DNA from: Alphaproteobacteria bacterium
GTDB lineage: Bacteria > Pseudomonadota > Alphaproteobacteria > Micropepsales > Micropepsaceae
Reading direction: 5' to 3'
Length of the DNA: 64,000 nt
Assembly (NCBI GenBank): GCA_017308375.1
Contig: JAFKEW010000043.1
Coordinates: 78,984 to 142,983, forward strand
Position numbers and translations under genes: made by a program. Each line of letters begins with the position of its first letter. Within the stretch, counting starts at the first letter, position 1. Below the pieces are notes generated by a model, which did not search any database, was not told the DNA's origin, and saw only the letters and a program-made list of their open reading frames with translations. Of this stretch, positions 1 to 64,000 are shown piece by piece.

Positions 1-168
1 GGTGATTTCGATCGCGCGCTCCATTGCCGCCGCGCTGCCGATCAGGACGGGAATGGACAGTTCATGCACCTGGCCGGTCGCGAGGGCGCGGGCAATCACC
101 TCGGGGCCGACGCCCGCCGGATCTCCGATCATCGTGCCGATAACGGGCCGCGCTTGCTTGCTGTTCAT
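1..168 (-). CDS. PdxA-family dehydrogenase, N-terminal part (runs off window)
   Basis: First 56 codons of a PdxA-family NAD-dependent dehydrogenase; the rest lies beyond the left edge. The N-terminal signature GDPAGVGPEVIARAL is visible from about residue 15. Besides 4-hydroxythreonine-4-phosphate dehydrogenase of vitamin B6 synthesis, this family contains TphB, which re-aromatises the cis-dihydrodiol made by terephthalate dioxygenase. Here it follows a Rieske dioxygenase on the same strand with only 12 bp between, so a cis-diol or diol-acid dehydrogenase role is more likely than B6 synthesis (inference). ATG start at 168, with GGACAGG about 8 bases ahead. Confidence 0.85.
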   Translation of the reverse strand, partial: MNSKQARPVIGTMIGDPAGVGPEVIARALATGQVHELSIPVLIGSAAAMERAIEIT

Positions 169-180
169 GTCCTGCCGTCC

Positions 181-675
181 TCAGACGTTGTAGACATCGA
201 TCATCGTGTCGGCGAGGTCGTTCAGAACGACGGTCTTCTTCCGGGCGATGAGCCAGGTATCGCCGTGCTCCGCCAGATCGTAGTCCGCCCATCCGTAGTA
301 GGCGAGGGTCCGATCCTCGCGCACCGACTGAACCGTCCAGGAGGTCCGCGCATGGACACCGCCTTCCCGCTCCTCGACGGATAGCAGCGTAAACATGTGG
401 CAGGTCCGCATGAGCGGCATCGTCGCGGACGACCGCCGCGACCGGATTCGGTAGATGCGATCCTCCAGACCGGCTCGGCTTGGATAGTAGATCAGCGAGA
501 TTTCGCTTTGCGGATCGACCGTAAGTTCTCCGTCATCGTCCCATGCCGGCAACCAGTATTCGGCGTCCTCGCGATAAAGCGCCAGCCATTCATCCCATTT
601 CCGCTCATCGAGGCAAAGCGCTTCCCCGCCAAGAAATCGCTGCACCGAAATCCAGCGCCGCTCGCCGCTCGTCAT
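181..675 (-). CDS. aromatic-ring-hydroxylating dioxygenase, small (beta) subunit
   Basis: 164-residue beta subunit (NTF2-like fold) of a Rieske ring-hydroxylating oxygenase of the benzoate/anthranilate dioxygenase type. It packs against the catalytic alpha subunit encoded immediately upstream and has no metal centre of its own. Family-like segments include YREDAEYWLPAW near residue 38 and the C-terminal strand pattern around YYGWADYDL. I chose ATG 675 over the in-frame ATG at 762 because it overlaps the alpha-subunit stop by 4 bp (ATGA), the normal coupling for such pairs, and gives the usual family length. The substrate cannot be read from the sequence. Confidence 0.88.
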   Translation of the reverse strand: MTSGERRWISVQRFLGGEALCLDERKWDEWLALYREDAEYWLPAWDDDGELTVDPQSEISLIYYPSRAGLEDRIYRIRSRRSSATMPLMRTCHMFTLLSVEEREGGVHARTSWTVQSVREDRTLAYYGWADYDLAEHGDTWLIARKKTVVLNDLADTMIDVYNV

Positions 676-2084
676 TCGGCGGCCTCCGAACGATCGCTTT
701 CGCGCGTGAGGAGGGCTTCCACCCGCTCCTGCGCGGTCGCGCGTTTCATTCGCTCGATCCATTCCTTGTGCATGGTCACGAAAAGTCCTTCATCGGCGAC
801 ATTGACGCTGCTCATGGTCGCGTCGATGTTGAGCCCCTTGCCAAATTTCCCCGACCCTTGAACGCCTCTCGTAGCCCCGCGCGACAAGTCGTTATAGCGA
901 CCACCATCGCGGCCATACGCGATCTGGCAATTGTTGAACTCCGTCAAATCGTCCGGCGTGGCCATGCCGCTGGCATTGAAGAAATCCTCATACTGGCGAA
1001 TGCGCATCGCCCGCGCCCGCGCGCTTTCGCCGACCGGCGCGATGCAATATGTCGTGATTTCCGTTTCATCGACCGAGATCGGACGCACGATGCGGACTTG
1101 CGTGCTGACCTGATCCATCAGGAATACATTCGGAAACAAAAGAAGATTTCGCGTGGTTTCGGTCATCCAGCGGGAGCGCTCCTCGCCGAATTTCCGCTTG
1201 TACTGGTCGACAAACTCAAAATTGGGCCGGGAGGCAGAACTGGCCGACGCGTTCCAGATCAAAGCGTGTCCGTAATCGAATGAGAAAAAACCTCCCTGAT
1301 CCGTCTTCATCCACGCGGATACGTTTGCGCTCTTGGTAGGGTTCGCGGAACCGCCCGTCATCCGGTTTGCGACGGTCAACAGGTAGTTGGAATGCACGGT
1401 CGGCACATGATATCCATCGAGACCGTTCTCGGTCTGCATCTTCCAGTTGCCGCGATAGGTATACCGCCCGACCCCTCGCACAATTTCGAGCTTCCCTTCC
1501 GGCGACTGGTCCACCATAAGGTCGATGAAGGTCTTCGCACCCGCAAGGTAATCGTCCAGCGGAGGCACGTCCGCCGAAAGGCTGGCGAAAATGAATCCCT
1601 TGTAGGATTCCAGGCGTCCGACTTCGTGGAGGCCCAGATCGCTCCGGTCGAAATGTTCCGGATACGCCCCATTTTCCTCGTCCGTGACATTTAGCAGCGC
1701 GCCATCGTTGCTGAATGTCCAGCCGTGAAACGGGCATGTGAATGTCGTTCGCCTGCCCCGTTTTTCCCGGCACAGCCGCGCGCCGCGATGCGTGCACGCA
1801 TTTACGAAGCATTTCAATTCACGCGACCGGTTCCGGGTCAGAAGCACGGGTTGACGACCGATTGTCAGGGTCAGAAAGGCGCTTTCGTTGGCGAGCTGGC
1901 TTTCATGGGCGAGAAACACCCAGTTGCGTTCGAAGATGTGCTTCATCTCGAGATCGAACAATTCAGGATCGGTGAATATGGCGCGGTCGAGCATGAAGCG
2001 CCCGCTCGACGTGTCCTCGACAAGCCACGAATCGAGACCGTGGCGAATGCGATCGAATGAGTTGCTCACACCGGATGTACTCAT
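672..2084 (-). CDS. aromatic-ring-hydroxylating dioxygenase, large (alpha) subunit
   Basis: 470-residue catalytic alpha subunit. The Rieske [2Fe-2S] ligands are seen as C97-x-H99 and C117-x2-H120 (CTHRGARLC and CPFHGW). The mononuclear iron region is DGYHVPTVH at 223-231, giving the bridging Asp223 and His226/His231. It would add O2 across an aromatic ring to give a cis-dihydrodiol, fed electrons by a reductase. No ferredoxin or reductase gene lies in the window, so one must be supplied from elsewhere. ATG 2084 is preceded by GAGGAAGG; the longer reading frame upstream to 2207 has no such site. Similarity in architecture is closest to benzoate/anthranilate dioxygenases; the true substrate is unknown. 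Confidence 0.9.
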   Translation of the reverse strand: MSTSGVSNSFDRIRHGLDSWLVEDTSSGRFMLDRAIFTDPELFDLEMKHIFERNWVFLAHESQLANESAFLTLTIGRQPVLLTRNRSRELKCFVNACTHRGARLCREKRGRRTTFTCPFHGWTFSNDGALLNVTDEENGAYPEHFDRSDLGLHEVGRLESYKGFIFASLSADVPPLDDYLAGAKTFIDLMVDQSPEGKLEIVRGVGRYTYRGNWKMQTENGLDGYHVPTVHSNYLLTVANRMTGGSANPTKSANVSAWMKTDQGGFFSFDYGHALIWNASASSASRPNFEFVDQYKRKFGEERSRWMTETTRNLLLFPNVFLMDQVSTQVRIVRPISVDETEITTYCIAPVGESARARAMRIRQYEDFFNASGMATPDDLTEFNNCQIAYGRDGGRYNDLSRGATRGVQGSGKFGKGLNIDATMSSVNVADEGLFVTMHKEWIERMKRATAQERVEALLTRESDRSEAAE

Positions 2085-2203
2085 AGCGCTTCCTTCCTCG
2101 CCGTTTGGCCGGCCACAAGACCGGCACGCGATTGTTTTCTCCGCTCCAGCGACAAACTTGCTTCGACCTTCAACGAACCCGGAGTCCGTCGCATCGCAAT
2201 GCG

Positions 2204-2956
2204 TCACATGGTCGTGTAGCCTCCGTCGACGACAACCTCGGAGCCGGTCATGTAGGACGACTCGTCGGAGGCCAAAAACAGGACCGCATAGGAAACCTCG
2301 ACGGGTTCGGCCGGCCGACCAATAAGCGTAGCGCTCAAGACCTGTTTGGCGACATCCGCATCGCCGAGAAGATCCTTTGTCATATTCGTGCGGATGATTC
2401 CGGGGTGTACGGAATTCACGCGAATCTTGAAAGGCGCATAATCCACAGCCGTCGATTTCGTCAGCAGGCGAACGGCGCCCTTCGATGCCTGATACGCCGC
2501 CGTGGCGGGCGCGCCGATCAGTCCGTAGATCGAGGAAATATTGACGATCGAACCGCCGCCGGCCGCCTTCATCGCGGGCAATATATATTTTGTGCCATAG
2601 AATACGCTTTTTACATTGACGTCGAGAACGCGCGCGAAGTCTTCATTCGAGGTGTCTTGCACAGCGGAAAAAACGAGAATACCGGCATTATTCACGAGGA
2701 TGTCGACGCGTCCGAAAGTGGACATCGCCTCCTGTGAAATCCGTTCCCAATCCGAGACGCTCGACACGTCATGTTTGAAAAATCGCGCCTGCCCACCTTG
2801 ATCGTTAATCTCCTCGACCACGGCGTTGCCGCCCTTCTCGTCCATGTCGGTCACGATCAGCGTTGCGCCTTCGCGCGCAAGCAGCAAGGCGTGGGAACGC
2901 CCCATGCCGTTGGCGCCGCCCGTCACAAAGGCGATTTTCCCGTCTACCCGTCCCAT
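2204..2956 (-). CDS. short-chain dehydrogenase/reductase (SDR)
   Basis: 250-residue classical SDR. Seen: the NAD(P)-binding motif TGGANGMG near residue 11, NNAG near 87, and the catalytic YQASK (Tyr-x3-Lys) near 152. The Asp after the second strand (VTDMDEKG) favours NAD over NADP. C-terminal VVDGGYTTM is typical of FabG-like enzymes. It probably oxidises or reduces a hydroxy/keto intermediate of the catabolic cluster, or oxidises the dihydrodiol (inference). ATG 2956 has GGGAGGA 5 bases upstream, which decides it over the longer frame to 3001. It lies 119 bp upstream of the dioxygenase on the same strand. Confidence 0.88.
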   Translation of the reverse strand: MGRVDGKIAFVTGGANGMGRSHALLLAREGATLIVTDMDEKGGNAVVEEINDQGGQARFFKHDVSSVSDWERISQEAMSTFGRVDILVNNAGILVFSAVQDTSNEDFARVLDVNVKSVFYGTKYILPAMKAAGGGSIVNISSIYGLIGAPATAAYQASKGAVRLLTKSTAVDYAPFKIRVNSVHPGIIRTNMTKDLLGDADVAKQVLSATLIGRPAEPVEVSYAVLFLASDESSYMTGSEVVVDGGYTTM

Positions 2957-3013
2957 GCAGTCCTCCCGTTGCGGGTGCCGCGCCGACTCCGGCGCTGTCA
3001 CTCAAATCGTCGT

Positions 3014-4624
3014 CTAGGCAATCCCAAGCTCGCGTTTCGCGAAATCGGTAACGCCCTTGTAGTCGGCCTTGCCGTTCGGCGCGCGAAGAGGCACGGCGCC
3101 AACCAGAATGCGCTTGGGCGTTTTGTAGCCGGCGAGGTGCGAGCGGACGTGCTTGCGCAAATCCTCTTCGTCAAACTTCGCGCCGGTCGCCAGCATGACG
3201 ATGCCGGTGACCGCCTGACCCCATTTCTGATCGGGTACGCCGACGACAAGCGCATCCTCGACGGCGGGATGCGTCTTCAGAACTTCCTCGATCTCCTCCG
3301 GGTAGACCTTCTCGCCCGCCGTGTTGATGCAGACGCTGCCGCGTCCCAGCAATGTCAGGCTGCCGTCCTTTTCCACAACGCACCAATCGCCGGGAACGGA
3401 ATAGCGGGCCCCGGCGATGGTCTTGAAGGTCTTGGCGGTCTTTTCCGTATCCTTGTAGTAGCCAACGGGAATCGGCCCCCCCAGGGCGATGATGCCCGGC
3501 TTGCCGCTGCCGGGTTCGACCGGCTGATCGTTTTCATCGAACACGCGGCACCGGCCGCCGATCTGGAACCTGGCGGTCTTGACCTCGCCGGCGCTCGTCA
3601 TGATCGAACTGCCGAAACCGAGCCCCTCCGAAGCGCCGAAGGAATCCATCAGGATGACATTGGGTAAATGCCTGAGCAGGCCGCGCTTCACTTCCGTGCT
3701 CCACATAACGCCGGAAGAAACGATCGAGACGACGCTGGTCAGGTTGTATTTGTCGGGCGCCTCGTCGAGCGCCGCCAGCATCGGTCGGGCAAAAGCGTCG
3801 CCGACGATTGCCAGCGAATTGACACCACGGCGCGAAACCGCCGACCAGAGTTCATGCGCGTCGAGGGTCGGGCTCTCCAGCGTGACGATGCAGCCGCCGC
3901 TCATCATATTGCCTATAGCCGTAATGAAGCCGGTGCCGTGCATCAGCGGGCAGGCAGGCATCGTCTTGGGTCCCGGACCGGAAGTCTTGATAAATTCGAC
4001 CAACGCGGGAAGTGTCTCCGGGATCGGACCCAGCGCTCGAAGCGTCGTAAGCTGAGCTTCGCGCATGTCGTCGTGGCGCCACATGACGCCTTTGGGCATG
4101 CCCGTCGTGCCACCTGTATAGATGAACAGTAAATCGTCCGGAGACCGCTCGATGCCGAGAGGCGCGCCATCTCCGCCGGTGACGATCTTTTCGTAATTTT
4201 CCGCGAAGGGCGCGGCGGATCCGTCTTCGTTCACCTCAATGAACGTGGCGACTTTCGTCAGCCGATCTTTCAGTTCGACGATGATGTCCCGGAACTCGGA
4301 ACCGTAAACGACCGTTTGCGCGTCGGAATCATTAAAGATGTAGAAAACTTCGTCCGCCTTGTAGCGGTAGTTGATGTTGACGTGGACAAGACGGCTCTTG
4401 AAGCAGGCCGCCATGGTCTCGACATATTCGGGCCGGTTTCGCATATAGAACGCGACCTTGTCGCCGGGCCTGGCGCCGCGCGCGATCAGCGCGCGCCCGA
4501 GATTGTTGGACCTCCGTGTCGTTTCTTCCCATGTGATCACCCGATCGCCATGAATAAGGGCGGGCGCATCCTGCGGCAAAACCGCCGAGATACTGTCGAG
4601 GATGTCACCGAAATTCCACGCCAT
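3014..4624 (-). CDS. acyl-CoA synthetase (AMP-forming ligase)
   Basis: 536-residue ANL-superfamily ligase that would activate a carboxylic acid through an acyl-AMP to its CoA thioester. Seen: the phosphate-binding loop TGGTTGMPKGV at 170-180, the hinge and A8 region around GRGSVCINTAGEKVYPEE, and the C-terminal catalytic lysine in PNGKADYKG. N-terminal features resemble the long-chain/steroid-side-chain ligase branch (FadD-like), but the substrate is not determinable. It lies 57 bp upstream of the SDR gene, same strand; start ATG is preceded by GGGAGGA. It likely commits the substrate to the CoA-dependent steps encoded around it. Confidence 0.9.
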   Translation of the reverse strand: MAWNFGDILDSISAVLPQDAPALIHGDRVITWEETTRRSNNLGRALIARGARPGDKVAFYMRNRPEYVETMAACFKSRLVHVNINYRYKADEVFYIFNDSDAQTVVYGSEFRDIIVELKDRLTKVATFIEVNEDGSAAPFAENYEKIVTGGDGAPLGIERSPDDLLFIYTGGTTGMPKGVMWRHDDMREAQLTTLRALGPIPETLPALVEFIKTSGPGPKTMPACPLMHGTGFITAIGNMMSGGCIVTLESPTLDAHELWSAVSRRGVNSLAIVGDAFARPMLAALDEAPDKYNLTSVVSIVSSGVMWSTEVKRGLLRHLPNVILMDSFGASEGLGFGSSIMTSAGEVKTARFQIGGRCRVFDENDQPVEPGSGKPGIIALGGPIPVGYYKDTEKTAKTFKTIAGARYSVPGDWCVVEKDGSLTLLGRGSVCINTAGEKVYPEEIEEVLKTHPAVEDALVVGVPDQKWGQAVTGIVMLATGAKFDEEDLRKHVRSHLAGYKTPKRILVGAVPLRAPNGKADYKGVTDFAKRELGIA

Positions 4625-4776
4625 GTAATCCTCCCTGAAAAATCCGGTCCTTGGGGGTCGGCTTTCTTGCGATCAAGCCGTTCCGTCCTTAACCGTCATT
4701 GTCTCAACCGAGCCGTCGCCGGACGTTCCGGCAGGAAGTCAACCCCCCCGGAATGCCGGTCAACGAAGATTCCGCA

Positions 4777-5169
4777 TCATGCGCACGTGAACACCGGCAA
4801 CGCGTATCCATCGCCGGCCTCGGAGAATTTGACCCTGACTTTCTGTCCGATGCGAATCTTGTCGATTTCGCAATCGACGATATTCGTGAGCATCGAAACC
4901 CCTTCATCAAGCTTAACATAGGCGATGACATAAGGCGGCTTGGCTTGCCTCGTGACCGAATAGCTGTAGATCACGCCATTGCCTGATGCCTCGACGAACG
5001 CCGTGTCATCCGAGAAGCAATGCGGGCAAATAGTCCGCGGATAATGGTGCACCTTGCCGCAGGCGTCGCAAGCCCGGATCAGGAGTTGCCCCTTGGCAGC
5101 ACCTTCCCAGTAGGGTTTGCTCTCGGAATTGACTACAAGGTTGATCTTGCTTTTCTGGTCGGTGCTCAT
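4777..5169 (-). CDS. zinc-ribbon/OB-fold protein (DUF35 family), partner of the thiolase-like protein
   Basis: 130-residue protein with the DUF35 layout: an N-terminal rubredoxin-like zinc ribbon (C34-x2-C37 and C48-x2-C51) followed by an OB fold. DUF35 proteins are obligate partners of thiolase-like enzymes, for example in Ltp2/ChsH2-type retro-aldolases of steroid side-chain degradation and in BbsAB benzoylsuccinyl-CoA thiolase. The start codon overlaps the stop of the thiolase-like gene by 4 bp, implying a stable complex. It lies 152 bp upstream of the acyl-CoA ligase on the same strand. Confidence 0.88.
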   Translation of the reverse strand: MSTDQKSKINLVVNSESKPYWEGAAKGQLLIRACDACGKVHHYPRTICPHCFSDDTAFVEASGNGVIYSYSVTRQAKPPYVIAYVKLDEGVSMLTNIVDCEIDKIRIGQKVRVKFSEAGDGYALPVFTCA

Positions 5170-6341
5170 GCGTCTTCACTCCCGAGGATAACGGTTGCGC
5201 TGCCCATACGCGATCCCAGAAGCCCGCCGGTTCCATGCGCCAGTGCAATATCGCAATTGCGAACCTGAACCTTCGGATGAGCCTCACCGCGAAGCTGGCG
5301 GACTGCTTCAAGAACTTTGGTCATGCCACCGCGATTGCCCGGGTGATTGTTGCACAATCCCCCGCCATCCGTGTTGAAGGGCAACTTGCCGACGCCGGAA
5401 ATCAGATTGCCGTCCGAGACGAACTTCCCGCCCTCACCTTTTTTGCAAAAACCCAGATCTTCGAGCGTTTCCAGCACTGTAATGGTGAAGGAATCGTAGA
5501 TAGAGGCGTATTTAATGTCGGTGGGCGTGACGCCGGCTTCAGCGAAAGCTTTGGGCCCGCTCCAACGCGCGCCGGAATAGGTTAGATCGACCTGGCCCGC
5601 CGCGAGATGCTTGGGCGCCTCACCGGCGCCGAGAACCTTGACGCGAGTACGCTTCAGCGACTTCGCCACTTCCGGGCTCACCATCACAACGCCGCCGCCG
5701 CCATCGGTGATGACGCAACAGTCGAGCCTGTGCAACGGATCGGCAATCATCGGTGAATTGACAACATCCTCCACGGTCACAACGTCGCGGAGCCTGGCAT
5801 GTTCATTGTGCTGGGCGTGGTGGGATGCGGCGACCTTGATCCATGCGAGCTGCTCGCTGGTGGTGCCGTATTCGTACATATGCCGCATCGCACACATGGC
5901 GTACATATTTGTGACGTTGGGGCCATAAGGCATTTCGAACGGAAAGTCCGGCGCTTGCTGGTTGTAGTAACGGACGGGCTTGCCTTCTTTCGCATCGGCA
6001 ACCGGCCGGCCTGCCAGCGTGATCAGCGCCACATTGCAATGCCCCGCGGCGATGGCCTGCGCGGCGTGACTGACATGGACGATGTAGGAAGACCCGCCGG
6101 TCTCCGTGCTGTCCATATGACGCACATTATTGAGGCCCATATATTCGATCATGTTGATCGGGCCCAACCCGGGCGCGTCGCCGGCGCAGAAATATGCGTC
6201 AACATCGTCCTTTGAAAGACCTGCGTCCGCCAGCGCGCCCTTCGCGATCTCGGCGTGAAGTTGCGGCAGCGTCTTGTCCAGCGCCGCGCGGCACGGATGC
6301 TCGTAAATGCCGACTATGTAGGATTTTCCGTTGATACCCAT
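5166..6341 (-). CDS. thiolase-like protein lacking the nucleophilic cysteine (probable retro-aldolase or lipid-transfer type)
   Basis: 391-residue thiolase-fold protein of the SCP-x/nonspecific-lipid-transfer branch. At the place where true thiolases carry their acyl-accepting Cys (motif N-C-x-T/S-G-S), this protein reads DSTETGGSS (77-85), with no cysteine. The C-terminal region has NNHPGNRGG and LAHGTGGLLG instead of the usual Cys-containing loop. Family knowledge: cysteine-less members paired with DUF35 proteins (Ltp2 type) cleave beta-hydroxyacyl-CoA by retro-aldol reaction. With the DUF35 gene overlapping its stop and acyl-CoA dehydrogenase and crotonase genes nearby, the same role is inferred here. 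ATG 6341 follows GGGATGGG. Confidence 0.85.
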   Translation of the reverse strand: MGINGKSYIVGIYEHPCRAALDKTLPQLHAEIAKGALADAGLSKDDVDAYFCAGDAPGLGPINMIEYMGLNNVRHMDSTETGGSSYIVHVSHAAQAIAAGHCNVALITLAGRPVADAKEGKPVRYYNQQAPDFPFEMPYGPNVTNMYAMCAMRHMYEYGTTSEQLAWIKVAASHHAQHNEHARLRDVVTVEDVVNSPMIADPLHRLDCCVITDGGGGVVMVSPEVAKSLKRTRVKVLGAGEAPKHLAAGQVDLTYSGARWSGPKAFAEAGVTPTDIKYASIYDSFTITVLETLEDLGFCKKGEGGKFVSDGNLISGVGKLPFNTDGGGLCNNHPGNRGGMTKVLEAVRQLRGEAHPKVQVRNCDIALAHGTGGLLGSRMGSATVILGSEDA

Positions 6342-6470
6342 CCCTATTCCCTTATCATGATTTCCTTATTGCTTAGCGCATTCATGGGGGAAACGTCCAG
6401 CCCGTCCACGAAAGGCGGAAGCGGCGGTTACGACCGATCGGAAGAACAGATCGAGCGAGGGAGAAACGGA

Positions 6471-7226
6471 TTGGGGACGGTGAAGATTGAAAACGCGGGC
6501 GGCGTCAGGACCGTCACGCTTGCACGCGCTGAAAAGCGCAATGCCCTTGACGGAGGAATGCTCGATGGCCTGACCGCCGCTTTTCGGCAGACACCGCCCG
6601 AGGAAGAACGCGTCACCGTTATTCGCGCCGAAGGCTCTGTGTTCTGTTCTGGCCTCGATTTGCGCGTGCGAGACGCAGGAACGCTCGGGGCGGTGTCCAT
6701 CGAAACGATGCTGCACGCGATCGAGACCTATCCCTTGCCGGTGGTCGCGGTCGTTCAGGGCGATGCGATCGCCGGCGGCAATGAACTTGCGCTGCACTGC
6801 GATTTTGTCATCGCCAGCACGGACGCGCGATTTGGCATGTCGCTCGCCAAAATCGGCCTCGCTCCCACATGGTTCCTAGCGAAGAAAATTCTCGAAGTCG
6901 CCGGGCCGGTCGGTGCACGGGAAATGCTGTTGCTGGGCGACCTCCTGACCGCGCACCGGATGCACGAACTCGGGCTGATAGCCCGAATCGCGCCTGCCGC
7001 CGGACTGGAGGCGGAGGCCTCGAGGATCGTCTCCCGACTGGCCGCCAACGCGCCGCTGTCCTTACGGGCCATGAAGGCGGTGCTGGTGCGCGCCATGACT
7101 TTCCGCGACGGCATACCGCACGAGGATATAGACCGGCTTGTGCGCGCCGCGGGAGACAGTGCCGACGCGCGGGAGGGCATTGCCGCCCTCATCGAGCGCC
7201 GGACGGCGGTTTTCAAAGGCCAGTAA
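6471..7226 (+). CDS. enoyl-CoA hydratase/isomerase (crotonase) family protein
   Basis: 251-residue crotonase-fold protein, first gene of the rightward half of the catabolic cluster. Oxyanion-hole elements are seen around EGSVFCSGLDL and AIAGGNELALHCD. The Glu of NELAL matches catalytic Glu144 of rat enoyl-CoA hydratase, but the second catalytic Glu (Glu164) appears replaced by Leu in FGMSLAKIGLAP. It may therefore be an isomerase or a hydratase with altered chemistry. No good ATG fits; I chose TTG 6471 because GAGGGAG lies 8 bases ahead and the protein begins right before the fold (GTG 6480 is an alternative). The 129 bp to the divergent thiolase-like gene probably holds promoters for both arms. 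Confidence 0.82.
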   Translation: MGTVKIENAGGVRTVTLARAEKRNALDGGMLDGLTAAFRQTPPEEERVTVIRAEGSVFCSGLDLRVRDAGTLGAVSIETMLHAIETYPLPVVAVVQGDAIAGGNELALHCDFVIASTDARFGMSLAKIGLAPTWFLAKKILEVAGPVGAREMLLLGDLLTAHRMHELGLIARIAPAAGLEAEASRIVSRLAANAPLSLRAMKAVLVRAMTFRDGIPHEDIDRLVRAAGDSADAREGIAALIERRTAVFKGQ

Positions 7227-7241
7227 AAGGTGACAAAACCA

Positions 7242-7580
7242 ATGTCTGTTCGAATGAAAAAAGCCTGGCAGGAGCTCACGGCCGCCAACGTCGCGGCGCT
7301 CGGCGGCGAGCTTGGCATCTACCAGATCGCCGACGAAAAAGAACATGTCCTCCGCATCGGTTTCGCTGGCGGGCGTTCCCTTTTCGGGTTGCGGGGTGAA
7401 CTCCTCAAGGCGCTGGAAGAATATCGCGGCGGCCGCACCCTCTTCCGCGTCGAAATAAATTGCCAATACATGAGCCGTTACGAAGAACTTCTGATGGTTC
7501 ATATGGCCGATCACGGATCGCTCCCGGCGGGAAACGCCTTCGAAGGCAACCGCAAAATCGGCCGGCTGAGCATCGGCTGA
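7242..7580 (+). CDS. small hypothetical protein, GIY-YIG-like pattern
   Basis: 112-residue protein, 15 bp after the crotonase gene and 67 bp before the acyl-CoA dehydrogenase, so co-transcribed with catabolic genes. I do not recognise an assigned function. The segment ELGIYQIADEKEHVLRIG resembles the GIY...YIG core of GIY-YIG folds (Gly-Ile-Tyr, then Arg-Ile-Gly about 12 residues later), followed by FAGGRSLFGLRGEL and a conserved-looking tail with HMADHG. Whether nuclease residues are present is unclear. ATG 7242 is preceded by AAAGGTGA; GTG 7230 in the same frame is possible. Confidence 0.7.
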   Translation: MSVRMKKAWQELTAANVAALGGELGIYQIADEKEHVLRIGFAGGRSLFGLRGELLKALEEYRGGRTLFRVEINCQYMSRYEELLMVHMADHGSLPAGNAFEGNRKIGRLSIG

Positions 7581-7647
7581 GATATCCGAAACGACGCGAG
7601 AAAGTACAAGGCCGCGAAGGCCGTACGACAGCAAGGGAAGGAAGATC

Positions 7648-8811
7648 ATGGATTTTGCCATGACAGACGAGCAGCGGCTCATCGTCGAACAGGTACGGCG
7701 CTTCGTGCGCGAGGAAGTCGCTCCCCTTGAAGACAAGCTCGATCCCGACGAGAGCCGGCTCGGCCCCGACGATTACGCGCGCCTCGTCTCGAAGGTGAAG
7801 GACATGGGCCTGCACGGCCTCGGCGTTCCGCCCGAATATGGCGGCCCAGACATCGATACCGTCACCATGACGCTGATCGCGATCGAGATTTCGCAGCATC
7901 GCGCAGGCCTATATTCGCCCTGCTACGGAAGTTTCGGCGGCGCCGGGCTCGCCCACCTTTACGAGGCGAGCGAGGATCTGAAAAAGCGTTATCTCTATCC
8001 GACGCTGAATGGCGAGAAACACGGCTTTTTCGGACTGACCGAACCGTCCGGCGGCTCCGATCCGGCGCGCGCCATACAAACCCGGGCTGTCAAGGACGGC
8101 GATGACTGGGTCATCAACGGCGCGAAGATTTTCATCTCCGGCGCGGACAAGGCGGAATACGGCATCGTTTTCGCGCGGACCGATGCGGGCAAGGGCCGCA
8201 ACGGCATTACCTGCTTCATCGTCGATACGGACACGCCCGGGTTTCACGTCCGCCGCGTCGTCCACACGCTTCGATCCGCCTATTATGCGACGGAGCTTCA
8301 GTTCGAGAACATGCGCGTGCCATCAGCGAATGTGCTGGGCGAGGTGAACAAGGGATTCGCAATCGCCAACGACCGGCTGAGCCGACAGCGCATTCCTTAT
8401 GCGGCCAGTTGCATAGGCATCGCCATCAAGGCGCAAGCAATGTGCGTCGAGTACGCCAAACTGCGCGAGACTTTCGGGGCGCCTCTCGCCACACGGCAGG
8501 CCGTGCAATGGATGGTGGTGGATAACGAAATCGATATCCGCACCGCCAGGTGGGCAACGCTGGACGCCGCCTGCAAGGCGGATCGCGGCGAGCCCTTCCG
8601 CACCGAAGCCGCGATGGCAAAACTTCTCTCCACGGAAGGCGCCAGCCGCGTCGTCGATCGCGCCATCCAGATTCACGGCGGCTACGGCGTCACCAAGGAT
8701 CTGCCGCTGGAGCGCTGGTACCGCGAGATGCGGATCCGGCGCATCGGCGAGGGGCCGAGCGAGGTGCAGCGCCTGGTCATGGCTCGCGATCTTTTCGGCG
8801 CATCGCTATGA
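7648..8811 (+). CDS. acyl-CoA dehydrogenase
   Basis: 387-residue FAD-dependent acyl-CoA dehydrogenase introducing a 2,3-double bond into an acyl-CoA. Seen: the N-terminal helical domain (residues 1-110), FFGLTEPSGGSDPARAIQT (FAD/substrate-binding signature near residue 127), and the C-terminal QIHGGYGVTKDLPLERWYR and IGEGPSEVQRLV motifs. Length is normal. GGAAGGA stands 6 bases before ATG 7648. It overlaps the CoA-transferase gene by 4 bp, indicating translational coupling. Its product would feed the crotonase and then the DUF35/thiolase-like pair. Confidence 0.92.
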   Translation: MDFAMTDEQRLIVEQVRRFVREEVAPLEDKLDPDESRLGPDDYARLVSKVKDMGLHGLGVPPEYGGPDIDTVTMTLIAIEISQHRAGLYSPCYGSFGGAGLAHLYEASEDLKKRYLYPTLNGEKHGFFGLTEPSGGSDPARAIQTRAVKDGDDWVINGAKIFISGADKAEYGIVFARTDAGKGRNGITCFIVDTDTPGFHVRRVVHTLRSAYYATELQFENMRVPSANVLGEVNKGFAIANDRLSRQRIPYAASCIGIAIKAQAMCVEYAKLRETFGAPLATRQAVQWMVVDNEIDIRTARWATLDAACKADRGEPFRTEAAMAKLLSTEGASRVVDRAIQIHGGYGVTKDLPLERWYREMRIRRIGEGPSEVQRLVMARDLFGASL

Positions 8812-10040
8812 CGACGGCGGGTCTGGCCATGGACGACGATGAAGCGAGACCGCAGCCGCTGCAAGGAGTGAAGGTGATCGATCTGGGTCAGGTATATCAG
8901 GGTCCCTACGCCGCCTTCCTGATGGCGAAAGCCGGAGCCGATGTCATAAAGGTCGAGCCGCTCTACGGCGAGCCGGTGCGAATACGCGAGGCGCTGGGCG
9001 GCGGAGCGTCGCTGCCGATGGCCATGCTCAATTCCAACAAGCGCGCCATCACGCTTAATCTGAAGAACCCGCGGGGATGTGAACTTCTCAAGGTTCTCGT
9101 CAGCCGCAGCGACGTCCTGATCGAAAATTACGCTCCGGGTGTCATGGACCGCCTGGGCGTGGGCGCGAAAACGCTGTTCGAGGTCAATCCGCGCCTCGTA
9201 TACGCCTCGGCGACGGGCTACGGCCTGTCAGGGCCGGAGCGGGACAGCCTCGCCATGGACCTTACCATTCAGGCCGCATCAGGCATCATGAGCGTGACGG
9301 GCTTTCCGGACGGACCGCCTCTGAAAGCCGGCCCTGCGGTCGCCGATTTCATTTCCGGCACCCATCTTTACGGTGCGATCGTGACGGCGCTGTTCGAGCG
9401 CGAACGGACGGGACTCGGCCGTATGGTAGAGGTGGCGATGATCGAAACCATCTATCCGACGCTTGCCTCCAACCTCGGCATGATCCAGTCCGATCCAGGG
9501 CCGCCGCCGCCGCGCACCGGCAACCGGCATGGCGGCCTCGCGATCTCGCCCTACAACGTCTATCCCTGCAGGGACGGACACGTCGCGATCATTTGCCTGG
9601 TCGAAGCCCACTGGACGAACCTGCTCAAGGCCATGGGGCGCGGGGAACTGAAGGACGATCCGCGCTTCTTCGACAACGCCGCTCGCGTCACGCACATGGA
9701 TCAGACGGACGCCGTCGTCGAGGAATGGACGAAAAATCTAACGCGCGCCGAGATTTTCGAGGCGTCGCGGGCGTATCGCCTGCCCACCGCGCCGGTGCGC
9801 AATCTCGTCGAAGTGGCGAACAGCCCGCATATGCACGAGCGCGGCATGCTGCAATGGATCGACCACTACAGTCTGGGACGCATCGTGGTGCCGAACAGCC
9901 CCTTGCGGTATCACGGCACGCCGCAGATGATGGGCGCGTCCAACGCGAGGCTCGGCGAGCACAATCGCGAAATTTACGGCGGCGTGCTGGGGCTCAGCGA
10001 CAGCGAAATCGACGCCCTGATGGCCGACGGCGTCATCTGA
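8808..10040 (+). CDS. CaiB/BaiF-type (family III) CoA-transferase
   Basis: 410-residue family III CoA-transferase, which moves CoA between acyl groups through an aspartyl-CoA thioester. Seen: LQGVKVIDLGQVYQGPYAA near the N terminus, ADVIKVEPLYGEPVR, NSNKRAITLNLKNPRG, VLIENYAPGVMDRLG, and LAMDLTIQAASG, where Asp is the likely catalytic residue. Start ATG 8808 overlaps the acyl-CoA dehydrogenase stop (ATGA). Last gene of the rightward catabolic operon. It offers a ligase-independent way to activate the pathway acid or recycle CoA; substrates are not determinable. Confidence 0.9.
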   Translation: MTTAGLAMDDDEARPQPLQGVKVIDLGQVYQGPYAAFLMAKAGADVIKVEPLYGEPVRIREALGGGASLPMAMLNSNKRAITLNLKNPRGCELLKVLVSRSDVLIENYAPGVMDRLGVGAKTLFEVNPRLVYASATGYGLSGPERDSLAMDLTIQAASGIMSVTGFPDGPPLKAGPAVADFISGTHLYGAIVTALFERERTGLGRMVEVAMIETIYPTLASNLGMIQSDPGPPPPRTGNRHGGLAISPYNVYPCRDGHVAIICLVEAHWTNLLKAMGRGELKDDPRFFDNAARVTHMDQTDAVVEEWTKNLTRAEIFEASRAYRLPTAPVRNLVEVANSPHMHERGMLQWIDHYSLGRIVVPNSPLRYHGTPQMMGASNARLGEHNREIYGGVLGLSDSEIDALMADGVI

Positions 10041-10079
10041 CGTCGAGGCTGGGCCGATCTTCCCTGCTACTTGTCGAAT

Positions 10080-10975
10080 ATGGTTCGGACAAGGATCTTA
10101 CAAGCTGGTCTGCTAGCCCAACCGCGCGGGTTGAGTCCGGCGTTGGTCGGCGACCTGATTCGTGCGACGGCACCAGACATAAGTTCGTTTCGCTTTCCCT
10201 CACGTGACACTGGAAACGTCCGCGGCTGGGACGGTCACCTTGTCAGCGAAGCTGGTGGGCTTAACGTCCTGGACGGTGAGCCCTATTGGGAAATCAAAAC
10301 GAGTAAAGATGCCTGGGGAGAGGGGCTTTCGGACTTTCGTAAACGCTCGTCAAAGCCAAGCGAAGAAGAGCGGGCGGCGGCGACTTTTATCTTCGTATCG
10401 TCCAGGACGTGGGACACTTTCAACACCGATCGGAAAATCGAAGATTGGGTTAAGCTGTGCCGAGGTGAATATGCTTGGAAGAATGTGCTGTGCTTAGATG
10501 CCATCGCTCTCGATGGTTGGCTCGATAAGTGTCCCGCTGTTGCCGCGAATTTCGCCAGCTACACCCTTGGTCTCCAACCACAACGAGGCGCCCGGAGCAC
10601 GGATGAATTTTGGGACGAGTTCAGGCACATGTTCAAACCACTTCTCATTGAAGAGGTCTTGCTCTGCGATCGGGAAAGGGAAGTCGCTCAACTTATCGAG
10701 GCGTTGCTGCGCCCGAACGGGTCCACCGCATTTATTTCGGACTCAGCGGAAGAGGTAATAGCGTTCGGTGTTGCCGCAATCCGAACCGCGAAGCCTGAAA
10801 TACGAGCCTTCCTGGATGCCCGTACCATTATCGTCGACGACATGGATGCCGCACGGGCGCTAGGTGACGTGGACAAATTTGAGCCAGTAGCGCGCAGAAG
10901 CCAAGAACAACATGCCGAGGAAGGTCTCGGTATGAGTTCATCGTTCGCCTTGGCAATCAGATCCGTGTCGGTCCA
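10080..10975 (+). pseudogene. N-terminal fragment of a PD-(D/E)XK-like nuclease/NTPase protein, truncated beside the integrase
   Basis: The frame reads as protein for roughly 270-280 residues, then loses sense as it runs antisense into the integrase gene (open to 11084). The N-terminal domain contains RGWDGHLVSEAGG followed by DGEPYWEIKTSKD, a D...E-x-K arrangement of PD-(D/E)XK nucleases. The next segment (LCDREREVAQLIEALL, then ISDSAEEVIAFGVAAI) resembles the start of a large NTPase-type module found in multi-domain defence proteins. I infer the 5' remnant of a large defence gene cut by the integrase-bearing element. GC content is lower than the flanking catabolic genes. The start is uncertain (ATG 10080, or TTG 10071). 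Confidence 0.6.
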
Positions 10976-12334
10976 TCAAGCGACCAGGCGCTGTTCGTCG
11001 CTAACTTCCGGATTTGCGTTGCCCGCCGCTTTGCGGAGAAAGCGTGCGAGCGCCGCTTTCCGGGAAGCGCGGTCGAGCGCGTAGGCTGTCTGCTTGAATT
11101 CCTTCCCGTCCAGCAGGCCCTCGATGTAACCGGCGATCGTGTCCGCCGCCATGATGAGGGCGGTGTCGAGCGCGTGGATGTATTTGCTGGTGACGGACCC
11201 CTTGGCATGGCCGACCAAGGCCGCGATCGTCACCTCTGTGAAGCCGAGATCGTTGCCGACGCTCGCGAAGCTGTGCCGCAAAACGTGAGGGGTGACGTCT
11301 GAGAGCGGCGAGTCCTTGAAGATTTGCTCCCAGTGGTTGGGGAAACTGCCGAACGCGTTGTCGTCGCCGTAGCCAGGGAAGACATATGTGCCGGAGGCAG
11401 TTTTCCGACGCGCTTCGAGGAATTCGACGACGGGCAGTCCGATAGGCCGGACCGAGGTGCCCTCCTTGCTGTCGATCAGCCGCAGGCAGCTCCCATCGGT
11501 ATCTGCTTCAGTCCACATGAGACCGATCATCTCGCTCCGGCGGCAGCCAGTCAGCGCGATCTGGCGAATGATCTCCACCGTCGTCGCGTACTTCTCGTCT
11601 TTCTCCGCTGCGCGCAGCATCTCGCCCAGCGTCCGGTACTCCGCTTCCGTGAGCCGGCGGGTGCGGACATTGTCCTTCGGCTTCCGCAGGCCGTGGGCCG
11701 GATTGGTGGTGATGATGCCAGCTTCGACCGCATAGGTGAGGATGCCGCCGAGGAGCCCGACGGTTCGCGTGGCCGTTCCGGCGCCGCCGCGGACGATCGC
11801 CTTGCCGCGCAACTTCTTCGTCTTGACAGCGACTCGCGTCTTGCCGGCCATGATGTCCTTCAGGACCTTGTTGATGTCGGCCTTGGTTAGGTCCTTCACG
11901 CGGCGCGTCCCGAGGAGCGGGATGATGTGCCGCTCGATGCGGCCGGTGTCCGTCCCCACGGTCGTCGGTTTCTTAGGCCGCCCGCCCTTTCCCAAGATGA
12001 GGCCTGCGTTCAGGTCATTGACGTAGAGCGTGCAGAGCTCCTTGACCGTGATGGCCTTGTGATCGAGCTGGCGCTCCTCGGCGGGGTTGTCGCCCTGGGC
12101 AACGCGGCCCAACTGGACCTTCGCCTCCTGTCGAGCGCTTTCGGCCGTCCAGACGCCATGCAAGCCGATGGTGTAGCGGCGTGAGCGGCCCAAGGCGCGG
12201 TATTGAAGGACGTAGCTGCGCTTGCCAGAAGCGAAGACGCGCAGGCCGAAACCTGGTAGCTCGTCATCCCAGATGACGTAGTCTTTCTCGCGGGACTCGG
12301 CAGCGTCGACGAGGCGCTTTGTGAGCTTAGCCAT
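10976..12334 (-). CDS. tyrosine recombinase/integrase (DUF4102 type)
   Basis: 452-residue phage/island integrase. The N terminus (KLTKRLVDAAESREKDYVIW, then LPGFGLRVFASGKRSYVLQY) is the DUF4102 arm-binding domain. The C-terminal catalytic set is complete: Arg in LTGCRRSEM, His-x-x-Arg in HVLRHSF, His in VGHAKG, and the Tyr nucleophile in SKYIHALD. ATG 12334 has GGGAGAA 5 bases upstream. It converges with the truncated nuclease gene, and its 5' end faces tRNA-Arg 441 bp away. It looks intact and could be active. Confidence 0.92.
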   Translation of the reverse strand: MAKLTKRLVDAAESREKDYVIWDDELPGFGLRVFASGKRSYVLQYRALGRSRRYTIGLHGVWTAESARQEAKVQLGRVAQGDNPAEERQLDHKAITVKELCTLYVNDLNAGLILGKGGRPKKPTTVGTDTGRIERHIIPLLGTRRVKDLTKADINKVLKDIMAGKTRVAVKTKKLRGKAIVRGGAGTATRTVGLLGGILTYAVEAGIITTNPAHGLRKPKDNVRTRRLTEAEYRTLGEMLRAAEKDEKYATTVEIIRQIALTGCRRSEMIGLMWTEADTDGSCLRLIDSKEGTSVRPIGLPVVEFLEARRKTASGTYVFPGYGDDNAFGSFPNHWEQIFKDSPLSDVTPHVLRHSFASVGNDLGFTEVTIAALVGHAKGSVTSKYIHALDTALIMAADTIAGYIEGLLDGKEFKQTAYALDRASRKAALARFLRKAAGNANPEVSDEQRLVA

Positions 12335-12774
12335 GGGAATTCTCCCGTCCAAACCCCCCATTCTCGCGTAAGCACCACGTAAGCAGCCGGACGCAAGTCG
12401 GAGCGTGTTCGAGGGTACGCCAGGCGAGCTAGAATTTCAAATTCTTTAGCAATTACAGTGGTATAGCGCATCGGAGCGAAACCCATCGAAAAGCGTCGAA
12501 GGGCAGGTTAAATTGCTCCGAAGGCAGATGTAAGTCAAGTTGCTTTGTTGTGGGTGTAGAAAATATCGATAGAAACCAAGAGTTTGGTGGAAGTTGATAG
12601 AGCTGTGAAAATCGCTCTCTTGGTCGCGGAAGCGCCACGGAAGCAAACTTTAGGAGGTTGTAGAGTACGAACGACGGAAGTTGGCGGCCTTCGGAACCGA
12701 ATGAATGACGTTGATTCGAGTAACTGGTTTCGGGATTGACCTTGGTTGATCTCGCACACTATCAAAACGACGAT
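12335..12774. other. 440-bp intergenic region between integrase and tRNA-Arg
   Basis: No convincing gene. The region is less GC-rich than its surroundings and holds the integrase promoter side. Short frames on the minus strand here run through the tRNA and are spurious. An attachment site would be expected in or near this stretch, but I see no copy of the tRNA 3' end in it. Confidence 0.5.
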
Positions 12775-12851
12775 GCACCCGTAGCTCAGCTGGATAGAGC
12801 GCCACCCTCCGAAGGTGGAGGCCACACGTTCGAATCGTGTCGGGTGCGCCA
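12775..12851 (+). tRNA. tRNA-Arg (anticodon CCG), CCA encoded
   Basis: Complete cloverleaf: acceptor GCACCCG pairs with CGGGTGC; D-arm GCTC/GAGC; anticodon stem CCACC/GGTGG around loop CTCCGAA (anticodon CCG); T-arm ACACG/CGTGT around TTCGAAT; discriminator G and encoded CCA. tRNA genes next to integrases are common attachment sites, but the integrase here lies on the 5' side, which is atypical. Confidence 0.97.
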
Positions 12852-12865
12852 CACTGCCGATGGCC

Positions 12866-12884
12866 TAGGAATGTGCTATTCCTA
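12866..12884 (+). terminator. weak hairpin downstream of tRNA-Arg
   Basis: TAGGAAT and ATTCCTA form a 7-bp stem with a 5-nt loop, followed by only TTTG. Probably the transcription end of the tRNA; weak as an intrinsic terminator. Confidence 0.4.
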
Positions 12885-12961
12885 TTTGCGTCCATCCGCC
12901 CTAAAAATGAGACCTAGGCGGCAGTAAATACCTGGCAGCGCCACGAACATTAGCTGTTCCG

Positions 12962-13843
12962 TCAACACAGTGATGATCGCGCTTTCTGCCGGACGGGTAT
13001 CTTGAGGTAGGATACGCCATTCGCCTCTACCTTGGGTAATTGCCCGGCCCGGATGTTTACCTGGATTGAGGGCAGCAGTAGCTTCGGCACGGCCAGCGTG
13101 GCGTCACGTGTCTCGCGCATGGCGACGAATTCGTCCTCACCCACGCCGTCGCGAATATGGATGTTGTGCCGCCGCTCCTCGCCGACCGTCGTTTCCCAGC
13201 GATAGTTGTCGCGGCCCGGCGCCTTGTAGTCATGACACATGAACAGGCGCGTTTCGTCTGGGAGCGACAGGACGCGGCGGATCGAGCGATAGAGCGCACG
13301 CGCATCGCCGCCAGGAAAGTCGGCACGCGCGGTGCCATAGTCCGGCATGAACAAGGTGTCACCGACGAACAGCACGTCGCCGATGCGATAGGCGAGGTCC
13401 GCCGGGGTGTGACCGGGCACATGCAGGACCTCCACCTCCAGCGCGCCCAGCGCAAACTTTTCCCCATCGGCGAATAGCCGGTCGAAATCCGAGCCGTCCG
13501 TCTTCAGATCGTCCATCGCAAAGACCGGGCGGAAGATGCGCTGCACAGCACGGATATGTTCACCGATTCCGATCCATGCGCCTGTTCGCGCCTTGATAAG
13601 AGGCGCCCCCGACAGATGATCCGCATGGGCATGGGTTTCCAGCACCATGACGATGCGCCAATCATGATTGGCTGCGAAGGACAGGATGCGTTCGACCGAG
13701 CCAGTGTCGGCCTCACCGCTGTAGAGATCGAAATCAAGCACCGGGTCGATCACCGCCGCCGTGCGGGTCGAAGGATCACCGACCAGATAGCTGATCGTGT
13801 TGGTGGGTTCGTCGAAAAACGCCTCGATGAAGGGGGCAAGCAT
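12962..13843 (-). CDS. MBL-fold hydrolase, Blh/persulfide-dioxygenase-like
   Basis: 293-residue metallo-beta-lactamase-fold protein of the ETHE1/Blh group. The metal motif THAHADHLSG (His71, His73, Asp75, His76) is complete, with further ligands in VPGHTPADL and FVGDTLFMPDYG, and the persulfide-dioxygenase-like FPGGDARALYRSI. Family members oxidise glutathione persulfide to sulfite. The gene diverges from bigR across an operator-rich 73-bp spacer, exactly as the blh gene does in BigR operons, and rhodanese and TauE exporter genes follow. ATG 13843 follows AAGGAG. Sulfide detoxification is the likely role. Confidence 0.87.
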   Translation of the reverse strand: MLAPFIEAFFDEPTNTISYLVGDPSTRTAAVIDPVLDFDLYSGEADTGSVERILSFAANHDWRIVMVLETHAHADHLSGAPLIKARTGAWIGIGEHIRAVQRIFRPVFAMDDLKTDGSDFDRLFADGEKFALGALEVEVLHVPGHTPADLAYRIGDVLFVGDTLFMPDYGTARADFPGGDARALYRSIRRVLSLPDETRLFMCHDYKAPGRDNYRWETTVGEERRHNIHIRDGVGEDEFVAMRETRDATLAVPKLLLPSIQVNIRAGQLPKVEANGVSYLKIPVRQKARSSLC

Positions 13844-13864
13844 GAAAAGCTCCTTACTGTTCTC

Positions 13865-13904
13865 TTGACAATATATTAGATTAAACTAAATTAGCAATGT
13901 CTAA
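13865..13904. promoter_or_regulatory. bigR promoter overlapped by two tandem operator-like palindromes
   Basis: A rightward promoter TTGACA (13865-13870), 16-bp spacer, TAAATT (13887-13892) is covered by two copies of TTAG-N6-CTAA, at 13876-13889 and 13891-13904 (15-bp repeat period). The first is a near-perfect palindrome TTAGATTAAACTAA. Placement between divergent blh-like and bigR genes fits autorepression by BigR at an AT-rich operator. Confidence 0.7.
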
Positions 13905-13916
13905 TGTGGAGTCGTT

Positions 13917-14231
13917 ATGCTCAAGCCACCGATGGACCTTGCCTCCTTCGAGATGAAGGCGGGCGCGGTTGCCGACATGTTGAAGGCGCTCGCCAATCGC
14001 CGCCGGTTGATGCTGCTGTGCAAGCTGGCCGAAAGTGGTGAGATGACGGTCGGCGATCTCGCACGCGAAATTGGACTGTCGCAATCGGCGCTGTCGCAGC
14101 ATCTGGCGAAGATGCGGGAGGAAGGGCTGGTCGCCTTCCGGCGGGAAAGCCAGACAATCTGGTATCGCATCGGCGACCCGCGCATCGAGACGTTGTTCGG
14201 CACCCTTTATCAACTTTACTGCAAGGAGTGA
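13917..14231 (+). CDS. bigR: ArsR-family sulfide-responsive repressor, BigR/SqrR type
   Basis: 104-residue winged-helix ArsR protein. The recognition helix is around EIGLSQSALSQHLAKMREEGLV. Two cysteines, Cys35 (LMLLCKLAE) and Cys102 (YCKE, three residues from the end), sit where BigR/SqrR proteins form their persulfide-induced di- or tetrasulfide bridge; metal-binding ArsR motifs are absent. It should repress the divergent MBL gene and its own operon until sulfide or persulfide accumulates. Rhodanese follows 4 bp later. Confidence 0.88.
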   Translation: MLKPPMDLASFEMKAGAVADMLKALANRRRLMLLCKLAESGEMTVGDLAREIGLSQSALSQHLAKMREEGLVAFRRESQTIWYRIGDPRIETLFGTLYQLYCKE

Positions 14232-14235
14232 TGTT

Positions 14236-14754
14236 ATGGCGATCACGACGATTTCGCCTGCCGAGGCTCGGCGCGCGATCGAGGACGGAGCGCTTCTGGT
14301 CGATATAAGAGGTACGGACGAACATGCCCGCGAGTGGATTCCGGGCGCAGTCAACGTCCCACTGGACAAGATCGGCACGCTATCATGCGATGGCCGGCCG
14401 GTGATCTTTCATTGCCGGTCGGGGATGCGGACTGCAGCCGGCGCGGCAGAGCTTGAATGCGCGGCCGGTGCCGCGCCATGCTATATCCTCGAAGGCGGAC
14501 TACAGGCATGGCGCGCGGCTGATCAGCCAGTGGCTGTCGATCGCCACCGACCGTTGGAGGTCATGCGGCAGGTGCAGCTTGCCGCCGGCGGCCTGGTCGT
14601 TGCGGGCGTTGCGCTGGGCGCGTTCGTCGCGCCAGGTTTCTACCTCCTCTCTGCCTTTGTCGGCGCCGGGTTAATGACAGCGGGCGCGACTGGTTGGTGC
14701 GGCATGGCGAAGTTGCTCGCGGCAATGCCGTGGAATCGTCGCGCGGCGGCGTGA
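14236..14754 (+). CDS. rhodanese-like sulfurtransferase with C-terminal membrane anchor (YgaP-like)
   Basis: 172 residues: a rhodanese domain (about 1-105) with active-site loop HCRSGMRT (Cys60), then a two-helix membrane segment of the DUF2892 type (about 112-162, VQLAAGGLVVAGVALGAF and FYLLSAFVGAGLMTAG). This is the YgaP architecture. It would transfer sulfane sulfur at the inner membrane, linking persulfide from the MBL-protein pathway to acceptors. GGAG lies 6 bases before ATG 14236. Co-transcribed with bigR and the TauE gene. Confidence 0.88.
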   Translation: MAITTISPAEARRAIEDGALLVDIRGTDEHAREWIPGAVNVPLDKIGTLSCDGRPVIFHCRSGMRTAAGAAELECAAGAAPCYILEGGLQAWRAADQPVAVDRHRPLEVMRQVQLAAGGLVVAGVALGAFVAPGFYLLSAFVGAGLMTAGATGWCGMAKLLAAMPWNRRAAA

Positions 14755-14761
14755 CGATGTG

Positions 14762-15541
14762 ATGGACGTCGCAACCATTCTTGCCGTGTTGGCTTCTGGT
14801 GGTGTCATCGGCGCAATATTGGGGTTGGTCGGCGGCGGCGGATCGATCCTCGCGGTGCCGCTGCTGATCTATGCCGTAGGGATGCGCTCGCCACACGCTG
14901 CGATTGGCACTGCCGCCGTCGCGGTCGCCGCCAATGCGCTGCTGGGGCTTGCGGGCCATGCCCGCGCCGGGACAGTCAAATGGCCCTGTGCGATCGTGTT
15001 CGCATTCGCCGGTGTCGGCGGCGCGGCGATCGGCGCTGAACTGGGCAAGGCATTCGACGGCAAGCGCCTGCTGATGCTGTTCGGTCTGCTGATGATCGGG
15101 GTAGGCCTGTCAATGCTGCGCGGCCGCCGGACAGCCGAAGCGCCCGATATACGGCTCACCACCGTCAACGCGGGCCGCCTGCTGTCGCGCCTCGTGCCGA
15201 TCGGCCTGGCGGTCGGGCTGGCGGCGGGGTTTTTCGGTATCGGCGGCGGCTTCCTGATTGTGCCCGGTCTGATGCTCGCAACCGCGATGCCAATCCGCAA
15301 TGCGGTGGGTACATCGTTGGTCGTCATCACGGCGCTCGGCCTGACGACGGCCGCTTCCTATACCGTTTCGGGGCTGGTTGACTGGCGCATTGCCGGATTA
15401 TTGGTCCTTGGCGGCGTGGCCGGCGCGATCGCCGGAATTGCACTGGGACGTCGACTTGGCGCGCACAAAGGCTTGCTGGAGCGCCTGTTCGCAATTCTTG
15501 TCATTACGGTCGGCGGCTATGTCGCGATTGTCGGAGGCTAG
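14762..15541 (+). CDS. TauE/SafE-family sulfite/sulfonate exporter
   Basis: 259-residue polytopic membrane protein with two homologous halves, each opened by a glycine-rich helix (IGAILGLVGGGGSILAVPLL and AAGFFGIGGGFLIVPGLML), the hallmark of the TauE/SafE family. In BigR operons it is thought to export sulfite made by the persulfide dioxygenase. Start is ATG 14762 (GTG 14759 adjacent), 7 bp after the rhodanese stop. Last gene of the sulfide module. Confidence 0.9.
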   Translation: MDVATILAVLASGGVIGAILGLVGGGGSILAVPLLIYAVGMRSPHAAIGTAAVAVAANALLGLAGHARAGTVKWPCAIVFAFAGVGGAAIGAELGKAFDGKRLLMLFGLLMIGVGLSMLRGRRTAEAPDIRLTTVNAGRLLSRLVPIGLAVGLAAGFFGIGGGFLIVPGLMLATAMPIRNAVGTSLVVITALGLTTAASYTVSGLVDWRIAGLLVLGGVAGAIAGIALGRRLGAHKGLLERLFAILVITVGGYVAIVGG

Positions 15542-15873
15542 TCGCGATCTATGAACGGCGCGGCATGAAGCCTAGCCTGACGCGCGAGGTTGCCGAGCAG
15601 ATGAGGGCAAAGAGCGCGTCCGGCGTCGTGCCGTCGCTGATCCTCTCTTGCAGCAGCCATAGAAAGCCGGGCCGCATCAGACTTACCAATCCGGAATGAC
15701 CTGAAAAACTAAGACACAAAAGATAGTAATAGATTACTTTCTCTCAGAAGTGTATGACCTCTCGACCGAGGCTATCGCCATACGGCTGAGGGAGACCAAG
15801 GAGTCTTGGGTCGGCGTGAGTGCATTGGCCTCATGTTGACGATGTGTCTTTGCAACTCCGGGAGTGGGTATAG
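15542..15873. other. intergenic region with a copy of the tetR-proximal operator
   Basis: No confident gene. It contains the 22-nt palindromic sequence shared with the tetR promoter region (15721-15742). A short open stretch near 15750-15835 could be gene debris, but I cannot assign it. Confidence 0.5.
15721..15742 (+). promoter_or_regulatory. palindromic operator-like site, copy 1
   Basis: 22 nt whose reverse complement is identical to 24063-24084. The core AGTAAT-N2-ATTACT is a palindrome, as expected for a dimeric repressor. It lies about 130 bp before the small secreted-protein gene, in the same reading direction relative to downstream genes as the copy before tetR. Confidence 0.65.
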
Positions 15874-16263
15874 ATGAAGAGTTTTCCAAATAATCATCGC
15901 AAAAGTAACCACATAAGGCGCTTGGAATTGCCGGTTTTAGCATTCGCGATATTTTCAGTCGGGTATCCGGTTTCCCCGGTAAGGGCAGAGCAAGTGCCAA
16001 TTGCCCACTATGTTGCAGACGGCCGTCCCTGGAAGATGACCACGGAAGATGGCCGCGTTACCACTCTTGTCCTTTTTGAGAACGGCAAAGGCAAGATGAC
16101 CGGCGGGCCTGTGAAATTGTCCCCGAAATGGAGACCGACGCCAGATGGCCTGTGCCTCAAACCCGGCCTCCTGCTTTCCGAGCGGTGCGTGCAATTGGTG
16201 CGATCCAACAATGGATACGTCGGCATGAGGGCTGGCGAGCAGCTCTTCAAGTTGGAACGATAG
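15874..16263 (+). CDS. hypothetical secreted/periplasmic protein
   Basis: 129 residues, not recognised. A positively charged N terminus (KSFPNNHRKSNHIRR) followed by a hydrophobic stretch LELPVLAFAIFSVGYP and AxA-like PVRAEQ suggests a signal peptide cleaved near residue 38. The mature part is about 90 residues with two cysteines (GLCLKPG and ERCVQL) that could form a disulfide. It lies downstream of operator copy 1 and 34 bp before the next membrane-protein gene, so the two may form a TetR-controlled operon (inference). Possibly involved in envelope function with the adjacent efflux system. Confidence 0.6.
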   Translation: MKSFPNNHRKSNHIRRLELPVLAFAIFSVGYPVSPVRAEQVPIAHYVADGRPWKMTTEDGRVTTLVLFENGKGKMTGGPVKLSPKWRPTPDGLCLKPGLLLSERCVQLVRSNNGYVGMRAGEQLFKLER

Positions 16264-16297
16264 GCTACGTTTCACAAGAGCGAATGGGACGAGGTCG

Positions 16298-16786
16298 ATG
16301 TCTAAATATAGACTAAATTTTGCTATAAAAGCTTCCGGTGTAGCGGCAATTCTATTTGGAATAGCTACGGTCGTTTCGGGTGGAAACGCGATTCTTAATC
16401 TTCACGGGATACGTAAATATAGCGAGGAAATTGTATCATTCGTCCTGTATTTTAATTTTCTTGCTGGATTTGCATACATCATCACCGGGATCGGTTTGAT
16501 TTTGCGAAGTAGATGGGCGCCTGCATTCGCGGTCACCGTAGCTATTGTCACTGTCATTGTCTTTGCTGGCTTTGGAGTGTGGATATTCCAAGGTCGCGCT
16601 TACGAAATGAGAACTCTCATTGCCATGAGCTTGCGAACCGCATTTTGGTGTAGCGTGAGCATTGTCGCATTGTTCGCGCGCAATGCTTATTCAACTTCGC
16701 CAGTTGCGGAAACTGATTTGAGACCAAATGACTCCGATCATATCGGGACGGAGATGCCACGCCACGGCAACGACAATATACTGTAA
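16298..16786 (+). CDS. hypothetical membrane protein
   Basis: 162 residues, not recognised. Four hydrophobic segments are apparent: about 10-32 (SGVAAILFGIATVVSGG), 46-68, 73-95 and 107-127, with a polar tail rich in Asp/Asn. Base composition is clearly more AT-rich than neighbouring genes (many AAA/ATA/TTT codons), suggesting recent acquisition. It converges with the NodT gene across 44 bp. Confidence 0.6.
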   Translation: MSKYRLNFAIKASGVAAILFGIATVVSGGNAILNLHGIRKYSEEIVSFVLYFNFLAGFAYIITGIGLILRSRWAPAFAVTVAIVTVIVFAGFGVWIFQGRAYEMRTLIAMSLRTAFWCSVSIVALFARNAYSTSPVAETDLRPNDSDHIGTEMPRHGNDNIL

Positions 16787-16830
16787 GTAAAGAAAACATA
16801 GCGCAACCGATAAGTCGACTACTGATCTGG

Positions 16831-18330
16831 TCACGAAACAGGAGTGGATGAGGCTACTTCGGACGCCCCCCAACCACCTCCGATCGCTTTATACAGTGCT
16901 ACCAGTTGCACAGCAGCTGTCGTCTGCGCGTGCGCATTTGCAGTTTCGGCCTCGTGCAGCAGGCGCTGGACCGCAAGCAACTCGATCCGTGTGATGTCGC
17001 CGGCGGCATATCGCGCCTCGGCATGACCGGCGCTCCGGCGTGCAGCATCGAGCGCCGCCTGCCGCCGCGCCAATGTGGCAAGCCCGGCGTCATAATCGCT
17101 CAAACTGCGCTCCGCATCGCCGAGAGCCGCCAGCACCGCCTGTTCATAGCCGAGCGCCGCCTGCCTTTGTGCGGCCTCCCGGGCGCGGATCTCCGCGCGC
17201 ACGCGGCCGCCGTCGAACAGCCGCCAGGAAATGAGCGGCAGGATGGAGAAGCGAGTGCTGGATGAGTCGAACCAGTCGCCCGGACTGAGCGCCTGAAATC
17301 CGCCACCAGCGCCAATGGACAGCTTGGGAAACAGCTCTGCGGTTGCAACGCCAATATCAGCGGTGCTGGCAGCGAGTCGCCGTTCAGCAGCCAAAACATC
17401 GGGGCGACGACGCAAAATGTCGGCACGCTCCCCTACCGGCAGCGTCGGCAGCGTGAGGGTCGACGCAGCGCTATTGAGCAGCTTCAGTTCCCGCTCCGGC
17501 GGTGAGCCGAGCAGGACACCGATACTGAGCACCGCCCCGCGCTGTCGAGCCTCGATGTCCGGTAGCGCGGCACTGGCCGCAGCCAAGCGTTCATAAGCGG
17601 CCTCCACGTCGGCCTCAGAAACGTCGCCGAGAGCGGCTCGGCTGCGCATTAGGTCCAACGTCTGTTGCAACGTCGCGACCATCGCCTGCTGCGTACGCAA
17701 TTCCTCTCTGGCGCCGGTCGCCTCGAACCATGTGCGGGCGACCTCGGCCGCGATCCGCATGCGCACGCCCTGCGCTTCGGCTTCGGTTGCCTGTAGCCTG
17801 GCGCTAGCGCCTTCTAACCCTCGCCGATTGGCACCGAACAGATCAAGTTCCCAGGCTGCGTCGAAGCCGGCGTCGTAGATTGTCTGGGACGCTTCAAGGC
17901 CGGGAATGGAGCCAATGGGCAGCGGGCCATTCTCGCTTTGCCGGCGCCGATTCACGCTGGCGCCGGCGGAAGCCGTGGGAAGTTGTTGACCAGCAGCTCG
18001 ATCCCGCAGTGCGCGCGCTTCGTCGATCCGCGCGGTGGCTTGGCGGATATCAAGGTTCTGAGCCAGTGCGGTGTCGACCAATCTCTCCAGTTCAGGGTCG
18101 CCAAGTGTTGACCACCAGCGGGTAAGGTCCGTTGGCACAGACGCCCCCGCGACCGGTCTGGTCCAGCCGCTGCCCGTATCAACGGAAGGTGGCGCGTGAT
18201 AGTCGGGACCGACGACACAGGCAGTCAACGAGGTGCAGCCAGATATCAATATTGCGGCGCGCGACCATCGCCGAGAGCGTCCGCTCGAATCCGACAAGAC
18301 TGCTGGTTCGCGATGGTGGGTCAATCTCAT
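16831..18330 (-). CDS. NodT-family outer-membrane efflux lipoprotein
   Basis: 499-residue outer-membrane factor of the RND/NodT family. The N terminus has a lipoprotein signal (AAILISGCTSLTAC, lipid attachment on Cys of LTAC). Two OEP repeats with long coiled-coil helices follow, e.g. QATARIDEARALRDRAAGQ, and the typical RRRPDVLAAERRLAASTADIG. It provides the outer-membrane channel for the ABC pump encoded upstream. I start at ATG 18330, which overlaps the permease stop by 4 bp; the open frame runs further upstream only as a shadow. Last gene of the tetR operon. Confidence 0.92.
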   Translation of the reverse strand: MRLTHHREPAVLSDSSGRSRRWSRAAILISGCTSLTACVVGPDYHAPPSVDTGSGWTRPVAGASVPTDLTRWWSTLGDPELERLVDTALAQNLDIRQATARIDEARALRDRAAGQQLPTASAGASVNRRRQSENGPLPIGSIPGLEASQTIYDAGFDAAWELDLFGANRRGLEGASARLQATEAEAQGVRMRIAAEVARTWFEATGAREELRTQQAMVATLQQTLDLMRSRAALGDVSEADVEAAYERLAAASAALPDIEARQRGAVLSIGVLLGSPPERELKLLNSAASTLTLPTLPVGERADILRRRPDVLAAERRLAASTADIGVATAELFPKLSIGAGGGFQALSPGDWFDSSSTRFSILPLISWRLFDGGRVRAEIRAREAAQRQAALGYEQAVLAALGDAERSLSDYDAGLATLARRQAALDAARRSAGHAEARYAAGDITRIELLAVQRLLHEAETANAHAQTTAAVQLVALYKAIGGGWGASEVASSTPVS

Positions 18331-19451
18331 TGCAGACGTCCTCGAACGAAGATGGTGGCCATGGTGAGCGACACCAGGGCGATCAGCGCCAGCGGCCAAA
18401 GGCTTGCAAGGATGTCGCCGGGCGACATTGCTTTCAGAAAGCTGCCTTCCACGATGATCAGAAAATGGGTGAGTGGAATCGCCTGAGCCAGCCATTGCAG
18501 CAGCGTGGGCATATTCTCGACCGGCGTGGCGAAGCCCGACATCAGAACGGCAGGCACGCCAATGGCGAAGGCGCCAAGGATGGCCTGCTGCTGAGTCGCG
18601 CTGATCGCGGAAATCATCAGGCCGATGCCCACCACCGACAGGATAAACAGAACCAGACTGACAAATAGTAGCCCAAACGATCCGTTGAACGGAATCCGGA
18701 ATGGTCCCGCGGCCGCCGCCATCATCAGAAGTCCGAGTATGGTGCCGATGACCAGCGCCGGTAGGGATTTGGATATAATGATTTCCGGCGTGGAGGTTGG
18801 CGACACCAGCAACTGGTCGAACGTTCCCAATTCGCGTTCACGGGCGATCGACAGCGACGTGATGAGCAGCGCGCTGAAGAAGGCCAATATACCAGAGAGG
18901 CCGGGCACGATAAACCAGCGGTACGTCAGATTGGGATTGAACCAGTTGCGCACCGCTGCCGGCGTCGCGGGCTTGGCGTCGGCATTGACCTCCGCACCAA
19001 CCTCGGCAGCGATGGCGGAGAGATAGCTGGCTGTGATCTGCCCTGAGTTGCTCCGCCGGCCATCGATCAGAACCTGGATGCGACCATTGTCGCCGGCAGC
19101 AATGGAGCGCGAAAAGTCTGGCTGGATATCGAGCGCCGCGATCACCTTGCCCTGGTCGATAAGATGGCGCAGCTCCCGGCTGTCGGTCACGCGATAGACC
19201 TGAGTAATGAAGTCGGCCCGGTCCAGCCGCGTGATCAGTTCATACGACCAGCGGCCCGCATCCTGATTGTGCACGGCGATATCGACATTGCGCACTTCCA
19301 ACGTTGCGGCAAAGGCAAACACCAGCAGTTGCAGCAGTGGCGGCACGAACACGACCATGCGGCTGCGCGGATCGCGCAGAATGCTCAGCACTTCCTTGAT
19401 GAACTGGGCTCGCAGGCGGGTGAAAGTGAAATAGCTATTGTGTTGCGCCAT
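18327..19451 (-). CDS. ABC-2 type permease (YbhR-like)
   Basis: 374-residue ABC-2 permease: one N-terminal transmembrane helix (RMVVFVPPLLQLLVFAFAAT), a large periplasmic domain (about 50-170), then five helices at the C terminus with the ABC-2 signature ERELGTFDQLLVSPTSTPEII. Together with the neighbouring permease it forms the membrane channel of the exporter. 6 bp separate it from the upstream permease gene. Similar to YbhR/YhhJ of E. coli by layout. Confidence 0.9.
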   Translation of the reverse strand: MAQHNSYFTFTRLRAQFIKEVLSILRDPRSRMVVFVPPLLQLLVFAFAATLEVRNVDIAVHNQDAGRWSYELITRLDRADFITQVYRVTDSRELRHLIDQGKVIAALDIQPDFSRSIAAGDNGRIQVLIDGRRSNSGQITASYLSAIAAEVGAEVNADAKPATPAAVRNWFNPNLTYRWFIVPGLSGILAFFSALLITSLSIARERELGTFDQLLVSPTSTPEIIISKSLPALVIGTILGLLMMAAAAGPFRIPFNGSFGLLFVSLVLFILSVVGIGLMISAISATQQQAILGAFAIGVPAVLMSGFATPVENMPTLLQWLAQAIPLTHFLIIVEGSFLKAMSPGDILASLWPLALIALVSLTMATIFVRGRLQ

Positions 19452-19457
19452 GGCCGC

Positions 19458-20627
19458 TCACTCCAGATTTTTGCGCGTTACGCGCTTTGCCAGGAGGAAA
19501 AACAGGATGCCGATTCCAGCCATCGCCAGCAGGTTCGGCACGAAGACCGCCCAGATGTCTCCGGCCAGAAAAATGGTCTTCAGCGAAGAGACAAAATAGC
19601 GTGCCGGGATCAGCCAGGTGATGGCCCGGATCGGCGCGGGCATGGCATCGATCTCATAGAGAAAGCCCGACAGCATGAATGCCGGCAGAAAACCGGAGAA
19701 CAATGCAATCTGTGCAGCCAGAAATTGATTGCGGGTAACGGAGGAGATCAGCAGCCCCTGGCCCAGCGCAGGCACCATGAACGTGGCCGAAAGCAAAAGA
19801 AGAGCAGCCAGCGATCCGCGCAGCGGCACGTCGAATATAAAGACTGCTAGTGCTGTAGCGCCAAGCGTGGACAACATGCCAAGCGCAAAATAGGGCAGGA
19901 GCTTTCCGATCAGGATTTCAGCGACAGAAGCAGGCGTTGAAAGCACCGCCTCCATCGTGCCGCGTTCCCATTCGCGCGCGACCACCAGGGCGGTCAGCAT
20001 GGTGCCGATGATGGTCATGACGATGGCGATGGCGCCGGGTACGAGCGAACGACGGCTTTCCAACTCGGCGTTGAACCAGTAACGGGGTTCCAGTGTTACG
20101 CCTGCCCGGGATGCCTCGACACCGAGGCCGTCGCGCCAAGTCTGCACGACGCCCTGCGCATAGTTCGTGACATAGTTGGCGGTATTGGGCTGTGAACCAT
20201 CGGTGATGATTTGCACGAGAGGCTGAGCCCCACGGTTGGCCAGGCGTTGCTCGAAATCCTGCGGAATCACGACAAAGCCGCGCAAGCTGCCGGAGACGAC
20301 CCGGTCGGCGACCTCGCGCCGGTCATGGGCGAAGGTTACATCCAGATAGCGCGTGCCGGCGAATGCGGCGGCCAGTGAGTGTGCTGACGCGGATTCGGAT
20401 TCCTGCACCACGCCGATGCGCACCGCACGCACGTCCAGCGACACGGCATAGGCAAACAGAAATAATAATACGACCGGGAGAACGAAGGCGATCAGTAGCG
20501 TGGACGGATCGCGCATCGCCTGCAGGCTTTCTTTGAGCACCAGAGCCCAAAGACGCTTTGGATCGAAGCGGCGCATGGCCTCAAGTGGCACCCGGTGATC
20601 CGGGCGCGGTCCGTTCGTGCTGTTCAT
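19458..20627 (-). CDS. ABC-2 type permease (YbhS-like)
   Basis: 389-residue ABC-2 permease with the same topology as its downstream neighbour: helix 1 at about 42-65 (LLIAFVLPVVLLFLFAYAV), a periplasmic domain, then C-terminal helices with REWERGTMEAVLSTPASVAEI. Start overlaps the ATPase stop by 4 bp. The pairing of two non-identical ABC-2 permeases with one fused double ATPase matches the E. coli YbhFSR exporter. Confidence 0.9.
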   Translation of the reverse strand: MNSTNGPRPDHRVPLEAMRRFDPKRLWALVLKESLQAMRDPSTLLIAFVLPVVLLFLFAYAVSLDVRAVRIGVVQESESASAHSLAAAFAGTRYLDVTFAHDRREVADRVVSGSLRGFVVIPQDFEQRLANRGAQPLVQIITDGSQPNTANYVTNYAQGVVQTWRDGLGVEASRAGVTLEPRYWFNAELESRRSLVPGAIAIVMTIIGTMLTALVVAREWERGTMEAVLSTPASVAEILIGKLLPYFALGMLSTLGATALAVFIFDVPLRGSLAALLLLSATFMVPALGQGLLISSVTRNQFLAAQIALFSGFLPAFMLSGFLYEIDAMPAPIRAITWLIPARYFVSSLKTIFLAGDIWAVFVPNLLAMAGIGILFFLLAKRVTRKNLE

Positions 20628-22450
20628 GCCGCCGCCCCGCTGCGGGCTTCGTCAGCGAGATCTTCGGCTTCGACCAGATGAATGAACGCATCTTCCATGG
20701 TCGGGTCGGGCCGGGTATCGCTGACCGCGCCGCGCTTGAGAGCGTCCGGCGTGTCAAGCGCGATCAGCCGGGCGCGATAAAGCATCGCTACCCGATCGCA
20801 ATATTCTGCTTCGTCCATGAAATGGGTGGTGACCATCACCGTCACGCCCTTGCGGGCAAGGCCGTTAATATGGGTCCAGAATTCGCGCCTGGTGATGGGG
20901 TCGACACCTGAAGTTGGCTCATCCAAGAACAGCACGGGCGGGCGATGCATCACCGCGCAGGCCAGCGCCAGGCGTTGCTTATATCCAAGCGGCAATGAGT
21001 CCGGCGCTGCCGAGAGCCAAGGTTGCAGACCGAAGATGTCGACCATCTCCTCGATCCGCGCCTGCCGCGCGGCGCCGTCGAGGCCATAGACGCCCGCGGA
21101 GAACTCCAGGTTTTGTCGCACGGACAGCAAACCATAGAGCGAGAACTTCTGCGCCATATAGCCAAGCTGGCCTTTGGCCGCGCCGGTCGCCCGGCGCAGG
21201 TCCAGTCCCACCACATGAGCCTCGCCGCTGGTGGGTTTGAGCAGGCCACACAGCATTTTGAACGTAGTCGATTTGCCGGCGCCATTCGGTCCGAGCAGGC
21301 CAAAGATTTCGCCTTTGCGGACCTCAAAGCTTACAGTGTCAGTGGCTGTGAAATCGCCAAAGCGCTTCGTCAGATCTCGGCAGGAAACCGCAACGTCTGA
21401 GGCAAGTTCGACCGGCGACAACCCCTCGGCGAGTGCTGATGTGCCGCCCGGACCACCACCCAGAAGATCAATGAAGGCGTCTTCGAAACGGGCGGGTACC
21501 GCCCTGAGCTGCGCATCGGCCCGCCCGGCGAACGCTGCTATCTGTTCGGTTCCCGCATGAGCGCGCAGCACCACGCGTACGCCTGCACCCTGGATCACCC
21601 CATCGCTGACGCTTTCCAGATCCAATGCCTCGGCAAGCACGGCCCGCCGCTGATCGCCAACCTGTTCCAGACGAAAGCTCCGGTTTGTAAGGCGCGCGGT
21701 CAGCTCTCCGGGTGGCCCGTCATAAGCGAGCTGACCTTCGTTGAGCAGCAGCACGCTGTCGCAGCGTTCGGCTTCGTCGAGGTAAGCGGTCGACCAGACC
21801 ACGGCCATCCCTTCGTCGGTCAGCGCCTGCACCATGCGCCACAGGTCCTGACGGCTGACCGGGTCGACGCCGACGCCCGGTTCATCGAGCAACAATACGG
21901 CAGGCCGGGCCATCAACGCGCAGGCCAGCCCCAGCTTCTGCTTCATGCCGCCGGAGAGCTTGCCCGCTAGGCGTTCGGTAAAGGGGGCAAGACGCGTGAA
22001 GTCGAGCAATTCCGCAAAAAGGTCAGCGTTCCTGTCGGCATCCATACCGCGCAATTGCGCATAGAGGCGCATGTTCTCCATGACCGACAAGTCTTCGTAG
22101 AGGCCAAAGCGCTGCGGCATGTAGCCGGTCGCGACGTGGATCGCGTTATTGTCGTCCACCACGTCAAAGCCCGCCACCACGGCGTGGCCACTGTTCGGCG
22201 CCAGCAGACCTGTCAGGATGCGCATCAAGGTTGTTTTGCCCGCGCCGTCCGGTCCAACCAGCCCGGTAAGACGGCCGTACCGGATGCGTGCGTTCAAGCC
22301 CTGCAATGCATGCACGCTGCCAAAATGCTTGTTCACCCCGTTGATGACGACCGCGACCTCACTATCCGTGTCACGTGGCGGGCCGGATGTTGCGCTACCG
22401 GGCTCCACCTCAACGGCCTTTGGCGTGCGCGTTGGGGGCTTGCCCGGCAT
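20624..22450 (-). CDS. ABC transporter, fused dual ATP-binding protein (YbhF-like)
   Basis: 608 residues with two nucleotide-binding domains. NBD1: Walker A GPDGAGKTTL near residue 66, signature LSGGMKQKLG, Walker B AVLLLDEPGVGVDP. NBD2: GPNGAGKSTT near residue 394, a divergent signature LPLGYKQRLA, Walker B VLFLDEPTSGVDP. This fused arrangement is that of YbhF/RbbA-type exporters, energising the two ABC-2 permeases. The start at 22450 overlaps the HlyD-type gene by 41 bp; a later start is possible. The degenerate second LSGGQ suggests one asymmetric ATP site. Confidence 0.92.
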   Translation of the reverse strand: MPGKPPTRTPKAVEVEPGSATSGPPRDTDSEVAVVINGVNKHFGSVHALQGLNARIRYGRLTGLVGPDGAGKTTLMRILTGLLAPNSGHAVVAGFDVVDDNNAIHVATGYMPQRFGLYEDLSVMENMRLYAQLRGMDADRNADLFAELLDFTRLAPFTERLAGKLSGGMKQKLGLACALMARPAVLLLDEPGVGVDPVSRQDLWRMVQALTDEGMAVVWSTAYLDEAERCDSVLLLNEGQLAYDGPPGELTARLTNRSFRLEQVGDQRRAVLAEALDLESVSDGVIQGAGVRVVLRAHAGTEQIAAFAGRADAQLRAVPARFEDAFIDLLGGGPGGTSALAEGLSPVELASDVAVSCRDLTKRFGDFTATDTVSFEVRKGEIFGLLGPNGAGKSTTFKMLCGLLKPTSGEAHVVGLDLRRATGAAKGQLGYMAQKFSLYGLLSVRQNLEFSAGVYGLDGAARQARIEEMVDIFGLQPWLSAAPDSLPLGYKQRLALACAVMHRPPVLFLDEPTSGVDPITRREFWTHINGLARKGVTVMVTTHFMDEAEYCDRVAMLYRARLIALDTPDALKRGAVSDTRPDPTMEDAFIHLVEAEDLADEARSGAAA

Positions 22451-23441
22451 CGACGTCGATGGTCACCGGCATGCCTTGGCGCAGCGCGGCATCTGCATTG
22501 GTGACCACGATCCGCAGGCGATAGACCAGATCCGTGCGCAGATCCGTGGTCTCTACCGTTTTTGGCGTGAACTCGGCGCGCGGTGAAATGAACCCGATCT
22601 GACCTTGATAGACCTTGTCGGACGAGTCGCTGCGAACGCGCACCTGCATTCCGGGCGCGATGCGGCCAAGATCCGGTTCGCTGACATATGCACGTACATA
22701 AACCGGCGCATCAAGGCTGAGGCTATAGGTTGGACTCTGACTGACAACCATGCTGCCGGGTTCGCGTACCCGTGCGATGATCGTGCCGGTACTTGGCGCA
22801 GCCAATACTGTGTCTGCAAGGGCCGTGGCCGCCTGTGCCCGTGCGGCTTGCGCGGCGGCCAGGCGGGCTTGCCCCGCGGCGATATCTTCCTTGCGGAAAC
22901 CTTCCGCGGCCTGCGAATACGCGGCCCGGGCGGCGTTGACTCGGGCAGTTGCCTGATCGCGCGCGGCACGCGCGGCATCGGCCGCTTTTTGGCTGGTGGC
23001 CCCCGACGTGATCAACTGGCTCTGCCGATTGAAATTGCGCTCCGCATCCTTGGCGACGGCCAATGCCTGATTGAGGGCCTCCTGGGCCTGGACAATCTCT
23101 TGTGGACGTAGGCCGCGATGCAATTTGTCGAGGTCCGCTTGAGCCACGGCTACGGTCGCATCGGCCGCCGCGAGCGCTTCTCTGAACGGCTGAGCGTCGA
23201 GGGCTGCCATGCGCTCGCCCGTTTCGACGTGATCACCTTCATCGAAGTTCATCTGCGCCACACGGCCGGACTGACGGAAGGCCAATTGAACCTCCCGGAT
23301 GTCGACATTGCCGTACAAGCGCAGTGCGTCGTCGCCGTGGCTGCCACGCTGCATCCACAGCCATCCAGCACCAACTATCGCAATGACGGCGGCAACAACG
23401 ATGGCCCGCTTTGTAGTGCTGGATAGACGGATGCTCTTCAT
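22410..23441 (-). CDS. HlyD-family periplasmic adaptor (YbhG-like)
   Basis: 343-residue membrane-fusion protein. N-terminal anchor TKRAIVVAAVIAIVGAGWLW (about 10-30), a biotinyl-lipoyl-like half motif (GRVAQMNFDEGDHVETGE), a long alpha-hairpin coiled coil rich in Ala/Gln/Arg (about 95-200), then beta-barrel strands (VYVRAYVSEPDLGRIAPGM). It bridges inner-membrane permeases and the NodT channel. It overlaps the tetR stop by 4 bp. Confidence 0.92.
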   Translation of the reverse strand: MKSIRLSSTTKRAIVVAAVIAIVGAGWLWMQRGSHGDDALRLYGNVDIREVQLAFRQSGRVAQMNFDEGDHVETGERMAALDAQPFREALAAADATVAVAQADLDKLHRGLRPQEIVQAQEALNQALAVAKDAERNFNRQSQLITSGATSQKAADAARAARDQATARVNAARAAYSQAAEGFRKEDIAAGQARLAAAQAARAQAATALADTVLAAPSTGTIIARVREPGSMVVSQSPTYSLSLDAPVYVRAYVSEPDLGRIAPGMQVRVRSDSSDKVYQGQIGFISPRAEFTPKTVETTDLRTDLVYRLRIVVTNADAALRQGMPVTIDVDAGQAPNAHAKGR

Positions 23442-24046
23442 TGCACCGTTCCGATACCGCGCAGATAGATGGCAAACACGCCGGGCGCATCGCTACGAAT
23501 GCGGGCGACGTCACCCGCCAGCATGGATTGCATGACGAGGCCCTGGATCGTGCCGATGAACAGGGTGGCTGCGGCATCTAGGTCGAGGCCCGCACGCAAC
23601 TCGCCCTGTGCCTTTCCCGCTTCGAGCAAGCAACGCAGCCGTTCGCCATAGTGGCGGATCAGCGTCTGGGCCATGCGTTTCGGAAGAGTCTCACCCGGTC
23701 GTTGCAACTCCCCGAAAAGCATTCTCGGTACTCCCGGATGGTCAGACACGAAATCGATATGCGTCATGAAAACCGCCTCAAGGGCTGCGATCGGAGACGT
23801 GGCTCCTTCTGCAGCCTCATCCACGCGGGCGAGCAAGCGCTCGGCCACCCAGGACATGACCGCCTCCAAGATGGCATCCTTGCTTGGGAAGTGGCGGAAC
23901 AGCGCCCCCTGGGTCAGTCCCATTCGCTGCGCGATGGCCGTCGTCGTGATGTCGCTTGGATTCTGTTCCCCGGCCAGGCCGACCACCGCCTCTACGGTCG
24001 CCGCCCGTCGCTCGTCAGCGGGAAGATGCTTGGGATGCCCACTCAT
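23438..24046 (-). CDS. TetR-family repressor (CecR-like), first gene of efflux operon
   Basis: 202-residue TetR regulator. The HTH is ITTTAIAQRMGLTQGALFRHFPSKDAIL near residues 38-65; the C-terminal ligand-binding domain resembles the CecR group that heads the E. coli ybhGFSR operon. As first gene of the operon it is expected to repress its own transcript until an efflux substrate binds. A palindromic site (24063-24084) lies 17 bp ahead of its start codon. Confidence 0.9.
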   Translation of the reverse strand: MSGHPKHLPADERRAATVEAVVGLAGEQNPSDITTTAIAQRMGLTQGALFRHFPSKDAILEAVMSWVAERLLARVDEAAEGATSPIAALEAVFMTHIDFVSDHPGVPRMLFGELQRPGETLPKRMAQTLIRHYGERLRCLLEAGKAQGELRAGLDLDAAATLFIGTIQGLVMQSMLAGDVARIRSDAPGVFAIYLRGIGTVQ

Positions 24047-24062
24047 GGCTTGCTCTCACATA

Positions 24063-24084
24063 AGAAAGTAATCTATTACTATCT
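24063..24084 (-). promoter_or_regulatory. palindromic operator-like site, copy 2 (before tetR)
   Basis: The 22-nt sequence has core AGTAAT-N2-ATTACT and lies 17 bp upstream of tetR. An identical inverted copy is at 15721-15742. Position and symmetry fit a TetR dimer operator for autorepression. Confidence 0.7.
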
Positions 24085-24195
24085 ATCCATTGTAGTTGCT
24101 CACCGCAAGAGGAAACCACGAGGGGGTAATCGTGATCGACAGCAAGACCGTTATCCCGGTCGACCAGTATCGGTCGATCCCACGTGAATGGAACG

Positions 24196-24279
24196 GTAGG
24201 TCAGCGTTTCCGAGTCATCGAGCCAGCCGCATTCGGGCATGAAGCCATCGAGCAGCGCGAGCACCCGGTCGGTGCGGTC
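24196..24279 (-). pseudogene. trbE internal fragment (VirB4-type ATPase)
   Basis: About 28 codons, DRTDRVLALLDGFMPECGWLDDSETLTY, match an N-proximal part of the conjugation ATPase TrbE as I know it. The match ends abruptly on both sides. Its left edge in reading direction abuts the trbC stub in a different frame at 24279, so trbD and the flanking parts of trbC and trbE were deleted. Confidence 0.65.
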
Positions 24280-24383
24280 GATGAGCCGGAGGCGTGGGCG
24301 GCGGGAGCGAGGACGAGATTGACGTAGGTGACGGCGGCGACCGTCGCGACGGTGCGACGGACGCGCATGGGGATGCGGATCAT
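24279..24383 (-). pseudogene. trbC N-terminal stub
   Basis: 35 codons beginning MIRIPMRVRR and ending APAAHASGSS: the signal-peptide part of TrbC pilin from Trb/IncP-type conjugation systems. Its ATG overlaps the trbB stop by 4 bp as in intact trb operons. The body of the protein is missing; sequence switches to trbE at 24279. Confidence 0.7.
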
Positions 24384-26446
24384 GAATGGTCTCCAGCGTT
24401 GATGGGGGTTGCAGGGCTGATGCGGTAATCCCCGTCCGGGCCGAGCCCTTCGACACGGGCGAGTTCGGCGAGCCGGCGCGCGGACCCGCGGCCTGACAGG
24501 ACGGCGACGAGATCGATCGTCTCGGCGATCAGCGCGCGCGGGACGGTGACGACGGCTTCCTGGATGAGCTGTTCGAGACGGCGCAGCGCGCCGATGCCGG
24601 TGCCGGCATGAATGGTGCCGATGCCGCCGGGGTGTCCGGTGCCCCAGGCTTTGAGAAGGTCGAGCGCTTCAGCGCCGCGCACCTCGCCGATGGGGATGCG
24701 GTCGGGCCGCAGGCGCAGTGAGGACCGGACGAGATCCGAGAGCGTGGCGACGCCGTCCTTGGTGCGCATGGCGACGAGGTTGGACGCTGTGCATTGCAGT
24801 TCGAGCGTGTCCTCGATGATGACGACGCGATCGGCGGTCTTGGCGACTTCGGCGAGCAGCGCATTGGTCAAGGTGGTCTTGCCGGTCGAGGTGCCGCCCG
24901 CGACGAGGATGTTGGCGCGCGCCGCGACGGCTTCGCGCAAGGTTGCGGCCTGATCGGCGGTCATGATGCCGGCAGCCACATAATCGTCGAGCGTGAAGAC
25001 CGCGACGGCGGGCTTGCGGATCGCGAATGCGGGCGCAGCGACGACGGGCGGAAGCAGGCCTTCGAACCGCTCGCCGCTCTCGGGCAGCTCGGCCGAGACG
25101 CGCGGGGATCGATCATGAACCTCCGCGCCGACATGGTGCGCGACCAGGCGCACGATGCGTTCGCCATCCGCGACCGACAGTCTCTCGCCCGTATCGGCCA
25201 GCCCTTCGGACAGGCGATCGATCCAGATGCGCCCATCAGGATTCAGCATCACCTCGACGACGGCGGGGTCTTCCAGAAAGCGTGCGATGGCCGGGCCAAC
25301 CTGGCGGATCATCCGTCGATTGCGCGTGGCGTCCTCGTCGGTGTCGTCGGGAAGCTCGATCTCGAACTCGTTGGCGATGGGTTCTTTCTTTTCTACCGGC
25401 TTGGCGCGGCTGAGTTCGGGTTGCAGCCGGCGCTCGGAATCGGTGGTGTCTTCGTCGTCCGATCCGCCGGGTGCCTGCGCGCCCAGCGCCTCCGGCCGCG
25501 CCGGGATCGGCAGGCTGCTCCAGTCGTCGGGGCGAGGCTTGTCGGGACGTTTCAGTTCGGGCGGTGACAGCAGGCGCTCGCGGAAACGGGCGTCCTCGTA
25601 GTAGCGCGCCTTCTTCGTCCGGATCGGCGGGGTGCCGGCGACCATGACGATTTCCTCGCTCGGCGGGAGCTGCATGATCTCGCCGGGCGTCAGCAACTGG
25701 CGGGCGGTCTCCGAGCGCGAGACCATCAGATGGCCGAGCCAGGGCGACAGTCGATGCCCGGCATAGTTCTTCATCGCCTTCATTTCGGTTGCGGTGCCCA
25801 GCGCATCGGACACACGCTTGCACGCGACGGCTACGAGCTGGCGCAGGAAGGCGAACTTTCTGGTCACCCGATCTTCGGCTTCCGCCCTCTGGTGCGCGGA
25901 GTCGGTGGTCGCCCCAAGAACTTGATCTTTGCCTCGCGAGGCCCGAAGCCGGAGATCGGCTTCCGCGATTTGCGGATAGTCCGAATCCGCGGCCAGTACG
26001 ATGGCAACGCCATGCTTGTGCGTCATGGCGAAAAATTCGGGGTTGCGGAAGCTTTCATGGCGAACCTCCACCACGTGACGCAGCGCGCGCCCATCAGCCC
26101 GTTTCGGCAGGGGGCCGAGCTTCTCTTTCAGTTCCATCACGCCGCCGGTGAAGAAGCGCTCAATCGTTTCACCCGCTTCCGCCAGCACCCGGCGGTTCGT
26201 TGCATAACGCGGCGCCTTGACGGAGAAGACGAAACCGTCCGGTGTTTCGGCACGCCAGCGCGCGAAACTCTCCGGCTTCTGCGCACCATAATAGGTGCCG
26301 TTGATCTCGATCGAGGTGAGACGGCGGCTGGCGAATTCCAGCTCACGCTTTTGCGGCAAGTCCGCCGGATAGAAACTTCCCCGCCAGGGCGCGTAGGTCC
26401 AGCCGCCGATACCGATCCGGATTGTACCCGTAGCTGTCTTGCCCAT
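24380..26446 (-). pseudogene. chimeric reading frame: DUF72 (YecE-like) - TraG C-terminus - TrbB
   Basis: One open frame of 688 codons built from three unrelated genes. Residues 1 to about 165 are a DUF72/YecE-type protein (IGIGGWTYAPWRG..EINGTYYG..VKAPRYAT) that seems to lack about 20 residues after KEKLGPL. About 210-380 are the C terminus of the conjugative coupling protein TraG (LGTATEMKAMKNYAGHR, VMVAGTPPIRTKKARYYED). About 382-688 are nearly complete TrbB, a VirB11-type ATPase (LGPAIARF-like start, LEDPAVVEVMLNPDG, Walker A GGTSTGKTTLTN). In intact ICEs traG and trbB are separated by a copG-like gene, missing here. Successive deletions that happen to be in frame are the simplest explanation. 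ATG 26446 follows AGAAGG; expression is unknown. Confidence 0.75.
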
Positions 26447-26576
26447 GACGACCTTCTGCAAAATCATGCGACGCAACTATCAGATCACAAAATTATCGGG
26501 CATCCACGCCGCCATTGCTTTGCGATGCCAAACCGCGCATGTGTGGCGAGCGTTCCGATACGACAAACAATACGCC

Positions 26577-27065
26577 ATGCCACAGAATGCGCCGTCACAA
26601 GCCCCTGAGTTACAAGTCAGCGAATGGCTGAATACGCAAACGCCACTCAGCCTGGCGGGCTTGCGCGGGCGCGTGGTGGTGATGGAAGCGTTTCAGATGC
26701 TGTGTCCCGGATGCGTTCAGGGCGGCCTGCCGCAACTGGCCCGCGTGCAGGAACATTTTCCCGAGAGTGAGGTTGCGGTGCTGGGCCTCCACGCGGTGTT
26801 TGAGCATCATGAAGCACAAGGTTCGCGCGCGGCGCTGGCCGCCTTCCTGCACGAATTCCGTTACAGCTTTCCAACCGCCATCGATTGCCAGCCACCGGAG
26901 GGCGCGGGCCGCGCCCTGCCCCTGACCATGGCGGCCTATGCCATGCAGGGGACGCCGACACTCGTGTTAATCGACCGGCAGAGCCGCCTGCGCCGGCAGA
27001 TCTTCGGCCACGTGGCGGACATGCGGCTGGGCGCGGAAATCATGGCGTTGATTCAGGAACGCTAA
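26577..27065 (+). CDS. redoxin/TlpA-like thiol-disulfide protein
   Basis: 162-residue thioredoxin-fold protein of the redoxin/AhpC-TSA type. Active-site motif FQMLCPGCVQ (CPGC) near residue 46; cis-Pro region in GTPTLVLIDRQ. No signal peptide is seen, so probably cytoplasmic. It is followed convergently by msrB after 9 bp. Probable role: thiol redox reactions; substrate unknown. ATG 26577 was chosen because the fold begins shortly after it; the longer upstream frame lacks protein character. Confidence 0.8.
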   Translation: MPQNAPSQAPELQVSEWLNTQTPLSLAGLRGRVVVMEAFQMLCPGCVQGGLPQLARVQEHFPESEVAVLGLHAVFEHHEAQGSRAALAAFLHEFRYSFPTAIDCQPPEGAGRALPLTMAAYAMQGTPTLVLIDRQSRLRRQIFGHVADMRLGAEIMALIQER

Positions 27066-27074
27066 GCGGCGCGC

Positions 27075-27455
27075 TTACTCTGCAGGTTCAAAGCGCAGCG
27101 CAGCCCCGTTCATGCAATAGCGCAAACCGTCCGGTGGCGGACCATCAGGGAAAACGTGGCCGAGATGGCCTTTGCACTTTGCACAGTGAATTTCCGTGCG
27201 CGTCATGCCGTGGCGCGCGTCGGTGGAGGTTTCCACAGCGCCTTCGCGCGGGGCGGTGAAGCTGGGCCAGCCGCTGCCGCTTTCGTATTTGGTCGCGGAG
27301 TCGTAGAGGGCGGCGCCACAACCGGCACAGTAAAACGTGCCCGCGCGCTTTTCCTGATTGAGCGGACTGGTCCAGGCCCGTTCCGTTCCATGTTCACGCA
27401 GCACATGATGCGCAAGTGCGTCGAGAGTGGTGCCTTTATCGGTGTTTGTGGACAT
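27075..27455 (-). CDS. msrB: peptide-methionine (R)-S-oxide reductase
   Basis: 126-residue MsrB. Both structural Zn-binding CxxC pairs are present (FYCAGCG and IHCAKCKGHLGH). The catalytic Cys lies in RYCMNGAALRF and the SGSGWPSF motif is complete. Reduces methionine-R-sulfoxide in proteins. It directly follows mscL (no gap) and is probably its operon partner. Confidence 0.96.
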   Translation of the reverse strand: MSTNTDKGTTLDALAHHVLREHGTERAWTSPLNQEKRAGTFYCAGCGAALYDSATKYESGSGWPSFTAPREGAVETSTDARHGMTRTEIHCAKCKGHLGHVFPDGPPPDGLRYCMNGAALRFEPAE

Positions 27456-27866
27456 TTACCTGCTCTTCAGGGAATCCCGGATTTCCCGCAGCAACAGCAC
27501 GTCTTCCGGCGTTGCAGGCGGGGCTTCCGGTGCTTTCGGCGTCGTCAGCTTGTTGATCTGACGCACGATCAGGAACAGCACCAAGGCCACGATCAGAAAA
27601 TTGATCATGGCATTGATGAAATTGCCGTAGTTCAGGGTGACGGCACCAGCGGCCTTGGCCGCGGCAAGCGTGGCGGTTTCCGGCCCCTTCAGGGTCACAA
27701 AGAAATTGGAGAAATCGAGCCCGCCGAGAACCAGGCCGATAACAGGGTTGATAACGTCCCCGACCAGTGACGTGACGATGCCGGTGAAGGACGCACCGAT
27801 GATCACGCCAACGGCCAGATCGAGCACGTTGCCGCGCATCGCGAATTTCTTGAATTCCTGAAACAC
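27456..27866 (-). CDS. mscL: large-conductance mechanosensitive channel
   Basis: 136-residue MscL. N-terminal amphipathic helix FQEFKKFAMRGNVLDLAVGVIIGASF, TM1 to residue 45, periplasmic loop, TM2 (MINFLIVALVLFLIVRQI), cytoplasmic C-terminal helix LLREIRDSLKSR. I chose GTG 27866 (GGGGGA seven bases ahead) because it gives the E. coli length; GTG 27881 extends it by five residues. Acts as an osmotic safety valve in the inner membrane. Confidence 0.94.
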   Translation of the reverse strand: MFQEFKKFAMRGNVLDLAVGVIIGASFTGIVTSLVGDVINPVIGLVLGGLDFSNFFVTLKGPETATLAAAKAAGAVTLNYGNFINAMINFLIVALVLFLIVRQINKLTTPKAPEAPPATPEDVLLLREIRDSLKSR

Positions 27867-27901
27867 CGATTTCCCCCGCACGTTGGTCGAGCAAGGAAAT
27901 G

Positions 27902-28285
27902 TTAATCCGCAGCGTGGGTTTCAACAAGCCAGGCCCGCATCAGTGTGCAGACTGCCCAACCTATTGATCCACCAATAAAAATGCCAGTTATGTTGGCGAT
28001 CTCGTCGCGGAAATCGGCGTCCCGGCCGGTAAGACCCTGCAGGATTTCCAGGATACCGCCCATAGCAGCCAGCCCGACCAGCGCCAACAACCAACCCCGC
28101 CGCGCCCCCAGCGCCACCGTGACGAGGCCCGCTAGCAGAGCATAGGCGCCCAGATGCTGGAATTTGTCATAGATGTTCAGGCCAAGCCCGTTGGTGGACA
28201 ATTCCCCCCAGATCACGAGGGCGAGGACGGCCCAGAACACCCAAAGGGCGGAATTGGTGATCGTTCTTGTATTGCGTGCGTTCAT
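27902..28285 (-). CDS. VanZ-like membrane protein
   Basis: 127-residue protein with four predicted membrane helices and the VanZ-family core: YDKFQHLGAYALLAGLV and ILEILQGLTGRDADFRDEIANITG (Lys-x2-His and Glu...Asp...Asn pattern). The function in the family is unclear beyond teicoplanin resistance for VanZ itself. ATG 28285 is preferred over 28327. It lies 35 bp upstream of mscL, same strand. Confidence 0.8.
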   Translation of the reverse strand: MNARNTRTITNSALWVFWAVLALVIWGELSTNGLGLNIYDKFQHLGAYALLAGLVTVALGARRGWLLALVGLAAMGGILEILQGLTGRDADFRDEIANITGIFIGGSIGWAVCTLMRAWLVETHAAD

Positions 28286-28371
28286 ACCCGTCACTCTAGC
28301 CGCCCTTTCCTGCTGCCTTGTCAACACGAACCACCTTCAGGACCTCCACTAAGGGCCATGGCTTGAAAAAA

Positions 28372-28398
28372 GCGGGCGGGCCGTTTATGACCCGCCGC
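28372..28398 (+). promoter_or_regulatory. hairpin in the rpmI-rplT leader
   Basis: GCGGGCGGG and CCCGCCGC pair (one bulge) about 85 bp ahead of rpmI. In other bacteria ribosomal protein L20 represses this operon through a leader structure. A regulatory role here is inference; it could also be a terminator-like element without a T-tract. Confidence 0.35.
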
Positions 28399-28481
28399 TT
28401 CTGAAGGGCCGCCCGGCTAAAAAGGGCATGCCGCGGCCGCCCCTAAGCGATCAGGCCATCATGGCCAAAAGGAGACCGCAA

Positions 28482-28679
28482 ATGCCCAAACTGAAGACGA
28501 AGTCGAGCGCCAAGAAGCGCTTCAAATTCACTGCGTCCGGCAAGATCAAGCACGGCCAGGCCGGCAAGCGCCACGGCATGATCAAACGCTCCAACGAGCA
28601 GATTCGCGAATTGCGCGGCACCTCGACCATGAGCGCATCCGAAACCCAGCGCGTGAAGCGCTGGATGCCGTACGGTTGA
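28482..28679 (+). CDS. rpmI: 50S ribosomal protein L35
   Basis: 65-residue L35: [20 protein letters not shown] at the N terminus and [13 protein letters not shown], both diagnostic. Preceded by GGAG. It heads the rpmI-rplT-pheS-pheT group; infC, its usual upstream neighbour in many bacteria, is not next to it here. Confidence 0.98.
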
Positions 28680-28695
28680 AGGGAGGGCTGATACC

Positions 28696-29043
28696 ATGTC
28701 ACGTTCACCACGCGCCGTTCCTTCACACCTGCGCCGCAAGCGCGTTCTGAAGCAGGCCAAGGGCTTCCGCGGCCGCCGCAAGAACACGATCACCAACGCC
28801 AATGCCGCGGTCGACCGGTCGCTGCAATACGCCTATATCGGGCGCAAGCTGCGGAAGCGGAACTTTCGCGCCTTGTGGATTCAGCGCATCAACGCGGCCT
28901 GCCGCGAACACGGCCTGACCTACAGCCGATTTATCAGCGGGCTTGCCAAGGCGGGCGTCGAAGTGGATCGCAAGGTTCTGGCCGATCTCGCCGTGCACGA
29001 GCCCGCAGCCTTCAAGGCGCTGGTGGATCAGGCGACCGCGTAA
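28696..29043 (+). CDS. rplT: 50S ribosomal protein L20
   Basis: 115-residue L20: [20 protein letters not shown] and [20 protein letters not shown], then the globular half [20 protein letters not shown]. Binds 23S rRNA early in 50S assembly and in other bacteria autoregulates this operon. 16 bp after rpmI with GGGAGGG ahead of the ATG. Confidence 0.98.
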
Positions 29044-29133
29044 AGCCGCACATCGAGACTCCATCGGGCGCACACCCCGGCACATCCCGTGCCGGGGATG
29101 TTCCATAAAGCCGTTTCGATCCGGAGTTGTTTC

Positions 29134-30246
29134 ATGACCGATATTGCAGAGCTTGAACGCCAATTGACCGCGGCCATCGCGCAAGCGGGCGACGAGGCGC
29201 AGCTTGAACAGGTGCGCGTGGCGGCGCTCGGCAAGAAGGGCAGCATCAGCGAGCTTCTGAAGTCGCTGGGCACCCTCAGCCCGGAAGAACGCAAAACCAG
29301 GGGCCCGCAGTTCAACGGGCTGCGCGACCGCATCACCACCGCCATCGCAGGCCGCAAACAGGCCCTGGGCGATGCCGCGTTGAACGCACGCCTGGCGGCG
29401 GAGCGGGTGGACATCACCCTGCCGGTGCGGCCCGAACCGCGCGGCAGCATTCATCCCGTTTCGCAGGTGCTGGACGAGATCACCGCGATCTTCGCCGATC
29501 TGGGTTTCGCCATCGCCGAAGGCCCGGACGTGGAATTCGACGATTACAATTTCACCCGTCTGAACATGCCGCCGGGCCACCCCGCACGCGAAATGCACGA
29601 TACGTTTTACGTTGCGGCCCAGGACGACAGCGCGGCCGCAAACGGCGAAGCGGCAGGCCAACAGAAAACACGCAATGTGCTGCGCACGCATACAAGCCCG
29701 GTGCAGGTGCGCACCATGCTGAAAGAGAAGCCACCGATCCGCATCATTGCGCCGGGGCGGACCTATCGCGTCGATTCCGATGCCACGCACACACCCATGT
29801 TCCATCAGATCGAAGGTCTGGTGATCGACCGCGAAACCCATCTTGGCCATCTGAAATGGACGATGGAGGAATTCGCCAAAGCCTTCTTCGAAGTGGAGAA
29901 GGTGGAGATGCGAGCCCGCCCGAGCTTCTTCCCCTTCACCGAGCCGAGCGTCGAATGGGACATCCGTTGCGACCGTTCCGGCGGGCAGATCAAATTCGGT
30001 ACCGGCGATGACTGGCTGGAATTCGCCGGCTCCGGCATGGTGCATCCGCGCGTGCTGGAATTGTGCGGCCTCGACCCCACCGAATATCAGGGCTACGCCT
30101 TTGGTGCGGGGCTGGACCGGCTCGCGATGCTGAAATACGGCATCCCCGATCTTCGCCCGATGTTCGAATCCGATCTGCGCTGGCTTTCGCATTACGGCTT
30201 TGCCGCGCTCGACATCCCCACGCTGGACGGGGGGATCAGCCGATGA
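29134..30246 (+). CDS. pheS: phenylalanyl-tRNA synthetase alpha subunit
   Basis: 370-residue PheS. N-terminal coiled coil (1-90), class II catalytic motifs: [36 protein letters not shown], and the C-terminal [14 protein letters not shown]. Residues 160-180 carry a short Ala/Gln-rich insertion after YVAAQDD. Forms the alpha2beta2 enzyme charging tRNA-Phe. Start ATG 29134; stop overlaps pheT by 4 bp. Confidence 0.98.
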
Positions 30247-32636
30247 AATTCACCCTGTCCTGGCTCAAGGATTATCTCGACACCGATGCCGATGCGCAGA
30301 CCGTGGCCGAGACGCTGACGCGCATCGGCCTCGAGGTGGAGGAGGTCAGTGATGCCGGTGCACGGCTGAAGGAATTCACCGTCGCCCATGTGCTCTCTGC
30401 CGAGAAACATCCCAATGCCGACAAGCTGAAGCTGTGCATGGTGGATACGGGCGCCGACATCGTGCAGGTGGTCTGTGGCGCGCCAAATGCACACACCGGC
30501 ATGAAAGCGGTGTTCGCCAAACCCGGCGTGGTGATTCCGGCAAGCGGCGAGGTGCTGAAGATCGGCACCATCCGCGGATTGGAATCGCGCGGCATGTTGT
30601 GTTCGGAGCGTGAGCTTCTGCTGTCGGATGAGCATGACGGCATCATCGAACTTCCCGCCGATGCCGAGCTGGGCACGCCCGCCGCGATTGCGCTTGGCAT
30701 CGACGATCCGGTGATCGATGTGGCGTTGACGCCGAACCGCGGCGATGCGGCAAGCGTCTATGGCATTGCGCGCGATCTGGCGGCAGCCGGTCTGGGCAAA
30801 CTGAAACCCGCATCCGTCATGCCGATTGCAGGCACCTTCGCGAGCCCGGTTTCGATCAACCTGAACCTCACACCGGAGACGGCGGATGCCTGCCCGGTTT
30901 TTGCCGGGCGCTGGATCCGCAAGGTGAAGAACGGCGCCTCGCCACAATGGGTACAGGACCGGTTGAAGGCGATTGGCCTGCGCCCGATCTCCGCACTGGT
31001 CGATGTGACCAATCTGATCTCGCACGATCGCGGGCGGCCTTTGCACGTGTTCGACGCGGCAAAGCTTTCCGGCAATGTGCAGGCAAGGCTGGCGCGCGCA
31101 GGTGAAACGCTGCTGGCGCTGGACGGCAAGACCTACACCCTCGACCCCGCGATGACCGTGATCGCCGACGACAACACCGCGTTGAGCATTGCGGGGGTGA
31201 TGGGGGGCGAGGATACCGGCTGCACCGAAACCACCACCGATGTCTTCGTCGAATCCGCCTATTTCGATCCGATGCGCACGGCGGCAACGGGGCGCAAGCT
31301 GGGCATCGTATCGGATGCGCGCTACCGCTTTGAACGCGGCGTCGATCCGGCCTTTGTGATGGACGGGCTGGAGCTTGCCACCAAGCTGATCACCGACTGG
31401 TGCGGGGGCGAGCCATCCGAAATCGTGGTGGCGGGCAAACCGCCAGAACTTTCGGCCACAATCGCGTTTTCGCCGGCCGTGGTGAAACGGCTGACCGGGC
31501 TTTCGCTGCCGGAAGACGAGATCGTGCGCATTCTGCGCAATCTCGGTTTCACGGTCAGTGGCAGCGGCACGTTGAACGTGACCACGCCGAGCTGGCGCAG
31601 CGATGTCAGCGGGCCGGCCGATCTGGTGGAAGAGATCGTGCGCATTCACGGGCTGGACAAGGTGCCGTCGGTGGCGATGCCGCGGCCGCATGCGGTGGCG
31701 CGCCCGACCTTGACCCCGGCGCAGCGGCGCACCCGCGCGGTGCGGCGGTTGCTGGCCGCACGCGGTTTCAACGAGACCATTTCCTATTCCTTCATTCCGC
31801 GCGAACACGCCGCCCTGTTCGGCGGCGGCGATGCGGCGCGCCGGATCGAGAACCCGATTGCGGCGGATATGGATTCGCTGCGTCCGTCCGTGCTGCCGTC
31901 ACTTCTGGCGGCGGCGGCGCGCAACCAGGCGCGCGGCCAGGGCGAGATCATGCTGTTTGAGATCGGCGCCGCGTTTGCCAGCGGCGCGGTGGGGGCGCAG
32001 CGCCTGATCGCCGCCGGGGTGCGGGTCGGCACGCCGGTCCGAAGCTGGACCAGGGACACCCACGCGGCGGACGCCTTCGATGCCAAGGCGGACATGCTGG
32101 CCGCGCTGGAAGCGGCGATGGGGGCGGCGATGAACGCGCCGGTGCGGCAGACGGCGCACGCCTGGTACCATCCGGGGCGGAGCGGCACGCTGGCGCTGGG
32201 CAGCAATGTGCTGGCGCAGTTCGGCGAAGTGCATCCGAAAATTCTGGCCGCGTTCGACCTGAAAGGCCCGGCATCGGCATTCGAGATCGATCTGGGCGCC
32301 ATTCCCGAACCGAAAGCGAAGGGAAAGGCGAGAAGCATTTTTGCGCCATCGCCGTTGCAGCCGCTGGAACGCGATTTCGCCTTCGTGGTGGATGCGAAGG
32401 TGAGCGCCGATGAAATCTTGCGCGCCGCGCGCAATGCCGAACGTTCGTTGATCGACAGCATCGGGGTGTTCGATGTCTATGAAGGCAAGGGCGTGGCGGA
32501 GGGCAAGAAATCCATCGCCATCACCATCCGCCTGCAGCCGAAGGACAAGACGCTGACCGATGCGGAGATCGAGGCGATCGCGGAGAAGATCGTGGCCGCG
32601 GTGACCAAGGCGACCGGCGCGGCGTTGCGGACCTGA
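30243..32636 (+). CDS. pheT: phenylalanyl-tRNA synthetase beta subunit
   Basis: 797-residue PheT. N-terminal tRNA-binding OB domain (about 40-150, [19 protein letters not shown]), B3/B4 editing domain with [13 protein letters not shown]5 domain, and C-terminal anticodon-binding FDX-ACB domain ([14 protein letters not shown] to the end). Complete length. Start codon overlaps the pheS stop (ATGA). Confidence 0.98.
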
Positions 32637-32677
32637 CTGATCAACAAAAAAGCCGGGCAATAGAAAAGCCAGATAAT

Positions 32678-32931
32678 AAAAAGGGCGGTGAACCGGTGAA
32701 TGCCTTCCCCGGTGCCCGCCCTGGTCTCGAAACGGAGAGGCTGGCCTGCCGTCCCGGCCGCGCCACAGGCACCTTCGTATCGACCGCCCCGGTCCTTGCC
32801 GGAAAGACCCCCCGCTTTCGTGCGCGTTCGAAAGCGGCATCGGCCCTGCCGGACGTGGGTGCACGCGAGCTTGCACCCGGCCCTGTATGGTCTCGCGTTA
32901 GCTTCGGCTTGGCACATGGTTCTCCTGTTCA
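32678..32931 (-). ncRNA. probable structured small RNA of unknown family
   Basis: About 250 nt between a sigma70-type promoter and an intrinsic terminator, both on the minus strand. Several perfect or near-perfect hairpins are visible within: GGGTGCA/TGCACCC, CCGCTTTCG/CGAAAGCGG and a GGTC/GACC stem. Codon pattern in all frames looks non-coding, although an ATG at 32917 has a good AGGAG site and a short leader peptide cannot be excluded. I do not recognise it as SRP RNA, RNase P, tmRNA or 6S. Confidence 0.55.
32683..32721 (-). terminator. intrinsic terminator of the small RNA
   Basis: On the minus strand GGGCGG...ACCGG pairs with CCGGT...CCGCCC, followed directly by TTTTTATTAT. The T-tract exists only on the minus side, fixing the direction. 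Confidence 0.75.
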
Positions 32932-32938
32932 GAAGGAA

Positions 32939-32967
32939 CAAATAGAGAACATAATCCAGGAAGTCAA
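32939..32967 (-). promoter_or_regulatory. sigma70-type promoter of the small RNA
   Basis: Minus strand: TTGACT (32967-32962), 17-bp spacer, TATTTG (32944-32939). Expected start near 32931. Confidence 0.6.
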
Positions 32968-33019
32968 GGGGGATGGGGAAAAATTCTTAAGGTGCGAGAG
33001 GGCGCGAAGGGAATGTCGC

Positions 33020-33225
33020 CCCCCTCCCGATCCGCCGTTGGCGGCTCGACCTCCCCCGTAACCACGGGGGAGGAGAAGTGAGGGTGGTGCATCCTCCCCC
33101 GCAAGCGGGGGAGGTGGCGACCCCGGACCTGATCCGGGGGAGACGGAGGGGGTGGTGCAATATTCACCCCCACCCGGATCGCTTCGCTCTCCGACCTCCC
33201 CGCAAGGGGGAGGTGAAAGAAATGA
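33020..33225. repeat. composite C-rich palindromic repeat, copy A
   Basis: Contains three CTCCCCC...GGGGGAG palindromes (33051-33072, 33093-33114, 33194-33214) linked by ACGGAGGGGG and a CACCCCCACCC..CTTCGCT..CGACCTCCCC module that also occurs at 51035-51115. Confidence 0.75.
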
Positions 33226-33237
33226 AACGACGCGCGG

Positions 33238-34107
33238 CTAGTCCGCGAAGGTGAGGAGAGAGGGTGCGGCGCCGGTCTGTTCGGCCAGCGCCAGAAACTC
33301 GGCACGCGCAGCGGGGTTTGCACGTTGATGGCGTTCGGCGAAAATGAATTCGTTCTTCAGCGAATGTTCGAGGCCGGTCAGCTCCGTCACCCGCACCTTG
33401 TAGCCATGCGCCTCCAGAAATAAGCCGCGCAGCACATTGGTCAGATGGGAGCCAAACTCCCGGCGCTGGATCGGGTGGCGCCAGAGTTGGCGCAAGGGCT
33501 TTTTCACATGCTCCAGCTCGCGCGCCAGCTCCGCCTGGCAGCAGGGCACCAGCGCGATGAATTTCGCATCATGGGCGAGCGCGAACACAATCGCTTCATC
33601 GGTCGCGGTATCGCAGGCGTGTAGCGCGGTAACGACATCGACACGGCCTTTGTGCAGAACCGCATCCGGCAATTTGGCCTCGCGGATGGGGCTGTGCAGA
33701 AATTCCATCCGCGCGAAACCGCTGTCCTTCGCGATGGTGCGCGCGGTGGCGATGAGATCGTCGCGCGCCTCCACCGCATAGACGCGGCCGTGCTCCCGTT
33801 TGGCAAAGAACAGGTCGTAGAGCACAAAGCCGAGATAGGATTTGCCGGCGCCGAGATCGGCCAGTACCGGATCCGCATTGTCCGCAAAGGCCTGATCGAG
33901 AGCGGGGCGGATCAATTGCGCCAGATGCAGCACCTGTTTCAGCTTGCGCCGCGAATCCGCATTCAGCGCGCCATCGCGGGTCAGGATATGCAGCGCCTTC
34001 AACAGCGCGATGGACTGGCCCGGCCACAGATCGGCCAGCGCGTCTTTCGGGGCGGCCTGACGGCGCGGTTTCGGTGCAGGGCGGTGGGCGTGGCGGGCAG
34101 GTTTCAT
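33238..34107 (-). CDS. class I SAM-dependent methyltransferase
   Basis: 289 residues. The SAM-binding motif I is LADLGAGKSYLGFVLYDL near residue 82; post-motif acidic residue in VYAVEARDDL; a PCCQAE motif (ALVPCCQAELA) near 185 resembles the METTL25/RRNAD1-related branch. The N terminus is basic (KPARHAHRPAPKPRRQ), suggesting nucleic-acid contact. Substrate unknown. Chosen start 34107 because upstream codons to 34131 lack a ribosome site. Confidence 0.75.
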   Translation of the reverse strand: MKPARHAHRPAPKPRRQAAPKDALADLWPGQSIALLKALHILTRDGALNADSRRKLKQVLHLAQLIRPALDQAFADNADPVLADLGAGKSYLGFVLYDLFFAKREHGRVYAVEARDDLIATARTIAKDSGFARMEFLHSPIREAKLPDAVLHKGRVDVVTALHACDTATDEAIVFALAHDAKFIALVPCCQAELARELEHVKKPLRQLWRHPIQRREFGSHLTNVLRGLFLEAHGYKVRVTELTGLEHSLKNEFIFAERHQRANPAARAEFLALAEQTGAAPSLLTFAD

Positions 34108-34191
34108 GGCGGCAGTGCTAGCGCAGATCATGCGGTCGATAAAAGAACGATCCCCCTTCCGTGTCCCCCCTCCGCGCCGCCATGCGGCGCA

Positions 34192-34213
34192 CCTCCCCCG
34201 TAAACGGGGGAGG
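34192..34213. repeat. C-rich palindromic repeat, single unit
   Basis: CCTCCCCCGTAAACGGGGGAGG, a 22-bp palindrome of the same family as the composite elements, between the methyltransferase and MFS genes. Confidence 0.75.
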
Positions 34214-34280
34214 AGATACGCCCTGTACTACGAATTCACTGGTGCGGGCGTGAAAGCCGGTTACTGTCGCCCGCCCACCG

Positions 34281-35468
34281 ATGCAGACCCCGATGCCAGC
34301 ACAGAGCTTCGACCGGAAGACCGGACTTGCCTTCATTGTCGCGTTCGGGATCGTCAGCCTGTGGGCCGACATGGCCTATGAGGGGATGCGCGCGATCTCC
34401 GGCCCGTATCTGGGCCTTCTGGGGGCGAGCGGGGCTGTGGTGGGCATCGTCGCCGGGGGCGGCGAGATGGCGGGCTATGTGCTGCGCCTGTTCACCGGGC
34501 GGCTGGCGGCACAGACCGGCGCCTATTGGACCATTACCCTGATCGGTTACGCGGTGCAGATGGCGGCGGTGCCGCTTCTGGCCTTTGCCGGAAACTGGCA
34601 AGTGGCGGCAGCCCTGATCGTGATGGAGCGGGCGGGCAAGGCCATTCGCAACCCGGCCGCCCACACCATGATGGCGCGCGCCGGTGAAAAGATCGGCCAG
34701 GGCTGGGCCTTCGGCCTGCACGAAGGGCTGGACCAGCTGGGCGCGATGGCCGGGCCGTTGATCACCGCCTTCGTGTTGTGGCGGCACAATGATTACCGCG
34801 AAGCGTTTTTGTGGCTGTCGCTGCCGGCGGCGCTGACCATTATGAGCGTGACCATCGTCTGCCTGCGCTTTCGTTATGCCGGCGCCATCGGCGCCCATGG
34901 CACCGCGCATGGGGTGATCGCCAATTATTCCCGCGCCTTCAAACTCTACCTCGCCGCGGCGGCGCTGATCGGCTTCGGCTTTGCCGATTATCCGTTGATC
35001 GCGTTTCACTTCGCCAAGGCGGGCGTGGTCAGCGATGCGGCCATTCCGGTGCTCTATGCCATCGCCATGGCGGCGGCGGGCGCGGGGTCGCTGATCTTCG
35101 GGCGCTGGTTCGACCGCGCGGGGCTGAAAGTGCTGATCCCCGGCACCCTGATCGGGGCGGTGGTGGCGCCGCTGGCCTTTTTCGGCGGGCCGGTGATGGC
35201 GTTGTTCGCGGCCCTTCTGTGGGGCACAGCCCTTGGCATTCATGACGCCGTGATGTCGGCCGCGGTGGCGGGCCTCGTGCCGGAACCGATGCGGGCGCGG
35301 GCCTATGGCGTGTTCCCGGCGGTGTACGGGATTTCCTGGTTCCTGGGCAGCGCGCTGATGGGCTGGTTCTACGATTTTTCGCTTGGCGCACTGGTGGCAC
35401 TTTCAGTCGCGGCGAGCCTTCTGGCGCTGGTTCCGCTTTCGCTTGCCATCCGCGCCGCGAAAGCCTGA
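34281..35468 (+). CDS. MFS transporter
   Basis: 395-residue major facilitator with about 12 hydrophobic helices. N-terminal half: FIVAFGIVSLWADMAYEGMR, then IVAGGGEMAGYVLRLFTGRL containing the loop 2-3 region; the C-terminal half mirrors it with SLIFGRWFDRAGLKVLIPG. No substrate clue. It stands alone between a repeat and lepA (45-bp gap). The start is uncertain: ATG 34281 or 34293; neither has a strong ribosome site. Confidence 0.85.
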   Translation: MQTPMPAQSFDRKTGLAFIVAFGIVSLWADMAYEGMRAISGPYLGLLGASGAVVGIVAGGGEMAGYVLRLFTGRLAAQTGAYWTITLIGYAVQMAAVPLLAFAGNWQVAAALIVMERAGKAIRNPAAHTMMARAGEKIGQGWAFGLHEGLDQLGAMAGPLITAFVLWRHNDYREAFLWLSLPAALTIMSVTIVCLRFRYAGAIGAHGTAHGVIANYSRAFKLYLAAAALIGFGFADYPLIAFHFAKAGVVSDAAIPVLYAIAMAAAGAGSLIFGRWFDRAGLKVLIPGTLIGAVVAPLAFFGGPVMALFAALLWGTALGIHDAVMSAAVAGLVPEPMRARAYGVFPAVYGISWFLGSALMGWFYDFSLGALVALSVAASLLALVPLSLAIRAAKA

Positions 35469-35513
35469 AGCCAACTGGACGGAACAGGGCCGGGCCGCTA
35501 TACGCCAGCGCGC

Positions 35514-37316
35514 ATGACCGACCTTGCCCACATCCGCAATTTTTCCATCGTCGCCCATATCGACCATGGCAAATCCACGCTGGCCGACCGCCTGATTCAG
35601 ACCACGGGGGGGCTGAGCTCGCGCGAGATGAAGGCGCAGGTGCTCGATTCCATGGATATCGAGCGGGAGCGCGGCATTACCATCAAGGCGCAGACCGTGC
35701 GCCTGGAATACACCGCCGAAAACGGCGAGACCTATGTTCTGAACCTGATGGACACGCCGGGGCATGTCGACTTCGCCTATGAAGTCAGCCGCTGTCTGGC
35801 GGCGTGCGAAGGCGCGCTTCTGGTGGTGGATGCGAGCCAGGGCGTGGAAGCCCAGACCCTGGCCAATGTCTATCAGGCGATCGACGCGGGGCTGGAGATC
35901 GTGCCGGTTCTGAACAAGGTGGATCTTCCCGCCGCCGAGCCCGAACGCGTGCGCCAGCAGATCGAGGATGTGATCGGGATTGACGCGTCCGACGCGATTC
36001 CGATTTCCGCCAAGACGGGGCTGAACATCGAGGCGGTGCTGGAAGCAGTGGTACACCGCCTGCCGCCGCCGAAGGGCGATGCCCATGCGCCGCTGAAGGC
36101 GCTACTGGTCGATAGCTGGTACGACGCCTATCTGGGTGTGGTGGTACTGGTGCGCATTGTCGACGGCACGCTGAAGAAGGGCCAGCGCATTCGCATGATG
36201 GCGCCCGATGCGGTCTATCAGGTGGAGCAGGTGGGTGTGTTCCGCCCCAAGAAGACGCCCGTCGAAAGCCTGGGCCCGGGCGAAGTGGGCTTCATCACCG
36301 CCCAGATCAAGCAGGTGGCCGACACACAAGTTGGCGACACCATCACCGATGAGAAGAAGGGCACGGCCACGCCGCTGCCCGGGTTCAAGCCGGCACAGCA
36401 GGTGGTGTTCTGCGGCCTGTTCCCGATCGACGCGGCACAGTTCGAGGATCTGCGCGAGGCGCTGGCCAAGCTGCATCTGAACGATGCGAGCTTTACCTAC
36501 GAAACGGAATCGTCCGCCGCATTGGGCTTCGGCTTCCGCTGCGGCTTTCTGGGCCTGTTGCATCTGGAGATCGTGCGCGAGCGGCTGGAGCGGGAATTCA
36601 ACCTCGACCTGATCGCGACGGCGCCAAGCGTGATCTATCGCGTGCATCTGACCGACGGCACGGTGAAGGAGATGCACAACCCGGCCGACATGCCGGACCC
36701 GGTGAAGGTGGACTTCATCGAGGAGCCGTGGATCAAGGCCACCATCATGGTGCCGGACGATTATCTGGGCGCGGTGCTGAAACTGTGTGAGGACCGGCGC
36801 GGCAGCCAGATCGAGCTGACCTATGCCGGTAGCCGCGCGATGGTGGTCTACAAGCTGCCGTTGAACGAAGTGGTGTTCGATTTCTATGACCGTTTGAAAT
36901 CGGTTTCCCGCGGTTATGCCAGTTTCGATTACCAGATCGAGGATTACGAGGAAGGCAATCTGGTCAAGATGTCGATCCTGGTGAACGGCGAGCCGGTGGA
37001 TGCGCTTTCCATCATCGTGCATCGCGGCCGGGCAGAGGCCCGCGGCCGCACGATGTGCGAAAAGCTGAAAGAGCTGATCCCGCGCCATCTGTTCCAGATA
37101 CCGATTCAGGCGGCGATCGGCGGCAAGGTGATCGCGCGCGAAACCATCAGCGCGCTCAGGAAAGACGTGACCGCCAAATGTTATGGCGGCGACATCAGCC
37201 GCAAACGCAAGCTTCTGGACAAGCAGAAGGAAGGCAAGAAGAAGATGCGCCAATTCGGGCGTGTCGAGATTCCGCAGGAAGCCTTCATCGCCGCGCTGAA
37301 GATGGATGGGGACTGA
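35514..37316 (+). CDS. lepA: elongation factor 4
   Basis: 600-residue LepA/EF4 GTPase. G1 [15 protein letters not shown]3 [13 protein letters not shown]4 NKVDLP; then EF-G-like domains and the unique LepA C-terminal domain ([40 protein letters not shown]). Acts on stalled ribosomes or in 30S assembly. Complete, normal length. Confidence 0.98.
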
Positions 37317-37402
37317 GCCTTACGCATCGTGCCCCGAGGGACTTGCGCCGGACAAGCATCGCCACTTATCGTCCGGTCATTGCGGGGTATGGGGGAATTT
37401 TC

Positions 37403-37969
37403 ATGCGATCGAAAACGGCTGCGGCGCTGTGCGCCGTGGTGATGGGACTTGTCCTTGCGGGTTGCGAAACCATGCAGCCTGCCAGCTATGCCAATTACGG
37501 CGACAACACATTCGCGCTGCACAAATTCGAGGGCGCCAAGCTGCGCCTCGGCACGATCACGGACCAGAGCAATTTCGATAGCGGCTGCCGCCTGGTTGGC
37601 CCGATCAAAACATCCGGCAACAGGCCGCTTGCCGAATTCATCCGCGATTCCTTCAACGACGAGCTGAAATTCGCGGGGCTCTATTCGGACGATCCCGATA
37701 CCACGCGCCTGACCGCGACGCTCCAGGCCGCGGGCTTCTCCTCCATGTCGAACATGACCCGCGGCCACTGGACTTTCTCGCTGCAACTGGCCAATCCGGC
37801 CAATGGAAGAACGCTGGTCGCCAATTCGAGTTACGATTTCGACAGCGGCTTCAGCGCTGCGGTCGCCTGCGCCAATGTTTCCAACGCGCTGACGCCGGCG
37901 GTGCAGCGCCTGATCAATACCGCGGTGACCGACCCGCAATTCCGTGCCCTGATCGCCCAGCCACGATGA
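37403..37969 (+). CDS. hypothetical lipoprotein
   Basis: 188 residues. Signal peptide with lipobox (ALCAVVMGLVLAGC, lipidation at Cys of LAGC near residue 21). The mature part is not recognised; it has two further cysteines (SGCRLVG and VACANV) and the repeated theme of small secreted proteins (HWTFSLQLANPANGR). It lies 87 bp after lepA, same strand. Located in the inner or outer membrane, periplasm-facing. Confidence 0.75.
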   Translation: MRSKTAAALCAVVMGLVLAGCETMQPASYANYGDNTFALHKFEGAKLRLGTITDQSNFDSGCRLVGPIKTSGNRPLAEFIRDSFNDELKFAGLYSDDPDTTRLTATLQAAGFSSMSNMTRGHWTFSLQLANPANGRTLVANSSYDFDSGFSAAVACANVSNALTPAVQRLINTAVTDPQFRALIAQPR

Positions 37970-38110
37970 TGGATGGCCGGGTCAGGCCCGGCCATGACGG
38001 GAAGAAAGAAACCTTTGCAGGATGGCCGGGACCTTGCCCGGACATGTGCGGTTCCGATGCGGCCATTCGGCAAGGCGGAAATGGGCCCTTAAGGCGGTAT
38101 ATGCTGGGCC

Positions 38111-39076
38111 ATGGTTCCTGACACGGCGCAAACGGAACGACGCACCCGCGATCTGCGGCCGTGGCTGATTTACGGCGCCTTCATCGCGGTGGGTGCGGCG
38201 CTGGATACGGCCTCGCGCCATTTCCCGACCGCGATGCCCTTTTTCCTGCCATGGGAATTCAACTGGCCGATGTACCTCGCCACCGGGCTGGGGCTCGGCT
38301 GGTATGTTCGCGGGTTGCGCCGGCTTTCATCAGCCAGACGCCCCCACCCCCTTCGCATCGCGCTTTACATTATCGGTGTGCTGTCGCTCTACGCCATGCT
38401 GCAGACCCACATCGATTTTTATGCGCAGCGCGTATTCTTCGTTCACCGCGCCGCGCATTTCGTGCTGCATCACGCGGGCGCCTTTCTGATTGCGCTGTCA
38501 TGGCCCGGTGCGGCGCTGAGCGCAGGCATGCCGCGCGGCCTGCGCCCGGTTCTGTTGTGGCGGCCGCTCAGCCGCGTGGTGGATGTGTTGCAGCACCCGG
38601 CCGTGGCGCCGGTGCTGTTTGTCGGGCTGCTTTATCTGTGGCTTCTGCCATCGCTGCACACGCGCGTGATGCTCGATTCCAATCTTTACGACCTGATGAA
38701 CTGGAGCATGACGATCAACGGCATCATGTTCTGGTGCCTGGTGCTGGACCCGCGGCCGAAACCGCCGGCGCGGCTTTCACATTTGAAACGCGGTTTGATG
38801 ATCCTGTTGATCGAACTGCCGCAAATGGCGCTGGGCGCGGTGCTGTCCCTTTCGAGGACAAATTACTATCCGGTCTACGACATCTGCGGCCGGGTGCTGG
38901 ACGTTCCAGCGCTGAGCGATCAGCATTATGGCGGGCTGATCATCTGGCTGCCCGGCACGCTGACGAGTTTTGCCGCGATGATCTTTGTGCTGATGACCAT
39001 GCACCGCTGCGAATTGCGCGCCGAGGCCCGTGGCGCGGCAAAGAATGTGGACAGCGCCGCGCCGCAACCGGCTTAG
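38111..39076 (+). CDS. CtaG-like (Caa3_CtaG) cytochrome oxidase assembly membrane protein
   Basis: 321 residues with about seven to eight hydrophobic helices and the Caa3_CtaG pattern: HRAAHFVLHHAGAFLIALSWP, LWLLPSLHTRVMLDSNLYDLMNWSM and MFWCLVLDPRPKPPARLSH. Family members are implicated in copper delivery to, or assembly of, haem-copper oxidases. No oxidase subunits are next to it here. The parallel +2 frame (38161-39099) was discarded because it lacks membrane character. Confidence 0.8.
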   Translation: MVPDTAQTERRTRDLRPWLIYGAFIAVGAALDTASRHFPTAMPFFLPWEFNWPMYLATGLGLGWYVRGLRRLSSARRPHPLRIALYIIGVLSLYAMLQTHIDFYAQRVFFVHRAAHFVLHHAGAFLIALSWPGAALSAGMPRGLRPVLLWRPLSRVVDVLQHPAVAPVLFVGLLYLWLLPSLHTRVMLDSNLYDLMNWSMTINGIMFWCLVLDPRPKPPARLSHLKRGLMILLIELPQMALGAVLSLSRTNYYPVYDICGRVLDVPALSDQHYGGLIIWLPGTLTSFAAMIFVLMTMHRCELRAEARGAAKNVDSAAPQPA

Positions 39077-39082
39077 CGTACA

Positions 39083-39508
39083 TTACAGACAAAACGTGAA
39101 GCCAACGGTGTCGTCCGGCATCTGCTCACCGCCGAGCGAGCGGTAAAGACCCAGTGCTGCATCATTGCCGCGTTCTGTCAGGACCCAGGCCTCAGCGCAG
39201 TGCAGCGCGCGGGCTTTCACAAATAGCGCCTGCAGCAGCGCCTTTGCCAGACCGCGCTGGCGATAAGGCCCCGCCACACCCACTTCATTGATCCACAATT
39301 CGCGCGGCTTATCGGGGTGGACGTAATCGACCGCCGACGCAAAGCCGACCACCACGCCAGCCTCCACCGCGACGGCCAGATGATGATCGGGCCGGGCGAG
39401 AAATTCGCGCAACGCGCCGGGGCGGATGGCATCGTCAAACACATCGTCCGCAACGCGATCCAGCACCGCCGCATCAGCCGCGCCCAGCAGATGAATGGTG
39501 GCCGCCAT
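39083..39508 (-). CDS. GNAT-family N-acetyltransferase
   Basis: 141 residues; acetyl-CoA-binding motif A is VAGPYRQRGLAKALLQALF (Arg-Gln-x-Gly-x-Ala) near residue 77. Substrate unknown. Convergent with the CtaG-like gene, 6 bp apart. Confidence 0.85.
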   Translation of the reverse strand: MAATIHLLGAADAAVLDRVADDVFDDAIRPGALREFLARPDHHLAVAVEAGVVVGFASAVDYVHPDKPRELWINEVGVAGPYRQRGLAKALLQALFVKARALHCAEAWVLTERGNDAALGLYRSLGGEQMPDDTVGFTFCL

Positions 39509-39600
39509 ATCCGATCCTCCGCAACGGCCCTGCAGTATAGGTCATGCTGGCGTTTTGGGCGGGCGCGCGATATGGCTCCCCCGCCCTTTGGGAAACCCGC

Positions 39601-40305
39601 ATGGCCGCCACCCTGGCATTGATCGATTACGGCTCCGGCAATCTGCGCTCTGCCGAGAAGGCGCTGGCGCGTGCGGCGACGGAAAGCGGGCTTGCGTTGC
39701 AGATCGCTGTGACCAGCGATGCCGATGTGGTGCGCGGGGCAGACCGTATCGTGCTGCCGGGTGTCGGCGCCTTTGCCGATTGCATGGCGGGGCTTTCGGC
39801 GCTGCCCGGCATGGTCACGGCCCTGAACGAGACGGTAACCGGCAAGGGGCGGCCGTTCCTCGGCATCTGTGTCGGGATGCAGTTGATGGCGCGGGTGGGC
39901 CGCGAGTTCGGCGACACCAAAGGCCTTGGCTGGATCGACGGCGAGGTGACGAAATTAATCCCCCTTCCGCCGGCTTCGCCGTCACCTTCCCCCACGCCTT
40001 CCCCCACGGGGGGGGAAGGGTTCACACCGTCCCTGAAGATTCCCCATATGGGCTGGAACGAATTGCGCATCGCGCGACCCCACGCCCTGTTCGATGGGCT
40101 GGAGGCGGGGGCACACGCCTATTTCGTCCACTCCTTCGCGTTCCGCGCCGCCGACGATGCGGATGTGTTGGCGACCACCGATTATGGCGGGCCGGTGGTG
40201 GCGGCAATCGGACGGGACAATCTGGCCGGGACCCAGTTTCACCCTGAGAAAAGTCAGGCGGTGGGCTTGCGCATCCTGTCCAACTTCCTCAATTGGCGGC
40301 CATGA
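39601..40305 (+). CDS. hisH: imidazole glycerol phosphate synthase, glutaminase subunit
   Basis: 234-residue HisH, glutaminase of IGP synthase in histidine synthesis. Catalytic Cys in [10 protein letters not shown], His/Glu in FHPEKSQ. Family length is near 210; the excess is a 24-residue Pro/Ser/Thr-rich stretch between EVTKLI and LKIPHMGW, encoded by an inserted C-rich palindromic element (39961-40032). The insertion sits in a surface loop before the conserved IPHMGWN, so the enzyme may still work. Stop overlaps hisA by 4 bp. Confidence 0.95.
39961..40032 (+). repeat. palindromic element inserted in frame in hisH
   Basis: 72 bp (24 codons) of C-rich sequence including a CCTTCCCCC...GGGGGAAGG stem near 39997-40019. 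Composition matches the intergenic C-rich palindromes; length is a multiple of three and no stop is introduced. Confidence 0.75.
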
Positions 40306-41030
40306 AACTTTACCCCGCGATCGACCTGAAAGACGGGCACTGCGTGCGCCTGAAACAGGGGGCAATGGATCAGGCCACCGTGTTCAACACCGACCCGGCG
40401 GCGCAGGCGCGGAGCTTTGCCGAAGCCGGGTTCGAGTGGCTGCATTGTGTGGACCTGAACGGCGCCTTTGCCGGGGGTTCGCACAATGGCGATGCAATTG
40501 CCGCCATCCGCGCCGCGATTGCGCTGCCCATCCAGCTGGGCGGCGGCATTCGCGACCGGGCGGGCATCGAACACTGGCTGGAGGCCGGGATCACGCGGGT
40601 GATCCTCGGCACGGTGGCAGTGCGCGACCCCGCACTGGTGAAGGACGCGGCGCGCGCTCATGAAGGGCGCATTGCCGTCGGCATCGATGCGCGTGACGGC
40701 ATGGTGGCGGTAGAAGGCTGGGCCGAAACCTCCACCCTTTCAGCGGCGGAGTTGGCGCGGCGGTTCGAGGATGCCGGGGTTGCCGCCATCATCTACACCG
40801 ACATCGCACGCGACGGCATGTTGCAGGGCGTGAATGTGGAGGCGACCGCGGCCTTGGCACGCGCGGTTTCGATTCCGGTGATCGCGTCGGGCGGCGTGGC
40901 GGGCATTGAAGACATCGCGGCGCTGATCGCGGCCAGGGAACCGAACATCGACGGCGTGGTGATCGGGCGCGCCCTTTATGACGGGCGGATCGACCCGGCA
41001 GCGGCACTGAAACTGGCCAAGTGCGGGTAG
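40302..41030 (+). CDS. hisA: phosphoribosylformimino-5-aminoimidazole carboxamide ribotide isomerase
   Basis: 242-residue (beta-alpha)8 HisA. N-terminal [14 protein letters not shown] with catalytic Asp, LGGGIRD phosphate loop, [10 protein letters not shown] and VIASGGVAG second phosphate site. Fourth step group of histidine synthesis. Its start overlaps hisH. hisF, usually next in alphaproteobacteria, is not in the window. Confidence 0.97.
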
Positions 41031-41039
41031 GCTTCGGCC

Positions 41040-41190
41040 CTCGCCGCCTCCGGCCGCAACTACCCCCCTCCGCTTCCCCGGATAAATCCGGGTCAGCACC
41101 TCCCCCGCGTGCGGGGGAGGATGATTTCGTGTTTCTTCTCCCCCGTTTTTACGGGGGAGGTGTTCCGAAGGAACGGAGGGGGCGGAAGAA
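41040..41190. repeat. composite C-rich palindromic repeat, copy B
   Basis: Palindromes CCTCCCCCGCGTGCGGGGGAGG (about 41099-41120) and CTCCCCCGTTTTTACGGGGGAG (about 41138-41159) followed by GTTCCGAAGGAACGGAGGGGGCGG, also present at 51023-51046. Fills the convergent space between hisA and parB. Confidence 0.75.
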
Positions 41191-41192
41191 AG

Positions 41193-42053
41193 TCAGGTGC
41201 GGCCGAGGCGGCGGACGATCTCGTCCAACTGTTCCAGGGTCTTGTAGCTGACGCGAAGCTCGCCGCCCTTGTCGCCGCGATGATGCACGGCGACAGCAAG
41301 GCCCAGGCGCTGGGTCAGGTCCCGTTCCAGCGCGGCGGTGTCAGCATCCTTCTCCAACACCCTGTTTGGAGAGGGTTTCTTCTGATTTGATGAACGCTGT
41401 TCAGCTTGCCGGACATTGAGTGCAGCATCCACGATCTGGCGCGCGCGCGCCTCCGCATCCTCGGCCCCGATCAGGGTGCGGGCATGACCGGCGCTGAGCG
41501 CCCCCTCCCGCACCATGACCTTGACGCTTTCCGGCAGACGCAAAAGGCGAAGCGTGTTCGCGACATGGCTGCGGCTTTTGCCGACGGTCTGCGCCAGCTT
41601 TTCCTGGGTGTATTGGAAACGGTCGATCAGGTCGTGATAGGCCGCCGCCTCCTCAATCGCGTTGAGGTCGGCGCGCTGCACATTCTCCACGATGGCGAGT
41701 TCGAGGGCCTCGGAATCCGAAAGCTCCCGCACCACCACCGGCACGTCATGCAGCTTGGCCATCTGGGCCGCACGCCAGCGCCGTTCGCCCGCCACGATCT
41801 CGAAACTGTCGGACGCGCCCTTGACCGGGCGGACCAGAATGGGTTGCAGCACCCCCTTCTCGCGGATGGAATTGGAGAGATCTTCCAATTCCCCTTCCGC
41901 AAAACGCTTGCGCGGCTGATGCGGGTTGGGCTTCAGAAACGCGACCGGCAGGGTGCGCGTGGATTTACCGTCGCCGCGGGCGGGCGCCACATCATCGCCG
42001 ATCAACGCCGAAAGCCCGCGCCCGAGACCGGACCGTCTTGCCTCTGCCATCAT
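41193..42053 (-). CDS. parB: chromosome partitioning protein ParB
   Basis: 286-residue ParB/Spo0J CTPase that loads at parS. N-terminal GLGRGLSALIGDD, ParB-box NPHQPRKRF and GERRWRAAQMAKL, HTH around EKLAQTVGKSRSHVANTLRLL, C-terminal dimer domain ALERDLTQRLGLAV. The linker contains QRSSNQKKPSPNRVLEKDAD, partly encoded by a palindromic CTCCAACACCCTGTTTGGAG. Start overlaps the parA stop. Three parS sites lie within 3.5 kb. Confidence 0.97.
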   Translation of the reverse strand: MMAEARRSGLGRGLSALIGDDVAPARGDGKSTRTLPVAFLKPNPHQPRKRFAEGELEDLSNSIREKGVLQPILVRPVKGASDSFEIVAGERRWRAAQMAKLHDVPVVVRELSDSEALELAIVENVQRADLNAIEEAAAYHDLIDRFQYTQEKLAQTVGKSRSHVANTLRLLRLPESVKVMVREGALSAGHARTLIGAEDAEARARQIVDAALNVRQAEQRSSNQKKPSPNRVLEKDADTAALERDLTQRLGLAVAVHHRGDKGGELRVSYKTLEQLDEIVRRLGRT

Positions 42054-42883
42054 GCCGCTTCCCGTGCCTTCTCGCGTTGCACCAACTCGCCCGCCAGCCG
42101 GATGTAAGCCTGGCTGCCCGGACATTTGAGATCGTAGATCAGCGCCGGCAGACCATGGCTCGGCGCTTCGGAAATGCGCACATTGCGCGGTATCACAGTA
42201 CGATAGACCTTATCGCCCATATGCCCGCGCACATCGGCGGCAACCTGATCGCTGAGTTTGTTGCGCTTGTCGAACATGGTGAGGATGATGCCCTGAATCT
42301 CCAGCGCGGGATTGAGGTTCGTCCGTACACGGTCAATCGTTTTGAGCAGCTGGCTGAGGCCTTCCAGCGCGAAGAATTCCGTCTGCAACGGCACGATCAC
42401 CGCATCGGCCGCGACCATTGCGTTCACGGTCAGAAGGGTCAGCGACGGCGGGCAATCGATCAGCACATAAGCGAAGTTCTGCGCCGGGCTGTGGGCGAAT
42501 TCTTCCAGCGCATCCTTCAGACGATTGTTGCGCCGTTCCATCCCGATCAGTTCGAGTTCGGCACCCGAAAGATCGACCGTGGCCGGCACGATCGAAAGAC
42601 GCGGCACGCGGGTCGGCACAATGGCATCGGCCAGCGGTACATCCCCCATCAGTACGTCATAGATGGTGCGTTCACGCTGATCGTGGCCGATGCCGAGCCC
42701 GGTGGAGGCGTTGCCCTGGGGGTCGATGTCCACCACCAGTGCGGGCTGGCCGATGGCGGCGAGCGCGGTGGCCAGATTGATTGCGGTGGTGGTTTTACCC
42801 ACACCGCCCTTCTGGTTGGCCACCACCAGCACGCGGGGGCGGCGGCCATCGGGATTGGACAAGCGTTCCACCAGTTCAGACAC
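42050..42883 (-). CDS. parA: chromosome partitioning ATPase ParA
   Basis: 277-residue ParA: deviant Walker A NQKGGVGKTTTAIN near residue 24, Walker A' VVDIDPQGNAS, Walker B YVLIDCPPSL. Moves ParB-parS complexes for origin segregation. Start overlaps the rsmG stop by 8 bp; parB start overlaps its stop. Confidence 0.98.
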   Translation of the reverse strand: MSELVERLSNPDGRRPRVLVVANQKGGVGKTTTAINLATALAAIGQPALVVDIDPQGNASTGLGIGHDQRERTIYDVLMGDVPLADAIVPTRVPRLSIVPATVDLSGAELELIGMERRNNRLKDALEEFAHSPAQNFAYVLIDCPPSLTLLTVNAMVAADAVIVPLQTEFFALEGLSQLLKTIDRVRTNLNPALEIQGIILTMFDKRNKLSDQVAADVRGHMGDKVYRTVIPRNVRISEAPSHGLPALIYDLKCPGSQAYIRLAGELVQREKAREAA

Positions 42884-43520
42884 GGGCCAGCCCCCGGATT
42901 TCCAGGACCGTGGCCGCCGGATCGGTCAGGCTCTGGTGCTTTTGCAGGATCATTCTCCAAATCTTGTAGGCCGCGGTCAACTCACCCTCAACATTTTGAC
43001 CCTTGAGGAACAGATTCACGGTCCCCGCCCCCTGAGAGCGATGCGCGTAGGCCAGCAGCCGGTCGAGCGGCGCACAGGCCCGCGCCGTTACCACGTCGAA
43101 AGCCCGGCGCGGGGCATCTTCGATCCGGCCATTGCGAATGTCGACCGTCAGGCCGAGCTTTTCGGCGACTTCCCCCAGGAATCGGCATTTCTTGGCGGTG
43201 GATTCGTAAAGGCTGACCCGCAGCCGGTCGCGCGCCAGCCAGGCCAGCACCAGACCCGGAAACCCCGCCCCGCTGCCGAGATCGGCCAATGTTGTGGCCG
43301 AAGCCGGAATCAGGGGCAGAAGCTGAGCGCTGTCCAGTATATGGCGGTGCCAGACAGCGGCGAGCGACGCGGCTGAAACCAGATTGTGCTTCGCATTCCA
43401 GTCCCGCAGCAGGCCGACATAAGTCTCAAGCCCCGCCAATGTTTCACGTGAAACAGGGAAGGCGGCCTGAAACGCGGCCACATCGGGGACGGAATCCGCC
43501 ACGGCGTCAGGCGGCTTCAT
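42876..43520 (-). CDS. rsmG: 16S rRNA (guanine527-N7)-methyltransferase
   Basis: 214-residue RsmG/GidB: SAM motif [27 protein letters not shown] motif [22 protein letters not shown]. Its early codons [10 protein letters not shown] embed a perfect parS site. Start ATG 43520 overlaps the mnmG stop by 14 bp. Classic mnmG-rsmG-parA-parB order. Confidence 0.96.
43440..43455. other. parS centromere site inside rsmG
   Basis: TGTTTCACGTGAAACA, perfect 16-bp match to the parS palindrome; codes for Val-Ser-Arg-Glu-Thr in rsmG. Confidence 0.93.
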
Positions 43521-45420
43521 GCTTGCGGGCCCTGGTCCCATGCCGGGCGGTTCCCCGGACATGGGCCAGCACCACGGTCAGCGCGGCAGGCGTGACGCCA
43601 TCGATCCGCGCGGCCTGACCCAGAGTGGCGGGGCGGATGCGGGCCAGTTTCTGCGCCGCCTCGGTCGAAAGGCCGTGAACCGCGCGATAATCGAGGTCAG
43701 CGGGCAGATGCAGGCCTTCATCCCGGCGGAAGGCGGCGATATCAGCCTCCTGCCGGTCGAGATAGCCGGAATAGCGCGCATCGATCTCCAACTGCTCGAC
43801 AATCGGGGCGGAAAGCCCGCCCAGTTCGGGCCAGATTGCCTGCAGCATCGGCCATTCGACGCCGGGAAGGGCCAGAAGCTCGAACCCGTTGCGGCGGACA
43901 CCATCCAGCCGCACGGTCAGCCCCAGCTTCTGGGCCTGATTGGGGGTGAGGGTCAGCGCCTGCATCTCAGCCCGCGCGGCCTCCAGCGCCGCCATTTTGG
44001 CCGAAAACGCCCGTTTACGGGCGGAACCGACCAGCCCGGCCGCGATACCGAGCCCGGTCAGGCGTTGATCTGCGTTATCCGCCCGCAGGGTGAGGCGGTA
44101 TTCGGCGCGGGAGGTGAACATGCGATAGGGCTCGCTCACCCCCTTGGTCACCAGATCATCGATCAGCACGCCGATATAGGCCCGCGCCCGGTCGAGGATG
44201 ACAGGCCCTGTCCCGCCAGCGGCGCGCGCGGCGTTCAGCCCGGCCATCAGGCCTTGGGCCGCCGCCTCCTCATACCCCGTGGTGCCGTTGATCTGGCCCG
44301 CGAGATAGAGGCCGGGCAGTTTTTTGACCTCCAGCGCGGGCGAAAGCTCCCGCGGATCGACATAATCATACTCGATGGCGTAGCCGGGGCGGATCATCCG
44401 CGCCGTTTCGAGGCCCGGAATGGTCGCAATCAGCGCCAATTGCACATCTTCCGGCGTCGAGGTCGAGATTCCGTTGGGATAGATGGTGGGATCGTCCAGC
44501 CCCTCCGGCTCCAGAAAGATCTGGTGGCTCTCGCGCGCGGCGAAACGGACCACCTTGTCCTCGATCGAGGGGCAATAGCGCGGGCCGGTACTTTCGATCT
44601 GGCCGGAATACATCGGCGCCCGGTCGAGATTGGCGCGCAGGATCGCGTGCGTCTCCGCCGTGGTGCGGGTGATGTGGCAGACGGTCTGCGGCGTGGTGAT
44701 GCGGCTGTTGAGGAAAGAAAAGGGCACCGGCGGATCGTCGCCCGCCTGGGGGGCCAGCCGCTCCCACGCGATGGTGCGGCCGTCGAGCCGCGGCGGGGTG
44801 CCGGTTTTGAGCCGCCCCATGGTGAGGCCGAGGCCGTAAAGCGCCTGAGACAGGCCGACGGCGGCGGATTCGGTGCCGATTTCGCCATTGGCGGCGGGCG
44901 CCGCGGTCATGCGGCCGGCGGGAATCTTGCGCTCCCCGATATGGATCAGGCCGCGCAGAAAGGTGCCGGTGGTGAGAATGACGGCGCCGCTGCGGAATTC
45001 GCTTCCATCCGCCGTGGTCACACCGGCGGCGCGGCCGCCCTGCACCAGAAGGCCTTCCACCGCGGCGGCGCGGATGGTGAGGTTTTCGGTCTCGGCCAGT
45101 GCGGCCTGCATGGCGGCGCGGTAGAGCTTGCGGTCGGCCTGCGCCCGGGGGCCGCGCACCGCCGGGCCCTTGCGCCGGTTCAGCATGCGGAACTGGATGC
45201 CCGCCGCATCGGCGACGCGGCCCATCACGCCGTCCAGCGCATCGATCTCGCGCACCAGATGGCCCTTCCCCACCCCGCCAATGGCCGGATTGCAGGACAT
45301 TTCGCCGATGGTTTCGAGATTATGGGTCAGAAGCAGCGTTGCGGCGCCTGCGCGTGCGGCTGCCGCCGCAGCCTCACAGCCAGCGTGCCCACCCCCGATC
45401 ACGATCACGTCGTAGCGCAT
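43507..45420 (-). CDS. mnmG: tRNA uridine 5-carboxymethylaminomethyl modification enzyme, FAD subunit
   Basis: 637-residue MnmG/GidA. FAD-binding [17 protein letters not shown] at residue 9, [23 protein letters not shown], the redox/thiol regions, and the C-terminal MnmE-binding domain ([17 protein letters not shown]). Works with MnmE on U34 of tRNAs. Two parS sites lie upstream of it. Confidence 0.98.
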
Positions 45421-45499
45421 GGGCGCGGTGTTTAGGCTTCATAGGGGACACGATCAAGAAAAAGCCTGCCGGAACGGGATGTTTCAGGCGCGCGGGTGA

Positions 45500-45515
45500 T
45501 GTTTCACGTGAAACA
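45500..45515. other. parS centromere site
   Basis: Perfect TGTTTCACGTGAAACA, upstream of mnmG. Confidence 0.93.
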
Positions 45516-45537
45516 ACGGCTTGAGACTGGCGGTGTG

Positions 45538-45553
45538 TGTTTCACGTGAAACG
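45538..45553. other. parS centromere site (15/16 match)
   Basis: TGTTTCACGTGAAACG, one terminal mismatch, 38 bp from the previous site. Confidence 0.85.
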
Positions 45554-45705
45554 TCTTCCGCCACTCAAGCGGTCATAGACATATTTACCTATGTTTCGCG
45601 GCAGAAATACCACAAGCTCTACAGATAGGCACAACAACTGGCGTTTTGGGGGTTCGTAGCCCGGTATTGCTAGTTGCGAATCCCGTCACATGGGCACAAA
45701 AATAA

Positions 45706-45738
45706 TGTCGAGGTCGCCCTAAACAGGCGACCTCGACA
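45706..45738 (-). terminator. perfect 13-bp hairpin with T-rich flank on the minus strand
   Basis: TGTCGAGGTCGCC and GGCGACCTCGACA pair perfectly around a 7-nt loop. Read on the minus strand it is followed by TTATTTTTG, fitting an intrinsic terminator for leftward transcription from the mnmE side. Confidence 0.5.
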
Positions 45739-45752
45739 GATAAATACCACGT

Positions 45753-45849
45753 GGAGATGTGGCCGAGCCCGGTTGAAGGCAGCGGATTTCCAATCCGTAC
45801 AGGACGCTAGCCCCGTCCTGCGGGGGTTCAAATCCCCCCATCTCCGCCA
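45753..45849 (+). tRNA. class II (serine-type) tRNA with anticodon UCC
   Basis: Acceptor GGAGATG/CATCTCC, short D-stem GCC/GGC, long variable arm with stem AGGACG/CGTCCT, T-arm GGGGG/CCCCC around TTCAAAT, discriminator G73 and encoded CCA: all serine tRNA identity features. The anticodon stem GCGGA/TCCGT encloses loop TTTCCAA (45787-45793), so positions 34-36 (45789-45791) read UCC, a glycine-type anticodon. Normal tRNA-Ser(GGA) would have TTGGAAA, the exact reverse complement of this loop. Automated calls may label it Gly, Ser or pseudo. It may be a mistranslating or inactive tRNA. Confidence 0.85.
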
Positions 45850-45867
45850 CCAACATTACTTCAAACT

Positions 45868-45895
45868 AGGCCCCATACTGGGGCCTTTTTCTTTC
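45868..45895 (+). terminator. intrinsic terminator after the tRNA
   Basis: AGGCCCC, loop ATACT, GGGGCCT, then TTTTCTTTCT: a strong rho-independent terminator 18 bp after the tRNA CCA end. Confidence 0.85.
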
Positions 45896-45978
45896 TAACC
45901 GATTGACAGCAGCCAACGCGAGTAGAAAGTGATTCGTTATGAATGTACCTAATTGTTCAATTTTGTACAATATAACTC

Positions 45979-46233
45979 ATGGCACGACGTCGAACGAGCG
46001 GCTCCAGATCCAGACTAGGATCTGAACTTGAGGGGATACTTGCTGATTTCTGTGAAGCTCATCATGGCGCCAACGCCCATGAGATAACCAAGCGGGCTAT
46101 CAGAGAGTTTGTCTCTCACGATTTGGAGAACAATCCGGGCATTCGCAAAGAATTTGAGCGGCTGCAAAAACTGCGCCTCCGCGAACCAAACTTGAAAGTA
46201 GTGGCTTTGGATAGAGACGAAGGCAAAAACTAG
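45979..46233 (+). CDS. small hypothetical basic protein
   Basis: 84 residues, not recognised. Very basic start (ARRRTSGSRSRLGSE), then two predicted helices (LEGILADFCEAHHG and AHEITKRAIREFVSHDLENN) and a charged tail. Size and pattern could suit a small DNA-binding or antitoxin-like protein, but no partner is adjacent. The 45940-45978 stretch ahead is AT-rich and contains the palindrome TTGTACAA next to TATAAC, a plausible promoter/operator. It converges with mnmE, 4 bp apart. Base composition is lower in GC than its neighbours. Confidence 0.55.
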   Translation: MARRRTSGSRSRLGSELEGILADFCEAHHGANAHEITKRAIREFVSHDLENNPGIRKEFERLQKLRLREPNLKVVALDRDEGKN

Positions 46234-46237
46234 GCGG

Positions 46238-47545
46238 CTACTTCCCAATACAGAAGTCGCGGAAGATGACGTCGAGCAGGTCTTCGACATCGACGCGGCC
46301 GGTGATACGGCCGATGGCACGGGTGGCGAGGCGGATGTCTTCGGCCATCAGCTCGGCCTCCGGCGCCTGACATGCGCGAGCCAAGGCTTCAGCCGCCTCC
46401 TCCAGCGCGCGGCGATGGCGGGCGCGGGTAATCAGCGGGGCCTCGCCCGGCCGCTCCAGCGTTCGGGCCACCAACCGGGTCAGCCAGGCCAGCAGGGCCT
46501 CCACCCCCGCCCCGGTTTTGAGCGAAAGGTGCAGGCCGTCCCGCGCCGCGGGCCACGGCAGATCGGTCTTGTTCCAGACGATGAGGTCCGGCTTCAGGTC
46601 GCCCAGTTCGGGCTGATCGCTGCTGGCGCCGTCCAGCAGTAGCAGCACCAGATCGCTTTCGGCGGCGCGGGCACGGGCACGGCGCACCCCTTCCCGCTCG
46701 ATGGCATCGCCGGATTCGCGCAAGCCCGCCGTGTCCGAGATGGTGACGAGATAGCCGCCAAGGTCGAGCCGGATGTCGATCACATCGCGGGTGGTGCCCG
46801 GAATATCAGACACGATGGCGACGCTGCGTTTCGCCAAGGCATTGATAAGAGAGCTTTTTCCAGCATTCGGTGGACCGATCACCGTTAAGTGAACACCGTC
46901 GCGGATCAGCTCCCCCCGCCCCGCATCATTCAGATAGGCAGCGATTTCGGCCTGGATAGCGGTAAGGTTTTCGCGGGCGCGTGTCTCCACATCCTCCGGC
47001 AGTTCCTCCTCCGCGAAATCAATTGCGGCTTCGGCCAGCGCGCCGGCCGCGATCAGCCGGGTGCGCCAGTCTTCATAGAGCGCCTCCGCCACGCCGCCAT
47101 ATTGGCGCAAGGCCTGCCTGCGCTGGCTTTCGGTTTCGGCATCGATCAGATCGGCCAGCGCTTCCGCCCGGGTCAGGTCCAACTTACCGTTCTCAACCGC
47201 GCGGCGGGTGAACTCCCCCGCCTCGGCGGTGCGCAAACCGGGCACGGCGCCGAGCGCCGCCATCAAACCTTCGGCGATGGCGCGGCCGCCATGGGCATGA
47301 AATTCGGCACAATCCTCGCCGGTGAAACTGGCCGGTCCCGGAAACCAGAGCAGAAGACCATGATCGATCGCGCGGCCCTTGCCATCCACAAAGGCGCGCA
47401 AGGCGGCGCGGCGTGGGTGGGGCGGCCCCTGCCCCGTCAGCGCGCGTACCGCCGCCCCAGCCTGCGGCCCCGAAACGCGGAACAGCGCCACGCCGGCGCG
47501 GCCCGGCGCGCTGGACAGCGCGAAAATCGTATCGTCCCGCATCAT
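46238..47545 (-). CDS. mnmE: tRNA modification GTPase
   Basis: 435-residue MnmE/TrmE. N-terminal tetrahydrofolate-binding domain (DTIFALSSAPGRAGVALFRV), helical domain, inserted G domain (GPPNAGKSSLINAL, DIPGTTRD, DTAGLRESGD, NKTD), and the invariant C-terminal CIGK. Partner of MnmG. Start ATG 47545, or 47542 as the second Met. Confidence 0.98.
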   Translation of the reverse strand: MMRDDTIFALSSAPGRAGVALFRVSGPQAGAAVRALTGQGPPHPRRAALRAFVDGKGRAIDHGLLLWFPGPASFTGEDCAEFHAHGGRAIAEGLMAALGAVPGLRTAEAGEFTRRAVENGKLDLTRAEALADLIDAETESQRRQALRQYGGVAEALYEDWRTRLIAAGALAEAAIDFAEEELPEDVETRARENLTAIQAEIAAYLNDAGRGELIRDGVHLTVIGPPNAGKSSLINALAKRSVAIVSDIPGTTRDVIDIRLDLGGYLVTISDTAGLRESGDAIEREGVRRARARAAESDLVLLLLDGASSDQPELGDLKPDLIVWNKTDLPWPAARDGLHLSLKTGAGVEALLAWLTRLVARTLERPGEAPLITRARHRRALEEAAEALARACQAPEAELMAEDIRLATRAIGRITGRVDVEDLLDVIFRDFCIGK

Positions 47546-47551
47546 GCCCGA

Positions 47552-47842
47552 TCAGGCTTTGGGGTCTTTTTTCGTCGGGCCGCCCTTTGCGGCGCCACCG
47601 GTGGCCGCCCGCGCACTGTCCCACAGAAAGCGCTGAAACTGCTCGAACGCCTGGGTGCCGAAGCCCGCGCCGGGCGGCATCCACGCCTTCAGCATCGCTT
47701 CGGGATCGGAAGCATCAAGCGCGGCCTTCATCCGCTGTTCCATTTCCGCCAGCATCTTCTCCTGCAGCGCCGAAACGTCCGGCAAGCCCATCAGCTTGCG
47801 CGCCTCCTCCGGCGTGAGGTCCACCTCGACATGCATTTTCAT
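47552..47842 (-). CDS. DUF6489-like hypothetical protein
   Basis: 96 residues: KMHVEVDLTPEEARKLMGLPDVS, then a helix-rich middle (QEKMLAEMEQRMKAAL) and WDSARAATGG tail. I recognise it as the small protein commonly found beside mnmE in alphaproteobacteria (DUF6489); its function is unknown. The segment resembles phasin-like or membrane-associated helices. ATG 47842 has AAGGAAA ahead; 6 bp upstream of mnmE, same strand. Confidence 0.75.
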   Translation of the reverse strand: MKMHVEVDLTPEEARKLMGLPDVSALQEKMLAEMEQRMKAALDASDPEAMLKAWMPPGAGFGTQAFEQFQRFLWDSARAATGGAAKGGPTKKDPKA

Positions 47843-47891
47843 GGTCTGTTTTCCTTCACGCTTGTTCGTTCCACATGCCCCGCCGGGCACA

Positions 47892-47983
47892 AAACCGGAT
47901 TCGATGGAATCCCGGTTTCGCTCCAGTTCTTTGTTCTGTCGCGCAATTGATCGGAAAACCGCTTCACACTTTTCCGATTGCGC
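47892..47983. repeat. two intergenic palindromic elements
   Basis: An imperfect palindrome AAACCGG...CCCGGTTT (about 47893-47919) and a second GCGCAAT..CGGAAAA...TTTTCCGATTGCGC (47941-47982). Both look like dispersed intergenic repeats. Confidence 0.55.
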
Positions 47984-48059
47984 TCTAAACAGACGCTAAG
48001 AGCATAAACCCTGTCCCGCAACGGCGCGCGGCTCTCTTCGCGCACTGCAAGGATGCCCC

Positions 48060-50102
<2,043 letters not shown>

Positions 50103-50203
50103 TCCCATAGGCTTCGCATCAGGGTTTCGCATCGGGCGCCGGCTGTGATTTGATTTCAGCCGGATCCCCGAACGGCAACAACCAGAACAAAGGGCGCGCA
50201 GGC

Positions 50204-50899
50204 ATGGGCAAAGACGTCACGATTCAGGGCAAGGACGGCAATTTCTCGGCCTATCTCGCCACACCAGCGGTGGGCGGCGGGCCCGGAATCGTGGTGATTC
50301 AGGAGATTTTCGGCGTCAACGCGGTGATGCGCAGCGTGGCCGACGGCCTGGCCGCACGAGGATTCTTCGCGCTCGCGCCGGACCTGTTCTGGCGGCTGTC
50401 GCCCAATGTGCAGTTGGGCGACAAGACCAAGGCGGACTGGGACAAGGCGTTCGACCTGATGAACCGCTTCGATCCCGCCAAAGGGGTGGAGGATATTCAG
50501 GCCACCATCACCCACTTGCGCAAAACGCGCGGCACCAACGGCAAGGTGGGCGCGGTGGGCTATTGCCTCGGCGGCATGCTGGCTTACCTGACCGCCACCC
50601 GCACCGATTGCGATGCGGCGGTTGGCTATTACGGCGTCAATATCCAGACCATGCTGGACGAAGCCGAGAATCTGAAAAAACCGCTGATGCTGCACATCGC
50701 CGGGAAAGACCAGTTCGTGCCGCAAGCGGCCCAGGCGAAGATCGTGGAAGGGCTGAAAGCCAATCCACTCGCCACCACACACATTTATCCGGAAATGGAT
50801 CACGCCTTCGCCCGTGACGGCGGCGAGCATTACGACAAGGCCTGTGCCGACCTCGCCAACAGCCGCACCGCCACCTTCCTGCGCCAGCATCTGAGCTAA
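50204..50899 (+). CDS. dienelactone hydrolase family protein
   Basis: 231-residue alpha/beta hydrolase of the DLH family. Nucleophile Cys in VGYCLGGMLA near residue 123, Asp in AGKDQFVPQ near 168, His in EMDHAFARDG near 200. Hydrolyses dienelactones or related esters; not tied to the catabolic cluster 40 kb away. ATG 50204 chosen because the conserved fold starts there; the longer frame from 50150 lacks a ribosome site. Confidence 0.92.
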   Translation: MGKDVTIQGKDGNFSAYLATPAVGGGPGIVVIQEIFGVNAVMRSVADGLAARGFFALAPDLFWRLSPNVQLGDKTKADWDKAFDLMNRFDPAKGVEDIQATITHLRKTRGTNGKVGAVGYCLGGMLAYLTATRTDCDAAVGYYGVNIQTMLDEAENLKKPLMLHIAGKDQFVPQAAQAKIVEGLKANPLATTHIYPEMDHAFARDGGEHYDKACADLANSRTATFLRQHLS

Positions 50900-50902
50900 G
50901 GC

Positions 50903-51122
50903 CCCTCCCGAATTGCGCTTCGCCCAATTCGACCCCGCAACACGTGTGGGGCAGGCTCTCCCCCGCTTCGCAGGGGAGGAGAAGTGGGCGCCGTGCATCC
51001 TCCCACGTGGTTACGGGGGAGGCGTTCCGAAGGAACGGAGGGGGCGATGCCGTATTTACCCCCACCCGAAAATTTGCGCTTCGCTTCAATTTTCGACCTC
51101 CCCACTGCGGGGAGGCGAAAGA
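50903..51122. repeat. composite C-rich palindromic repeat, copy C
   Basis: Shares GTTCCGAAGGAACGGAGGGGGCG with copy B and the CACCCCCACCC..CTTCGCT..CGACCTCCCC module with copy A, plus palindromes CTCCCCCGCTTCGCAGGGGAG and TCCCACGTGGTTACGGGGGA. Ends about 120 bp before the HTH-RibBA gene. Confidence 0.75.
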
Positions 51123-51241
51123 AGAATCCCATATTTCGTATATCAGTAAAAACTGGACCCAATAACTGCTATCTATACACTTGCTTCGTTTGCACTGTAT
51201 GATTTCGTTTGTTTCGATTATAGTGAAACACGGATATAGAT
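51123..51241 (+). promoter_or_regulatory. AT-rich promoter region of the HTH-RibBA gene
   Basis: A sharply AT-rich 110 bp after the repeat element, with TATAGT at 51219-51224 as a possible -10 but no good -35. Its composition differs from all nearby core promoters and fits acquisition together with the antitoxin-like 5' domain. Confidence 0.45.
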
Positions 51242-52753
51242 ATGGCGGATAGTGCGATTTTCCGCAATGCGGTGATGCCGGAGGAGGCCGACGCCAGCGT
51301 GGCGCAGGCCAGCCTGCGGCGGCTGGAGCCCTATCGCGGCTGGACCGGTGGCGTCTCGGTTCAGGTCCACGACGACAATGCCCGCACCGCCCCCCTGCCC
51401 GAACCGGCGTTCCGGCTGCTGCTCGACCTTCTGAATCATATGGCCCGCGGCCAGGTGGTGGCCGTCGCCTCCATCGAGGCGGAATTCACCACCCAGCAGG
51501 CGGCGGAGGTTCTGGGCGTTTCCCGCCCCCATCTGATCAAGCTGCTGGAAGCAGGGCTGCTTCCCTATCGCCGGGTGGGCAGCCACCGCCGCATCCGCTT
51601 CACCGATATTGCCGCCTTTCGCGCCGGCCCCGGCGCCCGCCACAGAACGGAGACCCCGATGCCATTCGACCCCGTGGAAGACGCCATCCGCGCCATTGCA
51701 GACGGCGAAATGATTGTGGTGGTGGATGATGACGACCGCGAAAACGAAGGCGATCTGATTGTCGCCGCTTCCAAAGTCACCCGCGAACAGGTGGCGTTCA
51801 TGATCCGCCACACCAGCGGCATTCTGTGTGCGCCGCTGACCCCGGCACGGGCGCGTGCGCTGTCCCTCGACCCGATGGTGCGCGAGAACAACGCCCCGCT
51901 CGGCACCGCCTTCACCATTTCGGTCGATTATCGTGACGGGCTGACCACCGGCATCTCCGCCGACGAACGCTGCAACACGGTGCGCGCACTCGCCAATGAC
52001 AATGTGCAGGCGGAGGATTTCGTCCGCCCCGGCCATGTCTTTCCGCTGATCGCAAAAGACGGCGGGGTTCTGATGCGCTCCGGCCATACCGAGGCCGCCA
52101 CCGATCTGATGCGGCTGGCCGGCCTGCCGGAAACGGGTGTGCTCGCCGAACTCGTCAACGACGATGGTTCGGTCAAGCGGCTGCCCGCCCTCCTCGCCTT
52201 TGCCAAGGAACACAAGCTCAAAATCATTTCGATTGCCGATCTGATCGCCTGGCGCCGGGCGCGCGAGAAGCTGGTGCACCGTGCGCGCGAATTCGAATTG
52301 CAGACCGAAATCGGGCCGGCCCGCGCCATCGCCTATTCCACTCCGTTCGATGCCGTGCAGCACATGGCACTGGTGTTCGGCGATCCGCTGCGCGTGAGCG
52401 CACCGCTCGTGCGCATTCACCGCCAGGATGTGCTGGGCGATGTCTTCCGCCATGGTGGCGGGCACGATCTGCTGGCCGCCGCGATGGCACGCATCAAGAC
52501 GGCAGGCGCGGGCGTGATCGTTTATCTGCGCGAAGGGGCGGCCGGTGTTTCAACCCCGGATCCGCTGCCCATGGCCGCCACGCCAAGCGAAAAGAAACGG
52601 GCGGAAAACTGGCGCGATGTGGGCATCGGGGCACAGATCCTGAAGGATCTGGAACTGAAATCCATCACGCTGCTTTCGCCCCATCAGTTTGAATATGTCG
52701 GCCTTGCGGGCTTCGATATTCAGATTGCGGCCATCGAACAGATTGGCGGCTGA
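51242..52753 (+). CDS. ribBA: fusion: antitoxin/excisionase-type HTH domain + RibBA (DHBP synthase, degenerate GTP cyclohydrolase II)
   Basis: 503 residues in one frame. Residues 1-135 are an excisionase-type HTH protein typical of chromosomal toxin-antitoxin antitoxins (APLPEPAFRLLLDLLNHMA, then FTTQQAAEVLGVSRPHLIKL, RVGSHRRIRFTDIAAF). From Met140 a full RibB follows: VVDDDDRENEGDL (160-172), HTSGILCAPLT, RPGHVFPLIA, RSGHTEAATDL, making 3,4-dihydroxy-2-butanone-4-phosphate for riboflavin. The C-terminal RibA domain has lost all three zinc cysteines (VRIHRQDVLGDVFRHGGG where RibA has C..GD..RCDCG), so it should not act on GTP. GGAG precedes codon 140, so RibBA may also be made alone from ATG 51659. 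Confidence 0.88.
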   Translation: MADSAIFRNAVMPEEADASVAQASLRRLEPYRGWTGGVSVQVHDDNARTAPLPEPAFRLLLDLLNHMARGQVVAVASIEAEFTTQQAAEVLGVSRPHLIKLLEAGLLPYRRVGSHRRIRFTDIAAFRAGPGARHRTETPMPFDPVEDAIRAIADGEMIVVVDDDDRENEGDLIVAASKVTREQVAFMIRHTSGILCAPLTPARARALSLDPMVRENNAPLGTAFTISVDYRDGLTTGISADERCNTVRALANDNVQAEDFVRPGHVFPLIAKDGGVLMRSGHTEAATDLMRLAGLPETGVLAELVNDDGSVKRLPALLAFAKEHKLKIISIADLIAWRRAREKLVHRAREFELQTEIGPARAIAYSTPFDAVQHMALVFGDPLRVSAPLVRIHRQDVLGDVFRHGGGHDLLAAAMARIKTAGAGVIVYLREGAAGVSTPDPLPMAATPSEKKRAENWRDVGIGAQILKDLELKSITLLSPHQFEYVGLAGFDIQIAAIEQIGG

Positions 52754-52815
52754 GATCGCAATTTCCGCGACCGCGCTTTATCGTGGCCGGCAGCTGCAAA
52801 ACAAAGGAGCAGGCG

Positions 52816-53796
52816 ATGAAGGCGATCCGGTTTGAAAAGACGGGCGGGCCGGAGGTTCTGGGCTATACCGATGTGGAATTGCCGCCACCGGGAACGGGCG
52901 AGGCGCGGGTGCGCCACAGCGCCATCGGCGTCAATTTCATCGACACCTATTACCGCAGCGGGCTTTATCCGGTGAAGCTGCCCTCCGGCCTCGGCAGCGA
53001 GGCGGCTGGCGTCGTCACCGCGCTGGGCGAGGATGTCAGCGGGCTGAAAACCAATGTCAGTATTGGTGACCGTGTCGCCTATGCCGGGCCGCTCGGCGCT
53101 TACGCGGAAGAAGCCAATGTGCCCGCCGCACGTTTGGTCAAATTGCCGGATGGAATTGGCGATGACATTGCCGCCGCCGCGATGCTGAAAGGCATGACGG
53201 TGCAATATCTGCTCACACGCACCTTCATGGTGCAAAAGGGGATGACCATCCTGTTTCATGCCGCGGCCGGCGGTGTCGGGCTGATCGCGGGCCAATGGGC
53301 GAAACATCTGGGCGCCACCGTGATCGGCACCGTGGGATCGGATGACAAGATCGCGCTCGCCCGTGCGCATGGCTATGACCATGTCTTCAACATGCGCAAA
53401 GAGGATTGGGTGGCGCGGGTGCGCGAACTGTCAGGCGGGGAGGGGCTGCCGGTGGTCTACGATTCCATCGGCAAGGATAGCTGGGACGGTTCGCTCGATT
53501 GTCTGGCGCCGCGCGGGCTGATGGTCAGCTTCGGCAATGCCAGCGGGGCGGTGCCGCCTTTCGCGCCGGGCATTCTAGCGGCCAAAGGTTCGCTCTATCT
53601 GACGCGGCCCTCGCTCCTTCATTACACGCGCACGCGGGCGGAGTTGCAGGAAACGGCCGACGATCTGTTCGCGGTGATCGCATCGGGTGCGGTGAAGATC
53701 GAAGTGCGCCAGCGTTTCAAGCTGGCCAATGCGGCGGACGCCCATCGCGCGCTGGAAGGACGCAAGACCACCGGCGCAACGGTACTGGTTCCATAA
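52816..53796 (+). CDS. NADPH:quinone reductase (zinc-independent MDR family)
   Basis: 326-residue medium-chain reductase of the QorA type: IRFEKTGGPEVLGYTDVELP at the N terminus, NFIDTYYRSGLYP, and the NADPH-binding HAAAGGVGLIAGQWAKHLGA with VIGTVGSDDK. No catalytic zinc cysteines. Reduces quinones by one or two electrons. ATG 52816 has AAAGGAG ahead; 62 bp after ribBA. Confidence 0.93.
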   Translation: MKAIRFEKTGGPEVLGYTDVELPPPGTGEARVRHSAIGVNFIDTYYRSGLYPVKLPSGLGSEAAGVVTALGEDVSGLKTNVSIGDRVAYAGPLGAYAEEANVPAARLVKLPDGIGDDIAAAAMLKGMTVQYLLTRTFMVQKGMTILFHAAAGGVGLIAGQWAKHLGATVIGTVGSDDKIALARAHGYDHVFNMRKEDWVARVRELSGGEGLPVVYDSIGKDSWDGSLDCLAPRGLMVSFGNASGAVPPFAPGILAAKGSLYLTRPSLLHYTRTRAELQETADDLFAVIASGAVKIEVRQRFKLANAADAHRALEGRKTTGATVLVP

Positions 53797-53821
53797 ACGT
53801 CGCAATACGAGGCATTCCATG

Positions 53822-53841
53822 CTCCCCCGTTTACGGGAGGA
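53822..53841. repeat. C-rich palindrome fragment
   Basis: CTCCCCCGTTTACGGGAGG, shortened member of the C-rich palindrome family between convergent genes. Confidence 0.55.
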
Positions 53842-53865
53842 TAATTTACGCTTCAGCCGACCCTG

Positions 53866-54483
53866 CTATTCCGCCGCGGCTTTGGTGTCGGGCCTCAGAT
53901 AGATCGAGCGTTTGGGCCGCGCCATCACCCGTTGCACCATCGGCACGAAGGCGTCGAGCGGCATGGTATCGTAATGGGGATCGAAAGCGTTCTGGTCATG
54001 CCGGGCGCAGAACATCGCTGTTCTTTCAAAACAGGGATGGCCGCGGAACTGGTCGCGCATGTTCCGGTCCAGCCCCAGATAGTGGAAGAAATAATAGCCC
54101 TGGAAGATGCCGTGGTGATGCAGCATCCACCAATTGTCGTCCGACACGAAGGGGCGCAGCACGGTGGCGCCCAGTTCGGCATGATTGGCGGAGGCAAGAA
54201 TATCGCCCATGTCGTGCAGAAGGGCGCAGACGACATATTCCTCGTCCATGCCGTCGCGATGGGCCAGCGTTGCCGATTGCAGCGAATGTTCCAGCCGGTC
54301 CACCGCGAAGCCGCCGCAATCGCCCTCCAGCATTTTCAGATGCGCAATCACCCGGTTGGGCAGATCCTTGTTGAACGACGACGCGGCCGCCCCGATTTTC
54401 ATCCAGTCGTCCGGGGTGCCCTCGGCCATCGCCTTGAACTGGGCGCGGCCTTCAGTTGTTTCCGTGGAGGGGTGTTCGGTCAT
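53866..54483 (-). CDS. HD-domain protein, PhnZ/inositol-oxygenase-like
   Basis: 205 residues. HD-domain ligands: His in RLEHSLQSATLAHRDG, the HD pair in ALLHDMGDI, then HAELGA, LHHHGIFQGYYFF and FCARHDQNAFDP. The extra histidines and the YYFFHYLG segment resemble mixed-valent diiron HD oxygenases (PhnZ/MIOX type) more than phosphohydrolases; which activity applies cannot be decided. ATG 54483 chosen; the frame upstream to 54603 overlaps the divergent promoter space. Confidence 0.75.
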   Translation of the reverse strand: MTEHPSTETTEGRAQFKAMAEGTPDDWMKIGAAASSFNKDLPNRVIAHLKMLEGDCGGFAVDRLEHSLQSATLAHRDGMDEEYVVCALLHDMGDILASANHAELGATVLRPFVSDDNWWMLHHHGIFQGYYFFHYLGLDRNMRDQFRGHPCFERTAMFCARHDQNAFDPHYDTMPLDAFVPMVQRVMARPKRSIYLRPDTKAAAE

Positions 54484-54626
54484 TGGCGGCGGCCTCCCTT
54501 GCCAGCTTCGCCCAGTGTCGGCCTCAAGGCCGCAGGCGTCAATCGGGTGGTGAAAGCCGGGCTTTAAGGGGCGCAAGACCGCCCCTATATGTTCTTTTCG
54601 CAACGTCCGGCCCTCAAGGAGCCCCG

Positions 54627-55142
54627 ATGAAAGTTAGCCACGCCGAGCGCGCGCTTGAAGCGGTGCTGTTCACCAGCCGTTGGCTGATGGCGCCGTTCTA
54701 TCTCGGCCTGGTGCTGGCGATCGTCGGGCTTCTGGTCGTGTTCGTGCAGGAGATCCTGCACGCCGCCCCGATGATCTTCAGTCTCGGCGAAGTCAATGTC
54801 GTGGTGCTGGCGCTGAACCTGATCGATCTGTCGCTGGCGGCCAATCTGCTGTTGATGGTGGTGCTGTCCGGCTACGAGAACTTCGTCTCCAAGATGGATG
54901 TGGCCGATCACCCCGACCGGCCGGACTGGATGGGCAAGATCGATTTTTCCGGCATGAAGCTGAAGCTGATCGCCTCCATCGTGGCGATTTCGGCCATCCA
55001 GCTTCTGAAGGCGTTCCTGTCGGTGGAGAAATATACCGAGACCGATCTCACCTGGCTGGTGATCATCCACCTGACCTTCGTGCTCTCCGGCGTTCTGCTG
55101 GCGCTGATGGATTTCATCGCCGTCCGCAGCAAGCACGTTTAG
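54627..55142 (+). CDS. YqhA/UPF0114-family membrane protein
   Basis: 171 residues, three to four membrane helices: MAPFYLGLVLAIVGLLVVFVQ, VVVLALNLIDLSLAANLLLMV, and two C-terminal. The conserved UPF0114 start AERALEAVLFTSRWLMAPFY and GYENFVSKMD loop are present. Function unknown. ATG 54627 follows AAGGAG; divergent from the HD gene. Confidence 0.88.
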   Translation: MKVSHAERALEAVLFTSRWLMAPFYLGLVLAIVGLLVVFVQEILHAAPMIFSLGEVNVVVLALNLIDLSLAANLLLMVVLSGYENFVSKMDVADHPDRPDWMGKIDFSGMKLKLIASIVAISAIQLLKAFLSVEKYTETDLTWLVIIHLTFVLSGVLLALMDFIAVRSKHV

Positions 55143-55219
55143 GGCCCGGTCAGGACCAGAATGGGCCCCATAATGACTACCAGCTTGAAACCCAGTGTCG
55201 ATTATGGCACGATGCTGCC

Positions 55220-55426
55220 ATGGGTGAAATGCGCAAAATTACAGTGGAAGTACCAGAACGCGCATTGGCGCTGGCGCAGGAACATACCGGCGCCGGCGTA
55301 AGCGAAACAGTTCGCCAAGCGCTTCTCGATTACGCTTCCAAGCAAGCTCAGAAAAAGGCAATGGCGCACCGCGGGAAAATCAAATTCGGGGTCGATCTTA
55401 TGGCGCTGCGAAAGCTTGAGGATTAA
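55220..55426 (+). CDS. vapB: VapB-type antitoxin
   Basis: 68 residues: an N-terminal ribbon-helix-helix-like part (KITVEVPERALALAQEHTGAGVSETVRQAL) and a basic tail for toxin binding. Directly followed, without spacing, by a PIN-domain toxin. Probably autoregulatory. Alternative start ATG 55229. Confidence 0.8.
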   Translation: MGEMRKITVEVPERALALAQEHTGAGVSETVRQALLDYASKQAQKKAMAHRGKIKFGVDLMALRKLED

Positions 55427-55801
55427 GTGATCGCGGCCGACACCAGCAGTCTTATCGCCTATTTCTCCGGGCGTGACGGCAGTGATGTTGAACGAATCCA
55501 CGATGCGTTGGGCGCAGGCGAGTTACGTATCTCACCGATCGCATTCACTGAACTGCTGAGCGACCCAAGAACCACTACAGAGCTCGAAATGGTTGTCGCC
55601 GAATGGCGCCAACTCGATATTACGCAAGGCTATTGGCTGCGCGCGGCTCGCACACGCGCCCGCCTCCTCAATCTCAAGCTCAAGCCAAAACTTCCGGATA
55701 CGCTCATCGCTCAATCGGCAATCGACTACAATATTCCGCTTATCGCGCGCGACGATGGCTTTCGCCATTTCGCAAAACATTGCGGGCTGAAGCTCGCTTA
55801 A
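55427..55801 (+). CDS. vapC: VapC-type PIN-domain ribonuclease toxin
   Basis: 124-residue PIN domain. Acidic active-site residues are in place: Asp5 (AADTSS), Glu42 (TELLS), Asp91 (PDTLIA) and Asp109 (ARDDGF). Starts at GTG 55427 immediately after the vapB stop, implying coupled translation. Cleaves RNA when freed from VapB; target unknown. Inserted between YqhA-like and rho genes. Confidence 0.88.
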   Translation: MIAADTSSLIAYFSGRDGSDVERIHDALGAGELRISPIAFTELLSDPRTTTELEMVVAEWRQLDITQGYWLRAARTRARLLNLKLKPKLPDTLIAQSAIDYNIPLIARDDGFRHFAKHCGLKLA

Positions 55802-55861
55802 AGCCACACACCGCACCGGCCGGAATGGATTGCCGGCACAAGTCCGGCAAAACCAAAGCCC

Positions 55862-57145
55862 TCATGTATTCATGCTGTCGAAGAAATCGGCGTTGTTCTT
55901 GGCCGAGCGCAGCTTGTCGAGCAGGAACTCGATCGCGTCCACCGTGCCCATCGGCGCCAGGATGCGGCGCAGCACATACATCTTCGACAGGGTGGCCTTG
56001 TCCACCAGCAACTCGTCCTTGCGGGTGCCGGATTTCAGGATGTCGATGGCCGGGAAGATGCGCTTGTCCGCCACCTTGCGGTCCAGAATGATTTCCGAAT
56101 TGCCGGTACCCTTGAACTCTTCAAAGATCACTTCGTCCATGCGGCTGCCGGTATCGATCAAGGCGGTTGCGATGATGGTGAGCGAGCCGCCTTCCTCGAT
56201 ATTGCGGGCCGCACCGAAGAAACGCTTCGGCCGCTGCAGCGCATTGGCATCGACACCGCCGGTCAGCACCTTGCCCGAGGAAGGAACAACGGTGTTGTAG
56301 GCACGGCCGAGGCGGGTGATGGAATCGAGCAGGATGATCACGTCGCGTTTGTGCTCGACCAGGCGCTTCGCTTTCTCGATCACCATCTCGGCGACCTGTA
56401 CGTGGCGGGAGGCAGGCTCGTCGAAGGTCGACGAAATCACCTCGCCCTTCACCGTGCGCTGCATGTCGGTGACTTCTTCCGGGCGTTCGTCGATCAGCAG
56501 CACGATCAGATAGCATTCGGGGTGATTGGCCGCGATCGCCTTGGCGATGTTCTGCAGGATCACGGTCTTGCCGGTGCGGGGCGGGGCGGTGATCAGCGCG
56601 CGCTGGCCCATGCCCTGCGGCGCCACGATATCGATCACCCGGCCGGTGCGGTCCTTGATGGTGGGGTCTTCGATTTCCATGTTCAGCCGCTTGGTCGGGT
56701 AAAGCGGCGTCAGATTGTCGAAATGCACCTTGTGGCGGGTGGCCTCTGGGTCTTCGAAATTGATGGTGGAGACCTTCAACAGCGCGAAATAGCGTTCGCC
56801 GTCCTTCGGGCTGCGGATCGGGCCATCCACGGTATCGCCGGTGCGAAGGCCGAAGCGGCGGATCTGTGACGGCGAGACATAGATGTCGTCCGGCCCGGCG
56901 AGGTAATTCGATTCCGGGCTGCGCAGGAAGCCGAAGCCATCCTGCAGCACCTCCAGCGTGCCGCCGCCGGTGATTTCCACATCGCGCTCGGCGAGTTCTT
57001 TCAGGATCGCGAACATCATGTCCTGCTTGCGCATGGAGGATGCGTTCTCGATCTCCAGCTCTTCGGCGAAGGCAAGCAGATCGGTGGGGGATTTCGCTTT
57101 GAGATCCTGCAGCTTCATCGCTTGCAGGCCGGATTGCACAGTCAT
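55862..57145 (-). CDS. rho: transcription termination factor Rho
   Basis: 427-residue Rho hexameric helicase. N-terminal RNA-binding domain ([30 protein letters not shown]), Walker [23 protein letters not shown]-loop/R-loop [21 protein letters not shown]. Complete. ATG 57145 has AGGTG ahead; Met10 is a possible shorter start close to the E. coli start. Transcribed leftward, away from the putative origin. Confidence 0.98.
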
Positions 57146-57407
57146 GGAAACACCTGGAACAGGATCAGAAAAAGAAGAAGAGCACCGCCCGCACGCGGGC
57201 TGGGTTCAGCACAGGCCGCAGGGAATTGCCGGTTAAAAGATAACGTCCGCCGCTTGACCTTGTGGCCCGTATCTGGCGCGAAACCCGCGCTGGCTTACCT
57301 CGGCGTTGATGGGGAACTGACCAAACTATACCGCGATTTGGGGTCTGTGCAAACTCCCGTCAAGGACGGCACTGCAAATTTTATCGAACCTTGCCCGGCC
57401 GCCGGTT

Positions 57408-57851
57408 TCAAAAAGGTTTCACCACCACCAGGATGACAATCGCCACCATCAGAAGGGTGGGGACCTCGTTCCAGATCCGGTAGAAGCGGGCGGTCCGTGT
57501 GTTGGCGTCGCGCTCGAAATCCTTGCGCCAGACACCCAGAAGATGATGGACAAAGGTCAGGATCAGCACTAGCGCGAATTTCGCATGCAGCCAGCCGTCC
57601 TCCCACGCGCCGGTGATCCAGGCCAGCAGCGGCCCCAGAATCCACACCGCGACCATGGCCGGATTCATGATGCCGCGCAGCAGCCGACGCTCCATCACCT
57701 TGAAGCGTTCGGACTCCACCGAGCCCGGCACGGTTTCGGTGTGATAGACAAAAAGCCGCGGCAGATAGAGCAACCCCGCCATCCAGGCGATCACCGCGAT
57801 GACGTGGAACGCCTCGATCCAGAGGATATTGTCGGAAAGAAACATGGTCAT
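57408..57851 (-). CDS. hemJ: protoporphyrinogen IX oxidase HemJ
   Basis: 147-residue HemJ/CopD-like membrane protein with four helices: WIEAFHVIAVIAWMAGLLYLPRLFVYH (conserved His and Arg), MVAVWILGPLLAWI, LHAKFALVLILTFVHHLLG and C-terminal RIWNEVPTLLMVAIVI. HemJ is the oxygen-dependent protoporphyrinogen oxidase of most alphaproteobacteria. It overlaps hemH by 4 bp, completing a late haem operon hemE-hemH-hemJ. Confidence 0.93.
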   Translation of the reverse strand: MTMFLSDNILWIEAFHVIAVIAWMAGLLYLPRLFVYHTETVPGSVESERFKVMERRLLRGIMNPAMVAVWILGPLLAWITGAWEDGWLHAKFALVLILTFVHHLLGVWRKDFERDANTRTARFYRIWNEVPTLLMVAIVILVVVKPF

Positions 57852-58915
57852 GGCCGGTCCCCCAAAAATTGGCCCCCCTCAAATCCGCCCGCCACAAACC
57901 CACAAGCATCGGTGCCTGCGGGGCAGAGCCGTGTGCCGCCCGGCCCGCTGACGCCGCCGTGCGCCAGCGCCTGTTCCACCAGACGCGCCAGGCCCGCGAT
58001 AAAGCGGGGATCGCATCCCACCGTTGAAGCCCGGCGATAATCGGGAACGCCGGAGCGTTCTGCCAGTGCGCGATACTCGATATCAAGTTCCACCAGCGTT
58101 TCGGAGTGTTCGCTGACAAACGCGATCGGGGCCACGATCACCCCTTTGCTGTCCGCCCCGGCGCGAACGATCTCAGCATCGGTTGCGGGCCCGATCCATT
58201 TCATCGGCCCCACCCGGCTTTGAAAACAGACCTGCCAGTCGAGCCCCGGCTCACCGATTGCTGCAGCGATGGCCGCGGCCGAGCGTTCCACTTGTGCACG
58301 GTAGGGATCACCCTTCGTGATCACCCGTTCCGGCAGGCCATGGGCCGAGAGCAACAGGCGATAGGAGAGGTCGCTTCGCGCACCCTCCCGCGCTTTGGCG
58401 ATGGCAGCCGCCATCGCGGCAATGAAACCATCATCCTCCGGATAGCAGCAGATGCCGGATTGCGGCACGGTGAGACCGGCCTTCGCAGCCCAGTCACGCC
58501 AATCGGCCAGCGAGGACGCGGTGGTGGTGGTGGAATATTGCGGATAGAGCGGCAGCAGCACGATCCGGTTCGGCCCCCAGGCCTTCGCGGCTTCCGCTGC
58601 CTCGCGCGCACCAGGCTTTGAGCATCGCATCGCAATGAAGGCCCGCGCGTCATGTCCGCGCGCGGCCAATGCCTGTTCCAATGCGCGGGCCTGCGCCTCC
58701 GTCTCCGGCAGGATGGGAGAACGCCCGCCGATTTTGGCATAGATCGCGCGCGCAACCGGCGCGCGGCGCTTCGCGATCAGCTTCGCCAGCGGCAGACGGA
58801 TAAATCCGGGCAGAGACAAAATCGCAGGATCGGAAAACAGATTATAGAGAAACGGTTCAATCTCCTCAGGCGCCGATGGCCCGCCGAGATTGAACAGGAT
58901 CACCGCCAGTTTCAC
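57848..58915 (-). CDS. hemH: ferrochelatase
   Basis: 355-residue HemH inserting Fe2+ into protoporphyrin IX. N-terminal AVILFNLGGPSAPEEIEPFL, the conserved RYSPF-like and LLPLYPQYSTTTTAS segment, LLSAHGLPERVITKGDPY (catalytic His), VGPMKWIGPATD and VAPIAFVSEHSETLVELD. Overlaps hemE and hemJ by 4 bp on each side. Confidence 0.96.
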   Translation of the reverse strand: MKLAVILFNLGGPSAPEEIEPFLYNLFSDPAILSLPGFIRLPLAKLIAKRRAPVARAIYAKIGGRSPILPETEAQARALEQALAARGHDARAFIAMRCSKPGAREAAEAAKAWGPNRIVLLPLYPQYSTTTTASSLADWRDWAAKAGLTVPQSGICCYPEDDGFIAAMAAAIAKAREGARSDLSYRLLLSAHGLPERVITKGDPYRAQVERSAAAIAAAIGEPGLDWQVCFQSRVGPMKWIGPATDAEIVRAGADSKGVIVAPIAFVSEHSETLVELDIEYRALAERSGVPDYRRASTVGCDPRFIAGLARLVEQALAHGGVSGPGGTRLCPAGTDACGFVAGGFEGGQFLGDRP

Positions 58916-59946
58916 GCCGCCGCCCGGATACGTGTGAGCATCGTGTGAACATGATCCACAGGTGTCTCCGGCAAAATGCCGTGGCCTAGATTGAAGATGA
59001 AAGGATGCCCCCGCATCCGGTCCACAATTCTGTCCACCGCGCGTTCCAGCGCGGCACCGCCCGCGATCAGCACAATCGGATCGAGATTGCCCTGCACCGT
59101 CACCCGCTCGGCAAGATTTTTCGCCGCCCAGGCGATCGGCGCCGACGTGTCGATGGAAACCGCATCGACGCCAGTTTCATCCGCGTATTGCAAATAGCCT
59201 TCAAGGGTCGAAGCGCGGGGAAAGCCGATGATCTTCGCGGCAGGTCGCGACGCGCGGATTTTTTCCACAATCCGTTTCGCCGGCGCCACCACCCAATCGG
59301 CAAAGCGTTCCGCCGGCAGGCCCGAGGCCCAGCTATCGAAAATCTGCACCGCATCGGCACCGGCATCGATCTGTGCAATCAGATGTGCCGCGACGCAATC
59401 GCCCACGATCTCCAGCAATTGCTGAAAGCCTTGCGGGTCGCGATAGCCCCACAATTTCGCTTCGCGCTGATCGGGCGAACCGCCGCCTTGCGCCATATAG
59501 GTCGCGAGCGTCCACGGCGCACCGGCGAAACCGAGCAGCGCAGTCTTGTCATCGAGCTTCTGCCGCACCAGTTCCAACGCGCCATAAACCGGGGCGAGCG
59601 TTTTGCGCCAGACTTCGGGATCGCGCTCAAGCGTTTTTGTATCATGCACCGGTATCAATCTGGGGCCGACGCCTTCCTCGAACCACACCTTGAGGCCGAG
59701 GGCGGCCGGCACCACCAGAATGTCGGAGAACAGGATTGCCGCATCGAAGCCGAAACGCGTGATCGGCTGCAGGGTGATCTCGCAGGCCAGCTCCGGCGTC
59801 ATGCACATGGTCCAGAACGAACCCGCCTTCTCCCGCACTGCGCGGTATTCCGGCAGATAGCGCCCGGCCTGGCGCATCAGCCAGACGGGTGGTGGCAGGT
59901 TCGCTTCTTTTCGCAAGGCACGCAGGATCGGCTTATCCGCCTTCAC
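58912..59946 (-). CDS. hemE: uroporphyrinogen decarboxylase
   Basis: 344-residue HemE. N-terminal PVWLMRQAGRYLPEYR (catalytic Arg pocket), LFSDILVVPAALGLKV with catalytic Asp, FAGAPWTLATYM, and FNLGHGILPETPVDHV. Makes coproporphyrinogen III. Its 5' end faces the 250-bp putative origin region, as in Caulobacter. Confidence 0.98.
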   Translation of the reverse strand: MKADKPILRALRKEANLPPPVWLMRQAGRYLPEYRAVREKAGSFWTMCMTPELACEITLQPITRFGFDAAILFSDILVVPAALGLKVWFEEGVGPRLIPVHDTKTLERDPEVWRKTLAPVYGALELVRQKLDDKTALLGFAGAPWTLATYMAQGGGSPDQREAKLWGYRDPQGFQQLLEIVGDCVAAHLIAQIDAGADAVQIFDSWASGLPAERFADWVVAPAKRIVEKIRASRPAAKIIGFPRASTLEGYLQYADETGVDAVSIDTSAPIAWAAKNLAERVTVQGNLDPIVLIAGGAALERAVDRIVDRMRGHPFIFNLGHGILPETPVDHVHTMLTRIRAAA

Positions 59947-60197
59947 TTCAAGACTCCTAAGAGAAGGTTGATGACGTTGTTGTTATGCCTGTGATTTGTG
60001 GAAGAGTCGGTGGGGCGTTTTGAACCAGTTCGGAAGCGCATGCGATTCAAGGGCTTGGAATCGATCATGCGATATGGTGCGGGGCCGGCCTTGCGGATAA
60101 GTCTGTCGCTTAATCGGGTGTTTCGCACAGTCATTGACCGCGGGCCCGAACCTGTTAACCAAATGGGATCAAATTGACCTCGACTGAGGGCGCTTCT
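59947..60197. other. candidate replication-origin region (hemE / PPSR divergent spacer)
   Basis: 251 bp between divergent hemE and the phosphotransferase gene, the same neighbours as Caulobacter Cori. It includes TGCGGATAA (60092-60100), an 8/9 match to a DnaA box in reverse, TGTGGAAGA (59997-60005, 7/9), and TTAA-containing motifs near 60110 and 60165 reminiscent of CtrA half-sites. No strongly AT-rich unwinding element is obvious, so the origin call is tentative. Confidence 0.45.
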
Positions 60198-61019
60198 GTG
60201 AATCCTCCCGTGTTCCATATCCATCTGGTCTCCGACGCGACTGGTGAAACCCTCAATGCCATTGCCAAGGCCGCCCTGGCGCAGTTCGAGGATGTGCGGG
60301 TCGAGGAACATGCCTACACCCTGGTGCGTAGCCCACGCCAATTGGCGCGGGCGATCGAACATATCGGGGAAAGCCCCGGTCTGGTGTTCTTCACACTGGT
60401 CAATCCCGATTTGCAGCGCGAGCTTATCAGCCAATGCACCCGGATGGATGTGCCCTGTCTCGACGTGATGGCGGGGCCGGTGGCGGCGCTGCGCGCGTTC
60501 CTGGGCGTGGCCGAAAGCCATCGCCCCGGCGGCCAGCATGAGGTCGATCAGCGTTATCTGCACCGGATCGAGGCGCTGAACTTCACCATCCAGCACGATG
60601 ACGGGCAGGGGCTGGACGGGCTTGAGAATGCGCAAGTTGTGCTGGTCGGGGCCTCGCGCACCTCCAAGACACCGACCTGTGTCTATCTCGCGATCCGCGG
60701 CATCCGTGCCGCCAATGTGCCGATCGTGCCGGGCGTGCCGCTGCCGCAGGCGGTGAAGGCTGCGAAAAGGCCGCTGGTGGTCGGACTGTGGGCCGCACCG
60801 GACCGGCTGGTGCAGGTGCGGCGCAACCGGCTCAACACGCTGGGCGAGGTGCGTGATACCAGCTACGCCGATCTGGAGCAGGTGCGTGACGAGGTCACCG
60901 CCACCCGCCGCCTGTTCGAACAGATGGGCTGGCCGACCATTGATGTTTCCCGCCGCTCGGTCGAGGAGACCTCGGCCGCGATCCTGAACCTTCTGGGCGA
61001 CCGCAGGGTGTCGGTATGA
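60198..61019 (+). CDS. pyruvate phosphate dikinase / PEP synthase regulatory protein (DUF299)
   Basis: 273-residue bifunctional Ser/Thr kinase-phosphorylase of the PPSR family: FHIHLVSDATGETLNAIAKA, the P-loop GASRTSKTPTCVYLA near residue 148, and VPGVPLPQAV. Toggles PPDK or PEP synthase activity. I chose GTG 60198 (GAGGG eight bases ahead); TTG 60174 would add eight residues. Overlaps maf by 4 bp. Confidence 0.93.
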   Translation: MNPPVFHIHLVSDATGETLNAIAKAALAQFEDVRVEEHAYTLVRSPRQLARAIEHIGESPGLVFFTLVNPDLQRELISQCTRMDVPCLDVMAGPVAALRAFLGVAESHRPGGQHEVDQRYLHRIEALNFTIQHDDGQGLDGLENAQVVLVGASRTSKTPTCVYLAIRGIRAANVPIVPGVPLPQAVKAAKRPLVVGLWAAPDRLVQVRRNRLNTLGEVRDTSYADLEQVRDEVTATRRLFEQMGWPTIDVSRRSVEETSAAILNLLGDRRVSV

Positions 61020-61612
61020 CCGGGCTGGTGCTGGCATCGGCAAGCCCGGCGCGGGCCCGCCTGCTGACCGCAGCCGGTGTAGTGTTTGCTGTTCATCCGG
61101 CCACTGTGGATGAAGCGGCGATGAAGGACTCGCTTCAGGTGGCCGGTGCGGACGCGCGCGCGGTGGCCGAGGCGCTGGCCGAACTGAAAGCGGCACAAGT
61201 GTCGGCCGCGATGCCGGATGCGCTGGTGCTGGGCGCCGATCAGGTGCTGGTGTTCGACGGTGTGCTGGTCAGCAAATGCGCCGATCTGAAAGAGGCGCGC
61301 GCGCTGCTGCGGGAATTGCGCGGGCAGCCGCACGATCTGATCAGCGCCGCAGTGCTGTGTCTGCATGGTGCGCCAGTGTGGCGCCATGCGGCGGCGGCGC
61401 GGCTGACGATGCGCGATTTCAGCGATGACTTCCTCGGTACCTATCTGGCGGAGGAGGGGGAGGCGTTGCTTGGCGGCGTCGGCTGCTACCGGCTGGAGGG
61501 GCGTGGGGCGCAATTGTTCGCGCGGGTGGAGGGCGATCACTTCACCGTGCAGGGGCTGCCGCTGTTGCCGCTGCTGGAGGCGTTGCGCCAACACGGGGTG
61601 CTGCCGGCATGA
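61016..61612 (+). CDS. Maf-like nucleotide pyrophosphatase
   Basis: 198 residues: LVLASASPARARLLTAAGV, VDEAAMK, LGADQVLVFDGVLVSK and the FLGTYL motif. Hydrolyses non-canonical or certain canonical NTPs to NMP. Family members are often called Maf; in alphaproteobacteria this copy regularly sits between the PPSR gene and aroE, as here with 4-bp overlaps on both sides. Confidence 0.92.
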   Translation: MTGLVLASASPARARLLTAAGVVFAVHPATVDEAAMKDSLQVAGADARAVAEALAELKAAQVSAAMPDALVLGADQVLVFDGVLVSKCADLKEARALLRELRGQPHDLISAAVLCLHGAPVWRHAAAARLTMRDFSDDFLGTYLAEEGEALLGGVGCYRLEGRGAQLFARVEGDHFTVQGLPLLPLLEALRQHGVLPA

Positions 61613-62478
61613 GCATCAGCGGCAAGGCAAAACTGGCAGGGGTTGCGGGATGGCCGGTGGCGCATTCGCTGTCGCCGCTGCTACACGATTTCTGGCTGGA
61701 AAATCTGGCGATCGATGGCGCCTATGTGCCGCTGGCGATTGCGCCGCACGATCTGGCGCGCGCGCTGGACGGTCTGTTCCGTGCCGGGTTTGCGGGTGTG
61801 AACCTGACCATTCCGCACAAGGAAGCGGGCTTTGCGCTGGTGGACCGGGTGGACGATCACGCCCGTGCGGCGGGCGCGGTCAATCTGCTGCTGCGCGGGC
61901 CTGACGGCAGGCTGGAAGGGCGCAACACCGATGCATCCGGTCTTGCTGCCAGTCTGCGTGCCAGTGGGGTTGCGCTCACCGGCGGCAAGGCGGTGCTGTA
62001 TGGCGCGGGTGGGGCGGCGCGTGCGGCGGTTCTGGCCTTGGCGGAAATCGGTGCCGCGGAGATCACGGTGCTCAACCGCCATCAGGACCGTGCAAACCAG
62101 TTGGTGCGTGCGTTGGCACCGCATGTGACGGTGAAACTCGGAAGCCGCGGCTTTGCGGATTGGCCGGGGCTGGCGGCGGAAACGGATCTTCTGGTCAATG
62201 CCACCAGTGCCGGCATGGCGGGTAATCCAGCGCTGGCACTGACACTCGACCGCTTGCGCGGCAGTGCGGTGGTCTGCGATCTGGTTTACAGCCCGCTGGA
62301 GACACCATTGCTGAAGGCGGCTGCTGCGCGTGCGCACAAAACTGTGGATGGCCTTGGCATGTTGCTGCATCAGGCGGTCCCGGCCTTCGAAGCCTTTTAT
62401 GGTATCAGGCCAGAGGTGACACCGGCGCTGCGCCAGAAGCTGGAACAGGCGCTGCGCGCGAAACAGAAACAGGCTTAG
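61609..62478 (+). CDS. aroE: shikimate dehydrogenase
   Basis: 289-residue NADP-dependent AroE: GWPVAHSLSPLLHDFWL, NLTIPHKEAGF with catalytic Lys, GRNTDASG with catalytic Asp, YGAGGAARAAVLAL Rossmann loop, and GLGMLLHQAVPAFEAFYG. Fourth step of the shikimate pathway. Part of the PPSR-maf-aroE-coaE-dnaQ run. Confidence 0.97.
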   Translation: MSISGKAKLAGVAGWPVAHSLSPLLHDFWLENLAIDGAYVPLAIAPHDLARALDGLFRAGFAGVNLTIPHKEAGFALVDRVDDHARAAGAVNLLLRGPDGRLEGRNTDASGLAASLRASGVALTGGKAVLYGAGGAARAAVLALAEIGAAEITVLNRHQDRANQLVRALAPHVTVKLGSRGFADWPGLAAETDLLVNATSAGMAGNPALALTLDRLRGSAVVCDLVYSPLETPLLKAAAARAHKTVDGLGMLLHQAVPAFEAFYGIRPEVTPALRQKLEQALRAKQKQA

Positions 62479-62481
62479 GGC

Positions 62482-63111
62482 ATGGATAGACCTTTTCTGG
62501 TGGGTTTGACCGGCTCCATCGGCATGGGGAAAAGTGAGACCGCGCGCATGTTCGCCCGCCTCGGCATTCCGGTATACGATGCCGATGCCGCCGTGCACCG
62601 GCTCTATGAAAAGGGCGGTGCGGCAGTGCCGGAGATCGACGCCGCCTTTCCCGGCACGGTGGTGAACGGCAAGGTGGATCGGGGCCTGCTGGCCAAAGCG
62701 CTGGCCGCGCGCAGCGACGGGTTCAAGACGCTGGAAGCGATTGTCCATCCGCTGGTGGGTAAGGCGCAGCGCAGCTTTCTGGAGCAGGCGGCGAAGGATG
62801 GCGCGGAACTGGTGGTGCTCGACATTCCGCTGTTGTTCGAGACCGGCGGCGAGGGCCGCATGGATGCGGTGGTGGTGGTCAGCGCGCCGGCGGATTTGCA
62901 GCGGGAACGCGTGCTGCAGCGTGAAGGCATGACGGCGGAAAAGCTCGACCAGATCCTGTCGCGCCAGATGCCGGATGCGGAAAAGCGCGCCAAAGCGCAT
63001 TTCGTGGTCGAGACCGGCAAGGGGCTGGAGCACGCCTTCGAACAGGTGAAGGGTGTCGTCGCCGCCATTCACCGCATGCGGCAGGATCAGGACAAGGGAC
63101 AGAAGGCGTGA
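62482..63111 (+). CDS. coaE: dephospho-CoA kinase
   Basis: 209-residue CoaE: Walker A VGLTGSIGMGKSETARMF, YDADAAVHRLYE, and VLDIPLLFETGGEGRMD. Last step of CoA synthesis. Overlaps dnaQ by 4 bp. Confidence 0.97.
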   Translation: MDRPFLVGLTGSIGMGKSETARMFARLGIPVYDADAAVHRLYEKGGAAVPEIDAAFPGTVVNGKVDRGLLAKALAARSDGFKTLEAIVHPLVGKAQRSFLEQAAKDGAELVVLDIPLLFETGGEGRMDAVVVVSAPADLQRERVLQREGMTAEKLDQILSRQMPDAEKRAKAHFVVETGKGLEHAFEQVKGVVAAIHRMRQDQDKGQKA

Positions 63112-63800
63112 CGCGGGAAATCGTGCTCGATACCGAAACCACCGGCCTCGACCCGGCGGAAGGCCATCGCATCATCGAAATCGGCTGTATCGAACTGATC
63201 GACCATGTGCCGACCGAAAAGAGTTTGCAGATTTACATCAATCCCGAACGCCTGATCCCGGTGGAATCCCAGAAGGTGCATGGCATCAGCGATGAATTCA
63301 TCGCCGACAAGCCGGTGTTCGCCGCGGTGGTGGAGGAGTTTCTGGATTTCATCGGCGACGATCCGCTGGTGATCCACAATGCCGGATTCGACATCAAGTT
63401 CCTCAATGCGGAACTGGCGCGGGTCGGCAAGCCACCGATTCCGTTCGCCCGCGCCATCGACACCATCGACATCGCCAAGGCCAAATTTCCCGGCGCACGT
63501 TATTCGCTGGACGAATTGTGCAAACGCTTCGGCATCGATCTGACCAGCCGCTCCAAACACGGGGCGCTGCTCGACTCCTCGCTTTTGGCGCAGGTGTATC
63601 TGGAATTGATCGGCGGGCGGCAGACCCGGCTGAGCCTGACCCCGGCCGGTTTCGGTGCGGATGGCGCCGATGGGGCCAGCCGCCCGGCGCGGGCCCGGCC
63701 CGAAGCGCTGCCCCCCCGCCTGAGCGAGGCGGAGCTTGCCCGGCACGAGGCTTTTGTCGCCAAGGAACTCGGCGATAGCGCCCTGTGGGCGGCGCGCTGA
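63108..63800 (+). CDS. dnaQ: DNA polymerase III epsilon subunit (proofreading exonuclease)
   Basis: 230-residue DnaQ. ExoI VLDTETTGLDP (Asp-x-Glu), ExoII HNAGFDIKFLN, ExoIII KHGALLDSSLLAQVY (His-x4-Asp). C-terminal tail binding the polymerase subunit is present. Starts at GTG 63108 overlapping the coaE stop. Convergent with secB, 51 bp apart. Confidence 0.97.
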   Translation: MTREIVLDTETTGLDPAEGHRIIEIGCIELIDHVPTEKSLQIYINPERLIPVESQKVHGISDEFIADKPVFAAVVEEFLDFIGDDPLVIHNAGFDIKFLNAELARVGKPPIPFARAIDTIDIAKAKFPGARYSLDELCKRFGIDLTSRSKHGALLDSSLLAQVYLELIGGRQTRLSLTPAGFGADGADGASRPARARPEALPPRLSEAELARHEAFVAKELGDSALWAAR

Positions 63801-63851
63801 ACGCTTTGTTAACGCTGAATTTCGAGGGATTCCGGCTTCGGTACGGGATTA

Positions 63852-64000
63852 TCAGACGACGGTCTGGCCGCTCGCCTGCTGCTGCTGGAGTTCGAGCTGC
63901 TTGGCGCGGTAGAGGCCGGCGAAGTCGATCGGTTCGATCATCAGGGGCGGCATGCCGCCATCGCGCACCGCATCAGCGACAATGCGCCGCGCAAACGGGA
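63852..64000 (-). CDS. secB: protein-export chaperone SecB, C-terminal part (runs off window)
   Basis: The last 48 codons of SecB, reading [19 protein letters not shown] then [19 protein letters not shown] to stop at 63852; FPPLMLEPIDF-type motif is diagnostic. SecB keeps pre-proteins unfolded for SecA. Its position after dnaQ on the opposite strand is the common alphaproteobacterial order. Start lies beyond 64000. Confidence 0.93.

Follow-up and report, generated by a model that had tools for sequence, protein, structure and literature searches.

Between two genes which we take to be mnmG, from its sequence and gene order, and mnmE, the window (the whole stretch of DNA that was analysed, 64,000 nt) carries a segment of ∼0.68 kb that contains, in order, a hairpin, a class II tRNA gene, a terminator-like hairpin and a small open reading frame, orf84 (Table 1). 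The distance between mnmE and mnmG in this genome (G000) is 817 bp, compared with about 60–150 bp, including a site which we take to be parS-like, in 11 of the 16 relatives whose gap was compared. These 16 belong to a set of 29 relatives from which mnmG loci were fetched, two of which (L094 and L100) have almost no upstream sequence. The other five of the 16 hold different sequence in a gap of about 670–880 bp (L091, L092, L093, L096 and L101), and the one tRNA that ARAGORN found in the 29 mnmG loci, located 5′ of mnmG in G030 (L081, where no mnmE was seen), is an ordinary tRNA-Thr(CGU). Because of these five relatives and this tRNA-Thr, we regard the spot as variable. The hairpin upstream of the window tRNA obtained the highest upstream-hairpin score among the 46 G000 tRNA genes scored, with a fold z of −9.0; it is terminator-like on the minus strand and therefore may simply stop transcripts running in the mnmE direction.

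Table 1. Features of the mnmE–mnmG interval (positions in the window)
Feature	Position	Strand	Evidence
mnmG (presumed name), flanking gene	43507..45420	-	sequence and gene order
Two GTTTCACGTGAAAC sites, presumably parS-like, resembling those in relatives' short gap	45501..45552		sequence
Inserted segment (approximate), between mnmE and parS-like sites	45560..46235	+	gap comparison with relatives
Hairpin with a perfect 13-bp stem, 14 nt upstream of the tRNA	45706..45738		hairpin scoring, fold
Class II tRNA gene, serine-type body, anticodon UCC, CCA encoded	45753..45849	+	ARAGORN, Rfam, fold, masked comparison
Anticodon arm GCGGA-TTTCCAA-TCCGT, anticodon TCC at 45789-45791	45782..45798	+	ARAGORN, sequence
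Long variable arm, 7-bp stem, 7-nt loop	45800..45820	+	fold
Intrinsic-terminator-like hairpin AGGCCCC-ATACT-GGGGCCT with T tract	45868..45886	+	terminator scan, fold
TTGTACAA palindrome just 5′ of orf84, possible operator	45963..45970		sequence
orf84, conserved 84-aa protein, possibly ribbon-helix-helix	45979..46233	+	homologues, model
mnmE (presumed name), flanking gene	46238..47545	-	sequence

The tRNA gene is 97 nt long and intact, with acceptor and T arms of the ordinary 7/5 type by alignment and fold. The acceptor stem GGAGATG/CATCTCC is followed by G73 and CCA, the D stem has 3 bp, the T stem is GGGGG/CCCCC and the anticodon loop is UUUCCAA; no stem contains a mismatch, and the conserved loop bases are intact. 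It scores 60.2 bits against Rfam RF00005 (E 1.6e-10) and folds at −43.6 kcal/mol (z −3.3). ARAGORN labels 45753-45849 (+) as tRNA-Gly, placing the anticodon, tcc, at position 37. When the anticodon is masked and the tRNA is compared with the others of its genome, the four highest scores all go to serine tRNAs (GCU 43, CGA 37, GGA 35.5 and UGA 33), the best non-serine match being Gln at 21.5. It has the long variable arm, the G73 and the GG...CC acceptor end of a tRNA-Ser, and the four serine tRNAs of G000 likewise start with GGA and carry G73; of the serine features, the anticodon is the one that is absent. The GCGGG acceptor and U73 of the genome's other glycine tRNAs are absent as well. The earlier note had described a serine body with a UCC anticodon, and ARAGORN, Rfam, the fold and the masked comparison with the genome's own serine tRNAs bear this out, down to the short D stem, the long variable arm and G73. 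Judged by sequence, the window tRNA thus has a serine-type body and a glycine-type anticodon. SerRS is described as relying on the variable arm and G73 while ignoring the anticodon (PMC7609411).

How the UCC loop arose was attributed in the earlier note to a local inversion or template switch in a tRNA-Ser(GGA) gene. The reverse complement of the loop does give the normal Ser(GGA) loop, and a hairpin could flip, but the fit carries little weight in that any sequence has such a reverse complement, and the palindromic anticodon stem carries little as an aid to flipping, every stem being an inverted repeat. Since 4 of the 58 non-serine anticodons (AGC, UCA, UCC and UCG) have a G000 serine anticodon as reverse complement, a fit of this kind is expected by coincidence at ∼7%. 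Moreover, Ser(GCU) is the best match of the masked body and Ser(GGA) ranks third, neither a serine nor a glycine tRNA was found by ARAGORN in the 29 mnmG loci of relatives, and among the four sister serine-body tRNAs described below (CCU, CCU, UCU and UAU) the reverse complement is a serine anticodon for UCU (AGA) only. We therefore regard inversion as highly improbable, the least probable of the explanations considered. A normal tRNA-Ser(GGA), which the earlier note had suggested looking for, is present elsewhere in the genome. In L037:540-800 (-), the 5′ part of this ordinary gene (GGACAGGTGGCCGAGTGGCTGAAGGCGC...) is repeated in tandem ahead of it as a truncated tRNA.

G000 comprises 3.58 Mb in 69 contigs, is 98.9% complete and has 47 RF00005 matches. 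Among the fetched loci, ARAGORN identified ordinary serine tRNAs for GGA, UGA, CGA and GCU and glycine tRNAs for GCC (two genes) and CCC, and found no ordinary Gly(UCC), Tyr(GUA), Ala(UGC) or Ile(GAU). The anticodon and this missing Gly(UCC) would suit a true glycine tRNA that has an unusual body and supplies GGA decoding, and class II tRNA-Gly(UCC) with glycine acceptors does occur in two viral contigs (L071 and L136). Against this, GCGGG and U73 are found in all three glycine genes of the genome and in the viral class II genes, whereas the window tRNA has GGAGATG and G73. The missing gene is also more likely an assembly gap. A pattern for ordinary Gly(UCC) matches in 56 of the 69 genomes sampled from the genus and nowhere in G000, and in 8 of 8 loci checked this gene adjoins tRNA-Tyr, with tRNA-Trp also present in three of them. 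The tRNA-Trp gene of G000 is found at base 786 of contig C6, and this contig opens with coding sequence for the end of what we take to be EF-Tu (tuf). Since tRNA-Tyr is missing from G000 as well, and the contig with tRNA-Trp starts inside tuf, the Tyr–Gly(UCC) pair was most likely lost to a break in the assembly beside tuf, and for this reason the window tRNA need not be the sole reader of GGA. A genuine glycine tRNA is therefore an improbable reading.

Reassignment of GGA was likewise considered and rejected. GGA is still used at conserved glycines, namely at mnmG 317 (Gly in all 29 relatives aligned), mnmG 139 (Gly in 25 of 29, Ser in 3) and mnmE 229 (Gly in 21 of 21), so the codon is read as glycine. 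It also occurs at variable sites, such as mnmG 623 (Gly in 8 and Ser in 5 of 21) and mnmE 70 (Gly in 9 and Ala in 8 of 17).

The genus sample consisted of 69 genomes of what we take to be Rhizomicrobium. Three patterns (serine-type D arm, Y32, U33, R37, GTTC) together cover the non-serine anticodons in these genomes, and some cases could be missed, as the D arm was defined more strictly in the third pattern and in the class scans. The first pattern returned 21 rows in 17 of the 69 genomes, with a tRNA recognized by ARAGORN at the G000 locus only; the G029 gene, a class II serine-like CCU tRNA, was first met through a BLAST search. Altogether, serine-body tRNAs with non-serine anticodons are present in five of the 69 genomes: G000 (UCC), G029 (CCU), G043 (CCU), G035 (UCU) and G054 (UAU). 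The best masked matches of the latter four are the serine tRNAs of G000, and across the five separate loci the long variable arm is kept in all and G73 in four. Rfam scores range from 47.0 to 57.9 bits for the G029, G043 and G035 genes. Two points are counted on the negative side: the G043 gene carries a mispair in the acceptor stem (A2/C71) and, at 47 bits, scores lowest in Rfam, and the G054 gene, which has A73, was missed by ARAGORN. The variable arm of the G054 gene is of unusual length, and its Rfam score is 54.3 bits. Each of the four has an upstream hairpin and, by eye, a terminator-like hairpin downstream. The upstream hairpins of these four score 26, 25, 20 and 17.5, against 10–28 for ordinary G000 tRNA genes, and are thus no stronger than those of ordinary genes; their folds reach z −3.5 in G029 and z −2.95 in G035, where 4 of 200 shuffles were as good. 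Genes of this type are easily overlooked, because ARAGORN names a tRNA by its anticodon and files them as tRNA-Gly, tRNA-Arg or tRNA-Gln.

These sister genes also bear on whether the window tRNA is a dead gene or an artefact of assembly at a hairpin, both of which the earlier note had offered as alternatives. The genome is a draft, which leaves room for such an error. However, the gene is not decayed and has no stem mismatch, orf84 beside it has relatives in protein databases, and analogous genes occur in other assemblies, one of which (G054) is a single contig; we consider a dead gene or artefact very improbable.

The gene downstream of the window tRNA is itself rare. A search of 5.8 billion proteins gave seven relatives of orf84, one at 99% (P0001, for which no source is given); six of the seven come from contigs shorter than 3 kb. 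Among 388 genomes, orf84 was found in 4 (G000, G003, G010 and G035). In G003, the orf84 homologue lies 121 nt downstream of a 76-nt mismatched tRNA with anticodon CUG and G73 (L187:6882-6957 (-)), whose masked body is nearest to Arg(UCU), at 29, and then Asp, at 27. This tRNA scores 45.9 bits in a permissive Rfam search, the fast filters at the gathering setting having dropped it, and its terminator and spacer align with those of the window. G010 has a similar spacer and an orf84 homologue with no tRNA detected beside it, and the orf84 copy of G035 (C43) lies on a different contig from that genome's UCU tRNA, again with none detected beside it; an association in two of four orf84 loci is counted against the explanation proposed below. 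The same order recurs in G054, where a 65-aa CopG-like protein, identical to a listed CopG family protein of Rhizomicrobium palustre and giving no alignment with orf84, is encoded 122 nt downstream of the UAU tRNA. The tRNA-to-gene gaps are 129 nt (G000), 121 nt (G003) and 122 nt (G054), and AGTGATTCG occurs, in one orientation or the other, in all three spacers. None of 5000 mononucleotide shuffles gave any 9-mer shared among the three, the motif having been picked after looking.

No Pfam family scored over the cut-off in orf84. Its structural model (pLDDT 74.5, pTM 0.41) is built of three helices and lacks strands, and the best PDB matches, all non-significant, are chains of the antitoxin–toxin complexes ParD2:ParE2 (E 2.9) and PrpA:PrpT (E 4.1); from this model, orf84 may possibly be a ribbon-helix-helix protein. 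TGTACA palindromes lie 5′ of orf84 in three of the four loci, G003 being the exception. The spacers also hold GANTC, presumably a CcrM-type site, once in the window (45850-45978), twice in G003, three times in G054, four times in G010 and not at all in G035:C43, relative to a window background of 0.23 per 125 nt; methylation-linked control is possible.

Different genes accompany the tRNAs of G029 and G043. Both adjoin HTH-like genes that are 54% identical and divergently transcribed, followed in G029 (L167:8526-9965) by a PBECR3 nuclease-like gene (PF18812, 5.6e-8) and in G043 (L173), with the same layout, by a DUF3800 gene in its place, and both have an IS1595-type transposase on the other side. 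The G029-type HTH gene is found in 3 of the 69 genus genomes, the third and more distant being G050 (L189:3837-7749), where no tRNA was found beside it and where it lies next to what appears by eye to be an mnmE-like gene and an IS1595-type transposase. The site is the one that holds the insert in the window, and it may be an insertion hot spot. An IS1595-type transposase also lies near the G003 segment; no transposase is present within the window's insert, and no convincing terminal repeats were found around the IS1595-linked loci. With these IS1595-type neighbours at related loci, the cassette is probably mobile. A 336-aa gene beside the G035 tRNA was considered as a relative of the G029 HTH gene and rejected as unrelated, and Pfam detected no synthetase family among 20 proteins of this and related loci.

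Since the linked genes are regulator- and nuclease-like (orf84, the G029 HTH-like gene with PBECR3, the G043 HTH homologue with DUF3800), the product could be a tRNA-shaped RNA that acts outside translation, as a decoy, a regulatory RNA or a toxin–antitoxin or defence RNA whose anticodon serves as bait for an RNase or an mRNA. Such a role would not readily account for the intact stems and conserved loop bases of the window tRNA, the encoded CCA, or the retention of the long variable arm at all five separate loci and of G73 at four, and we regard it as possible though rather unlikely.

Two patterns for a serine D arm with a UCC loop gave 0 and 9 matches in genome contigs, none a tRNA by ARAGORN, and the same combination in 101 genomes gave 9 matches in 8, of which all 8 besides that of G000 were without a tRNA. 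In viral contigs it gave four matches, namely two tRNA-Gly genes whose acceptors are of the glycine type (L070 and L071), an irregular tRNA (L073) and one sequence that is not a tRNA (L072). A second viral pattern also gave four, with L071 and L136 being tRNA-Gly and L134 and L135 not tRNAs. The L071 (10377-10464) and L136 (262-351) genes encode class II tRNA-Gly(UCC) in which the acceptor is a true glycine one and the variable arm is long. Another viral contig holds a tRNA-Ser(CGA) (L133:4110-4202 (-)) whose D arm, TGGCCGAGCCCGGTTGAAGGC, is identical to that of the window tRNA. In the class scan, the first pattern matched in 97 of 385 genomes; apart from G000, inspection by eye showed tRNA-Tyr(GUA) in every row but those of G127, G345 and G179, which do not read as tRNAs; ARAGORN called Tyr in 11 of the 11 Tyr-type loci submitted, out of 29 returned. 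That these rows read as tRNA-Tyr(GUA) indicates that the pattern works. The corresponding scan for HCU anticodons gave no case in the 385 genomes, and viral contigs yielded neither CCU on a serine D arm, nor the D arm of the sister tRNAs, nor the terminator–spacer motif, nor any confirmed relative of orf84 or the HTH gene. BLAST of 45700-45900 against phages and plasmids gave no match, and neither the G054 gene in plasmids and phages nor the HTH gene and orf84 in plasmids could be found. The G029 CCU tRNA matched five phage and plasmid records by BLAST, of which H1, H2 and H4 are tRNA-Ser(UGA) and H3, annotated tRNA-Ser, is a second record of the H2 phage.

We propose, with a probability of roughly 0.55, that a serine-body UCC tRNA has been brought in on an inserted, probably mobile segment and that, predicted to be charged with serine, it competes at GGA and causes low-level mistranslation. 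Directly seen are that the tRNA is intact and of serine body type, that additional DNA separates mnmE from mnmG, that G003 holds a homologous terminator–orf84 segment beside another mismatched tRNA, and that four sister serine-body tRNAs with non-serine anticodons exist in the genus. Mechanistically, SerRS would charge the window tRNA with serine, and the charged tRNA would then compete with ordinary glycine tRNA at GGA, leading to an occasional Gly-to-Ser substitution; the earlier note's expectation of serine at GGA upon expression is, as a prediction, supported by the serine-type body. The segment of hairpin, tRNA, terminator and orf84 would accordingly serve low-level mistranslation, not codon reassignment, as an accessory and probably mobile module in which the orf84 protein may repress its own promoter through the TGTACA palindromes and perhaps also the tRNA. 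Within the 13 window open reading frames taken as genes, GGA makes up 16 of 453 glycine codons, and the frequencies per thousand codons are 3.1 for GGA, 1.0 for AGG, 0.6 for AGA, 0.6 for AUA and 27 for CAG. Because GGA is rare here, the mistranslation load would be small. Five of the six mismatched tRNAs read infrequent codons of this kind, which is counted in favour of mistranslation. Several observations are counted against it: the codon of the G003 tRNA, CAG, is common, no sigma-70-like promoter was found in 45421-46237, no synthetase gene adjoins the tRNA, and the window hairpin can serve as a terminator on the opposite strand, the upstream hairpins of the other four being of ordinary strength.

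A bolder version of the same idea is a mobile tRNA–toxin cassette, in which the mis-decoding tRNA would be toxic or would diversify the phenotype, the small DNA-binding neighbour would serve as repressor or antitoxin, and tRNAs would be exchanged such that species differ in which, mostly rare, codons they mistranslate. This we put forward tentatively and judge unlikely.

Few cases of encoded mistranslation in bacteria are described in the literature searched, and among the open-licence matches listed, judged by titles and the starts of abstracts, a cassette of a mismatched tRNA with a DNA-binding gene is undescribed. If the reading is true, a conserved frame with varied mismatched tRNAs and a regulator would make mis-decoding tRNAs spreading, controlled accessory genes, and selection for low-level missense decoding would become directly testable.

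Several known systems resemble the window tRNA in part. The viral class II tRNA-Gly(UCC) of L071 and L136 share with it the UCC anticodon and the long variable arm, but have the acceptor GCGGG and U73. The Candida CUG Ser/Leu tRNA (PMC10365949) is alike in being a genetically encoded ambiguity that involves serine; it is, however, a fungal tRNA for CUG that is charged with either of two amino acids, whereas the window tRNA is an extra bacterial gene in a genome where GGA still stands at conserved glycines. Closer is tRNA-ProX, which occurs with ProRSx in Streptomyces and Kitasatospora and is reported to mistranslate in E. coli (PMC10365949, PMC11415595). There too, the body of one amino acid is combined with the anticodon of another, and several anticodons occur per backbone. 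According to the same accounts, tRNA-ProX has a proline body, A33, A34 and a dedicated synthetase beside it; the window tRNA has a serine body, U33 and U34 and no adjacent synthetase, its neighbours being mnmG, orf84 and mnmE. The allo-tRNAs (Mukai et al. 2017), as described in PMC7609411, are serine-type tRNAs with a long variable arm and mostly non-serine anticodons, spanning 35 of 64 codons with UAU among the commonest. They are found in Clostridia, Proteobacteria and Acidobacteria, and one allo-tRNA pseudogene overlaps a transposon-related open reading frame. The likeness, a serine-type body with a non-serine anticodon, holds here at the level of sequence. The defining trait of allo-tRNAs is an 8/4 or 9/3 arrangement of acceptor and T arms (PMC7609411), in contrast to the 7/5 arms of the window tRNA, and the linkage seen here of a small DNA-binding-type gene to a swapped tRNA payload does not feature in the allo-tRNA account, as far as the available text of PMC7609411 goes. 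The window tRNA would work like allo-tRNAs and tRNA-ProX, yet lacks a defining feature of each.
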